DNA of 39,820 nt, taken from assembly GCA_018266475.1 (NCBI GenBank), contig JAFEAI010000125.1, forward strand, positions 1 through 39,820. The letters are read 5' to 3'. Under the pieces are notes generated by a model. It had not been told where the DNA came from. It saw nothing but the letters and a program-made list of their open reading frames with translations, and did no database searches. A program made the position numbers and the translations under genes. Source of the DNA: Bacteroidota bacterium. GTDB lineage: Bacteria; Bacteroidota; Bacteroidia; Flavobacteriales_F; PHOS-HE28. Of the stretch, positions 1-39,820 are shown one piece after another. Every line of letters starts with the position of its first letter. The stretch's first letter is position 1.

Positions 1-116
1 CGCCGCCAGGCGCATGGCACGCATGGCCCGCTCAAAAATGATTTCCCCATCCGCGTCCATCCGTGTTTATCCGCGGTTCAAAATCAGTATGTGCATACGC
101 CGCCAGGCGCATGGCC
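1..116 (-). repeat. Dispersed composite repeat, copy 1 (cut by the window edge)
   Basis: Read on the minus strand, this stretch has a GCGCCTGGCGGC palindrome, then GAACCGCGGATAAACACGG, then GGACGCGGATGGGGAA, then GAGCGGGCCATG, and a second GCGCCTGGCGGC palindrome. The palindromes lie at about 99-112 and 2-15. The same order of blocks occurs on the plus strand at 31669-31785, and a shorter version at 26250-26405, so this is a dispersed intergenic family and not coding sequence. It lies directly upstream of bshC and continues beyond base 1. Confidence 0.75.
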
Positions 117-169
117 TACCGCCGCCTCGCGCAAATGGCCCCGGCAGCGGCCCCTTACCTTCGCGCTCC

Positions 170-1750
170 ATGCAACGCATCGCCATTCCGTATGCGGAAA
201 CGGGCCGGTTTAGCCGATTGGTGGAGGATTACCTGGCCGGCGATCCGCAGCTCAGGGAGTTCCACCAGTGGCCGCCGGATGAGGATGGGCTGCGCCAGGC
301 GGCCTCCGCCAGGGCCTTCGATCCCGCTAAGCGCGAGGTGCTTTGCCGCGTACTTCAGCAACAGTATGCGGGCATGCAAGTGGATCCGGCGGTGCGCCAG
401 AACCTGCAATTGCTGGAGCTTCCCTCCACGCTCACCGTTACCACCGGCCACCAGCTCTGCCTTTTCCTCGGCCCGTTGTACGTGCCCTTCAAGGTGCTGA
501 ACGTGGTGAAACTGGCCCGGCGGCTTTCCACACCGGACAGGGCGGTGGTGCCCGTGTTCTGGCTGGCCACCGAAGACCACGACCGAGCGGAGATCGACCA
601 CGCGTTCATCAATGGCGCCAAGGTGCAATGGCCGGGCGCGCCTGCCGGTGCCGTGGGCCGCTTGAAGCTGGAGGGGATCCAAGCGGTGCTGGCCCAGGTG
701 GAACCCCTGTTGGGCCGGGGCGCGGATGCCGATGCGATGCGCGACCTGCTGCGCCGCTGCTACCGGCCGGAACACACGCTGGCCCAGGCCACCCGGTTGT
801 TTGCCGATGCGCTCTTCGGTCGCTTCGGCGTGCTGGTGCTGGATGCGGATGATCCGGAGCTCAAGCGCCTCTTCGCGCCGGTGATGGCCGAGGAGCTCAC
901 CAACCAGGTGGCCGCACGTACCGTGCATTACGCCAACGAAAAACTGGCGGGCCATTGGCGCAGCCAGGCCTTCGCGCGGGACATCAACATCTTCCACCTC
1001 AGCCCCGGAAAGCGCGCGCGCATCGAACAGCAAAACGGCAAGTACCAAGTCCTCGATCGCGGACCGGCGTTCACCTTCGATCAACTGAACGCCGAACTGG
1101 AGGCGCACCCGGAACGGTTTTCGCCCAACGTGCTCCTGCGCCCCCTGTACCAGGAGACCATCCTGCCGAACATCGCGTATGTGGGCGGCGGCGGCGAACT
1201 GGCCTATTGGATGCAGTTGCGCTGGCTGTTCCAGGCCGTGCAGGTGCCCATGCCCGTGCTGCTGCTCCGCACTTCCGCCGCGTTCATCGGGCCCAAGGAT
1301 GTGGAGGCCCTTGAACGCCTTGGGCTTTCCGTGGCGGACCTTTTCCGCCCCCTGGAGGCGTTGCGTGCGCAAGTGGCGAGCCACCTGGCGCCGTTCCCCG
1401 TTTCGGTGGACGCCGAACGCGCGCTCGCGGCCAGCCTGTATGCGGCGTTGCGGGAGCGGGCCAGGGCCGCCGACCCCACGCTGGAGGGGGCCGTCCTTGC
1501 GGCGGAAGCGCGCGCCATGCACGGCCTGGATGCCGTGGGACGGAAGCTGCTGCGGGCCGCCAAGTGCCGGGAGCAGCAGCCGTTGGACCGGTTGGGGCGC
1601 GTGTACGGCCGCTTCTTTCCCGCCGGCGGCCTGCAGGAGCGCAGGGAGAATTTCCTGCCGTGGTACGCCCGTGAAGGACCGGCCTTTCTGGACCGCCTGC
1701 TGGATGCGCTGGACCCGCTAGACCCGCGTTTCAGCGTGTTGCCGCTTTAG
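170..1750 (+). CDS. bshC: Bacillithiol biosynthesis cysteine-adding enzyme BshC
   Basis: This 526-residue cytosolic protein belongs to the BshC family, which adds cysteine to glucosaminyl-malate in the last step of bacillithiol synthesis. Length matches the family (about 530-540). Visible family motifs are TGHQLCLFLGPLY near residues 92-104, ATEDHDRAEIDH near 133-144 in the nucleotidyl-transferase-like core, YVGGGGELAYW in the middle, and the closing block RRENFLPWYAREGP before a short C-terminal helix. The frame is open from base 14, but the first 52 codons are the dispersed repeat at the window start. The ATG at 170 gives the family's N-terminus, and a TACCTTCG box six bases upstream (156-163) resembles a Bacteroidota -7 element. 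The other bacillithiol genes, bshA and bshB, are not in the window. Convergent with the next gene, 9 bases apart. Confidence 0.93.
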   Translation: MQRIAIPYAETGRFSRLVEDYLAGDPQLREFHQWPPDEDGLRQAASARAFDPAKREVLCRVLQQQYAGMQVDPAVRQNLQLLELPSTLTVTTGHQLCLFLGPLYVPFKVLNVVKLARRLSTPDRAVVPVFWLATEDHDRAEIDHAFINGAKVQWPGAPAGAVGRLKLEGIQAVLAQVEPLLGRGADADAMRDLLRRCYRPEHTLAQATRLFADALFGRFGVLVLDADDPELKRLFAPVMAEELTNQVAARTVHYANEKLAGHWRSQAFARDINIFHLSPGKRARIEQQNGKYQVLDRGPAFTFDQLNAELEAHPERFSPNVLLRPLYQETILPNIAYVGGGGELAYWMQLRWLFQAVQVPMPVLLLRTSAAFIGPKDVEALERLGLSVADLFRPLEALRAQVASHLAPFPVSVDAERALAASLYAALRERARAADPTLEGAVLAAEARAMHGLDAVGRKLLRAAKCREQQPLDRLGRVYGRFFPAGGLQERRENFLPWYAREGPAFLDRLLDALDPLDPRFSVLPL

Positions 1751-1759
1751 CCGCGCTGT

Positions 1760-2152
1760 TCAGTGGAACACCTCCTTCAGGCGCTCCAGGATCCGCTTTT
1801 CATGCTGGCTGCGCCCGCCGAAGGCATCAGCCACGGCTTGCGCCGTGCGGGTCACCAGGTTGCGGGTGCTCGGGTCGAAAAGCTCCTTGTGGGCCGCATG
1901 CACGGCCTTGAATTCAGCAAAGGCCTGGTCGGCTTTCATCTTCCCTGCGCGGGCATGGTCGTAGCCGATCTCAATGTAGTAGGCCAGGTCCGTGCCGGCC
2001 TCATCGCGCTCCCGCTCCGTGGGCATCCATTGCTCCCTGACGAGCCCCTTCAGTCTGCCGCTTTCCTCGGCTGACACCTGGCCGTCGCTGGCGGCAATGC
2101 TGTAGAACAGATGGCCGAGGCCGGCATACATGGCTTCCTTGTTATCGTTCAT
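1760..2152 (-). CDS. TerB-like small helical protein
   Basis: A 130-residue acidic protein predicted to be all helical, with no signal peptide or membrane segment. The N-terminal half (GHLFYSIAASDGQVSAEE, about residues 13-30) resembles TerB/TerB-N-like or DnaJ-associated helical domains, where an Asp-Gly turn followed by an acidic helix start is typical. The second half is a helix-rich region ending in HEKRILERLKEVFH. The frame is open for more than 400 codons upstream, but that part is the antisense of the universal stress gene. The ATG at 2152 is the first that gives a plausible soluble protein. Function is unknown; the TerB relation is suggested by pattern only. It is divergent from the universal stress gene with a 174-base spacer, so shared regulation is possible but not shown. 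Confidence 0.75.
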   Translation of the reverse strand: MNDNKEAMYAGLGHLFYSIAASDGQVSAEESGRLKGLVREQWMPTERERDEAGTDLAYYIEIGYDHARAGKMKADQAFAEFKAVHAAHKELFDPSTRNLVTRTAQAVADAFGGRSQHEKRILERLKEVFH

Positions 2153-2326
2153 GGCGGTTTGTGTTAAGGTTTTACTTGCGTGTGGATGCGCCTTTGCAGG
2201 CCGTGCGGGCATTGTGGCGAAGATGCGGGTTTTTTGCGCGGGAGCAGGTGACAATTGTCGCCATTTTGCAAGGGGGATCTGATCAACTTTGTGCTGCATT
2301 GCAGCGCAACCACCATACAGCACCCG

Positions 2327-3112
2327 ATGAGACACGTTCTGTTGCCCACGGATTTCGGCGATACATCCTACAAGGCGGCCTTGTTCGCCTTGCAGGTCTA
2401 TGGCACCCATGATGTACAGTACACACTGCTCAACACGTACCTCAAACCCGCGTACCGCCATGCGTTGGTGGCCCTGGATGCGGACCCGGAGCTGGATTCG
2501 ATCACGGGCCTGCGCCGCATCGAGCAGCGGATGCGCAGGCAGGCCGGGCGGATCCAGGTGGCCGTGCGCAACAGTAACGAGCCGCTGGTACAGGCCATCG
2601 CCGACCTGCACCGTGCCAAGGCCGTGGACGTGGTGGTGATGGGCACGCAGGGGGAGGGCAGGTACGGCCCCGTGGGGCGCAATACCGCCGCCGTGGTCAC
2701 CGGGGTACACCTGCCGGTGATCGCGGTGCCCGGCCAGTGGGAGGCTGCACCGATCAAGGATATTGTGCTGGCCGATGACGGGCAGCCCGTGGATCCCCGG
2801 GCACTGCAGCCGTTGCTGGAGATCGCCGCCCGGTGCGGGGCGCACGTGCATGTGGTGCATGTGGGCGGGGAGGATCATCCGGGCCATGTGGCAAAGGCGC
2901 TGTTGGCCGGGCTGCCGCACAGCATGGCCACCGTGTCCGGTGAGGATGTGGGCGCGGCGCTGGACGCCTATGCTGCGGACCATGCCGCACAGTTGGTGGC
3001 CGTGGTACACCGGCAAAGGAGTTTCCTGCAGCGGATCTTCCAGGGCAGCACCTCCAAGCGCATGGCGGTACACACCACGGTGCCCATGCTGGTGCTGCAC
3101 CAGGAGGCATAG
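2327..3112 (+). CDS. Universal stress protein, two tandem UspA domains
   Basis: A 261-residue cytosolic protein with two UspA folds. Domain 1 (about residues 1-145) starts MRHVLLPTDFGDTSYKAALF and carries VVVMGTQGEGRYGPVGRNT near 100-118, a compact form of the nucleotide-binding glycine motif. It is followed by LPVIAVPG. Domain 2 starts near residue 146 (IKDIVLADDGQPV), lacks a clear glycine motif, and ends with KRMAVHTTVPMLVLHQEA, typical of the Bacteroidota double-domain USP family. Family members bind ATP or AMP and act in stress survival; the exact role here cannot be read from sequence. The ATG at 2327 was preferred over upstream in-frame sequence because it starts right at the first beta strand. 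Confidence 0.9.
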   Translation: MRHVLLPTDFGDTSYKAALFALQVYGTHDVQYTLLNTYLKPAYRHALVALDADPELDSITGLRRIEQRMRRQAGRIQVAVRNSNEPLVQAIADLHRAKAVDVVVMGTQGEGRYGPVGRNTAAVVTGVHLPVIAVPGQWEAAPIKDIVLADDGQPVDPRALQPLLEIAARCGAHVHVVHVGGEDHPGHVAKALLAGLPHSMATVSGEDVGAALDAYAADHAAQLVAVVHRQRSFLQRIFQGSTSKRMAVHTTVPMLVLHQEA

Positions 3113-3125
3113 GCCCCCGCAGCCT

Positions 3126-3347
3126 CGTGTTCCGCTCAGTGGAAGAACCGCGTGGCCTCGCTGGCCTCCCCGTCGGTGATGCGGATCAGATAGGTGCCGC
3201 TGGCCAAGGGGGCCGCAGGGATGCGCATCGGCCCCTCGTGTTCCGCTCAGTGGAAGAACCGCGTGGCCTCGCTGGCCTCCCCGTCGGTGATGCGGATCAG
3301 GTAGGTGCCGCTGGCCAAGTGGTCCGCAGGGATGCGCATCGGTCCCT
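3126..3347. repeat. 111-bp tandem duplication of the 3' end of the Calx-beta gene
   Basis: Bases 3126-3236 and 3237-3347 are two copies of a 111-bp unit with about four differences. The right copy contains the last codons and stop of the minus-strand gene ending at 3247. The left copy lies after that stop in the same frame and repeats the same ending with its own TGA (complement of 3136-3138). The period of 37 codons keeps frame. Two of the four differences change adjacent residues (Asp-His in the genic copy, Ala-Pro in the distal copy); the others are silent. Confidence 0.95.
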
Positions 3348-6300
3348 CGTGTTCCACGCGCCCGGAGAGCAGCACGCGCCCGGTGGCGTCCATCACGGCG
3401 TATGTGCTGCCCGCCGGGAAGTGGTGCTGCAGCCATGCGCCGTTGCCGTCGTACAGCACCGTAAGGCCGTGCGCTTCGCCCCGGAAGAACACGGGCACCG
3501 CCGCGCTCACCTTGGAGGTGCCGTCGCTATCGGTTTGCCGCAGGCGGTAGTAGCTCAGTCCGTCCAGCGGATGCGGATCTTCGCTGCGGTAGTGCAGCAG
3601 GGCCTGGCTGTTGCCCGCACCCGGCACTTGCAGCAGCGGGGAGAAGCGATCGGCATCGGCGCTGCGCTCCACGGTGAAGAAGGCATTGTCCTTTTCGCTG
3701 GCGGTGCTCCAGTACAGGTCCACCATGGTGTTTGCGGGCACGGCGGTGAAGGACAGCAGCTCCACCGGCAGGGGGTTGCTCACGCTGTGCGAGGCCAGGG
3801 TCCAGTAGTTGGCCGCCTGCAGGAAGGAGCTTTCCACCAAGGTGGTGGAAACGCTGCCGGCCGCGTTGGTGCCGGTGGTGTTGAAGCCGCCGCGGTCTAT
3901 CCACATCGTACCGTCCCAGTAGGCCGTCCGCATCTCCGGCAGATTGTCCACGCCGCAGCTTTCCGGGGCGCGCCAGGTCAGGGTCACGCGGGCGTTGGGC
4001 ACGCCGGCGCTGCGGTCGATCCGCCAGTATTCGCAGTCGCTCACATGGTTGATCGGCGGCCAATCATGCGCCCAGCCGATGGTGCCTTGGGCCGAGGCAT
4101 TGAAGTATTCGCCGGTGAACGCCGCGCTTGATCCGCCGGTGATGGCCGATAGCGAGGCGGGCCGGTAGCTGTTGGCCTTGCCCACCGGGAAGGTGAAGTC
4201 GGTGTCGCCCACCTTCTTCAGCGGCCCGTGGATGAAGCTGGCGTTGCTGGCGTTGATGGCGGTGGTGCCCGCAAGCAGCGTGGGCAGCGCCGCGGCCGTG
4301 GTGAACACGCGCCCCTGGGTGAGGTTCAGCTCATGGCGCACCGCAATGGGCGCGGTAAGGAAGACCGAGCCGCCGGACTTGGCCACCTTCAGGTCGTAGA
4401 AGTATTCCAGCGGGTTGCTGTTCTGGATGTACTGGTCGCCCGTGCCGTTCAGTACCACCTGGCCGAAGTTGTCGCCGAAGTGCAGTTCATTCTCCAGGTT
4501 GGTGAAGTTGCCGCCCAGCTGCAGCAGGCCGCTGGTGCCCGCGCCGTTCTGCAGGTTCAGCATGGCGCCGGCGCCGATGGTGAGGTTGCCCGCCACGGTC
4601 ACCTGGCTGCCGCTATAGTTTGCGGCCAGTGTGGTGCCGAAGGTGCCCAAGGCGTTGCCGGAAATTTCCAATGTGCCCGCGTTCAGCTTGGCATTGGTCA
4701 TCACCAGGTCGGTAAGGGCGGTGGCATTGGTGTTCTCCACCTTCATCAGCCCGGCCACGTTAAGCGTGCTGTTGGGCTGCACGTACAGGTAGCGCGGGGC
4801 GGTGGAGGTGAAGTGCTGCCACAGCGAGGCGCACACGGCCGTGCCGCCGGGCTGCAGGCCGGGGCTTATCCCCACGTTGCATGGGTTCAGCGCCGTGGCA
4901 TCCATCACCACGGGCGTCAGCACGGTGGGGATCCGGGCATCGTCCCAGTTGCGGCACTCGAACCAGTCGGTGTTGATGGCGCCCCGCCACAGCCCTGGCG
5001 TCATCGCACCGGGTGTGATCGGCAGCACCGGGGCCGTCATCCAGTTGTACCCGGTGGAGTTGTATGCGCCACAGCTCGTGTATGTGCTCCAGTTGGTGGT
5101 GGTCTCCAGGCGGATGATCCAATCGCGCTGGGTGGCGGTGGTGATGGGGCCGCTGTATTTGTTGAAGTCCGAGGCTAGCGTAGGGGCCATGCTGAAGCAT
5201 TCGATCCCCGGGGGCAGGTTGCTGCGTTGGTTGGGGTTGGTGGTGCAGGAAGCGGACCACGGGTAAGTGGGGTTGGTGCTGAAGGCGTACAGGATGGTGC
5301 CGTTGTAGGTGGCATTATGGTCGTTGGCCCCGCTGGTGTAGGTGCCACTGTTCCAGGTGCCGCCCTGCATGAAGAAGAGCTGGTCTCCGCCGTTGTTCAT
5401 GTTCACCGAGGTGGCGGGTGCGCCCGAAGGGTTGTTCAGCGAGGTGCAGCTCCATTGGTTGTCCGGGGCCACGGAGATTATATTGCCCGATCCGGAACTG
5501 TTCAGGATCTTGAAGGTGATCACTTGGCCGGCCGGGATGGTGGGCCCCGTGCGCTTCATGCGCACCGTGCCTTCGGAGTTTCCCCATTTCCCCGGGTTGC
5601 ACCGTTCATAGCCGTTATCGGTGAGGATGATCTCCGTGCCGTACAAGATGTCCTTGAAGCAGAAGAAGCTGATGCGGTCCTCGCCAGTATTGCCGCCGCA
5701 AGCACCTTCATTGGCGTTTACCCCTACTACGGCAAGGTCACCGGCAGCCAGGGTCGTTGGCGGCGAATCATCGTCAATGATCACCAACGTGGCGGTTTTC
5801 TTGGTGCCGATCAGCACACCCGGGGTGATGGCGCTGATGGTGAAGGTGACCGTGCGGGTGGGCTCAGGAACCGCATCGTTGATCAGGGTGGCGGTGAAGG
5901 AAATACTGGCCACGTTGGGGCCGAAGGTGATGGTGAAGCTCCCCGAGCTCCCGTTGGGGTTGGTGGTGTAGTCCGCCCCGTATACCACCCCCGGCCCGTT
6001 GGTGATCTGGATGGTGACCGTGCCGGAGGGATGTGTGGTAGGCAGGAAGTTGAGGATGAAGGTTTGCGCCCCCGCGCTCTCCAAGGCGCTGATGGTTTGT
6101 GTGGTGAAGCTGATCGTGGGGTTGGTGTCATCCTCCACGATGGTCAGCGTGAACTGGTCGGGGATGCTGATGTACATGCCCGACGAGGTGCCCGTGATCG
6201 CGAAAAGAAGGGTCTTGTTGGGCTCGGTGATGTTGTCGTCGATCAGGTTGACGGTGAAGCTGGCCATGGTGGCCCCGGCCGCTACGCTGAGGGTGATGGT

Positions 6301-7038
6301 GCCCGCCACTGCGGCCGGCGTGGTGGTGTAGTTGTTGCCCGCCCCGTACACCGCCGTGCTGCTGTTGTCAATGCTTACGGTGATGGTGCCTGCGGCAGCC
6401 GTGGCAGGGCTTATCGGCAGGTTCACCGTGTAGCTGCCGGCATTCTCCATCACGGAGGCGCTGGCAGATGCAAAGTTCACCATGGCCCCCCCCGCAAAGG
6501 CCGTCCATTCAATGTCGTCTATCTTTATCTGTGCGCCCGAGGTCCGCAGCTCCAAAAAGACATTGCCGCTTACGTTGATGGCCGCCGAATAGGATTGCAC
6601 CACGTCCGAGCTGGCATTTACGGTGATGTTTGCACCCCGCTGTATGCCGTTCACCCACACCTGGATGGTGCGCGGGCTTGTGCCGGTGTATGCACGCACA
6701 TAATTGAACTGCAGCACGCCCATGCCGCCCGTGTATGTTGGAGAGGTAACGGTGCCGTTCAAGTTCGTGCAGATCGCCTTGTTGGTCAAGGTTTGGTCCG
6801 TGCGCGCATTGGAGGCCGTCCATATCACGCCATCCGTGCCGGTCCAGGTGCGGCTTGTGTAAGTGGTTGGGGTACCTGTGGGAATATTCTCAAAATCTTC
6901 CTGGCCCTGGGCCCAGGCGCCAAGCACGGTAACCAACAGGAATAGAACAAGCGGAAGCCTGTGGGCCAGCTGCAGTCCGTGCCTATTGCTGGCGAAGGAT
7001 GTGCGCCGAAATGAATGGCCGTGTACCCGCCTTTTCAT
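3247..7038 (-). CDS. Large secreted Calx-beta protein with T9SS sorting domain
   Basis: A 1263-residue exported protein. A long basic N-region precedes a hydrophobic core (LPLVLFLLVTVLGAWAQ, about residues 28-44) and a likely cleavage after AWA-Q. Residues about 50-180 form a beta-sandwich-like segment ending DDIEWTAFAGG. Two Calx-beta domains follow (about 182-305 and 308-425), each closing with an acidic VEDD or IDDD turn. Next come a lamin-tail-like region with GACGGNTGEDRISFFCF, and a Trp-rich repeat region starting LWRGAINTDWFECRNWDD, common in Bacteroidota surface proteins. The C-terminus has LPVELLSFTAVP with an Ig/FN3-like domain and a type A T9SS sorting domain (HLASGTYLIRI). It is probably secreted and cell-surface attached; ligand unknown. 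Its terminal 37 codons are duplicated downstream. The upstream sequence has a near -7 box (GATCTTTG) just before the ATG. Confidence 0.9.
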   Translation of the reverse strand: MKRRVHGHSFRRTSFASNRHGLQLAHRLPLVLFLLVTVLGAWAQGQEDFENIPTGTPTTYTSRTWTGTDGVIWTASNARTDQTLTNKAICTNLNGTVTSPTYTGGMGVLQFNYVRAYTGTSPRTIQVWVNGIQRGANITVNASSDVVQSYSAAINVSGNVFLELRTSGAQIKIDDIEWTAFAGGAMVNFASASASVMENAGSYTVNLPISPATAAAGTITVSIDNSSTAVYGAGNNYTTTPAAVAGTITLSVAAGATMASFTVNLIDDNITEPNKTLLFAITGTSSGMYISIPDQFTLTIVEDDTNPTISFTTQTISALESAGAQTFILNFLPTTHPSGTVTIQITNGPGVVYGADYTTNPNGSSGSFTITFGPNVASISFTATLINDAVPEPTRTVTFTISAITPGVLIGTKKTATLVIIDDDSPPTTLAAGDLAVVGVNANEGACGGNTGEDRISFFCFKDILYGTEIILTDNGYERCNPGKWGNSEGTVRMKRTGPTIPAGQVITFKILNSSGSGNIISVAPDNQWSCTSLNNPSGAPATSVNMNNGGDQLFFMQGGTWNSGTYTSGANDHNATYNGTILYAFSTNPTYPWSASCTTNPNQRSNLPPGIECFSMAPTLASDFNKYSGPITTATQRDWIIRLETTTNWSTYTSCGAYNSTGYNWMTAPVLPITPGAMTPGLWRGAINTDWFECRNWDDARIPTVLTPVVMDATALNPCNVGISPGLQPGGTAVCASLWQHFTSTAPRYLYVQPNSTLNVAGLMKVENTNATALTDLVMTNAKLNAGTLEISGNALGTFGTTLAANYSGSQVTVAGNLTIGAGAMLNLQNGAGTSGLLQLGGNFTNLENELHFGDNFGQVVLNGTGDQYIQNSNPLEYFYDLKVAKSGGSVFLTAPIAVRHELNLTQGRVFTTAAALPTLLAGTTAINASNASFIHGPLKKVGDTDFTFPVGKANSYRPASLSAITGGSSAAFTGEYFNASAQGTIGWAHDWPPINHVSDCEYWRIDRSAGVPNARVTLTWRAPESCGVDNLPEMRTAYWDGTMWIDRGGFNTTGTNAAGSVSTTLVESSFLQAANYWTLASHSVSNPLPVELLSFTAVPANTMVDLYWSTASEKDNAFFTVERSADADRFSPLLQVPGAGNSQALLHYRSEDPHPLDGLSYYRLRQTDSDGTSKVSAAVPVFFRGEAHGLTVLYDGNGAWLQHHFPAGSTYAVMDATGRVLLSGRVEHEGPMRIPADHLASGTYLIRITDGEASEATRFFH

Positions 7039-7421
7039 GTTGCAAAGATCGCCGATCCCAAGGGTGCCCGCATTAACAACAGGGGGGCTTCCTGTTAAGT
7101 TTTCAATTCGTGTTGAAAACCAGCCTAAAGGTAGGCAAAGATGCAGTTAAGGCGATCGTGGCCGGAATCGGGCAGGCTGCTTTTGGCGCGCCCCCCTCTC
7201 TGGCGCGAGCGCCCACGCCCGTGCAGGACAAGGGTATGGGTCGCCGATTTGCGCCGACACTTAACCGAACATGCGCGCTAACGGGCGGTCATGTGCAAGA
7301 GCGCTCCGGAAGGCCGTATGCTGCGTGGCACATGGCCATGCCCGCTCGCCTGGCAGGGTTGGGGGCAATACCAAGCAGCGTTTTTCCTGGGAATTGCGTC
7401 TTAACCTGAAAACAAACCACA
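7039..7421. other. Divergent intergenic region
   Basis: No credible gene was seen in these 383 bases between two divergent secreted-protein genes. The stretch holds an imperfect palindromic repeat at 7198-7224, shared with 8315-8341, and must contain the promoters of both neighbours. Short open frames here lack family resemblance and overlap the repeat. Confidence 0.6.
7198..7224 (+). repeat. Short palindromic repeat, copy 1
   Basis: The 27 bases beginning CTCTGGCGCGAGCG match 8315-8341 with three differences. The unit is an imperfect palindrome with GGCGCGAGCG and CGCCCGTGC arms around a four-base centre, like a REP element. The two copies are in the same orientation and bracket the gene at 7422-8291. 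Confidence 0.7.
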
Positions 7422-8291
7422 ATGCGGCGGTCCACGTTCATCTTGGTCTTTTTGTCCATGGCAGGCGGTGCCGTGGCGCAGTTTCCCATGCCGGACAGCG
7501 GTGCCGTATGGGTGAACACACTGTACAATGTGCAACCTTCCTTCCCCACCGCCGTGTTTACGCTGATGCAGGCTGAGAGCTATTGCGTGAATGGTGCCGA
7601 CACCATCGTCAATGGTTTGCCCTATGTGCAATTGCACTATTGCCCGGGCACTTATAAGGGGGCCTTCCGCGAGGCGGCGGGCAGGGTGTGGTACGTGCCG
7701 GCCGGCGAAACACAGGAGGTGCTGCTGTATGACTTTTCGGCTTTGCCGGGCGATACCTTGCTGGTGTACCATGAAACAGCACTGTCCGGCCAGGGCCAGC
7801 TTTCCCCGGTGGTGGTGAACAGCGCTGGCCCGGACCCTCAGTTGGAAGGACGGCAGGTGGTGCAGCTCAGCGAGGGAGGCCGATGGATAGAAGGCATAGG
7901 TGCCGCGTGGGGCCTGTTCAGTGAGCCGTGGGTAAACGTGTCCAATTACCAGCTGCACCTGGAATGCATGAGCTACTTGGATTCAACCCGCTACCCTATG
8001 CCTGGCCCGGGCCGGTGCGATCCATTCATGGCCGTGGGCGAATACCGGTCCGGTGCAACCGACAGTAACACCGCCTGCCTCTTCCCCAACCCCACTACCG
8101 GCCGCCTGCAGGTCCGCTCCAATTCCCCAATTGAGCACTTGCGCCTTACTACAGTGGATGGCAGAGGCGTGCAGGTGGCCGCCACCCTTGGCGGCAATAT
8201 CGCAGTGCTGGACCTCGCACCCCTTGCTCCCGGGGTGTACCTTTTATACACCCGTGCAGCGGGCCTGGCGCAACGGGTGGTGCGGGAATAG
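7422..8291 (+). CDS. Secreted protein with T9SS sorting domain, function unknown
   Basis: A 289-residue protein with a signal peptide (MRRSTFILVFLSMAGGAVAQ, cleavage near residue 19). Residues about 20-205 form a unique region with six cysteines, including NYQLHLECMSYLDSTRY. From about residue 213 a T9SS type A sorting domain runs to the end (TACLFPNPTTGRLQVRS, then LAPGVYLLYT), with the typical PNPTTG start. This N-terminal architecture is common in Bacteroidota hypothetical proteins that follow the pattern 'signal, unknown domain, tail'. No enzyme motif was recognised. The gene is alone between divergent and same-strand neighbours and is flanked on both sides by a copy of a 27-base palindromic repeat. 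Confidence 0.85.
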   Translation: MRRSTFILVFLSMAGGAVAQFPMPDSGAVWVNTLYNVQPSFPTAVFTLMQAESYCVNGADTIVNGLPYVQLHYCPGTYKGAFREAAGRVWYVPAGETQEVLLYDFSALPGDTLLVYHETALSGQGQLSPVVVNSAGPDPQLEGRQVVQLSEGGRWIEGIGAAWGLFSEPWVNVSNYQLHLECMSYLDSTRYPMPGPGRCDPFMAVGEYRSGATDSNTACLFPNPTTGRLQVRSNSPIEHLRLTTVDGRGVQVAATLGGNIAVLDLAPLAPGVYLLYTRAAGLAQRVVRE

Positions 8292-8314
8292 AAGGCCCCT
8301 TCTCTGGCCCCATT

Positions 8315-8341
8315 CTCTGGCGCGGGCGTCCACGCTCGTGC
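8315..8341 (+). repeat. Short palindromic repeat, copy 2
   Basis: This is the second copy of the unit at 7198-7224, beginning CTCTGGCGCGGGCG, with G-T wobble pairs in the stem. It lies 24 bases after the stop of the secreted-protein gene, so it could act as a 3' hairpin, although no T-run follows it. Confidence 0.7.
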
Positions 8342-8367
8342 CTTTTACAATCATCCGATCATGTATT

Positions 8368-8594
8368 GCTCCCTCAAGGTCTCCCAAAGGGGACCTTGTA
8401 GGAAGAGGATCTTGCTCCCTCAAGGTCTCCCGAAGGGGACCTTGCAGGAAGAGGATCTTGCTCCCTCAAGGTCTCCCAAAGGGGACCTTGCAGGAAGAGG
8501 ATCTTGCTCCCTCAAGGTCTCCCGAAGGGGACCTTGCAGGAAGAGGATCTTGCTCCCTCAAGACCTCCCGAAGGGGACCTTGCAGGAGGAAGAA
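8368..8594 (+). repeat. Five tandem 46-bp hairpin units
   Basis: Units start at 8368, 8414, 8460, 8506 and 8552 with a strict 46-base period; the last is slightly truncated. Each reads GCTCCCTCAAGGTCTCC, a CAAA or CGAA loop, GGGGACCTTGCAGGAAGAGGATCTT. The AAGGTCTCC and GGGGACCTT arms pair over nine bases with one wobble. Loop bases alternate CAAA, CGAA, CAAA, CGAA, CGAA. In unit 5 the left arm is changed to AAGACCTCC, which breaks two pairs. The period is not a multiple of three, so the array is not coding although one frame stays open through it. It ends about 36 bases before the M1 peptidase start. Confidence 0.95.
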
Positions 8595-8630
8595 TTAGTT
8601 TCGGGGCCGAACCCCGATCCCTGTCCATCC

Positions 8631-11072
8631 ATGCCCGTTCCGCATCGCATGCTTTTCGGCGGCGCCTTGCTGGCTGCCACAGGCGCCATGGCGCAGCCCT
8701 TCCAGGTGGGTTGCCACTACTTCCGCCAGCATCCCGCCGCCCAGCCCGTTCCCACCGCCGCCGAACGGGCCCTGATCGACGAGGTGATCGCGCGCAGCGA
8801 CACTTTCGACATCCTGCACTACGACATCGCCATCGACGTCACCGATTACAACGGGCAGCAGATACAGGCCGCCACCACCATCACCTTCACCCCGTTGATG
8901 GCCGACCAAACCTTTATCCGGTTCGAGCTTTGGGGCCTCACCGTGGATTCCGTTACCGCGCCGGAGGGCACGCTCCCGTTCAGCCAGGACACCATGCACC
9001 TGCGGGTGGATTTCCCCTCCCCGCCGGACATCGGCGCCCAGCGCGCCATCACCGTGCATTACCATGGCCATCCGCGCCGCGATCCGCAGTGGGGCGGCTT
9101 CTATTTCGAGAGCGGCTACATCTACAACCTCGGCATCGGCCTCTCCACCGTTCCGCCCAACTTCGGCAAGGTCTGGTACCCGTGCTTCGATTCCTTCGTG
9201 GAGCGCGCCACCTACACCTACCATGTGAAGAGCGCAGGCACCTTCAGGGCGCACTGCCAGGGCGATTTCCTGGGCGAAGTGCAGCTGGGCGGTGATACGG
9301 TGATCCGTTCCTTCAACTTCGGCCAGCCCATACCCACCCACCTTTCGGCCATTGCCGTGGCGGATTACCGGGACAGCAATTATGTCCACACCGGGGCCTA
9401 TGGGGACGTTCCCGTGCGCCTTACGGCCAAGCCGGCCAAGCTCTCCGCCATGGCAGCTAAAATGGCCGATGTGGGCGCGGCCATCGATGCCTGCCAGTTC
9501 TGGTATGGCCCCTATGGCTGGCAGCGCGTAGGCTATGTGCTTACCACCGATGGCGCCCTGGAGATTCCCACCAACATCGCCTTCCCTGATTTCATGACCG
9601 CGCAGCCGCAGGCCGACAACCGCGGGCTGCTGAGCCATGAGCTGGGCCACCATTGGTGGGGCGACATGGTGACGCCCCGCACCCAGCAGGACATGTGGCT
9701 GAAGGAAGGGCCCGCAGAATACAGCAAGCACCTGGTGGAGGAATGGATCGGCGGGCAGCCGGCCTTTGTGAACGCCGTGAAGGACAACCAGCTGTACGTG
9801 CTCAAGAACGCCGACGCGCAGGACGGCGGCTTCCAGCCCCTGTCGCCCATGCCCGATCCATACATCTACGGCCTCACCACCTACTACAAGGGGGCTTCGG
9901 TGGTGCATAACCTGCGCGGCTATTTGGGCGATACGCTCTTCCGGCAGGGCATGCACCAGGTGCAGCAGCTGCACGCCTACACCACCCTGGATGCTGCCGG
10001 CTTCCGCGATGCGCTGGAATCCGCCACCGGGTACGACCTGCACCCCTTCTTCACGGACCAGGTGTTTGCGCCTGGCTTTTCGGTGTTCGTGGTGCAGGCC
10101 ATGCAGGCACAGCAAACGGGCGGCCAGTGGCAGGCGGACTTGTCCATTCGCCAGAAATTGCGCGGGGCCTCGGTGTTCCACCACGCGGTGCCGTTGGACA
10201 TCACGCTCATCGGGGCGCAGGGGCAGCGCCAGGAATACCTGCGCACGGCAGGCGGCGAATTCACCGACCTCTCCTTGTCCTGCGGGTTTCAACCGGTGAT
10301 GGCCGTGCTCAACGGACACAACCGCCTGAACCAGGCGCGCATGGATTTCGAGCGCACCCTGGTGCCCGGCGTGGCCGTGCCGCAAACCCAGCCCCGCGTG
10401 GATTTCCGCCTGTACGTGGACCAATTGCCGGACACGGCGCTGATCCGCTTTGAGCACATCTGGGCGGCGCCGGAGGCGGACCTGGCGGCGGGGATCAGCG
10501 AGATCAGCACCACCCACTATTGGACCGTGGACGGCCTGTGGCCCGCTGGCACCCAGTTGCGCGGGCGCCTGGCGTATGCCGCGCTCAGCACCTCCTCGCT
10601 GGACCACGCCATGCTCGGCACCGACGAATCCGGGGTGATGCTGCTCTATCGCCCCGATCCCTCCATGCCGTGGGAGGTGTGCGCCGACCAAAGCGTGCAT
10701 GCAGGGGTGCTCACCGACGGGTCGGGATACATCGATATAAGCGTGCTGCGCAAGGGGCAATATGCCTTTGGCAAAGGCACCTTTGTGGGCGTGGCGGGGC
10801 CGGAGGCACCGGTGGAGGCGCTGCTGGCCTACCCGGTGCCGGCAAGCGGCCACCTCAGCGTGGAAGTGGGGAAGGCCATGCAGGGCCAATTGGTGCAGGC
10901 CACCATCTTCAATGCCAATGGCGGGGCAGAGCTGCAGGCCTATTGCACGGCGGCGCAGGGGCAACCCGTGCGGCTGGACGTGTCGCGCCTGGCGGCGGGC
11001 ACCTATGTGCTGCAGGTGCGGGCCTTGTCCGGCACCGGCCTTGGCCGTGCCATGTTCGTGGTGGCCCGTTAG
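8631..11072 (+). CDS. Secreted M1 family zinc metallopeptidase with T9SS sorting domain
   Basis: An 813-residue exported aminopeptidase-like protein. A signal peptide (MLFGGALLAATGAMAQ) follows a short MPVPHR lead. The ATG at 8631 or at 8649 both work, and upstream sequence is the 46-bp repeat array. An N-terminal beta domain (about 45-250) is followed by the catalytic domain with HELGHHWWGD (His336, Glu337, His340) and the third zinc ligand Glu359 in WLKEGPAEY, exactly the M1 HExxH-x18-E spacing. The likely transition-state tyrosine is Tyr418 or Tyr419. The substrate-anchoring GxMEN motif appears as GALEI at 308-312, a marked variant. After about residue 560 come beta domains and a T9SS tail (YPVPASGHLSVEV, LAAGTYVLQV). 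It probably digests peptides outside the cell or at the surface. Confidence 0.93.
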   Translation: MPVPHRMLFGGALLAATGAMAQPFQVGCHYFRQHPAAQPVPTAAERALIDEVIARSDTFDILHYDIAIDVTDYNGQQIQAATTITFTPLMADQTFIRFELWGLTVDSVTAPEGTLPFSQDTMHLRVDFPSPPDIGAQRAITVHYHGHPRRDPQWGGFYFESGYIYNLGIGLSTVPPNFGKVWYPCFDSFVERATYTYHVKSAGTFRAHCQGDFLGEVQLGGDTVIRSFNFGQPIPTHLSAIAVADYRDSNYVHTGAYGDVPVRLTAKPAKLSAMAAKMADVGAAIDACQFWYGPYGWQRVGYVLTTDGALEIPTNIAFPDFMTAQPQADNRGLLSHELGHHWWGDMVTPRTQQDMWLKEGPAEYSKHLVEEWIGGQPAFVNAVKDNQLYVLKNADAQDGGFQPLSPMPDPYIYGLTTYYKGASVVHNLRGYLGDTLFRQGMHQVQQLHAYTTLDAAGFRDALESATGYDLHPFFTDQVFAPGFSVFVVQAMQAQQTGGQWQADLSIRQKLRGASVFHHAVPLDITLIGAQGQRQEYLRTAGGEFTDLSLSCGFQPVMAVLNGHNRLNQARMDFERTLVPGVAVPQTQPRVDFRLYVDQLPDTALIRFEHIWAAPEADLAAGISEISTTHYWTVDGLWPAGTQLRGRLAYAALSTSSLDHAMLGTDESGVMLLYRPDPSMPWEVCADQSVHAGVLTDGSGYIDISVLRKGQYAFGKGTFVGVAGPEAPVEALLAYPVPASGHLSVEVGKAMQGQLVQATIFNANGGAELQAYCTAAQGQPVRLDVSRLAAGTYVLQVRALSGTGLGRAMFVVAR

Positions 11073-11097
11073 GCCAGGGCAAACACATCAAATTTGC

Positions 11098-11140
11098 CAA
11101 GCCAGGATAGTATCAAGCACAGGAATGTTCACCTGGCTTG
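11098..11140 (+). terminator. Possible terminator hairpin after the M1 peptidase
   Basis: CAAGCCAGG at 11098-11106 pairs perfectly with CCTGGCTTG at 11132-11140 around a 25-base loop. A short A-run follows, so on the minus strand the hairpin would be preceded rather than followed by T. It is therefore a weak terminator candidate for the plus strand. Confidence 0.35.
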
Positions 11141-11165
11141 AAAAACCACCGATGGCTGTACTTGG

Positions 11166-11268
11166 TTGGCCCTCCGAGCAAGTCCGAGGAGCGGCTCCGC
11201 TCAGGGCAAAGTATCGTTAGTGAGTGGATGATAAACATGAACTGCCCTGAGCGGAGCCGAAGGGCCAA
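11166..11268. repeat. Large inverted repeat between convergent genes
   Basis: CGGCTCCGCTCAGGGCA at 11192-11208 is the exact reverse complement of 11243-11259. An outer pair, TTGGCCCT (11166-11173) and AGGGCCAA (11261-11268), extends the fold after an 18-base bulge on the left side. The 34-base centre is AT-richer. It lies between the 3' ends of the M1 peptidase and xerD, where it could act as a bidirectional terminator or be a palindromic dispersed repeat. Confidence 0.8.
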
Positions 11269-11334
11269 CTTCAAATCCCTGATTTTCATGTCGGTGAATT
11301 GATTGCTTGATTTTAGATGCGTCTGCCCTGCCCG

Positions 11335-12246
11335 TTAGGCGCCGGCCTTGGCACGCGGGTGGAAGCGCATGATGTTGCTGCGCAGGTACTCGCGGTCCAG
11401 GTGGGTGTAGATCTCGGTGGTGGTGATGCTGGCGTGGCCCAGCATCTCCTGCACGGCGCGCAGGTCGGCACCGCCTTCCACCAGGTGCGTGGCGAAGGAA
11501 TGGCGGAAGGTGTGCGGGCTGATGGTCTTGCGGATCCCCGCCTTTGCGGCCAGGGCCTTCACCAGCTTGAAGACCGAAACGCGCGACAGCCCGCCGCCGC
11601 GAGCGTTCAGGAAAAGGAGGTCCCCGGCCTTGGGCTGCACCGGCAGGTGGTTCCGTTCCTGCTCCCTGTAGATGCCGATCTGCTTCACGGCCTCGGGGCT
11701 CACCGGCACAATGCGCTCCTTGTCGCCTTTGCCCACCACGCGCAGGAAGCCTTCCGCGAAGTGCAGCCTGCTGATGCGCAGGGAGCAGAGCTCGCTCACC
11801 CGCAATCCGCATCCGTACAGGGTTTCCAGCATGGCGCGGTCGCGGTGGGCCATGGGCCTGGCCATATCGATGGCCTGCACCAGGGCATCGATCTCCTCCA
11901 CCGAAAGGAAGTCGGGCAGGTGCCTGCCGGTGCGCGGGCTTTCCAACAGCTCGGTGGGGTCTGCGGTGATCAGGCCTTCCAGCAGCATGCTTTTGTGGAA
12001 TCCGCGCACGGCGCTCAGCAGGCGTGCCTGGCTGGTGGCCATCAGGCCCTGCTTGGCCTGTGCGGTGATGAAGGCCTGCAGGTCGTCCAGCTGCAGCGCG
12101 TCCGGGGCCAGGGGAGGGTGCAGGGCTTCGGCGAAGGAGCGCAGCTTGGCCACATCGCGCAGGTAGGCCTCCACGGTGCGGGCGCTCAGGGCGCGCTCCA
12201 GTTTCAGGTAAACGCGGAACCCGGCCAGGGCCTTTTCCCATTGCAT
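11335..12246 (-). CDS. xerD: Tyrosine recombinase XerD
   Basis: A 303-residue site-specific recombinase for chromosome dimer resolution at dif. The N-terminal SAM-like core-binding domain (about 1-90, with LSARTVEAYLRDVAKL) precedes the catalytic domain. The catalytic residues are Arg149 (GLRVSEL), Lys173 (GKGDKER), His245 and Arg248 (HTFRHSFATHL), His271 (LGH) and Tyr280 (EIYTH). Length and ending fit XerD rather than an integron or phage integrase. The frame extends 17 codons further, but the ATG at 12246 gives the usual family N-terminus; GAACTTTG just upstream is a near -7 box. It is divergent from aroQ with a 65-base spacer. No dif-like site was identified nearby. Confidence 0.93.
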   Translation of the reverse strand: MQWEKALAGFRVYLKLERALSARTVEAYLRDVAKLRSFAEALHPPLAPDALQLDDLQAFITAQAKQGLMATSQARLLSAVRGFHKSMLLEGLITADPTELLESPRTGRHLPDFLSVEEIDALVQAIDMARPMAHRDRAMLETLYGCGLRVSELCSLRISRLHFAEGFLRVVGKGDKERIVPVSPEAVKQIGIYREQERNHLPVQPKAGDLLFLNARGGGLSRVSVFKLVKALAAKAGIRKTISPHTFRHSFATHLVEGGADLRAVQEMLGHASITTTEIYTHLDREYLRSNIMRFHPRAKAGA

Positions 12247-12311
12247 GGCGCAAAGTTCGCCCGGGCGGGGTGGTGCCGGAAGCGCGGGAATGCCCACTTT
12301 TGCGCAACGCC

Positions 12312-12734
12312 ATGCACATCCGCATCATCAACGGCCCCAACCTGGACCTGGTTGGCACCCGGGAGCCGGCCATCTACGGCACGCGCACCTTCCCTGATTA
12401 CCTGCGCCAATTGCAGCAGGAATGTGCCGGGCATGTGATCGACCTGTTCCAGAGCAACCACGAGGGGGAGCTGATCGAGGCGCTGCGCGCGGCCGAGGCG
12501 CAGTGCGGCGGGGTGGTGCTGAACGCGGGCGGCTATTCGCACACCAGCGTGGCCCTGCGCGATGCGCTGGCCGGGCTGAAGGTGCCCGTGGTGGAGGTGC
12601 ACATCAGCAACATCCACGCGCGGGAGGATTTCCGGCAGCGCTCCCTTACGGCGGTGCATTGCGCCGGGGTGGTCACGGGGTTCGGGCTGGAGGGCTACCG
12701 CCTGGCGGTGGATCACCTGCTGCGGCGGGGCTGA
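12312..12734 (+). CDS. aroQ: Type II 3-dehydroquinate dehydratase
   Basis: A 140-residue cytosolic enzyme that dehydrates 3-dehydroquinate to 3-dehydroshikimate, the third step of the shikimate pathway. Family landmarks are NGPNLDLVGTREP (7-19), the catalytic Tyr22 in IYG, SNHEGELIE (48-56), NAGGYSHTSVALRDA (71-85) and VEVHISNIHARE (94-105) with the catalytic His97. Length is typical for the dodecameric type II family. The usual NPGAY motif is NAGGY here. The ATG at 12312 is the first that leaves the conserved N-terminus intact. The last 22 bases overlap the 3' end of the convergent glycosyltransferase gene. aroC lies about 9 kb downstream on the same strand, so two shikimate-pathway genes are in the window but not in one operon. 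Confidence 0.95.
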   Translation: MHIRIINGPNLDLVGTREPAIYGTRTFPDYLRQLQQECAGHVIDLFQSNHEGELIEALRAAEAQCGGVVLNAGGYSHTSVALRDALAGLKVPVVEVHISNIHAREDFRQRSLTAVHCAGVVTGFGLEGYRLAVDHLLRRG

Positions 12735-13759
12735 TCGAAGGCGCGGGCATCCAGCTGCGGAAAGGTGCGCCAGCCGAGGATGTACCGGTCGTAGGCGATG
12801 CTGCGGTGGTACATGCCGGTGAGGTCGGGCCGGCGTTCGGTGGCGCGCAGTTGCCGGCGTTCGCGCAGCAGCGCGGGCAGCCAGCGCAGGAACTGCCTGT
12901 GGGCAAGCCCCACCTGGCGGGCATGCGCGGCGTGGCCTTCGGAAAGGAACTTGATCGCGGCGAACACGTCCAACGCCATGCGGTGCAGGATGCGCGCATG
13001 GATGCATCGCGACCGCAGGTGCTTGGTGAGCACGGCCAGGCTGTTGCGGAAGTTCAGGAAGGTCTTGCGCGGATCGCCGTAGCCTAAGGCGCCGCCGCCC
13101 ACATGAAAGGCCGTGGCCGCATGGGCGTAACCGATGCGCCAGCCGCGCCGCCGCAGGTTCCAGCAGAGGTCGATCTCCTCCATGTGGGCGAAGAGGCGGG
13201 CATCAAACCCGCCCGCTTCCCGGAAGGCCCCGCTGCGGATCATCAGGCAGGCCCCGGTGGCCCAGAACACGTCACGGTCATCATCGTACTGCCCATGGTC
13301 CTCCTCGGTGAGGTCGAAGATGCGCCCCCTGCAGAAGGGGTACCCGTTGCGGTCGATGTAGCCGCCGGCGGCGCCCGCATGCTCGAAGCGGTTGCGCTGG
13401 TGGAAGCTGCGCATCTTGGGCTGGCAGGCGGCCATGTCCGGCCGGGCGTCCATGTGCTCCTGCAGAATGCGCGCCCAGCCCGGGGTTACCTCCACGTCGG
13501 AGTTCAGGAGCACGTAGTATTTGGCCTCCACCTGGGCCAAGGCGGCGTTGTATCCTCCGGCAAACCCGCGGTTTTCCGCAAGGGTGATCACTTCCGCCCC
13601 GGGGGCATGCGCACGCACCCATGCCACGGAATCGTCCGTGCTCCCGTTGTCCGCCACGATCACGCGGGCATCGGCGGCGGTGTGCGCAAGCACGCCGGGC
13701 AGGAATTGTTCAAGCCATTTCCTGCCGTTCCAATTGAGGATCACCACTGCCGTTTCCAT
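12713..13759 (-). CDS. Family 2 glycosyltransferase
   Basis: A 348-residue cytosolic GT-A enzyme that transfers a sugar from a nucleotide donor, probably in cell-surface glycan synthesis. It opens METAVVILNWNGRKWLEQFL. DNGSTDDS (37-44), the RGFAGGYNAAL segment (64-74) and NSDVEV (86-91, the DXD-equivalent metal site) are as in rhamnosyltransferase-like GT2 proteins. FWATGACLMIRS and HMEEIDLCWNLRRRGW further on complete the acceptor region. The C-terminal 90 residues are helical and basic, without a membrane segment. The ATG at 13759 was preferred to a TTG five codons earlier. It is encoded convergent to aroQ and overlaps it by 22 bases. The acceptor and sugar cannot be told from sequence. Confidence 0.9.
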   Translation of the reverse strand: METAVVILNWNGRKWLEQFLPGVLAHTAADARVIVADNGSTDDSVAWVRAHAPGAEVITLAENRGFAGGYNAALAQVEAKYYVLLNSDVEVTPGWARILQEHMDARPDMAACQPKMRSFHQRNRFEHAGAAGGYIDRNGYPFCRGRIFDLTEEDHGQYDDDRDVFWATGACLMIRSGAFREAGGFDARLFAHMEEIDLCWNLRRRGWRIGYAHAATAFHVGGGALGYGDPRKTFLNFRNSLAVLTKHLRSRCIHARILHRMALDVFAAIKFLSEGHAAHARQVGLAHRQFLRWLPALLRERRQLRATERRPDLTGMYHRSIAYDRYILGWRTFPQLDARAFDQPRRSR

Positions 13760-13879
13760 TCCCGATTCGGGCAAAAATGGGGAGGAAGCAGGCTAATCGG
13801 TCCCGAAAATTGGTGAAGGGGTCTTGGCAGGCGGCCCGCAGACTGCCGTGCAGGCGGGGCCAGGCACCAAATGCAAGAA

Positions 13880-13909
13880 GGGGAGGCAAGACCATGGCCC
13901 TGCCTCCCC
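13880..13909 (-). terminator. Intrinsic terminator of the 846-residue protein gene
   Basis: GGGGAGGCA at 13880-13888 pairs perfectly with TGCCTCCCC at 13901-13909 around a 12-base loop. On the minus strand the stem is followed by TTCTTGCATTT, a T-rich tail. It lies about 22 bases after the stop of the gene at 13932-16472. Confidence 0.75.
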
Positions 13910-13931
13910 GGTTGTTGCACATTGACCCTAA

Positions 13932-16472
13932 TTAGCGCGGGCGTCCGCCTCCGCCGCCCCTGGTGCCGCCACCGCCGCCGCCACCAAAACCACCGCCACC
14001 ACCGCTGCGGCCGCCCATGGAGGGGGCCGAACGTTCCATGCGGGGGGCTTCCATCTGGCGTTGGCCCCCGCGGTCTTCCTGCCAGCCGCGGAAGTCGTTC
14101 ACGCGCTGGTCGCCGCGTGTGCGCTCCTGTTGGATCATCCAAGGGTTGTTGTTGCGCTCCATTTGGGGCGCCCGCTCAGGTGCGGCCTGCCTGTCACGTC
14201 CGGAATTGTCGGGTTGGCTGGTGGAAGGCACGGGTTGACGCTGCTGTTGCGTGGCTCCGTTGCGGTCCATGCCGCCATTGTTCTGCCAATTTGTGGTGCC
14301 GGCGCCCCGTGCAGGTTGGGTGGCTCCGCTGCGGTCCATGGTGCCGGTTCCCCCGGGCCCAGGTTCCCGGTTCTCAGGCCGGGCCACCGCGTTCCAGCGG
14401 CCGTCGCGCAATTCCTCCGTCCTGCCTTGCTCGGAGCGGTACACGTTCCCCTGGCGGTCGGTGAAGTAATCCCTCCGCTCCGTGTTGGTCCCGCGTTGCC
14501 CGTTGTTGCGTTCCATCGTGCCCCTGGCCGTGTTGCCTGCCGCCCGGTCGGCGAACGGCCTGCCCACCTGTGCGGGCGTAATGCCCGGCAGGCGGTGGTT
14601 GTCGTACAGGTTGGTGCTGCGCGCAAGGGCCGCAGAGCTGCCTGCGCGGCCCAAGCCGGGGTTGCCGGCCGCCATGCCCGGGCGGTGGCCGTAGTAGTAG
14701 CCATTTCCATTGTAGTGGCCATTGTAGTTTCCGTATCCGTGCCAATAGCCGTAGGAGGGGGGGCAGTAGGCATAGGGCCCCCACCAGCCCCAGGCATACG
14801 GCCTGTAGTAGCCGTAGTAATTCCAGGAGGGATAGAACCAATCAAAGCCCCATCCACCGCCGAACCCCCAGCCATACCACGGATTGTAGTACATGTTGAA
14901 GCCCCAGGTGTAGGGACGGGGATACCAGTACGCGCCCCGCCATGGATTGTAGTAGTAGCCCGTGCCGTAGATCACTACGCCGGATTGCACATAGCTGCCA
15001 AGGTAGCCGGGCGTGTAGCCGATGTACACCACGTCGGGCGTGTAGTCATAGATGTACACGTAGCGCACGCGGTAGGCGGGGTCCGAGGGCGGAATGTCAT
15101 TTACCTGGGCGGGCACGGAGGTGCTCACCACCCATGGGCCGTCGGGCGAATTGCCTTCGTACCACACGGCGTTGTCGCATACATGGTATACGCCGTTTAT
15201 CAGCAGCACGGTGGTGCTGGCGTTGGTGGCGGCGGTGATGCTGGTGCCCGGAATGGTGCGGAACTGCGGGCTGCCGTCGTAGTTCACTGTCAGGTTGACT
15301 GAATTGCGGTTCACCTGTGCGGTTTGCGGAATGCTGGCATCGCGCACGGCCTCGCGTGCGGCGGGCGTGCCTGCCACGTGCGCCAGTATGCCGTCCTTGG
15401 CGGAACCTTCGGGCACCTTGGCAAATTCAGCGGGCAGCGCATCGGCCGCCACATAGCGCCATGGCCCGTTCTGAAGGTCCTTGGTGGCATACCAGCGGCC
15501 CGATGCAAGGAAGTAGTATTCCTGGGTGGGTATGTCCATGAACAGGTCCTTGTCCGTGTTGGTCACGTACATCAGGGAGCTATTGTCGTACGGCTGCATT
15601 TGGGGCGCACCGTTCACGTCCAGCAGCACGGCGGGCTTGGTGGTCACCACCACATCGGGGATGATGTCGTGTTTTTCATTTTTGTCCGCCTTGAAGCTGG
15701 TATCCACCTTGGCCGCGAGCCGCTCCAGATATTCCGGTGCCCTCCGCTCGTCTTTCCACGGTCCCTTGAAATCGGATGCCTTGTACCACAATCCCGAGCC
15801 GTACAGCCAGTACTCTTTGCCTTCGGTGCGCACCAGGAAAAAGGGTGTGTTCACCACGCGCTCCACGGCGGGTCCGTTGGCGGCGTACACGCCGTCGCTG
15901 TTTCCGTTGGCGGTGTTCTTCACCTTTTCATAGATGGGGTCGCCGTCCACGTACAGCAGCATGCTCGGCTTGTTGCGGTAGATGATCTCCGGCGGGGCAT
16001 TGTCATAGGAGGAGTCCGATTTCTTTTCTTCCTCCAGGGCGGCCACCATCCAGTCCAGGTCGATGGGCGGCGCATGGGCCAAGATGCCGTCCGACAGCAT
16101 TGTCTTTATCCGCAGTTGCTCGGCTGTGTCGGTGATTCCCGGAAAGCGGACATCGGTCACCTTGAAGGCGGTGAGCTTTCCCACGCGCGAGGTGCGGTCC
16201 ACGGCCAAGGTGCCATTGCCCCATACCGCGCCGAAAACGGGCGACGCGTCCTGTTTGCGCTGCACCGCCACCGCTGCCCGGGCCGTGAAGCTGGTGCCGT
16301 CAAAGGTCTCGGGCTGCGGCTTGAATACCTGTACTTGGTCGTCGCCGGAGGAAAAGACCAAGGGCCAGCCGTCGGTTTTTTCCTGGGCTGGTGCCATGGT
16401 CGCCGCACCTGACAGGATTGCAGCCAAGGCGATCTGTACGGTGCGGGATGGAATGAGGTTGATCCGTGCCAT
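13932..16472 (-). CDS. Secreted repeat protein with aromatic-rich and glycine-rich tail
   Basis: An 846-residue protein with a signal peptide (MARINLIPSRTVQIALAA to about residue 33, ending APA-Q). Residues about 35-560 contain repeats ending in a GxWY...GPW pattern (GSGLWYKASDFKGPW, ASGRWYATKDLQNGPW, CDNAVWYEGNSPDGPW). This pattern resembles a proteobacterial and Bacteroidota family often labelled 'carbohydrate-binding family V/XII', though I know of no proven function. A segment with YVYIYDYTPDVVYIGYTPGY follows, then about 60 residues very rich in Trp, Tyr and Gly. The last 200 residues are rich in Arg, Gln and Asn and end in a Gly run (GGRSGGGGGFGGGGG). No T9SS sorting domain is visible. 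A hairpin terminator lies just after the stop. The frame runs 54 codons further upstream, but ATG 16472 begins the signal peptide. Confidence 0.8.
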   Translation of the reverse strand: MARINLIPSRTVQIALAAILSGAATMAPAQEKTDGWPLVFSSGDDQVQVFKPQPETFDGTSFTARAAVAVQRKQDASPVFGAVWGNGTLAVDRTSRVGKLTAFKVTDVRFPGITDTAEQLRIKTMLSDGILAHAPPIDLDWMVAALEEEKKSDSSYDNAPPEIIYRNKPSMLLYVDGDPIYEKVKNTANGNSDGVYAANGPAVERVVNTPFFLVRTEGKEYWLYGSGLWYKASDFKGPWKDERRAPEYLERLAAKVDTSFKADKNEKHDIIPDVVVTTKPAVLLDVNGAPQMQPYDNSSLMYVTNTDKDLFMDIPTQEYYFLASGRWYATKDLQNGPWRYVAADALPAEFAKVPEGSAKDGILAHVAGTPAAREAVRDASIPQTAQVNRNSVNLTVNYDGSPQFRTIPGTSITAATNASTTVLLINGVYHVCDNAVWYEGNSPDGPWVVSTSVPAQVNDIPPSDPAYRVRYVYIYDYTPDVVYIGYTPGYLGSYVQSGVVIYGTGYYYNPWRGAYWYPRPYTWGFNMYYNPWYGWGFGGGWGFDWFYPSWNYYGYYRPYAWGWWGPYAYCPPSYGYWHGYGNYNGHYNGNGYYYGHRPGMAAGNPGLGRAGSSAALARSTNLYDNHRLPGITPAQVGRPFADRAAGNTARGTMERNNGQRGTNTERRDYFTDRQGNVYRSEQGRTEELRDGRWNAVARPENREPGPGGTGTMDRSGATQPARGAGTTNWQNNGGMDRNGATQQQRQPVPSTSQPDNSGRDRQAAPERAPQMERNNNPWMIQQERTRGDQRVNDFRGWQEDRGGQRQMEAPRMERSAPSMGGRSGGGGGFGGGGGGGTRGGGGGRPR

Positions 16473-16716
16473 CGTGGTATGTGGGTTCGCGCAGGCATGC
16501 GCCAAGATCTGTGCCATGATCGAAGGTGCCCATGGATATGGACTTTCCCGGGCAGCTTGGGAAATGGGTTCCACAAGGGGCGTTGGCGGCTGCCTGCAAT
16601 ACCGGTTGCCAAGCCCCTGAACTGTGCTTGACATGGCCGGCAGCGGTGCCGGTTCCTGTCGCGAAGGGTTTGTGGTATGGGATTTTCACGTGGCGGTGAA
16701 CCCAAGCCCAGAGAAA

Positions 16717-17694
16717 ATGAAACCCGTGCGGAAAGTGGTTGGATGGATGGCCGCCATGGCCTGTTCCAGCCTGGCAAGCGGACATGCCGCGCTGAATGTG
16801 GACGGCATCCTGGTCGTGAAACGGCTACCCTTGGAAGGTGCCCGCATGATCGTGGTGTCCAAAGAAGGGGATGCGGAGATGCGGACCGATGGACTGGCGC
16901 ATTTCACATTGCCCATGGAGCTTGGCCGCACGTACCTGTTGTCCTTTGAGCGGCCCGGGTGCATCAGCAAGCAATTGCTGTTCAATACGGCGGTGCCGGA
17001 GGCGGCGCGGAGGCCGTCGGGCTTTACCTTCCCGTTCCAGGTGACCTTGGAACCGGCGCGTGCAGGGGAACGGATGCAATACGCAGGGCCCGTGGGGTTC
17101 ATCCACTTCGATGAACAGACGGGTGAGTTCGCCTTCAGCACGGATTACCGCATTGCCAAGGATGATGCGCTGGTGGCGCGGCTGGAACAGGTGCGGGACG
17201 AGCATCCGGGGGATGAAGCTGTGCCTTCGGTGCTGCCAGTGGACGCGGCAGGGACGGGAGGGGTGGTGTCCGGCTTGGCCGCCCCGGGCAATGTACCTGC
17301 GGTGGAGGGCCGGCTGGCTCCTACGGTGGGCCGGGTGGCGCCCATGGTGCACGTCATGGAAAGCACCGTGCAGCCCGCAGCGGTAGGCGCGTTGGATATG
17401 CGATCCGATCTTCTTTGGGTGCCGCCCATGGCCATGCCGGCAGGTGAATTGGTGAAAACGAGCGTCGCAGACCGGGCCGTGGCCAACGCGGAGGCCCCGG
17501 CACGGGTTGGTGTACACGTGGTGAACGAGGAATTGGAGACGGACCGCCTGCACGTGATCACCACCATAACGGTAAAGGGGGAGGAGGGGACCAGCGTGTA
17601 CCGCCGCGTGGCCGGTTACTACGGTGGTGTCACGTTCTTCCGCGATGGCTACCCGTGTTCGGAGTTCAGCTACCGGGAAGGAACGGGCCGATGA
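16717..17694 (+). CDS. Secreted protein of unknown function
   Basis: A 325-residue protein with a signal peptide (MKPVRKVVGWMAAMACSSLASGHA). Residues about 25-110 look like a CarboxypepD-regulatory or Ig-like beta sandwich (VDGILVVKRLPLEGARMIVVS, then YLLSFERPGCISKQLLF), a fold common in Bacteroidota envelope proteins. The middle (about 175-275) is rich in Ala, Pro and Val and probably disordered. The C-terminal part (DRLHVITTITVKGEEGTSVYRRV) looks like an extended beta segment. No catalytic motif was recognised. The ATG at 16717 was chosen because it starts the signal peptide; in-frame codons upstream are not export-like. Divergent from the large repeat protein by 244 bases. Its stop TGA and the complementary stop of rlmD together form the six bases TGATCA, so the genes meet without a gap. 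Confidence 0.75.
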   Translation: MKPVRKVVGWMAAMACSSLASGHAALNVDGILVVKRLPLEGARMIVVSKEGDAEMRTDGLAHFTLPMELGRTYLLSFERPGCISKQLLFNTAVPEAARRPSGFTFPFQVTLEPARAGERMQYAGPVGFIHFDEQTGEFAFSTDYRIAKDDALVARLEQVRDEHPGDEAVPSVLPVDAAGTGGVVSGLAAPGNVPAVEGRLAPTVGRVAPMVHVMESTVQPAAVGALDMRSDLLWVPPMAMPAGELVKTSVADRAVANAEAPARVGVHVVNEELETDRLHVITTITVKGEEGTSVYRRVAGYYGGVTFFRDGYPCSEFSYREGTGR

Positions 17695-19113
17695 TCAACG
17701 GAGTTCCAGCCGCACGATGTTTTCCACGTGCGCGGTATGCGGGAACATGTCAAGGGGCTGCACATGGGTGACCCGGTAAAGGTCGTTCAGCAAGGCAAGG
17801 TCGCGTGCCTGCGTGGCGGGGTTGCAGCTGACGTACACCATGCTGGGCGGAGCCATTTCGCGGATGCGTTGCACCACGGCCTCGTGCATGCCCGCCCGCG
17901 GCGGATCGGTCACCAGCACGTCCGGCCTGCCATGCCGCGTAATGAATTCGGGACTGAGCAGGTCCTTCAGGTCCCCGGCCTCGAAGGCCACATTGCCGAT
18001 GCCGTTAAGCGCGGCGTTGGCGTGCGCATCCGCCACAGCCTCCGGCACTATGTCGGCGCCCACTACGTGCCTGCAGTGCCGCGCCATGAAGAGGGAAATG
18101 GTGCCCGCCCCGCTGTACAGGTCATAGGCCAGCTCGTTGCCGCGCAGGCCGGCCAGCTGCCGCACCATGCCGTACATCGCCAAGGTCTGTTGCGGGTTCA
18201 CCTGGAAGAAGCTCTTGGGCCCGATGCGGAAGCGGAGGGGGGCAAGGCCTTCGTCGGGCATTTGCTCCACAATGTGGTCGCGCCCGTGGAACACGTGGAT
18301 GTCCAGGTCCCAGATGGTGTCGTTCTTCTTGGGGTTGATGCACCAGAGCAGGGAGGTGATCGCGGGAAATTCGTTGTGCAGTGCCGATAGCAACGCTTCC
18401 CGCTGTTCGGCATCCTCGTGGCCGAACGCCAGCAGGGCCATCACTTCTCCGGTGGTGGTGGTGCGGATGGTGAGGGTGCGCAACCAGCCTTCGTGCTTGC
18501 GGATGTTGTAGAACCCCAGGCCGTGCTGCCGGGCATACCCCCGGATGAAATTGCGGATGGCGTCGCTGGGGGCGGGCTGCAGCCAGCATTCGGAGATGTC
18601 GAGCACTTTGTCGAAGCGGCCGGGCAGGTGGTAGCCCAGGGCTTGGCGGTCCGCTATGCGGTCGCCCGCAGCCAGTTCCTCGCGGGTGAACCAGCGCTGT
18701 GCGGAGAAGGTGTACTCCAGCTTGTTGCGGTAAAAGCGTTCTTGCGGCGATGGCAGGGTCCCCGGCACTTCGGGCAGATCAAGGCCGCCGATGCGCTGCA
18801 GGTTATCGATCACCTCTTGCCGCTTGAAGGCGAGCTGGGCGGGGTAGGCCAGGTGCTGCCATGTGCAGCCGCCGCAAGTGCCGAAGTGCTTGCAGAAGGG
18901 GGTCGTCCGGTGCGGGGAGGGCTTTGCCAACCGCACCATTTCCGCCTCCATGAAGTTCTTCTTTGCACGGGTGATCCGCAGGTCGGCCACATCCCCGGGC
19001 ACGGCGCCGGAAACGAACACCACCAAGCCGTCCACCTTGGCCAGGGCCTGGCCCTTTGCGGCCCACCCGCTAATGTCCACTTCCTTCAGGTCGCGTTCGG
19101 GCTGTGTTGCCAT
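17695..19113 (-). CDS. rlmD: 23S rRNA (uracil-5-)-methyltransferase RlmD type
   Basis: A 472-residue cytosolic TrmA/RlmD-family enzyme that methylates C5 of a uridine in 23S rRNA with SAM. A TRAM-like OB fold occupies about residues 1-62. The Fe-S cluster cysteines are Cys74, Cys80, Cys83 (CKHFGTCGGC) and Cys176. The Rossmann core has DLYSGAGTISLFMA and VTDPPRAGMHE. Cys430 in VSCNPATQARDL is the catalytic nucleophile and Glu464 in HVENIVRLELR the likely general base. E. coli RlmD acts on U1939; the exact site in this organism is assumed. Assignment to RlmD over RlmC or TrmA rests on the TRAM domain and Fe-S cysteines. The start at 19113 leaves the usual TRAM N-terminus. Confidence 0.92.
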   Translation of the reverse strand: MATQPERDLKEVDISGWAAKGQALAKVDGLVVFVSGAVPGDVADLRITRAKKNFMEAEMVRLAKPSPHRTTPFCKHFGTCGGCTWQHLAYPAQLAFKRQEVIDNLQRIGGLDLPEVPGTLPSPQERFYRNKLEYTFSAQRWFTREELAAGDRIADRQALGYHLPGRFDKVLDISECWLQPAPSDAIRNFIRGYARQHGLGFYNIRKHEGWLRTLTIRTTTTGEVMALLAFGHEDAEQREALLSALHNEFPAITSLLWCINPKKNDTIWDLDIHVFHGRDHIVEQMPDEGLAPLRFRIGPKSFFQVNPQQTLAMYGMVRQLAGLRGNELAYDLYSGAGTISLFMARHCRHVVGADIVPEAVADAHANAALNGIGNVAFEAGDLKDLLSPEFITRHGRPDVLVTDPPRAGMHEAVVQRIREMAPPSMVYVSCNPATQARDLALLNDLYRVTHVQPLDMFPHTAHVENIVRLELR

Positions 19114-19210
19114 CGCTTTGCAATTGGGTCTTGGGCGGGTCCTTCAGGCAACGGCCGGTTTGCCGGGCATCCGCTGGCCTTTTCACGGGCATTGCCCCGT
19201 GGCGGCGGAA

Positions 19211-19837
19211 TTACTGTTGCTTGAGCTTTCCCGAACGCCACGCTTGGATGAACTGCGCCCAGGCGATGGGGTTGAAGAGGTTCACCGTGGGTGCCATGCC
19301 CTGGTTGTAGATGCGGGTGTTGTCGATGGAGGCCTGGTAGTGCGCGGCAAGGCCCGCGTCCGGCGGCAGGTTTTCCATGCGCTGGATGGCTTCGGCGCTG
19401 TTGAGGTGCTTCAGGGCGCGCTGGTATTCATTGTCGGACAGGTTCAGCGCCATGAAGGCTTCGCGGAACTGTTCCTTGCTGGGCCAAGGGTATACTTCCA
19501 AGGGCCGCAGCATCACCGTGTCCGGCATCAGCACATGGATCATGGAGTACTTGCTTTCCTTCAGTGAATCCGGGATCACATAGCTGCCCCGCTTGAAGCC
19601 CACGGCGGCAAACTCCACCGTGTCGCCGGCCTGGGCCACAAAGCTGAAGTAGCCGTACACGTCGCTGATGGTGCCCCGGTAGCTGCCCTTGGTGAGGATG
19701 CTGGCGAAAGGCACCGGCTCCAGGCTGTCACCGGTGACCACCACGCCGCTGAACTGCACCAAGCGCCGGTCCGCCTTGGGCTGGCCGAACACCACGGAGG
19801 CTGAAAAAAGCAGGAAGATCAGAAAGGTTCCTCGCAT
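19211..19837 (-). CDS. Secreted CarboxypepD_reg-like domain protein
   Basis: A 208-residue exported protein. A signal peptide (MRGTFLIFLLFSASVVFGQ) is followed by a carboxypeptidase-like regulatory domain at about residues 26-105: VVVTGDSLEPVPFASILTKG, GTISDVYGYFSFVAQAGD and VEFAAVGFKRGSYVIPDS are the classic 'value, trend, update' strands. The C-terminal half is helical and has no recognised domain. Family members of this length occur throughout Bacteroidota near the cell envelope; the function is unknown. A perfect TACCTTTG box lies four bases upstream of the ATG at 19837, which supports that start. Lies 97 bases downstream of the rlmD start on the same strand. Confidence 0.85.
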   Translation of the reverse strand: MRGTFLIFLLFSASVVFGQPKADRRLVQFSGVVVTGDSLEPVPFASILTKGSYRGTISDVYGYFSFVAQAGDTVEFAAVGFKRGSYVIPDSLKESKYSMIHVLMPDTVMLRPLEVYPWPSKEQFREAFMALNLSDNEYQRALKHLNSAEAIQRMENLPPDAGLAAHYQASIDNTRIYNQGMAPTVNLFNPIAWAQFIQAWRSGKLKQQ

Positions 19838-19841
19838 GGGG

Positions 19842-19849
19842 CAAAGGTA
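19842..19849 (-). promoter_or_regulatory. Bacteroidota -7 promoter box
   Basis: TACCTTTG on the minus strand matches the TAnnTTTG -7 consensus exactly and ends four bases before the ATG at 19837. No clear TTTG -33 element was seen at the usual distance. Confidence 0.5.
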
Positions 19850-19955
19850 ACCGCGCTGTAGCCGATCTCATGCCGAGGTGCAGGGTGCTGCCCGGCATTT
19901 CCGCAGAAGCGGGCACGCGCGTTGCCGGATCCTGCCACCATACTACATTGGTCCC

Positions 19956-21014
19956 ATGAAAACCCTACGTTACCCCGCGTTCATGGTGCTGGCCTTGTCG
20001 GGCCTGGCCGCTTTTCCGCAGATCACCATCACCCAGGCGGACATGCCCTCCGCCGGTGATACGGTGCGCTACCGCACCACCACCACCACGGCCAATGCGG
20101 CAACCACCGGGGCCGGCCACACTTGGGATTTCAGCAGCCTGGTGGCAGGTGCCGCAGGAGCGGACACCATGGTGGCCGTGGGCAGCACGCCGCTGGCCTA
20201 CCAGCTGTTCTTCAACAATGCGCTGCTCTATCCCGATCACAAGGCCAACTTCGCCATGCGCGGCCCGTCCATCGGCATGCAGGGCGTGTCGCTTACCAAC
20301 CTGTTCGACTACTACAAGAACAACTCGGCGGGCTACCGCAACGTGGGCTTCGGCGCCAACCTGAACGGTTTGCCCACGTCCACCCAGCGTAATCCCGTGG
20401 ATTGGGTCTACCGCTTTCCGGTGAACTATGGCAACGTGGACAGCTCCTTCAGCCACTTTCAGGTATCGGTGCCCACCCTGGGCTTTTACGGCCAGGACCA
20501 GATGCGGCGCAATGAGGTGGACGGATGGGGCACGCTGATCCTGCCTGCGGACACCTTTGAGGTGCTGCGCGTGAAGTCGCGCCTGGCGCGGACGGATACC
20601 ATCTACATCAACCAACTGAACATGGGCTTTGCCGTGCCCGAGCCGGAGACCATCGAATACAAGTGGATCGCGATGGGCATGAAGGAGCCGGTGCTGCAGA
20701 TCAATACCTCCGGCGGTGTGAACACGTTGGTGCGTTTCTACCACCACCCTGGCGACATCACCACGGGCGTGGCGCAGGTGGCCCCGGTGGCGGGCATGCA
20801 CGCATGGCCCAATCCGGCAAGTGCGTTGCTGCACGTGGAGGGAAGCGGCGATGGGCCGTTGCTCCTGCTGGCGCCGGACGGGCGCGTGGTGCGCACCGTG
20901 CCGTCCAAGGCCGAAGCCGCGCGCGGCGTGGATGTAAGCGGCATGGCCCCGGGCACCTACGTGCTGCGGTCTGCCGGCAATGGCGGCGCGTGCCGCGTGG
21001 TGGTGGCGCACTAG
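19956..21014 (+). CDS. Secreted protein with T9SS sorting domain
   Basis: A 352-residue protein with a signal peptide (MKTLRYPAFMVLALSGLAAFPQ). The body (about 24-265) is a beta-rich domain with AGHTWDFSSLVAG near residue 52 and YRFPVNYGNVDSSFSHFQV near 155. This is a common Bacteroidota layout seen in T9SS-secreted proteins of unknown function, often next to a bare sorting tail. The tail starts near residue 285 (HAWPNPASALLHVEG) and ends MAPGTYVLRS, a type A T9SS domain. The ATG at 19956 starts the signal peptide. It is divergent from the CarboxypepD gene by 118 bases. Its TAG stop overlaps the stop of the next, convergent gene within CTAG. Confidence 0.87.
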   Translation: MKTLRYPAFMVLALSGLAAFPQITITQADMPSAGDTVRYRTTTTTANAATTGAGHTWDFSSLVAGAAGADTMVAVGSTPLAYQLFFNNALLYPDHKANFAMRGPSIGMQGVSLTNLFDYYKNNSAGYRNVGFGANLNGLPTSTQRNPVDWVYRFPVNYGNVDSSFSHFQVSVPTLGFYGQDQMRRNEVDGWGTLILPADTFEVLRVKSRLARTDTIYINQLNMGFAVPEPETIEYKWIAMGMKEPVLQINTSGGVNTLVRFYHHPGDITTGVAQVAPVAGMHAWPNPASALLHVEGSGDGPLLLLAPDGRVVRTVPSKAEAARGVDVSGMAPGTYVLRSAGNGGACRVVVAH

Positions 21015-21610
21015 GCGGAAAGCGCCATGCGGCCTTCGGCCAGCAGGGCCAGCAACTGCGGGCCTTCCGCCCGGCACCAGGTCTGCACGGCAGCCAAGTT
21101 GCCGTGCAGCGCGGCTTCCACCACGGGGTGCCGTTCACCAAGGGGTTGCAGCATGCTCAGAAGCACCTGCCTGCCAATGTCCGCTTCCCTTTCCAGTGGG
21201 CTGCCGTCATGCACGGGCCGCCTGAAGAGCAGGGCGCGGCTCCCGTACTGCCAGGCGAACGCCGCCACATAGCGGGCCTTGCCGGGCAAGTTCAGGCCGA
21301 AGCGGTGCGCTTGCGGCAGGTGGCCTGCTTCATGCGCCAGGTGAAGAAGCCACCGGTAAGTGGCGTGCAGGCTGCCGTCGCCCAGCCCGTCCGGGCGGTA
21401 CCATGCACGGGTGAACCAGATGGTGCGGCCCAAGGTGAGCGCACCGCCGCGGCTGTACGGGTACCATGGTGCGCGGAGCCAATTGGAGGCCGCAGGTCGG
21501 ATGCGGGCACGGCGCAAGAGGCTTTCGTCCACGCCGGTAACGGCGTGCAGCAGCACCACGGCCGTGTCGCTGAGCCGCCCGTCAAGATGTACGATGCCCT
21601 GCACCTGCAT
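21011..21610 (-). CDS. Small HExxH protein, DUF4157-like putative metallopeptidase
   Basis: A 199-residue protein with no signal peptide. The middle reads LTLGRTIWFTRAWY (about residues 58-71), then WLLHLAHEAGHLPQAHRFG (about 87-105), and ends the domain with GSPLEREADIGRQVL (about 140-154). The order 'TxGxxI.F, HExxH, E.EAD' resembles eCIS-associated or free-standing DUF4157 metallopeptidase domains. His93, Glu94 and His97 would be zinc and catalytic residues, and the Glu-Ala-Asp segment a third ligand. Here it stands alone, with no contractile injection genes nearby. Function unknown; the metal-binding claim is an inference. The start ATG at 21610 lies 75 bases from the divergent aroC start. 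Its stop overlaps the stop of the preceding gene. Confidence 0.75.
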   Translation of the reverse strand: MQVQGIVHLDGRLSDTAVVLLHAVTGVDESLLRRARIRPAASNWLRAPWYPYSRGGALTLGRTIWFTRAWYRPDGLGDGSLHATYRWLLHLAHEAGHLPQAHRFGLNLPGKARYVAAFAWQYGSRALLFRRPVHDGSPLEREADIGRQVLLSMLQPLGERHPVVEAALHGNLAAVQTWCRAEGPQLLALLAEGRMALSA

Positions 21611-21684
21611 TGGAGATCAGGTGCAAAGGAAGGATGGCCGCCGCTTCAAGCGGCAGGCTTCCTTGCGGCCAGTACCTTCGCCGC

Positions 21685-22764
21685 ATGCCAGGCAACACCT
21701 TCGGCCAGCTTTTCAGGCTCACCAGTTTTGGGGAGAGCCACGGCGCGGCCATTGGGGGCGTGGTGGACGGATGCCCGGCAGGGCTGCGGATGGACACGGC
21801 GCAGGTGCAGGCGGAGCTGGACCGGCGCAGGCCCGGCAGCACGCCGCTGGGCACCTCGCGCAAGGAAGAGGACCGGGTGGAATTCCTCAGCGGCATCTTC
21901 AACGGTGAAACCTTGGGCACGCCCATCGGCTTCATCCTGCGCAACCAGGATGCCAGGTCCGATGACTACGGGCACCTGCAGGACAGCTTCCGCCCCGGCC
22001 ACGCGGACCTGGCCTGGGAGCAGAAGTACGGCCTGCGCGACCACCGGGGCGGCGGCAGGGCCAGCGCGCGCGAAACAGCGGTGCGCGTGGTGGGCGGTGC
22101 CATCGCCCGGCAACTGCTGGCCGCGCACGGCGTGCAGGTACGGGCGTGGGTGAGCCAAGTGGGTGCGGAACGCCTGTTGATCCCCTACCAGGAACTGGAG
22201 CTGGACCAAGTGTATGCGAGCGCGGTGCGCTGCCCGCACCCGGAGGCGGCGCAGCGCATGGCGGACCTGATCGGGCTTGTGCGCGGCCAAGGCGATACCA
22301 TCGGCGGGCGCATTTCCTGCGTGGCGCAAGGGGTGCCTGCGGGCCTGGGCGAACCCGTGTTCGACAAGCTGCATGCGGACCTGGGCAAGGCCATGTTCAG
22401 CATCAATGCGGTGAAGGGCGTGCAGTTCGGCACCGGCTTCGATGCCATTGCCATGCGCGGATCGGAGCACAACGACGCCTTTGTGCGCAAGGGTGCATCC
22501 ATCGGCACGGCCACCAACCGCAGCGGCGGGGTGCTGGGCGGCATCAGCAATGGCGAGGATATCCTTTTCGATGTGGCCTTTAAGCCGGTGAGCACGCTGA
22601 TGCGCGGCCAACGGAGCGTGGACAGGCAGGGCGGGGAAGTGGTGCTGGAGGGCAAGGGCCGCCACGATCCGTGCGTGGCGCCGCGCGCAGTGCCCGTGGT
22701 GGAGGCCATGGCCTGCTTGGTGCTGGCCGACCACCTGCTGCGGCAGCGGGCGGCGCGCGCCTGA
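21685..22764 (+). CDS. aroC: Chorismate synthase
   Basis: A 359-residue cytosolic enzyme that converts EPSP to chorismate with reduced FMN, the last step of the shikimate pathway. Family signatures are seen: GESHGAAIGGVVDGCPAG near residues 16-33, DYGHLQDSFRPGHADLAWEQKYG (positions 94-116), RDHRGGGRASARET near 118-131, and the C-terminal RHDPCVAPRAVPVVEAMA block. Length matches the family (350-390). The frame is open 25 codons upstream; the ATG at 21685 gives the canonical N-terminus (MPGNTFGQLFRLTSFGESHG). A TACCTTCG box ends four bases upstream, a one-base variant of the -7 element. Followed by a 175-bp foldback element, after which a gene lies in the opposite direction. Confidence 0.96.
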   Translation: MPGNTFGQLFRLTSFGESHGAAIGGVVDGCPAGLRMDTAQVQAELDRRRPGSTPLGTSRKEEDRVEFLSGIFNGETLGTPIGFILRNQDARSDDYGHLQDSFRPGHADLAWEQKYGLRDHRGGGRASARETAVRVVGGAIARQLLAAHGVQVRAWVSQVGAERLLIPYQELELDQVYASAVRCPHPEAAQRMADLIGLVRGQGDTIGGRISCVAQGVPAGLGEPVFDKLHADLGKAMFSINAVKGVQFGTGFDAIAMRGSEHNDAFVRKGASIGTATNRSGGVLGGISNGEDILFDVAFKPVSTLMRGQRSVDRQGGEVVLEGKGRHDPCVAPRAVPVVEAMACLVLADHLLRQRAARA

Positions 22765-22776
22765 AGGCCTTATACC

Positions 22777-22951
22777 ATCTCGCAATAGAAAATCATCCGA
22801 TCTACGTGCTCCCCCGCACGGCGGGATGGAGCACTTTTCCGCATGTCTTCTCCGCGAGGATGGTCCCGTAGGCCCCGCTACGCAACCATCCCCGCGTATC
22901 GCCCTGCGAAAAAGTAGCTGCGCATCTTTGGACGACCTTCTATCGCGAAAT
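22777..22951. repeat. 175-bp nested foldback element
   Basis: Imperfect 22-base terminal inverted repeats (22777-22798, ATCTCGCAATAGAAAATCATCC, 17 of 22 matching the complement of 22930-22951) bracket the element. Inside are a perfect 7-bp stem with extended pairing (GTGCTCC at 22806-22812 with GGAGCAC at 22828-22834) and a 12-bp stem with one mismatch (CGCGAGGATGGT at 22853-22864 with 22885-22896). The centre CGTAG-CTACG pairs again. It fills the gap between convergent aroC and thioredoxin genes. It could be a MITE-like insertion, a bidirectional terminator or a structured RNA. No transposase is present. Confidence 0.8.
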
Positions 22952-22955
22952 GCTA

Positions 22956-24443
22956 TTACTCCTTGGGCAGGTCGCGCTTGTTCAGCGCCTTGATCAGCTC
23001 CACCATCTGGTCCACATCAAGCTGCTTGGCGATGATCTTGCGGTCCTTGTCCACAAGGAAAAAGCGGGGCGTGCTGTACACGTCCCACGTATCCGCGTAG
23101 TTCAGGCTTTCGATGGTGGTGTGCTCGGGGATGAACTTCCAAGAGGCCGTTTTTGCCTCCTTGTACACGTGCCAGGTAAGGCCTGCATTGGTCCATTCCA
23201 GGTGGTTCTCGCGGATGAAGGCCTTCCAGTCGTTGAACAACGTGCTGTCGGTGGCCTTGGCTACGGCGTACACCCCCACGTCCAAGGGCTTCAGCTTGGT
23301 CTCCCAGTCCGTGTGGATGGTGGGCAAGGTCTTTTTGCAATGCCCGCAATGCGGGTCCCAGAAGATGATGAGCACGTACTTCTCGGGCATCTTGTACATG
23401 CTCACCCACTTGCTCTCGGTGGTGTCCGTTAGGATGATGTCCTTGGCTTTGGCCCCAATCACCAAGGGGGCCAGTTTGCGCGCCCGTTCGCAGAGCTTGT
23501 CCAGCTTGTCGGCGGCCATCCAGTCGGCGCGCCCCTTGCGTCCGTCCTTGGGGCAGTAGTAGGTTTCGGCCATGTGTACGAACACGGCGTCCATGCCCAT
23601 CACGTCGCTGGTTTCGTACTTGTACGTGATCCCGTTCACGGCGAACTTGAACAGGTCGCCATGGTCGTCCATGCGGCGGATCAGGTCGTCGGCATACTTG
23701 TCGATGGTGTCCGGCACCTGCGGGATCACTTTGCCGATGTATTCGTCAAACCGGTTTTGGAACACGGGGATCCGCAGGTTGCGCGGGTCCTTTAGGTCGG
23801 TGTTGTCCCAGTAATGGGCACGGTAGCTGTAATAGCTGGCGGCGCTGTCCAGCTTGCCGTCGGCCTTGTACACGTCGGTGTTGGCCGGGGTCATGCTTAT
23901 TTTCACGATGTAGGCCGCCAGTGTGTTGGGGTTCTTGGCCACCAGGTCCTTCTGGTAGTTGATCATCAGGGTGTCCAGCTTTCTCAGCTGTTCCTTCAGG
24001 CCGGCCTTGGCGGCAGGATCCTTGGCCTCTTCCAGTTTGGCGCGGATGGCATCGGCTTCCTTTTTCTTGTCGGCCAGGTAGTGGATATATCCTTGGAACA
24101 CCTTGTTCTCCACGGATTGCTGTACGGCAAGGTGCTCGTTCAGCGCGGCGGTGTCGCTTTTCATTTCCACCACGGGCTCGTTCACCAGGAACTCGAAGTA
24201 TTTGGGGCCCGGGATCACCACGGCATACACGCCGGGCTTGTAGCCTGCGGCGCGATTGAACACGGTAACGCCCTTGGCGTTTGCCACGGCGGTATCGGTG
24301 TAGTAGAGCTTGTTGCCGAAGTAGTTGGCCAGGTAGATGGTGTCCTTGGCGGTGCCTTCGATGGTGAACTGGAGGCGCCGCTTGTCCTGGGCATGGGTGA
24401 GTGCGGCGGCAGCCAGCAGGGCCAGAGTGAGCTTTGTACGCAT
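22956..24443 (-). CDS. TlpA-like thioredoxin-fold protein with N-terminal DUF4369-like domain
   Basis: A 495-residue exported protein with a signal peptide (MRTKLTLALLAAAALTHAQ). The N-terminal part (about 20-100) has the DUF4369-like beta pattern LQFTIEGTAKDTIYLANY. Helical segments follow (about 130-350), resembling DUF5106. The C-terminal thioredoxin domain has the redox motif Cys366-Gly-His-Cys369 in DPHCGHCKKT and a cis-proline in YSTPRFFLVD (Pro459). Such proteins are periplasmic oxidoreductases or cytochrome-maturation-like reductases in Bacteroidota; the partner is unknown. The ATG at 24443 starts the signal peptide and has a perfect TATTTTTG -7 box ending six bases upstream. The 40-codon extension further upstream is not export-like. 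Confidence 0.88.
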   Translation of the reverse strand: MRTKLTLALLAAAALTHAQDKRRLQFTIEGTAKDTIYLANYFGNKLYYTDTAVANAKGVTVFNRAAGYKPGVYAVVIPGPKYFEFLVNEPVVEMKSDTAALNEHLAVQQSVENKVFQGYIHYLADKKKEADAIRAKLEEAKDPAAKAGLKEQLRKLDTLMINYQKDLVAKNPNTLAAYIVKISMTPANTDVYKADGKLDSAASYYSYRAHYWDNTDLKDPRNLRIPVFQNRFDEYIGKVIPQVPDTIDKYADDLIRRMDDHGDLFKFAVNGITYKYETSDVMGMDAVFVHMAETYYCPKDGRKGRADWMAADKLDKLCERARKLAPLVIGAKAKDIILTDTTESKWVSMYKMPEKYVLIIFWDPHCGHCKKTLPTIHTDWETKLKPLDVGVYAVAKATDSTLFNDWKAFIRENHLEWTNAGLTWHVYKEAKTASWKFIPEHTTIESLNYADTWDVYSTPRFFLVDKDRKIIAKQLDVDQMVELIKALNKRDLPKE

Positions 24444-24449
24444 GTCGGC

Positions 24450-24457
24450 CAAAAATA
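24450..24457 (-). promoter_or_regulatory. Bacteroidota -7 promoter box
   Basis: TATTTTTG on the minus strand matches TAnnTTTG exactly and ends six bases before the ATG at 24443. No convincing -33 box is visible. Confidence 0.5.
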
Positions 24458-24574
24458 GGAGGGTGGGTCCGGGGTTTACCGGGTTGTTAACGATCCTTTG
24501 ACGGTTCGGGCAGGCAAGCGCTGTGCCACATAATTGGCATCTGCGGCCCGGGCAGGTTGCCAAGGGTGCCAGGC

Positions 24575-26170
24575 TTATGCCTGCAGGGTCTTGAACTCGT
24601 TGGTGAGGTGGAAGGTGATCTCGGGGTTGTTGCGCCGCTCCAGGTCCAGCATGTAGGCGGAAGGGGCCATGAAGACGGGGTTGCCGTCCTTGTCCTGCAC
24701 GATCTGGGTGGATTTCACGCGGATGAAGGCCTGGAGCGCCTGTTCATCATCGCTGGTGAGCCAGCAGGCCTTGTGCGCCTGTATGGCCTGGAAGGAGCAG
24801 GATGCACCGTATTCATGTTCCAGGCGGTAGCGGATCACATCGAACTGCAGTTCGCCCACGCAGCCCACCACCTTCTTGTTGCCGGGCTGCTGGGTGAAGA
24901 GCTGTGCCACGCCTTCCTCGGTGAGCTGGCGGATGCCTTTTTCCAGCTGCTTGCTGCGCATGGGGTCCATGTTCACCAGTTCGCGGAAAAGCTCGGGGGA
25001 GAAGGAAGGGATGCCCCGGAAGTTGAAGTTGGAGCGCTCGGTGAGGGTATCGCCGATCTTGAAGTTGCCGGTGTCGAACAGGCCGATCACATCGCCGGGC
25101 CAGGCTTCCTCCACCAATGTTTTTTGTGCGGCCAGAAAGGAGGTGGGGTTGGCGAAGCGCAGCTGTTTGTCCTGCCGTACGTGGTGGTAGAACACGTTGC
25201 GCCTGAAGCGGCCGGAGCAGATGCGCAGGAAGGCCACGCGGTCGCGGTGGTTGGGGTCCAAGTTCGCATGGATCTTGAAGACAAACCCGCTGAACTCGGG
25301 GTCCTGCGGCTGCACCATGCCGTGGTCGGTTTCGCGCGGGCCGGGCGGCGGGGCGATGCGCACGAAGGTGTCCAGCACTTCGCGCACGCCGAAATTGTTG
25401 AATGCGCTGCCGAAGAAGACGGGGGCCACGTGGCCGTGGCGGTAGGCGGCCAGGTCCAGCGGGTCGTACACACCGTTCACCAGTTCCACTTCGCTGCGCA
25501 GCTCGTCCGCGGGGCCTTCGCCGAGCAATTGCGCCAGGCGCGGGTCCGCCAGGTCTCGGATGTGCTCGCTGGCGGATTCGCGGCGTGTTTTTCCGGCCTC
25601 GAACAGCCGCAGGTCGTGGTCGAAGAGGTCGTACACGCCTTGAAAGGTGGCGCCCACGCCGATGGGCCAGCTGAGGGGCCGTACCTTTATGGAGAGCTTT
25701 TCCTCGAGTTCGTCCAGCAGGCTGAAGGGATCGCGCCCCTCCAGGTCCAGCTTGTTGATGAAGACGATCACCGGCGTGTTGCGCATGCGGCACACCTCCA
25801 TCAGCCGCTCGGTCTGGGCCTCCACGCCCTTGGTGGAATCGATCACCAGCACTACGCTGTCCACCGCCGTCAGGGTGCGGTAGGTGTCCTCGGCGAAATC
25901 CTTGTGGCCGGGGGTGTCCAGCAGGTTCATCAGCACGCCTCCGTACTCAAAGGTCATCACCGAGGTGGTGACCGAGATGCCGCGCTGGCGCTCGATCTCC
26001 ATGAAATCGCTGGTGGCGCCCTTGCGGATCTTGTTGCTCTTCACCGCCCCTGCCGTTTGTATGGCGCCGCCGTACAGCAGGAATTTCTCCGTCAGCGTGG
26101 TCTTGCCCGCGTCCGGGTGGCTGATGATGGCAAAGGTGCGCCGCTTGGCGATCTCTTCTTGTTGGCCCAT
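24575..26170 (-). CDS. prfC: Peptide chain release factor 3
   Basis: A 531-residue translational GTPase that recycles RF1 and RF2 from the ribosome. Visible are the P-loop in [14 protein letters not shown] (residues 17-30), the switch segment [30 protein letters not shown], and [13 protein letters not shown] for guanine recognition. Domain II and III follow with [16 protein letters not shown] and a C-terminal stretch [20 protein letters not shown] that is specific to RF3. Length matches E. coli RF3 (529). The ATG at 26170 ([11 protein letters not shown]) was chosen over a 66-codon extension that reads through a repeat element. A perfect TACCTTTG box lies 16 bases upstream of the start. Confidence 0.96.
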
Positions 26171-26186
26171 GGGGTGAAAAGGGCCG

Positions 26187-26194
26187 CAAAGGTA
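26187..26194 (-). promoter_or_regulatory. Bacteroidota -7 promoter box of prfC
   Basis: TACCTTTG on the minus strand matches the consensus exactly, 16 bases before the ATG at 26170. Confidence 0.5.
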
Positions 26195-26226
26195 GCCGTT
26201 ACCTGCCCCTGCGCCCTGCCCGAACC

Positions 26227-26451
26227 CAGGGCTATCGCCTCTTGACACTGCGCCTGGCGGCGCATGCCCATTACTTTGACGAGCCACGGATCCACACGGA
26301 AGGACACAGATCGCGGATCTCTCCGTGTATCGGGCGCAAAGTCGTGGCCCACTTCCCACATCGCGCACTTATCCCTGTTTATCTGCGTCCATCCGTGGTT
26401 GGAAACTCGGAAAAGCCGCGATAGCAGGGCGCGCAAGAGGCGATAGCCCTG
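26227..26451. mobile_element. 225-bp element with perfect 18-bp inverted ends, MITE-like
   Basis: CAGGGCTATCGCCTCTTG at 26227-26244 is repeated exactly as its reverse complement at 26434-26451. Inside, after a GCGCC-TGGC-GGCGC palindrome at 26250-26265, lies GAGCCACGGATCCACACGG, and near the other end GCGTCCATCCGTGGTT: a second, inner inverted pair. The inner part is related to the dispersed repeat at 1-116 and 31669-31896. No open frame of substance and no clear target-site duplication was found. It sits between divergent prfC and the sugar dehydrogenase gene. The mobile-element reading is inference from the ends alone. Confidence 0.6.
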
Positions 26452-26513
26452 CAGACCGGTGGCGCCGTCGATCCCGATCGGCATACGCCATTACCTTCGG
26501 GGCTTCCTTCGCC

Positions 26514-26520
26514 AAGGAGG
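26514..26520 (+). promoter_or_regulatory. Unusually good Shine-Dalgarno site
   Basis: AAGGAGG lies 11 bases before the ATG at 26532. Nearly every other start in the window lacks such a site, as is normal in Bacteroidota. Upstream at 26492-26499 is a TACCTTCG near -7 box. Confidence 0.4.
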
Positions 26521-26531
26521 AATTGCCCCAA

Positions 26532-28154
26532 ATGAAAAAAGCATTGATCGCCTTCGCCCTGGCCTGCCCCGTGATCTCCTGCGCGCAAACGGCCAAGCCC
26601 CGCATCGCCCTGCAGCAATGGGCCACGGGCTTTACCAACCCCGTGTGCATCGCCAGCGCGGGCGACAGCCGCCTGTTCGTGGTGAACCAGGCAGGTGTGA
26701 TCAAGGTGGTGGCCGACAGCATGCAGGTGTTGCCAACGCCCTTCCTGAACATCACTTCACAGGTGAACAGCAGCGGCAATGAGCAGGGCCTGCTGGGCTT
26801 GGCATTTGATCCCGGCTACGCCGAAAACGGATTCTTCTATGTGTACTATATCCACGGGAGCGGCTCCGGCACCAGCCGCATTTCGCGCTTCCACGTCAGC
26901 AGCGATCCCAACGTGGCCGATCCCGCCAGCGAAGTGGTGCTGTACACCGTGGTGCAGCCCTACACCAACCACAACGGCGGATGCCTCCAGTTCGGGCCGG
27001 ACGGCTACCTGTACTGCGGCTTTGGCGACGGGGGCAGCGGCAATGACCCCAACAACAACGGGCAAACCATGAGCACGCCCTTGGGCAAGATGATCCGCAT
27101 CGATGTATCGCAGCACAATGAAACGTATGCCATCCCCGCGGACAACCCGTTCGTGGACACGCCCGGCGCATTGCCGGAGATCTGGGCCAGCGGCCTGCGC
27201 AATCCGTGGCGGTGGAGCTTCGACCGCCTCACCGGCGACGTTTGGATCGGCGACGTGGGTCAGAACGCCTGGGAGGAAGTGGACCGTTGGCCTGCGGGCG
27301 ACAACAGCGGCCCCGATTTCGGATGGCGCTGCCGCGAGGGCCTGGTGCCCACGCCCGGCGTGAGCCAGGCAGGCTGCACGGCCGAGGGGCCCTTCACTGA
27401 TCCCGTGGCGGTCTATAGCCACAATCCGCAGGCGTGGTGCTCGGTGATCGGCGGCTATGTGTACCGTGGTGCCGCTTTTCCCCACCTGTACGGCAAGTAC
27501 ATCTTCACCGATTACTGCAAAGGGGATTTCTACACCTTCGGTGAAAACTACTCCACGGACACCTTGCTGACCACGGGCAACTACGGGTACTACTCCGCCT
27601 TCGGGCAGGATGCGCAGGGCGAACTCTACGTCACCGACATGCCCGGCGGGCGCATCTTGAAGCTCGTGGACGCCTGCCCGTCCACAGACCCGGTGATCAC
27701 CTTTGATGGAGCGAACCTTACCGGCACCGCCGCCAATGCCTGGCAATGGTACCGCGACGGTGAGGCCATTCCAGGTGCTACGGCCATGAGCTATCAGCCA
27801 CAGGTGAACGGCAACTACCAAATGCTGGCCACCTATGCCGGCGGTTGCCAATTGCCATCCAACACCATCTCCGTGGTGCTCACCGGGCTGGGTGATGCTT
27901 CCGCCCAGGTGCCGGCCGTATACCCGCAACCGGCGGGCAACGTGCTGAACCTGCGGTTGAACGGCGCCCCGCACCATCTGTGGACCGTGGAGCTGATCGA
28001 CCGCGCCGGCCGCGCGGTGCGCTCGGCCGTGTGGCCTGCCGCCCAGCCCGAGCTGGCGGTGGATGTGCAAGGACTGCCTGCCGGGGCGTACCTGCTGCGC
28101 GGCACCGAGGGCAACATGCAGCGCTGGGCGCGCATGGTGCAGGTGGCCCGTTGA
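26532..28154 (+). CDS. Secreted PQQ-type sugar dehydrogenase with T9SS sorting domain
   Basis: A 540-residue exported protein of the glucose/sorbosone dehydrogenase family (six-bladed beta propeller). The signal peptide is MKKALIAFALACPVISCAQ. Family blocks include TNPVCIASAGDSRLFVVNQA (about 36-55), NEQGLLGLAFDPGYAENGFF (about 82-101), GDGGSGNDPNNNGQ (about 165-178), LGKMIRIDV and WASGLRNPWRWSFD (about 219-232). The blocks NGGCLQFGPDGYLYCGFGD and GDVGQNAWEEVDR complete the propeller. The enzymatic substrate is unknown; PQQ use is the family norm, not shown. After residue about 390 an Ig-like segment (ITFDGANLTGTAANAWQWY) and a T9SS tail (YPQPAGNVLNLRL, LPAGAYLLRG) follow. The start ATG was chosen at the signal peptide, with AAGGAGG upstream. 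Confidence 0.92.
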   Translation: MKKALIAFALACPVISCAQTAKPRIALQQWATGFTNPVCIASAGDSRLFVVNQAGVIKVVADSMQVLPTPFLNITSQVNSSGNEQGLLGLAFDPGYAENGFFYVYYIHGSGSGTSRISRFHVSSDPNVADPASEVVLYTVVQPYTNHNGGCLQFGPDGYLYCGFGDGGSGNDPNNNGQTMSTPLGKMIRIDVSQHNETYAIPADNPFVDTPGALPEIWASGLRNPWRWSFDRLTGDVWIGDVGQNAWEEVDRWPAGDNSGPDFGWRCREGLVPTPGVSQAGCTAEGPFTDPVAVYSHNPQAWCSVIGGYVYRGAAFPHLYGKYIFTDYCKGDFYTFGENYSTDTLLTTGNYGYYSAFGQDAQGELYVTDMPGGRILKLVDACPSTDPVITFDGANLTGTAANAWQWYRDGEAIPGATAMSYQPQVNGNYQMLATYAGGCQLPSNTISVVLTGLGDASAQVPAVYPQPAGNVLNLRLNGAPHHLWTVELIDRAGRAVRSAVWPAAQPELAVDVQGLPAGAYLLRGTEGNMQRWARMVQVAR

Positions 28155-28615
28155 CAAAGGAGGGCGCAGCACCGCCTGAGGGTGGCGCGCAACACGGGAG
28201 GGGCATGGTGGAGTACCGGATATCCCGTACACCGCCGTGGAAGATGAGCTTGGTTTTTTGGCCCTGCCCTTGAACCCGGATCATGCAGCAGGGTTCGTTG
28301 CGAGTGTCGAAATCACAATGGCAGCGCGGGTTTCACCGAGAAGGAATAGCACAAGCCATTGCGCCGAGGGGAAAACCGGCGAAGCGTACGCTGCCGCAGT
28401 GATTTCGGGCCGTAGTGGAAATCCTGCTGCATATTCCGGATTGAATGGTGCGGAAGGGTCTGAAACGAATGGTGAAAGCGTGCAAGTGCGATGGACGCGG
28501 CTCGCACCCTCGCACCGTTCCAGCTCCCTCCTCCTCGAAGGGAATGCTTCAGTAGATCCTTCGCACGATCATTTTTTTCATATTCTTGGCAAATTGCAAA
28601 CCCGAACAAATACCC
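28155..28615. other. 461-bp intergenic stretch
   Basis: No credible gene was seen. Near the left side is a quasi-palindrome GTACCGGATATCCCGTAC at 28213-28230 and a T6 run near 28250, which could end transcription of the preceding gene. Near the right side TATTCTTG, about 30 bases before the next ATG, is a one-base variant of the -7 box. Open frames on either strand have no family resemblance. Confidence 0.55.
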
Positions 28616-30195
28616 ATGAAGAATTTCAAGATCCTGTTGCTTGCCCTGTTGGGCGCCGCATCCCTTCACGTCTCGGCCCAGAAGAAGACCAACAAGGCCA
28701 ACGTGAAGTGGGGGGGCCGGACATGGACGTAAAGGAGAACGGCAATTTCGAGTACGTCATCGGCGATGCGGGCAATTCCACCTTCCTGGCGGTTGCCGTC
28801 AAGAAGGACCTCCACATCCAGCGGATGGACGGATTGAAGACCGCCTGGCAGAAGCCCCTTGACCTGAAATTGGACAAGAAAGACCTGGATTTGAAGAAGA
28901 TCATCCTCACCAAGAACAACATCCTGGTGTTCGCCTCCCGGTACGATAAAAAGGACAACGAGAACAGGCTTTACGTGAGCACGTATGACCAAAGCGGGAT
29001 GAAGCCGCTGAAGGTGCTCCAGCCCCTGTCGGTGATCGCCGCCGACAAAGCGGCCAACTCGGGCAGCTTCAGCGTATCCACCTCGCCGGACCGCAGCAAG
29101 GTGCTGGTGCGCATTACGCCGCCACGTGAAAAGAACGGTGCCGAACGCTCGAAGATGGAGATGTACGACGACGGCATGCAGCTCCTGTGGTCGCAGGAGT
29201 TCACGCTGCCATACAACGACGAGGAGTTCCTGGTGGAAGCCCAGCGCGCCGACAACGACGGCACGGTGATGGTGCTGGGGATAAAATACGCTGTGAAGCA
29301 GGAAAGGCGGGAGCTGAAGCGCGCCAACAAGGCCACCTACGAATACCACCTCCTGGTGTACAGCGGTGATTCACCCGCCCCAAAGGACAACCTGATCTCG
29401 GTGCCGGACAAGTTCCTCCAGGACATGACCATCTCCCTGCCCGAAACGGGCGACATCCTCTGCGCAGGGCTCTTCGGCAACAAGAACAGCTTCAACGCGC
29501 GCGGTGCCTACTTCCTGCGGCTGGACCGCACCACCAAGCAGGTGCAGCATGCCAGCTACAAGGAATTCGCCGATGACCTCATCACCAGCTACATGACCGA
29601 AAAGGAGGCCGACAAGGCCAAGAAGAAGGCCGACAAGAAAGGGGAGGAGCTGGAGCTGCCCTCCTTCACCCTGCACGACATCATCCACCGCGATGACGGG
29701 GGGGCCGTGCTTCTGGCCGAGCAGTACCGCGCCAACCAAGAGTGCTATTCGGATTCCAAGGGCAACACCTACTGCAGTATGCACTACTTTTACAATGATG
29801 TGATCGCGGTGAACATCGACCCGCAGGGCAACATCGAGTGGGCCACCAAGGTGCCCAAGCGGCAGCACAGCGTGAACGACCTCGGACAGTACAGCAGCTT
29901 TGCGGTGGATGTAAAGGGCAGCAACATCTACCTCGTCTTCAATGATACCGGGGAAAACCTGTTCCTGAAGCCGGGCGGCAAGGTGGAGCAGTTCAGCCTC
30001 ACCGGCAAGGATGCGCTGGTGGTGCTGGCCACCATCGACAGCAAGGGGGAGGTGACGCGCGAGGCCCTGTTCACGCCGGACCGGCGCGATGTGATCCTGC
30101 GGCCGCGGGACTGCGTGGAGCTAAAGGATGAATCCATGTTCATCTATGCCAGCCGCAAGAAGGACTACCGCTACGGGCTGATCGAGTTCAAATAG
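28616..30195 (+). pseudogene. Secreted beta-propeller-like protein with an apparent frameshift at a G7 tract
   Basis: The ATG at 28616 starts a good signal peptide (MKNFKILLLALLGAASLHVSAQ) followed by KKTNKANVKW. This frame ends at TAA 28730-28732. The following 490-residue frame, entered in-phase after bases 28710-28716 (seven Gs), continues GPDMDVKENGNFEYVIGD to the stop at 30195. One added G would join them into one exported protein of about 526 residues. The mature part is rich in charged residues and short beta strands (SFSVSTSPDRSKVLVRI, YFYNDVIAVNIDPQGNIEWA), like a propeller-type hypothetical protein of Bacteroidota. It could be a real slippage site, a mutation or a sequencing error. 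Function unknown. A strong terminator follows the stop. Confidence 0.8.
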
Positions 30196-30210
30196 GGCAT
30201 CGCCCGCACG

Positions 30211-30256
30211 GCCGGGGCCGGGCATGCACCTGCATGCCCGGCCCCGGCTGCGTTTT
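30211..30256 (+). terminator. Strong intrinsic terminator
   Basis: GCCGGGGCCGGGCATGCA at 30211-30228 and its exact reverse complement at 30231-30248 form an 18-bp perfect stem with a two-base spacer, followed by TGCGTTTT. It lies 15 bases after the stop of the frameshifted gene. Confidence 0.9.
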
Positions 30257-30328
30257 GGGCCCAATGGCAATTGGCCAACAAGTGTGCCGGCGTGCCCCGG
30301 AAAGCCCGGTCGCATTCAGGGCCGTGGA

Positions 30329-30814
30329 TCAGGCCAGCCTTTTCCGCAAGGCCGCCATCTTCAGCACGGCCACGGCGGCTTCCACGCCCTTGTTGCCGTG
30401 GATGCCGCCGCTGCGGGCCCGTGCCTGCTCCATGGTGTCGTCCGTAAGCACGCAAAAGATCACGGGGGTGTTCAGCTTCAGGCCCACCTCCATGATGCCG
30501 TGCGCCGTGGCCTGGCATACGAAGTGGAAGTGCGGCGTCTCTCCGCGCACCACGCTGCCGATGCAGATCACCCCGTCCAGTTGGCGGTGCCCCAACAGCA
30601 ATTGCGCGCCCATGGCCAGCTCAAAGCTGCCGGGCACCTGTTCCTCCACGAGGTCCTTCAAGGCCACGCCGTGCTTCAGCAGCGTTTCCACGGCCCCGTC
30701 GCGCAGGGCTCCGGTGATCTCCGGGTTCCAGGCGCTCACCACCAGCCCCAAACGAAGGCCGGTGCCCTTGGGGACACCGGCCGCATCGTAGGTAGAGAGG
30801 TCAGTAGTGGCCAT
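30329..30814 (-). CDS. ribH: 6,7-dimethyl-8-ribityllumazine synthase
   Basis: A 161-residue cytosolic enzyme that joins 5-amino-6-ribitylaminouracil and 3,4-dihydroxybutanone phosphate in riboflavin synthesis. Visible are LGLVVSAWNPEITGALRDGA (about 22-41), VPGSFELAMGAQLLL (about 59-73), and GSVVRGETPHFHFVCQATAHG (positions about 84-104) with the catalytic histidine. TPVIFCVLTDDTMEQARAR and GNKGVEAAVAVLKMA end the protein. Length is typical. The ATG at 30814 begins in the last base of the stop of the upstream TPR gene (TGATG), so the two are probably translationally coupled. The link between the TPR protein and riboflavin synthesis is only gene order. Confidence 0.95.
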   Translation of the reverse strand: MATTDLSTYDAAGVPKGTGLRLGLVVSAWNPEITGALRDGAVETLLKHGVALKDLVEEQVPGSFELAMGAQLLLGHRQLDGVICIGSVVRGETPHFHFVCQATAHGIMEVGLKLNTPVIFCVLTDDTMEQARARSGGIHGNKGVEAAVAVLKMAALRKRLA

Positions 30815-31503
30815 CACGAGGGTTGGCCGGCCATGGCGCTGGCCCGTGCGCCGTACTTCTTGGCGGTTTGGGCATCGGGCGAATTGGGGTAGTCGGTGGA
30901 AACGCGCCCAAAGCACTTGGCGGCGTTCTTCCAATCGTTCTGCTGCTGGTACACGATGCCGGCCTTCATCAGGAACATCGGCGTGGTGTAGTCGCTGGCC
31001 ACCATGTCCGCAGCCTTCATGAACTGCGTTGCGGCCTCGGCCGGCTTGCCCAGCTCCACCAGCACATCGCCCTGGTTGCCGGCGGCCATCACCCGCAGCA
31101 CGTCATCGCCCAGGTCGGCTTCCTTGTAGTACTGCAGGGCGGTCTCGTATTCCCCCTTCTGGTGGTAGATCACCGCCATGTAGAATTTGGCCAGGTTGCC
31201 GGTGCTGGTGCTGCCGTACTGGTGGGCCACCTCGGCGAAGCCCAGGTAGTTGCCGTCCCCGTTGAGCGCCTTGTCCAGCGAATCGATCTCGAAGTAGTAC
31301 TGCGCCTTCCAGATCATGTCCTGCGCCTCCTTTGCGCGCGGCTCGGCGATGAACTTCCGGTAGCCCAGCAGGCCGCCCACGATCACCAGCACGGCCACCA
31401 CCGCAATGGTGATCGGCGTTTTGTTCTTCTCGAAGAAGAGCTCGCTCTTGGTGTAGAGTTCGCCAATGTCCAGGTCCTTGCTTTCCGTTGGTTGGGTCGA
31501 CAT
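30814..31503 (-). CDS. TPR-containing inner-membrane protein (YfgM-like)
   Basis: A 229-residue protein with one N-terminal membrane helix (about residues 30-47: PITIAVVAVLVIVGGLLGY) after a charged cytosolic segment, and a large soluble part with TPR-like helical repeats. KFYMAVIYHQKGEYETALQY, VLVELGKPAEAATQFMKAA and GIVYQQQNDWKNAAKCFGRV are recognisable repeats. Such single-pass TPR proteins are usual in Bacteroidota before ribH and resemble YfgM. The role is unknown. The start ATG at 31503 was chosen because it keeps the usual short charged N-terminus; a longer frame upstream passes through a dispersed repeat. Coupled to ribH by TGATG. Confidence 0.85.
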   Translation of the reverse strand: MSTQPTESKDLDIGELYTKSELFFEKNKTPITIAVVAVLVIVGGLLGYRKFIAEPRAKEAQDMIWKAQYYFEIDSLDKALNGDGNYLGFAEVAHQYGSTSTGNLAKFYMAVIYHQKGEYETALQYYKEADLGDDVLRVMAAGNQGDVLVELGKPAEAATQFMKAADMVASDYTTPMFLMKAGIVYQQQNDWKNAAKCFGRVSTDYPNSPDAQTAKKYGARASAMAGQPS

Positions 31504-31532
31504 GGTGCCGGTAACCGTTTTCTTATGGAGCG

Positions 31533-31540
31533 CAAATGTA
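31533..31540 (-). promoter_or_regulatory. Bacteroidota -7 promoter box
   Basis: TACATTTG on the minus strand matches TAnnTTTG, 29 bases before the ATG at 31503. It probably serves the TPR-ribH pair. Confidence 0.5.
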
Positions 31541-31668
31541 GACTTTCGGGCCGAACCTGCCACCGCACCGGCGGGAAAGGGGCGGAAAGATCCCCACGGG
31601 CGGGTGTGTGCGGCCTTCGCCGGCCTGCCGGGGCAATGGCGCCCCGCGCTGCGGCTACCGGCCCTTAT

Positions 31669-31896
31669 CCATGCGCCTGGCGGCGCATTCATGTACTGAC
31701 TTGAACCACGGATAACACGGATAGGGAAGCGTGTTTTCGAGCGGTTTTCGGGCGGGCCATCGGTGCCATGCGCCTGGCGGCGCGCACCTGCCGACTTGAA
31801 CCACGGGTCCACGCGGATGGACACGGATAGGGAAGGTTGTCTTGCTTGGTAGGTGGGTCCGTGATCCGTGTTCATCGGTGTCCATCCGTGGTTTGA
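31669..31896 (+). repeat. Dispersed composite repeat, copies 3a/3b with inverted partner
   Basis: ATGCGCC-TGGC-GGCGCAT begins the unit at 31671, followed by ACTTGAACCACGGATAACACGG. A second unit starts at about 31769 with the same GCGCCTGGCGGCGC palindrome and ACTTGAACCACGGGTCCACG. The stretch ends with GTCCATCCGTGGTTTGAA, the inverse of the second. The order of blocks in the left unit matches the complement of 1-116. Confidence 0.8.
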
Positions 31897-31976
31897 ATTC
31901 TATTGGAAGACGCGGCCGCAGGGCGCGCTGGACCCGATGGCCCTTGGGACCCGCGCCGGGTTGCCCCCGGGGCGAG

Positions 31977-31984
31977 TACCTTTG
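31977..31984 (+). promoter_or_regulatory. Bacteroidota -7 promoter box of recF
   Basis: TACCTTTG ends nine bases before the ATG at 31994 and matches the -7 consensus exactly. Confidence 0.5.
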
Positions 31985-31993
31985 GCCATCGCC

Positions 31994-33124
31994 ATGGATG
32001 TGGTCCTCAGCAGCCTTTCCGTCCTTCAGTTCCGCAACCACCGCGAGGCCTCCCTGGTGCTGGGGCGGCAGGTGAACTGCCTGGTGGGGCCCAATGGCAC
32101 GGGCAAGACCAACCTGCTGGACGCCATCCACTACCTCTCCTTGTGCAAAAGCTACTTCGAGGCGCAGGACCAGCACCAGGTGCAGCACGGCGAGGACTGG
32201 TTCATGGTGAAGGGCGTAATGGAGACCCCCGACGGGCCCGACGAGCTTTCCTGCGCCGTGCGCAGCGGCCAGCGCAAGGTGTTCATCCGCAACCACAAGG
32301 AATACGCCCGCCTGGCCGACCACGTGGGGCGCTATCCGGTAGTGATGATCACCCCGTACGACGGGCAGCTGGTGCTGGAGGGCAGCGAGGTGCGGCGGCG
32401 GTTCATCGACGGCCTCATCGCGCAGTTCGACCGCGCCTACCTGGACCACCTGGTGCGCTATAACCGCGCGTTGGCCCAGCGCAACCTGCTCCTGAAGGCG
32501 CAATATGGCCCGCCGGCCCGGGCCATGGCCGAACCGTGGGATGAGCAACTGGTGCTGCACGGCGAGGCGGTGCATGCCGTGCGCAAGCAGTTCATCGCCG
32601 CCATGGCACCCTTGCTGGAGCGGCACTACCAGGCCATTACCAGCGGGCCGGAACAGGTGGCCCTGCACTACCGGAGCGAACTGGGGGAAACGGACATGCG
32701 GCGGTTGCTGGAGGTACACTGGGAGCGCGACGTGGCCGCGCAGCACACCACCGGAGGCCCCCACAAGGACGACCTGCTCTTCACGATCGGGGAAAGGCCC
32801 TTGCGCCGCTATGGCAGCCAAGGCCAGCAGAAAACCTTCCTCATCGCCATGAAGCTCGCCCAGTTCGACCTTACCGCAGAGCGTTCGGGGCGGAAGCCCA
32901 TGCTGCTGCTGGACGACATCTTCGACAAGATAGACCCCCAGCGCATGCGCCACCTGCTGCAGCTGCTGGGCGATGGCCGCTTCGGCCAGGTGGTGATCAC
33001 CGACACCGATGCACAGCGGTTGCACAACGCACTGGACGGGCTGGGGCTGGATACCCGCTTTTTCCACCTCGACCACGAGGGCATCACCGCCGATGCCCCG
33101 CGCCAAGCCGTGCAGAACGCATGA
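31994..33124 (+). CDS. recF: DNA replication and repair protein RecF
   Basis: A 376-residue SMC-like ATPase that helps load RecA at single-stranded gaps. Walker A is GPNGTGKT at residues 32-39, the ABC-type signature is in YGSQGQQKTFLIAMKLAQ (about 275-292), and Walker B is MLLLDDIFDKID (about 304-315). VVMITPYDGQLVLEGSEVRR and RRFIDGLIAQFD are typical of RecF. Length matches the family (about 360-370). The longer open frame upstream is the dispersed repeat; ATG 31994 gives the standard N-terminus. The ATGA at 33121-33124 is shared with the downstream dciA gene. recF is here separated from dnaA, dnaN and gyrB, as often in Bacteroidota. Confidence 0.95.
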   Translation: MDVVLSSLSVLQFRNHREASLVLGRQVNCLVGPNGTGKTNLLDAIHYLSLCKSYFEAQDQHQVQHGEDWFMVKGVMETPDGPDELSCAVRSGQRKVFIRNHKEYARLADHVGRYPVVMITPYDGQLVLEGSEVRRRFIDGLIAQFDRAYLDHLVRYNRALAQRNLLLKAQYGPPARAMAEPWDEQLVLHGEAVHAVRKQFIAAMAPLLERHYQAITSGPEQVALHYRSELGETDMRRLLEVHWERDVAAQHTTGGPHKDDLLFTIGERPLRRYGSQGQQKTFLIAMKLAQFDLTAERSGRKPMLLLDDIFDKIDPQRMRHLLQLLGDGRFGQVVITDTDAQRLHNALDGLGLDTRFFHLDHEGITADAPRQAVQNA

Positions 33125-33411
33125 AGCGCACCAACGAAACCACCCTGAAGGAAGCCGTGGAACGCATGGTGGACGCCTTCGGCCTGCGCGAAAGGCTGGA
33201 CGAACAGGCCGTGGCCAGCTTGTGGGACGACCTGGTGGGCGGCATGGTGGCGCGGCACACCGTGGCCGTGAAGCTCCGCAAGGGCAAGCTGTTCATCAAG
33301 GTGGACAGCGCGCCGCTGCGGCAAGAGCTCACCTTCATGCGCGAAGCCCTGATGACCGAGATCAACCGGCGCATCGGAAGGCGTGTGGTGGAGAAGGTGC
33401 AGCTGGATTAG
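33121..33411 (+). CDS. DUF721/DciA-family protein
   Basis: A 96-residue DUF721 protein. The family includes DciA, which loads the replicative helicase DnaB in bacteria lacking DnaC. LWDDLVGGMVARHTVAVKLRKGKLFIKV (positions about 34-61) carries the characteristic W...G...HT...L..G.L.V pattern, followed by SAPLRQELTFMREAL. The start ATG overlaps the recF stop by four bases, so the two are expected to be cotranslated. The short version, without long N-terminal extension, is normal in Bacteroidota. The helicase-loading role is taken from the family. Confidence 0.88.
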   Translation: MKRTNETTLKEAVERMVDAFGLRERLDEQAVASLWDDLVGGMVARHTVAVKLRKGKLFIKVDSAPLRQELTFMREALMTEINRRIGRRVVEKVQLD

Positions 33412-33441
33412 GGTGCTGCTGGTTTACAAGGAAACAGGGTG

Positions 33442-33658
33442 AAGTGCGGAGCTCGTGGTTCGTAGTTCGTGGGGGGAATACGCACGGAAGGAGCATCAAC
33501 CATGTCCTACGCCCTGCCAATAGGGCAAAGTGCGTAGTTCGTGGTTCGTGGGGGGGATGTGTCCAGAAGGACCATCAACCATGCCCTACGAACTACACGC
33601 TACGCCCTGCGCCCTGCGCCCTGCGAACTAATCTCTACGCCCTACGCCCCTCGAACGC
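33442..33658. repeat. Intergenic repeat cluster between recF-dciA and ndk
   Basis: Two diverged direct copies of about 65-70 bases (33442-33511 and 33528-33590) both contain GTGCG, TAGTTCGTGG, a G6-7 run, GGAAGG or AGAAGG, CATCAACCATG and CCTACG. After them come inverted relatives of the start (CTACGAACTACACGCTACG) and a GCCCTGC unit repeated three times near 33604-33624. It is not coding. No gene was found here. Confidence 0.75.
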
Positions 33659-34078
33659 TCAGTACTGCTCCCGCCCGGTGAAGAAGAAAGCACCCTCGAT
33701 GGCGGCATTCTCATCACTGTCGCTGCCATGCACCGCATTCTTGGCCTTGCTCTCGGCAAAGCGCTTGCGGATGGTGCCCTCGGCGGCCTCGGCAGGGTCG
33801 GTGGCCCCGATCAGTGCGCGGAAATCCTGCACGGCATTCTCCTTTTCCAGGATGGCCGCCAGCACGGGGCCGCTGGCCATATAGTTCACCAGGTCGCGGT
33901 AGAAGGGGCGCTCCTTGTGTACTTCATAGAACTTGCCCGCCTCCTGCTCGGAAAGCTGCGTGAATTTCAGGGACACAAGGCGGAACCCTTTGGAGAGGAC
34001 CAGGTCAAGGATCTTGCCTGCATGGCCGGCGGCCATCGCTTCCGGCTTGATCATGGTGAACGTTCTGTTGCTTGCCAT
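33659..34078 (-). CDS. ndk: Nucleoside diphosphate kinase
   Basis: A 139-residue cytosolic enzyme that balances nucleoside triphosphates through a phospho-histidine. [13 protein letters not shown] (about 6-18) is the N-terminal signature. [15 protein letters not shown] near 112-126 holds the active-site histidine (NAVHGSDS), and [17 protein letters not shown] near 91-107 precedes it. Length is normal. The ATG at 34078 fits the family N-terminus; a TACTTTTG -7 box lies 23 bases upstream. The gene reads away from the lipoprotein gene on the plus strand. In several Flavobacteria ndk neighbours nrnA and gldI; here two extra genes lie between. Confidence 0.96.
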
Positions 34079-34101
34079 CGTAGGAGTGTTGAAAACGGCC
34101 G

Positions 34102-34109
34102 CAAAAGTA
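34102..34109 (-). promoter_or_regulatory. Bacteroidota -7 promoter box of ndk
   Basis: TACTTTTG on the minus strand matches TAnnTTTG exactly, 23 bases before the ATG at 34078. Confidence 0.5.
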
Positions 34110-34201
34110 GCCGCAGCCGCCAACCCGCATTGCCAACACCCGTGTTTTCTTCGCGATGGCCCTTGGCATAGCCGCCAGGGGCACCATCAGGACCGACGCC
34201 C

Positions 34202-35074
34202 ATGCACCACAAGTACTTGTTGACCGCCCTTACGGCCCTGCTCGCCGCCTGCGCCACGCCTGGTGCCAAGGAAGAGGCAAAGCAGGAAAACCTCGTGATC
34301 GGGGGGTATGATGCCTCCGCGGATGCCGAGAACCTCTACCAGATGCCCACCCCCAACGAGCTCTTCCAGATCGTGCGGAGCATGAGCGGCGACGGGCAGA
34401 AGCAGATGATGAGCCCGGCCCGCTACGTGGACCGCTACGCCACCACGGCCAAGAAGGCGCTCAACTTCGGCGTGTACGCCACCGACCTGGTGTATGCCAG
34501 CACCTACAAGATCACCAGCGAGGTGGTGCGCTACTACCTCAGCTGCAAAAAGCTCGGCGATGAACTGGGCCTCTCGGGCTCCTTCACCGACCAGGATTTC
34601 GCCCGCCTGGAACGCAACCTGGTGCGCGGCGATTCCCTGGACGTGATCAGCAACGGTGCCTACGAACGGGCCTACCGCAAGATGCAGGACGACCGCATGG
34701 GGCCCACCCTGTCCCTGGTGCTGGCCGGCGGATGGATCGAAAGCATGCACTTGGTGACCCGCCAGGTGCTGCATGTGGATGCACAAGACCCCTTGGTGCA
34801 GCGCGTGGCCGAGCAGAAGGCGGGCTTGGACCAACTGGTGGACATGATGGCACAGTATAAGGAGGATACGGCCGTTGCGCGCATCAGGGAAGGCCTTTTG
34901 AAGTTGCGCGACACCTACGACACCTTTCCGGTGCTGCGCACGGAACACCAGGGCACATCGCCCAGCGGCAGGCCGGTGCTGGGAGAGGACGTCACCGTCG
35001 TCATCACCCCGGAAGGCTTCCGCAAGCTGGCCGCTGACCTGGAAACGCTGCGCGATTCCATTATCCAACCCTGA
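34202..35074 (+). CDS. Putative lipoprotein of unknown function
   Basis: A 290-residue protein with a lipoprotein signal (MHHKYLLTALTALLAACATPG). The lipobox LAAC puts lipidated Cys at residue 17. The rest is mostly helical and charged, with ARYVDRYATTAKKALNFGVY (about 77-96) and GPTLSLVLAGGWIESMHLVT (positions about 165-184). I recognise it as a type widespread in Bacteroidota but cannot name a function. It lies after ndk in divergent direction and ahead of a secreted protein on the same strand, 24 bases apart, so the pair may be cotranscribed. Confidence 0.82.
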   Translation: MHHKYLLTALTALLAACATPGAKEEAKQENLVIGGYDASADAENLYQMPTPNELFQIVRSMSGDGQKQMMSPARYVDRYATTAKKALNFGVYATDLVYASTYKITSEVVRYYLSCKKLGDELGLSGSFTDQDFARLERNLVRGDSLDVISNGAYERAYRKMQDDRMGPTLSLVLAGGWIESMHLVTRQVLHVDAQDPLVQRVAEQKAGLDQLVDMMAQYKEDTAVARIREGLLKLRDTYDTFPVLRTEHQGTSPSGRPVLGEDVTVVITPEGFRKLAADLETLRDSIIQP

Positions 35075-35098
35075 AGCAACCCCATTCCCCAGCAGAAC

Positions 35099-35665
35099 AT
35101 GACCATGCAACTACGCATTCTCATCACCGGCATTGGTGCGGCCTTGGCCATTGGCGCCGCCGCCCAGTCGGAATGTGGCGAATACTGGAAAAATGCGCCC
35201 CGCTCCAATGATGTGCGCTTCACCGTGAACGGCCAAAGCCGCGGCGCCAGCGTGCAAGTGGGCGTGCCCACCGAGCTGAACATCATCATCTACAAGGGCC
35301 AGGACTACCGCATCTCGTTCGTGTACGACGAAAAGGTGCTGGGCGACCATGTGGTGGCCCGCATCATTGAAAAAGTGCGCGGCCCCTTGAAGCGCAACCC
35401 CGCCAGCGGGGTGCAAACCAAGGGAGCGCCTGCGGCAAAGCCGGAATACGAGGAGGTGAAGAAAGTGATCTGGGACAACCAGGAGCACGACATGGCGGAT
35501 GCCGTGGAGTTCTCCGCCACATCCACCAAGCGCATCGCCGTGGAGATCACCGCCCCGGGCCTTCCGGAAGATCCCAAGGATGCCAAGAAGGGCAAGGTGG
35601 CCAAGGACATCGGCTGCTTGGGCATCCTCATTGAGCACATGCCCACGCCGAACATCGGCTTCTGA
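35099..35665 (+). CDS. Small secreted protein of unknown function
   Basis: A 188-residue protein with a signal peptide (MTMQLRILITGIGAALAIGAAAQ). The body begins SECGEYWKNAPRSNDVRF and has VGVPTELNIIIYKGQDYRIS (about 54-73) and VLGDHVVARIIEKVRG (about 80-95). The pattern resembles small Bacteroidota envelope proteins with a beta-sandwich fold. No catalytic motif seen. The ATG at 35099 or the one two codons later fit equally. Separated by 24 bases from the lipoprotein gene before it, and by 54 bases from nrnA after it, where a separate -7 box is found. Confidence 0.78.
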   Translation: MTMQLRILITGIGAALAIGAAAQSECGEYWKNAPRSNDVRFTVNGQSRGASVQVGVPTELNIIIYKGQDYRISFVYDEKVLGDHVVARIIEKVRGPLKRNPASGVQTKGAPAAKPEYEEVKKVIWDNQEHDMADAVEFSATSTKRIAVEITAPGLPEDPKDAKKGKVAKDIGCLGILIEHMPTPNIGF

Positions 35666-35705
35666 TCCGCCCGGCACTTTTCCAGGGGGCCTTGGGCCGG
35701 CAGGC

Positions 35706-35713
35706 TACTTTTG
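35706..35713 (+). promoter_or_regulatory. Bacteroidota -7 promoter box of the nrnA operon
   Basis: TACTTTTG ends six bases before the ATG at 35720 and matches the -7 consensus exactly. Confidence 0.5.
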
Positions 35714-35719
35714 CCGCCC

Positions 35720-36745
35720 ATGTTCCATCCTTCCGCTCCCCAGGAAACCTTGGCCGCGCTGGCCGATTTGTTGCATGTGCCGCGCCGCATTGCCGTTACC
35801 ACCCACTACAACCCGGATGGTGATGCCGTGGGCAGCTCCCTGGCCTTGGGCCGCGTGCTGAAGGCGCTGGGGCATTCCGTACAGGTGGTGTTTCCCAACC
35901 CTGCACCGGGCAACCTGCACTGGATGCCCGGCCACCACCAGGCCATCGACCACCACAGCGCCAAGCAGGCCAGCGAACAGGCCATTGCCGAAGCGGAAGT
36001 GCTCTTCTGCCTCGATTTCAACCGGGCCGACCGTGTGCAAGGGCTTGAGGCAAGCCTGCGCAAGGCGCCCGTCAAAGTGCTCATCGACCACCATCGGGAC
36101 CCGGAGCACATCTTCCAGGTGGCATTCAGCGACACGGGCGCATCCTCCACCTGCCAGATGGTGCATGATGTGATCACCGGCCTGGGCCATGCCGACCTGA
36201 TCGACCCCGGGGCGGCCACCTGCCTGTATGCGGGCATCATGACGGATTCCGGCTCCTTCCGCTTCCCCAGCACCACGCCGCACACCCTGCGGGTTGCCGC
36301 CTTCCTGATGGAGCGCGGCGCGCGGCCCAACCAGGTGCATGAGGCCATCATGGAGGACAATACCATAGACCGGCTCCGGCTTACCGGATACGCCCTGCAT
36401 GAGCGCCTGCAGGTGCTGGCCGGGGGGCAGGCCGTGCTTATCGCCCTTACGCTGGAGGAGCTGGAGCGCTTCCACTATGTGCCGGGCGATACCGAGGGCC
36501 TGGTGAACTTCGGCCTCAGCGTCCGCGGGGTGCGCCTTTCGGCATTTCTGGTGCAGCGCAAGGATGGCGTGAAGATCAGCCTGCGCTCCAAGGGGAACCT
36601 GCCGGTGAATGAATTCCTGGCCGCCCACTTTGAGGGCGGAGGCCATGCCAACGCCGCAGGTGGGCGCAGTGCGGCCCCGTTGCAGGAGGCCGTGGCCAAG
36701 TTCGGGCAGGAACTTCCCGGCTTCCTGGAAAAACATCCGGCATGA
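35720..36745 (+). CDS. nrnA: DHH/DHHA1 phosphoesterase, NrnA-like
   Basis: A 341-residue cytosolic enzyme of the DHH-DHHA1 superfamily; relatives degrade oligoribonucleotides and 3'-phosphoadenosine 5'-phosphate. Metal-site motifs are THYNPDGDAVGSSLAL (about 28-43), FCLDFNRADRV (positions about 95-105), the namesake LIDHHRDPE (about 118-126) and GIMTDSGSFRF (about 176-186). The DHHA1 domain ends with FEGGGHANAAGG near 308-319. Length and layout fit NrnA. The ATG at 35720 (MFHPSAPQETL) was preferred to a TTG three codons earlier. The stop overlaps the next gene start in ATGA, and that gene overlaps the third in the same way, so the three form a tight operon. Confidence 0.9.
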   Translation: MFHPSAPQETLAALADLLHVPRRIAVTTHYNPDGDAVGSSLALGRVLKALGHSVQVVFPNPAPGNLHWMPGHHQAIDHHSAKQASEQAIAEAEVLFCLDFNRADRVQGLEASLRKAPVKVLIDHHRDPEHIFQVAFSDTGASSTCQMVHDVITGLGHADLIDPGAATCLYAGIMTDSGSFRFPSTTPHTLRVAAFLMERGARPNQVHEAIMEDNTIDRLRLTGYALHERLQVLAGGQAVLIALTLEELERFHYVPGDTEGLVNFGLSVRGVRLSAFLVQRKDGVKISLRSKGNLPVNEFLAAHFEGGGHANAAGGRSAAPLQEAVAKFGQELPGFLEKHPA

Positions 36746-37269
36746 AGTACCGTGCGGCCTTGGCGGGTACGCTGCTGGCCATGGCCTGCGGCGGAGACCG
36801 GTTGCCGCCTCCGGCACGGGTGGGGCAGCAAGGCACGCCGCCGGACACCAAGCTGATGGACGAAAACCGCCGGTTTGCGCAGCGCGAGGAGGCGGAGATC
36901 GGGGATTGGGTGCGAAGGCATGGCGGGGAAATGATCGCCACAGGCACCGGCCTGCGCTACAAGCTGGTGCGCGACGTGCCGGGTGATACGGCAAGGCCCG
37001 GCCAGGTGGCCGTGGTCAACTATGCGGCCTTCCTGCTCAATGGCGATACGGCGTACACATCGGCGCCGGGCAGGCCGGCCTCCTTCCGCATTGCGCACAG
37101 CGACGTGGAAAGCGGCCTGCAGGAAGGCATTCAGCACCTCTCCGTGGGCGACAGCGCCGTGCTGGTGATCCCCAGCGCACTGGCCTTCGGGCTGTTGGGC
37201 GACCGGGAAAAAATACCCATGCGCAGCACCGTGGTGTACTACATCGGCCTGGTGGCCCTGCGGAAATGA
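36742..37269 (+). CDS. FKBP-type peptidyl-prolyl isomerase lipoprotein, GldI-like
   Basis: A 175-residue lipoprotein with an FKBP fold. The signal is MKYRAALAGTLLAMACGGD, with LAMAC the lipobox and Cys16 lipidated. An approximate FKBP domain covers residues 65-175: GTGLRYKLVRDVPGDTARPG, VAVVNYAAFLLNGDTAYTS, ESGLQEGIQHLSVGDSAVLV and IPSALAFGLLGD. The family's aromatic active-site set is partly preserved. The position after nrnA matches the gldI locus of Flavobacteria, where this isomerase is needed for gliding; no other gld gene is in the window. Starts within the nrnA stop (ATGA). Confidence 0.85.
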   Translation: MKYRAALAGTLLAMACGGDRLPPPARVGQQGTPPDTKLMDENRRFAQREEAEIGDWVRRHGGEMIATGTGLRYKLVRDVPGDTARPGQVAVVNYAAFLLNGDTAYTSAPGRPASFRIAHSDVESGLQEGIQHLSVGDSAVLVIPSALAFGLLGDREKIPMRSTVVYYIGLVALRK

Positions 37270-38138
37270 GGCTCGGGTGGATCCCCTTGGCAGGTGCCGT
37301 GCTGTTCGCCGCAGGCTGCAACCGCGCACCATTGAAGGGAGGAAGCCGGATCGCCGAGGATGTGTACTGGAGGCTGAACGCATTGGGGGAGGGCGAGCGC
37401 ACGCCCTCCGACAGCGACAGCGTGCTGATGCGCGTACGCATGGCCAGGCCTGGCATGGGCGCGGGTTCCTGGTACAGCACCGAACGCTGGTACCCCATGG
37501 GCGGTGCAAAGGCCGTGAACCGCTTTTTCGGGCGCATGCGCCAAGGGGATAGCGCCACGGTGCTATTGCCCGCCGCGCAAGCGCCATGGGCGGAGCTGGG
37601 TGCCGCCGTGCCCGCACGCGGCTCCGATACCGGTTGGGTGCAAGTGGAGCTCTCCCTGCGGGAGGTGCGCAGCCTGGGCCAGTCCCGCGCGTTGGCCCGT
37701 GCAGTGCTGGACGCGCGCACGGCAACCGATGAGGAGCGCACCCTAAATGACTTTTTCGCCAAGGACCCCCGCCATTGGAAGCAGGCCATGGGCGTGTGGT
37801 ATACACTTGACCCCGGCGCGGAGGCAGGCATGCGCGTGCAAAGCGGGGACCTGGTCACCCTGGCCTACGCGGCCTCTTTTTTGGACAACGGGAAGGTGTT
37901 CGATGACCAGACCAGGAAAGGCGGCGGGATCACCTTCCGCCTGGGCGACCCCGGCCAGGTGATCAAGGGCTTGGAAGTGGCCGCGCATTTGCTGCCCGCA
38001 AAGGGCGGCGGAGGCGTGTTCGTGATCCCGGCGGAACTGGCATTCGGGCCCGCGGGTTCTTCCTCCGGCATTGTGCCGCCGTGGACGCCGGTGCTGTACC
38101 GCGTGGAAGTGGTGCCGCGCGCAGCAGCACGCCCATAG
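37266..38138 (+). CDS. Second FKBP-type isomerase lipoprotein
   Basis: A 290-residue lipoprotein. The signal (MRLGWIPLAGAVLFAAGCNR) has lipobox AAGC with Cys18. The N-terminal half (about 30-140) looks like a degenerate FKBP domain (WYPMGGAKAVNRFFGRMRQGDSATVLLP). The C-terminal half (about 185-285) is a good FKBP: GDLVTLAYAASFLDNGKVFDD, DPGQVIKGLEVAAHLLP, FVIPAELAFGPAGSSSGIVP and PVLYRVEVV. It folds or holds proteins in the periplasm or at the membrane; clients unknown. The start is in the stop of the first FKBP gene (ATGA), so the two are coupled. Possible duplicate of the preceding gene with a gained extra domain. Confidence 0.87.
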   Translation: MRLGWIPLAGAVLFAAGCNRAPLKGGSRIAEDVYWRLNALGEGERTPSDSDSVLMRVRMARPGMGAGSWYSTERWYPMGGAKAVNRFFGRMRQGDSATVLLPAAQAPWAELGAAVPARGSDTGWVQVELSLREVRSLGQSRALARAVLDARTATDEERTLNDFFAKDPRHWKQAMGVWYTLDPGAEAGMRVQSGDLVTLAYAASFLDNGKVFDDQTRKGGGITFRLGDPGQVIKGLEVAAHLLPAKGGGGVFVIPAELAFGPAGSSSGIVPPWTPVLYRVEVVPRAAARP

Positions 38139-38143
38139 GTCCG

Positions 38144-39526
38144 TTACTGCTTCACGATCCTGCGCGTGATGGTGCCTTGCGCGGTGCCCACCTGCACATA
38201 GTACAACCCCGGTGCCACCTTGCCGAGGTCCAGTGCGGCAAAGTTGCCGCTGAGGCGGGCACCATGCACCCGTTGGCCGGTGGTGCCGTACACCGTGCAA
38301 TGGGACAATTCGGCTTGCGAGCTGATGTACACCGTGCCGGTGAACAGCGCGGGGTACACGGCTACCTGTGCCTTGCCGGTTTCCACCTGGGCTATTCCGG
38401 TGGCGGTGTTTTCAAATGCGGGGTACCCGTCGTTGATGGACGGGTTGATGGTCCACGGTGCATTGGCCTGCCCGTTGTTGAGCAGGTTCACCATGTCCTG
38501 TGTTTTCAGTTGCGCAGTGCCCATGCCGGTGATCTCCTGCGGGGTTTGCGGCCCTTCCCAGCCGCCGATGCCCGTGGTGGTTGCGGAAGTTTCGGTGTCC
38601 CAGTAGCTGTTGGTAACGGCCATGTCGCCGCTTACGCCGATGAAGCCGCCGGTGAGCTCGGTGCCCATGGCCGTGCCGGTGGCGTAGCAGTTGCTGATGA
38701 TCAGGGCGCCCTGCGTGCCGCCGTACAATCCGCCTGCGCGGCCGATGGTGGCGCTGGCGTTGGCACGCGAGTAGCAGTTGTTGAGGGTGTTGAAGCGGTT
38801 GGGGGCGAACGCGAAGGTGCTGAAGCCGACGAGCCCGCCCACGAGGTATTCACCGCTCACGGTGCCCGCGGACCAGCTTTGGGAAATGGAGGTGAGGTCC
38901 CAGGGGGAGCCCACCAGCCCGCCCACTTGGCTCACGCCGCTCACCGATCCCGTGGCGGAGCAGCGCAACATGTCGGAGCTGGTCATGATGCTGCCTGCCA
39001 GGCCGCCCACATTGAAATCGCCGGCCAAAATGTCCACCCCGGTGGCGTGGCAGTCGGTGATGGTGCTGTTGGTGGAGGCATTGCCCACCAGGGCGCCCAC
39101 GGTGCCGTTGCCGCGGATGTAGGCGCCGGCGATGCGGATGTTGGCGAGCGTGCCGCCGGTGGTCATTCCGAACAGGCCCACCCAGTCGGCATTGGGAAGC
39201 TGCACGTACAGGTTGCTGACCACATGGCCATTGCCGTTCACCGTGCCGGAGAAGGGATGGGTATAGTCCGGGCCGATGGGTGTCCACAGGTTGGCGCCCA
39301 GGTCCAGGTCGTTGGCCAGGAGGATCGTTTTGCCCGCGAAGGCATTGCCCCCGGCAACAAGCTGGGAAAGCCCGGCCAGCTCCTCGGCGGAATGGATCTG
39401 GAAGGTGTTGTCCAGGGCGTTGTACCATGCGGTGTTGGCGAAGGCCGACCATTGCGTGGAAGGCTGTGCCATGGCATTGGTGGCAAAGAGGAGAAAGAGA
39501 CCTTGGACCAGGGTGCGGAGCTGCAT
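38144..39526 (-). CDS. Secreted GLUG-repeat protein with T9SS sorting domain
   Basis: A 460-residue exported protein. The signal peptide is MQLRTLVQGLFLLFATNAMAQ. The middle (about 75-330) consists of GLUG-type repeats: VGLFGMTTGGTLANI, VGALVGNASTNSTI, VGGLAGSIMTSSDM, VGGLVGSPWDLTSI and AGGLYGGTQGALII, each followed by NC or SC and YSATG-like turns. GLUG repeats occur in bacterial adhesins and IgA-peptidase-like surface proteins. The T9SS tail runs from about residue 385 to the end (VETGKAQVAVYPALFTG, VAPGLYYVQVG). Convergent with the FKBP operon, five bases apart. Function probably surface attachment; ligand unknown. Confidence 0.9.
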   Translation of the reverse strand: MQLRTLVQGLFLLFATNAMAQPSTQWSAFANTAWYNALDNTFQIHSAEELAGLSQLVAGGNAFAGKTILLANDLDLGANLWTPIGPDYTHPFSGTVNGNGHVVSNLYVQLPNADWVGLFGMTTGGTLANIRIAGAYIRGNGTVGALVGNASTNSTITDCHATGVDILAGDFNVGGLAGSIMTSSDMLRCSATGSVSGVSQVGGLVGSPWDLTSISQSWSAGTVSGEYLVGGLVGFSTFAFAPNRFNTLNNCYSRANASATIGRAGGLYGGTQGALIISNCYATGTAMGTELTGGFIGVSGDMAVTNSYWDTETSATTTGIGGWEGPQTPQEITGMGTAQLKTQDMVNLLNNGQANAPWTINPSINDGYPAFENTATGIAQVETGKAQVAVYPALFTGTVYISSQAELSHCTVYGTTGQRVHGARLSGNFAALDLGKVAPGLYYVQVGTAQGTITRRIVKQ

Positions 39527-39707
39527 GGAAGGAAGATTGAAGTTGCGTGGACAAACCTACCCGGGATCACGCAGGGGCAGCGATGCCGATGGGCCTGAAA
39601 CGGCCATGGATGGGATTCCTTCCCGGGCCTTTCGCAGGGACTGGTGCAGGTATGGCGGGAAGCTGGGGCAAACGCAGTAGCCCGCGCCAATGCTTCATTA
39701 CTATATG

Positions 39708-39820
39708 TTACATAGCATAGGCGACATTCCGTTCCCTAAAAAATGACTGCACAAGACCGGTGTCCGACTGGATCCCCCGCATGGTGTCGTGCACCAACTG
39801 CTTGAAGGACTTGTTCCCCC
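39708..39820 (-). CDS. C-terminus of an unidentified protein, cut by the window edge
   Basis: Read on the minus strand from the edge, one frame gives NKSFKQLVHDTMRGIQSD, then TGLVQSFFRERNVAYAM and TAA at 39710-39708. The composition is normal for a real protein, and the other frames close quickly or lack this look. The stretch is too short to identify a family. A gene reading in from the right with at least 36 codons inside the window is the best reading. Confidence 0.4.
   Translation of the reverse strand, partial: GNKSFKQLVHDTMRGIQSDTGLVQSFFRERNVAYAM

Follow-up and report, generated by a model that had tools for sequence, protein, structure and literature searches.

In a window of 39,820 nucleotides (the whole stretch of DNA analysed here, part of contig C28 in a genome of 3.57 Mb and 283 contigs), five hairpins stand in a row just upstream of the gene for a secreted M1 peptidase. 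The locus raises the question whether these hairpins serve the peptidase gene, as the first-pass annotation had suggested, or belong to a repeat of the genome at large.

The five-unit array and the M1 peptidase promoter

The array (8366-8590) is composed of five 46-bp hairpin units arranged head-to-tail, with a spacing of exactly 46 bases. Tandem Repeats Finder, run on the window, reports 8366-8587 with a period of 46, 4.8 copies, 96% matches, no indels and a score of 409; together with the folds, this bears out the near-identical, evenly spaced units described earlier. The units and their neighbouring features are located as follows.

7422-8291, plus strand: upstream gene whose product has a type IX sorting tail (NCBIfam Por_Secre_tail at 25.2 bits against a cutoff of 23); neighbour, outside the element
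8363-8406, plus strand: REP unit 1 (type A), hairpin 8375-8398, foot TCCC 8370-8373; covariance model R1 60.4 bits, fold
8409-8452, plus strand: REP unit 2 (type A), hairpin 8421-8444; R1 65.1 bits, fold
8455-8498, plus strand: REP unit 3 (type A), hairpin 8467-8490; R1 62.3 bits, fold
8501-8544, plus strand: REP unit 4 (type A), hairpin 8513-8536; R1 65.1 bits, fold
8547-8590, plus strand: REP unit 5, degenerate stem, hairpin region 8559-8582; R1 58.4 bits, weaker fold
8596-8603, plus strand: TAGTTTCG, putative Bacteroidota -7 promoter box of the M1 peptidase, conserved in most M1 orthologues
8631-11072, plus strand: secreted M1 peptidase with a type IX sorting tail (Pfam: Peptidase_M1 9e-21, Por_Secre_tail 3.5e-7); neighbour, outside the element

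The 231-base array stretch folds far more stably than shuffled sequences (z = -7.2). Comparison of the copies gives a stem of 7 bp, one bulged T and a further 3 bp, closed by a 3-base loop; the hairpin of the earlier description is thereby retained, its plain stem of nine pairs being replaced by a bulged stem of ten. Units 1-4, folded as DNA, reach -9.9 kcal/mol each (z -2.7 to -3.4). In unit 5, CAAGACC replaces CAAGGTC, which breaks two pairs and leaves a degenerate stem of -5.9 kcal/mol (z -0.7). The alternation of CAAA and CGAA loops noted before holds for units 1-4, unit 5 carrying CGAA, and the growth by copying of dimers suggested with it is possible. The spacers between the units are identical and not unique, in agreement with the statement that the array is not a CRISPR. 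A scan of the window with R1 finds no REP copy besides the five units, and a scan of the array finds no sigma-70 promoter and no intrinsic terminator. Searches against Rfam return only sub-threshold matches, to plant and animal microRNA models that fall on the palindromes and are attributed to chance.

The array does lie close upstream of the peptidase gene, with 40 bases from 8590 to the ATG at 8631 in place of the roughly 36 given at first. A long open reading frame (8361-11072) takes in the array and continues in the frame of the peptidase; it was set aside because orthologues share the start at 8631, which is signal-peptide-like. The Bacteroidota -7 consensus is TAnnTTTG. Most M1 orthologues carry TAG(C/T)TTCG at 20-35 nt before the start, and boxes of the form TAnnTTYG precede 136 called starts 21 times in sense versus 3 times in antisense. 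The putative -7 box is located between the array and the start, which places the array upstream of the core promoter and outside the 5' leader, contrary to the proposal that it lies in the leader or between promoter and start. The last unit falls at about the -33 region of this putative promoter, and an effect of the array on the promoter is therefore conceivable. M1 orthologues are present in all 45 genomes of the genus, the nearest being 76% identical, and the sequences upstream of M1 do not align. No array was found by the covariance model upstream of the 29 other M1 loci of the genus, a few of which have short upstream flanks.

Other repeats are also found in the window. A 111-bp tandem duplication (3123-3355, about 2.1 copies, 96%) covers the 3' end of a Calx-beta protein gene (3247-7038, minus strand) and reads like a type IX sorting tail. 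The dispersed repeat ATCCGCGTCCATCCGTGTTTATCCGCGGTTCAAA occurs at 49-82, 26371-26404 and 31864-31897 (68-85% alike); larger inverted repeats lie close by, at 1-114 and 31669-31782. In addition, 33443-33649 contains GTGGTTCGTAGTTCGTGG- and GCCCTACGAACTAAACGCTAC-type repeats with periods of about 7 and 35, plus a duplicate spaced by 79 bp and 78% alike.

A dispersed, mainly extragenic hairpin family

A search of the genome with the array as query returns 41 matches (E <= 1). These fall into two related hairpin types, A (YTCCCTCAAGGTCTCCCGAAGGGGACCTTG-CAGG) and B (YCCATCAAGGTCTCGCGCAGCGGACCTTG-ACGC), which are frequently adjacent and inverted. Units of the family are dispersed, some standing alone and others forming inverted pairs or clusters. 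The covariance model was built from 28 aligned distinct units; the bulged-T stem fits this alignment with 97.9% of cells paired, including one compensatory pair that switches between CG, GC and AU. A plain 10-bp stem without the bulge fits the alignment worse and was rejected. With E <= 0.1 as threshold, the model detects about 98 matches genome-wide. Among the 88 that could be placed, 74 lie outside predicted genes, versus 18% of random positions; genes were called with a simple script based on codon usage, which does not detect the RAYT gene, and the 14 copies within genes may include start errors. Some copies sit within long predicted open frames, at 2960-3177 of L202 (contig C19) and 3014-3375 of L214 (contig C200), possibly REPs read as protein-coding repeats or errors of gene calling.

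Adjacent copies are inverted in 29 cases, mostly 47/48 or 36 nt apart, and in the same orientation in 24. Further tandem series are present in the genome, their periods differing from that of the array (39/40 bp x10, 42 x3, 43 x4.6, 69 x3, 69 x5.2 and 100 x3). Seventeen REP clusters have clear neighbours, 5 of them convergent, 8 co-directional and 4 divergent; this is near the 1:2:1 expected without preference, so the clusters show no preference for gene starts. The first-pass annotation, which tied the array to the peptidase gene, had named a common repeat without bias towards gene starts as the finding that would speak against it. The genome-wide search and the orientation of neighbours largely reveal such a repeat, and the tie to the peptidase gene is not upheld, the family being dispersed and the array absent at the other M1 loci.

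The family has the organisation of REPs and BIMEs. Its 24-nt bulged hairpin, backed by covariation, is a short palindrome within the 20-40 bp of REPs; its copies are many, dispersed and mainly extragenic; and single copies, clusters and inverted neighbours with preferred spacings correspond to the BIME/REPIN pattern. The foot is TCC(C/A) instead of GTAG or GTGG, so the family is not a canonical GTAG REP. At three further loci (L193, L194 and L006, on contigs C192, C172 and C5), REP clusters are interleaved with CGTCATTGCGAGGCCGCTTTGGGCCGAAGCAATCTTTGATT and ACAGGATGAACAGGATGGG satellites, forming mosaic extragenic regions, several of them at contig ends.

Among 58 relatives scanned, REP matches are confined to the same genus and are patchy, with many copies in about nine genomes and none in most. 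The four genomes with the closest RAYT (at least 60% identity) are the four richest in REPs of the 45 genus genomes, with 90, 70, 67 and 18 copies. Five others (G029, G032, G002, G020 and G023) hold 7-16 copies each without the closest RAYT. The coincidence of the highest REP counts with the closest RAYT is supportive and not proof: the REP-rich genomes are close relatives (M1 identity 70-76%), and the correlation is hence not independent of descent.

RAYT genes flanked by hairpins of the family

Two relatives carry a Y1 transposase-like gene within a REP cluster (G004, contig C1 at 112.6k; G006, contig C67 at 0.4k). The G004 protein leads to an orthologue in the genome of the window, a 213-aa open frame on contig C237 (3810-4370) that is 60% identical and located inside clusters of the REP family. 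Hairpins of the family lie 42 nt upstream of this gene on the plus strand and at its downstream end on the minus strand, the latter forming a 39/40-bp array of about 10 units. The C237 gene, like its relatives in general, is thus flanked by two inverted hairpins. RAYT genes flanked by two inverted REPs, with REP abundance following the RAYT, are published hallmarks of such systems (PMC2817692). Other Y1 transposases of the genome (on C108, C19, C193, C79 and C30), which were the first candidates, have no family hairpins in the flanks examined and were set aside.

Model-like hairpins are found nearby at all but one of the 17 loci of the RAYT clade scanned (one duplicate pair apart), and the covariance model gives no credible hairpin match at 12 distant Y1 loci. 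RAYTs of the genus with at least 40% identity have similar hairpins, generally in sense upstream and antisense downstream. The G004 RAYT is exceptional in that its nearest upstream hairpin, within a BIME, has the opposite sense.

In these proteins, nearly all from Bacteroidota, the HUH histidines are kept and the catalytic Tyr is invariant (motifs NH[VLA]H and Y[IM]H.N[PA]). NCBIfam NF047646 (REP-associated tyrosine transposase) matches 16/16 members of the clade; the C237 protein matches it at 1.6e-12 and 47.6 bits, below the curated cutoff of 80 bits. Its sequence match to 4er8 (E. coli TnpA-REP with a REP hairpin) is weak. Its predicted structure (pLDDT 89) has 4er8 as best fold match (E 3e-7), followed by the ISDra2 and IS200 transposases. 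By its predicted Y1/HUH fold and its match to the RAYT profile, the C237 gene is identified as a RAYT (REP-associated tyrosine transposase), and its sequence appears to resemble Bacteroidetes RAYT subclass 2.6 / group 5. The hairpins beside it are of the CAGGG/CCCTG variant, whereas the window units are CAAGG/CCTTG, a variant that adjoins the RAYTs of G004 and G006; the RAYT of the window variant could accordingly be another or a lost one.

Several known systems are similar in part. With subclass 2.6 / group 5 the system shares the phylum, the protein length, an NH[LIV]H-type HUH motif, the Y-I-H-x-N-P motif, and a gene flanked by hairpins with copies elsewhere in the genome. The WQ motif of that subclass is replaced here by WR or F. 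The repeats of that subclass have been called 'atypical secondary structures', with no consensus given in the text (Quentin et al. 2018, PMC6006769), while the hairpins here have a defined bulged-T core and TCC(C) foot. Like the E. coli REP/BIME system with TnpA-REP (4er8), the family combines extragenic irregular-stem hairpins, inverted pairs, a flanked RAYT gene and a matching predicted protein fold; in E. coli the foot is GTAG and the bulge a mismatch of two bases (PMC8266576), in contrast to the TCC(C) foot and single bulged T (or A) found here. Head-to-tail, evenly spaced arrays of a single REP type are known from Pseudomonas fluorescens SBW25 (Bertels and Rainey 2011, PMC3116915), where the REP sequence is another, of a GTAG-type family. 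At the ends of IS200/IS605 elements (IS608, ISDra2), too, Y1 transposases recognise single-strand hairpins in which a base is left unpaired, and IS608 contacts an unpaired T (PMC8266576). Unlike these elements, no mobile IS unit is present here, and the hairpins are dispersed without a gene.

Origin of the array and a signature of Bacteroidota REPs

The array very probably represents five type A REPs, head-to-tail, of a dispersed family that is recognised as a folded single strand by a RAYT / TnpA-REP (an HUH-type single-strand tyrosine transposase) encoded elsewhere in the genome. The direct observations behind this assignment are the hairpin form, the family size, the extragenic position, the inverted-pair organisation and the RAYT genes flanked by hairpins. 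Most likely, the RAYT encoded in the same genome spreads the family. It would bind the hairpin with its TCCC foot and bulged T, nick near the hairpin and scatter REPs into extragenic DNA, the foot presumably guiding the cut of the folded single strand, by analogy with work in E. coli (PMC8266576). One REP may have landed or arisen beside the M1 promoter and, together with its spacer, would then have been multiplied by tandem duplication, through replication slippage or with help of the RAYT, at first as a monomer and later perhaps as a 92-bp dimer. Given tandem growth elsewhere in the genome and the arrays of P. fluorescens, the array is most simply explained by local duplication of a unit together with its spacer. 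The array is thus of a known kind, REP with RAYT, and a new member of it: one more locally amplified REP, ordinary of its kind.

Other explanations account for parts of these data. That the hairpin copy number sets expression of the M1 peptidase, from the 5' leader or at the promoter, is suggested by strong hairpins that end 6 bases short of the -7 box and 40 short of the start codon, but it is unlikely given that the array is missing at 29 other M1 loci of the genus, the family is dispersed without preference for gene starts, and the -7 box downstream keeps the array out of the leader. A role at the 3' end of the upstream gene, as a terminator or as RNA-stabilising hairpins like some enterobacterial REPs, deserves more consideration while still being the less probable account: the array begins about 71 nt after the stop codon of 7422-8291, read-through RNA would form the hairpins, and REPs elsewhere do stabilise RNA or terminate transcription (PMC6006769), yet no T-run follows the array, the terminator scan of the array is empty, and such a role could be a side effect of REPs that leaves the dispersed family unexplained.

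Neutral tandem duplication of a chance palindrome, with no enzyme involved, would agree with the slippage-like look of copies with identical spacers; it is very improbable, being contradicted by the dispersed copies of the hairpin and by its inverted copies on either side of RAYT genes in different species. A CRISPR or integron-like array, which the regular spacing of palindromic units might recall, has a negligible chance of being correct, because the spacers are identical and the units are also dispersed, single and in inverted pairs. With the array taken as locally amplified REPs, a peptidase-specific regulatory role is not needed, and effects on neighbouring genes are possible as by-products. 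Such arrays near promoters should not be read as gene-specific regulators.

Scanning the RAYT alignment against 84,980 genomes yielded 80 loci, nearly all from Bacteroidota, with one record titled Ignavibacteria. Hairpins were counted towards the signature if they had the core GTC-T...GAC and 4 bp or more of outer stem. At Bacteroidota-type RAYT loci it lies in sense upstream in 50/78 and in antisense downstream in 52/78, an enrichment owed in part to the common descent of these loci; no other 3-mer core exceeds 14. The signature occurs inside genes in 0/80 and far upstream in 4/72, and 33 control Y1/IS200 loci give one match per side. Three Watson-Crick pairs directly follow the bulged T in 80 of 106 distinct hairpins, compared with 14.6% when arms are mixed between hairpins, and the unbulged register fits only 1/106, which gives the bulge independent support. 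Ahead of the outer stem lies the foot T-C-C(-C); across the family, positions -10 to -8 relative to the core have the consensus T-C-C.

These features make it fairly probable that Bacteroidota RAYTs have a REP code of their own, made up of a stem that ends in GTC/GAC, an obligatory single bulge in its 5' arm (T, sometimes A), an inner hairpin of short length, and the foot TCC(C), which would act as guide in place of GTAG; the window array would be its five-fold tandem display. Core, bulge and foot are kept from one RAYT to the next and the outer stem changes, so that specificity would reside in this outer part. The literature consulted offers only 'atypical secondary structures' for the REPs of this RAYT group, to which the signature adds a defined core and foot. 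With it, REPs can be sought across the genomes of the phylum, and the recognition rule becomes open to direct tests in vitro. What deserves to be kept is this Bacteroidota-wide signature, to which the array is the entry point. At two loci (L157 on G006 contig C4 and L227 on G023 contig C33), the RAYTs are accompanied by hairpins with A in place of T as the bulge and a long or multi-part inner hairpin, forming a subgroup of the signature.
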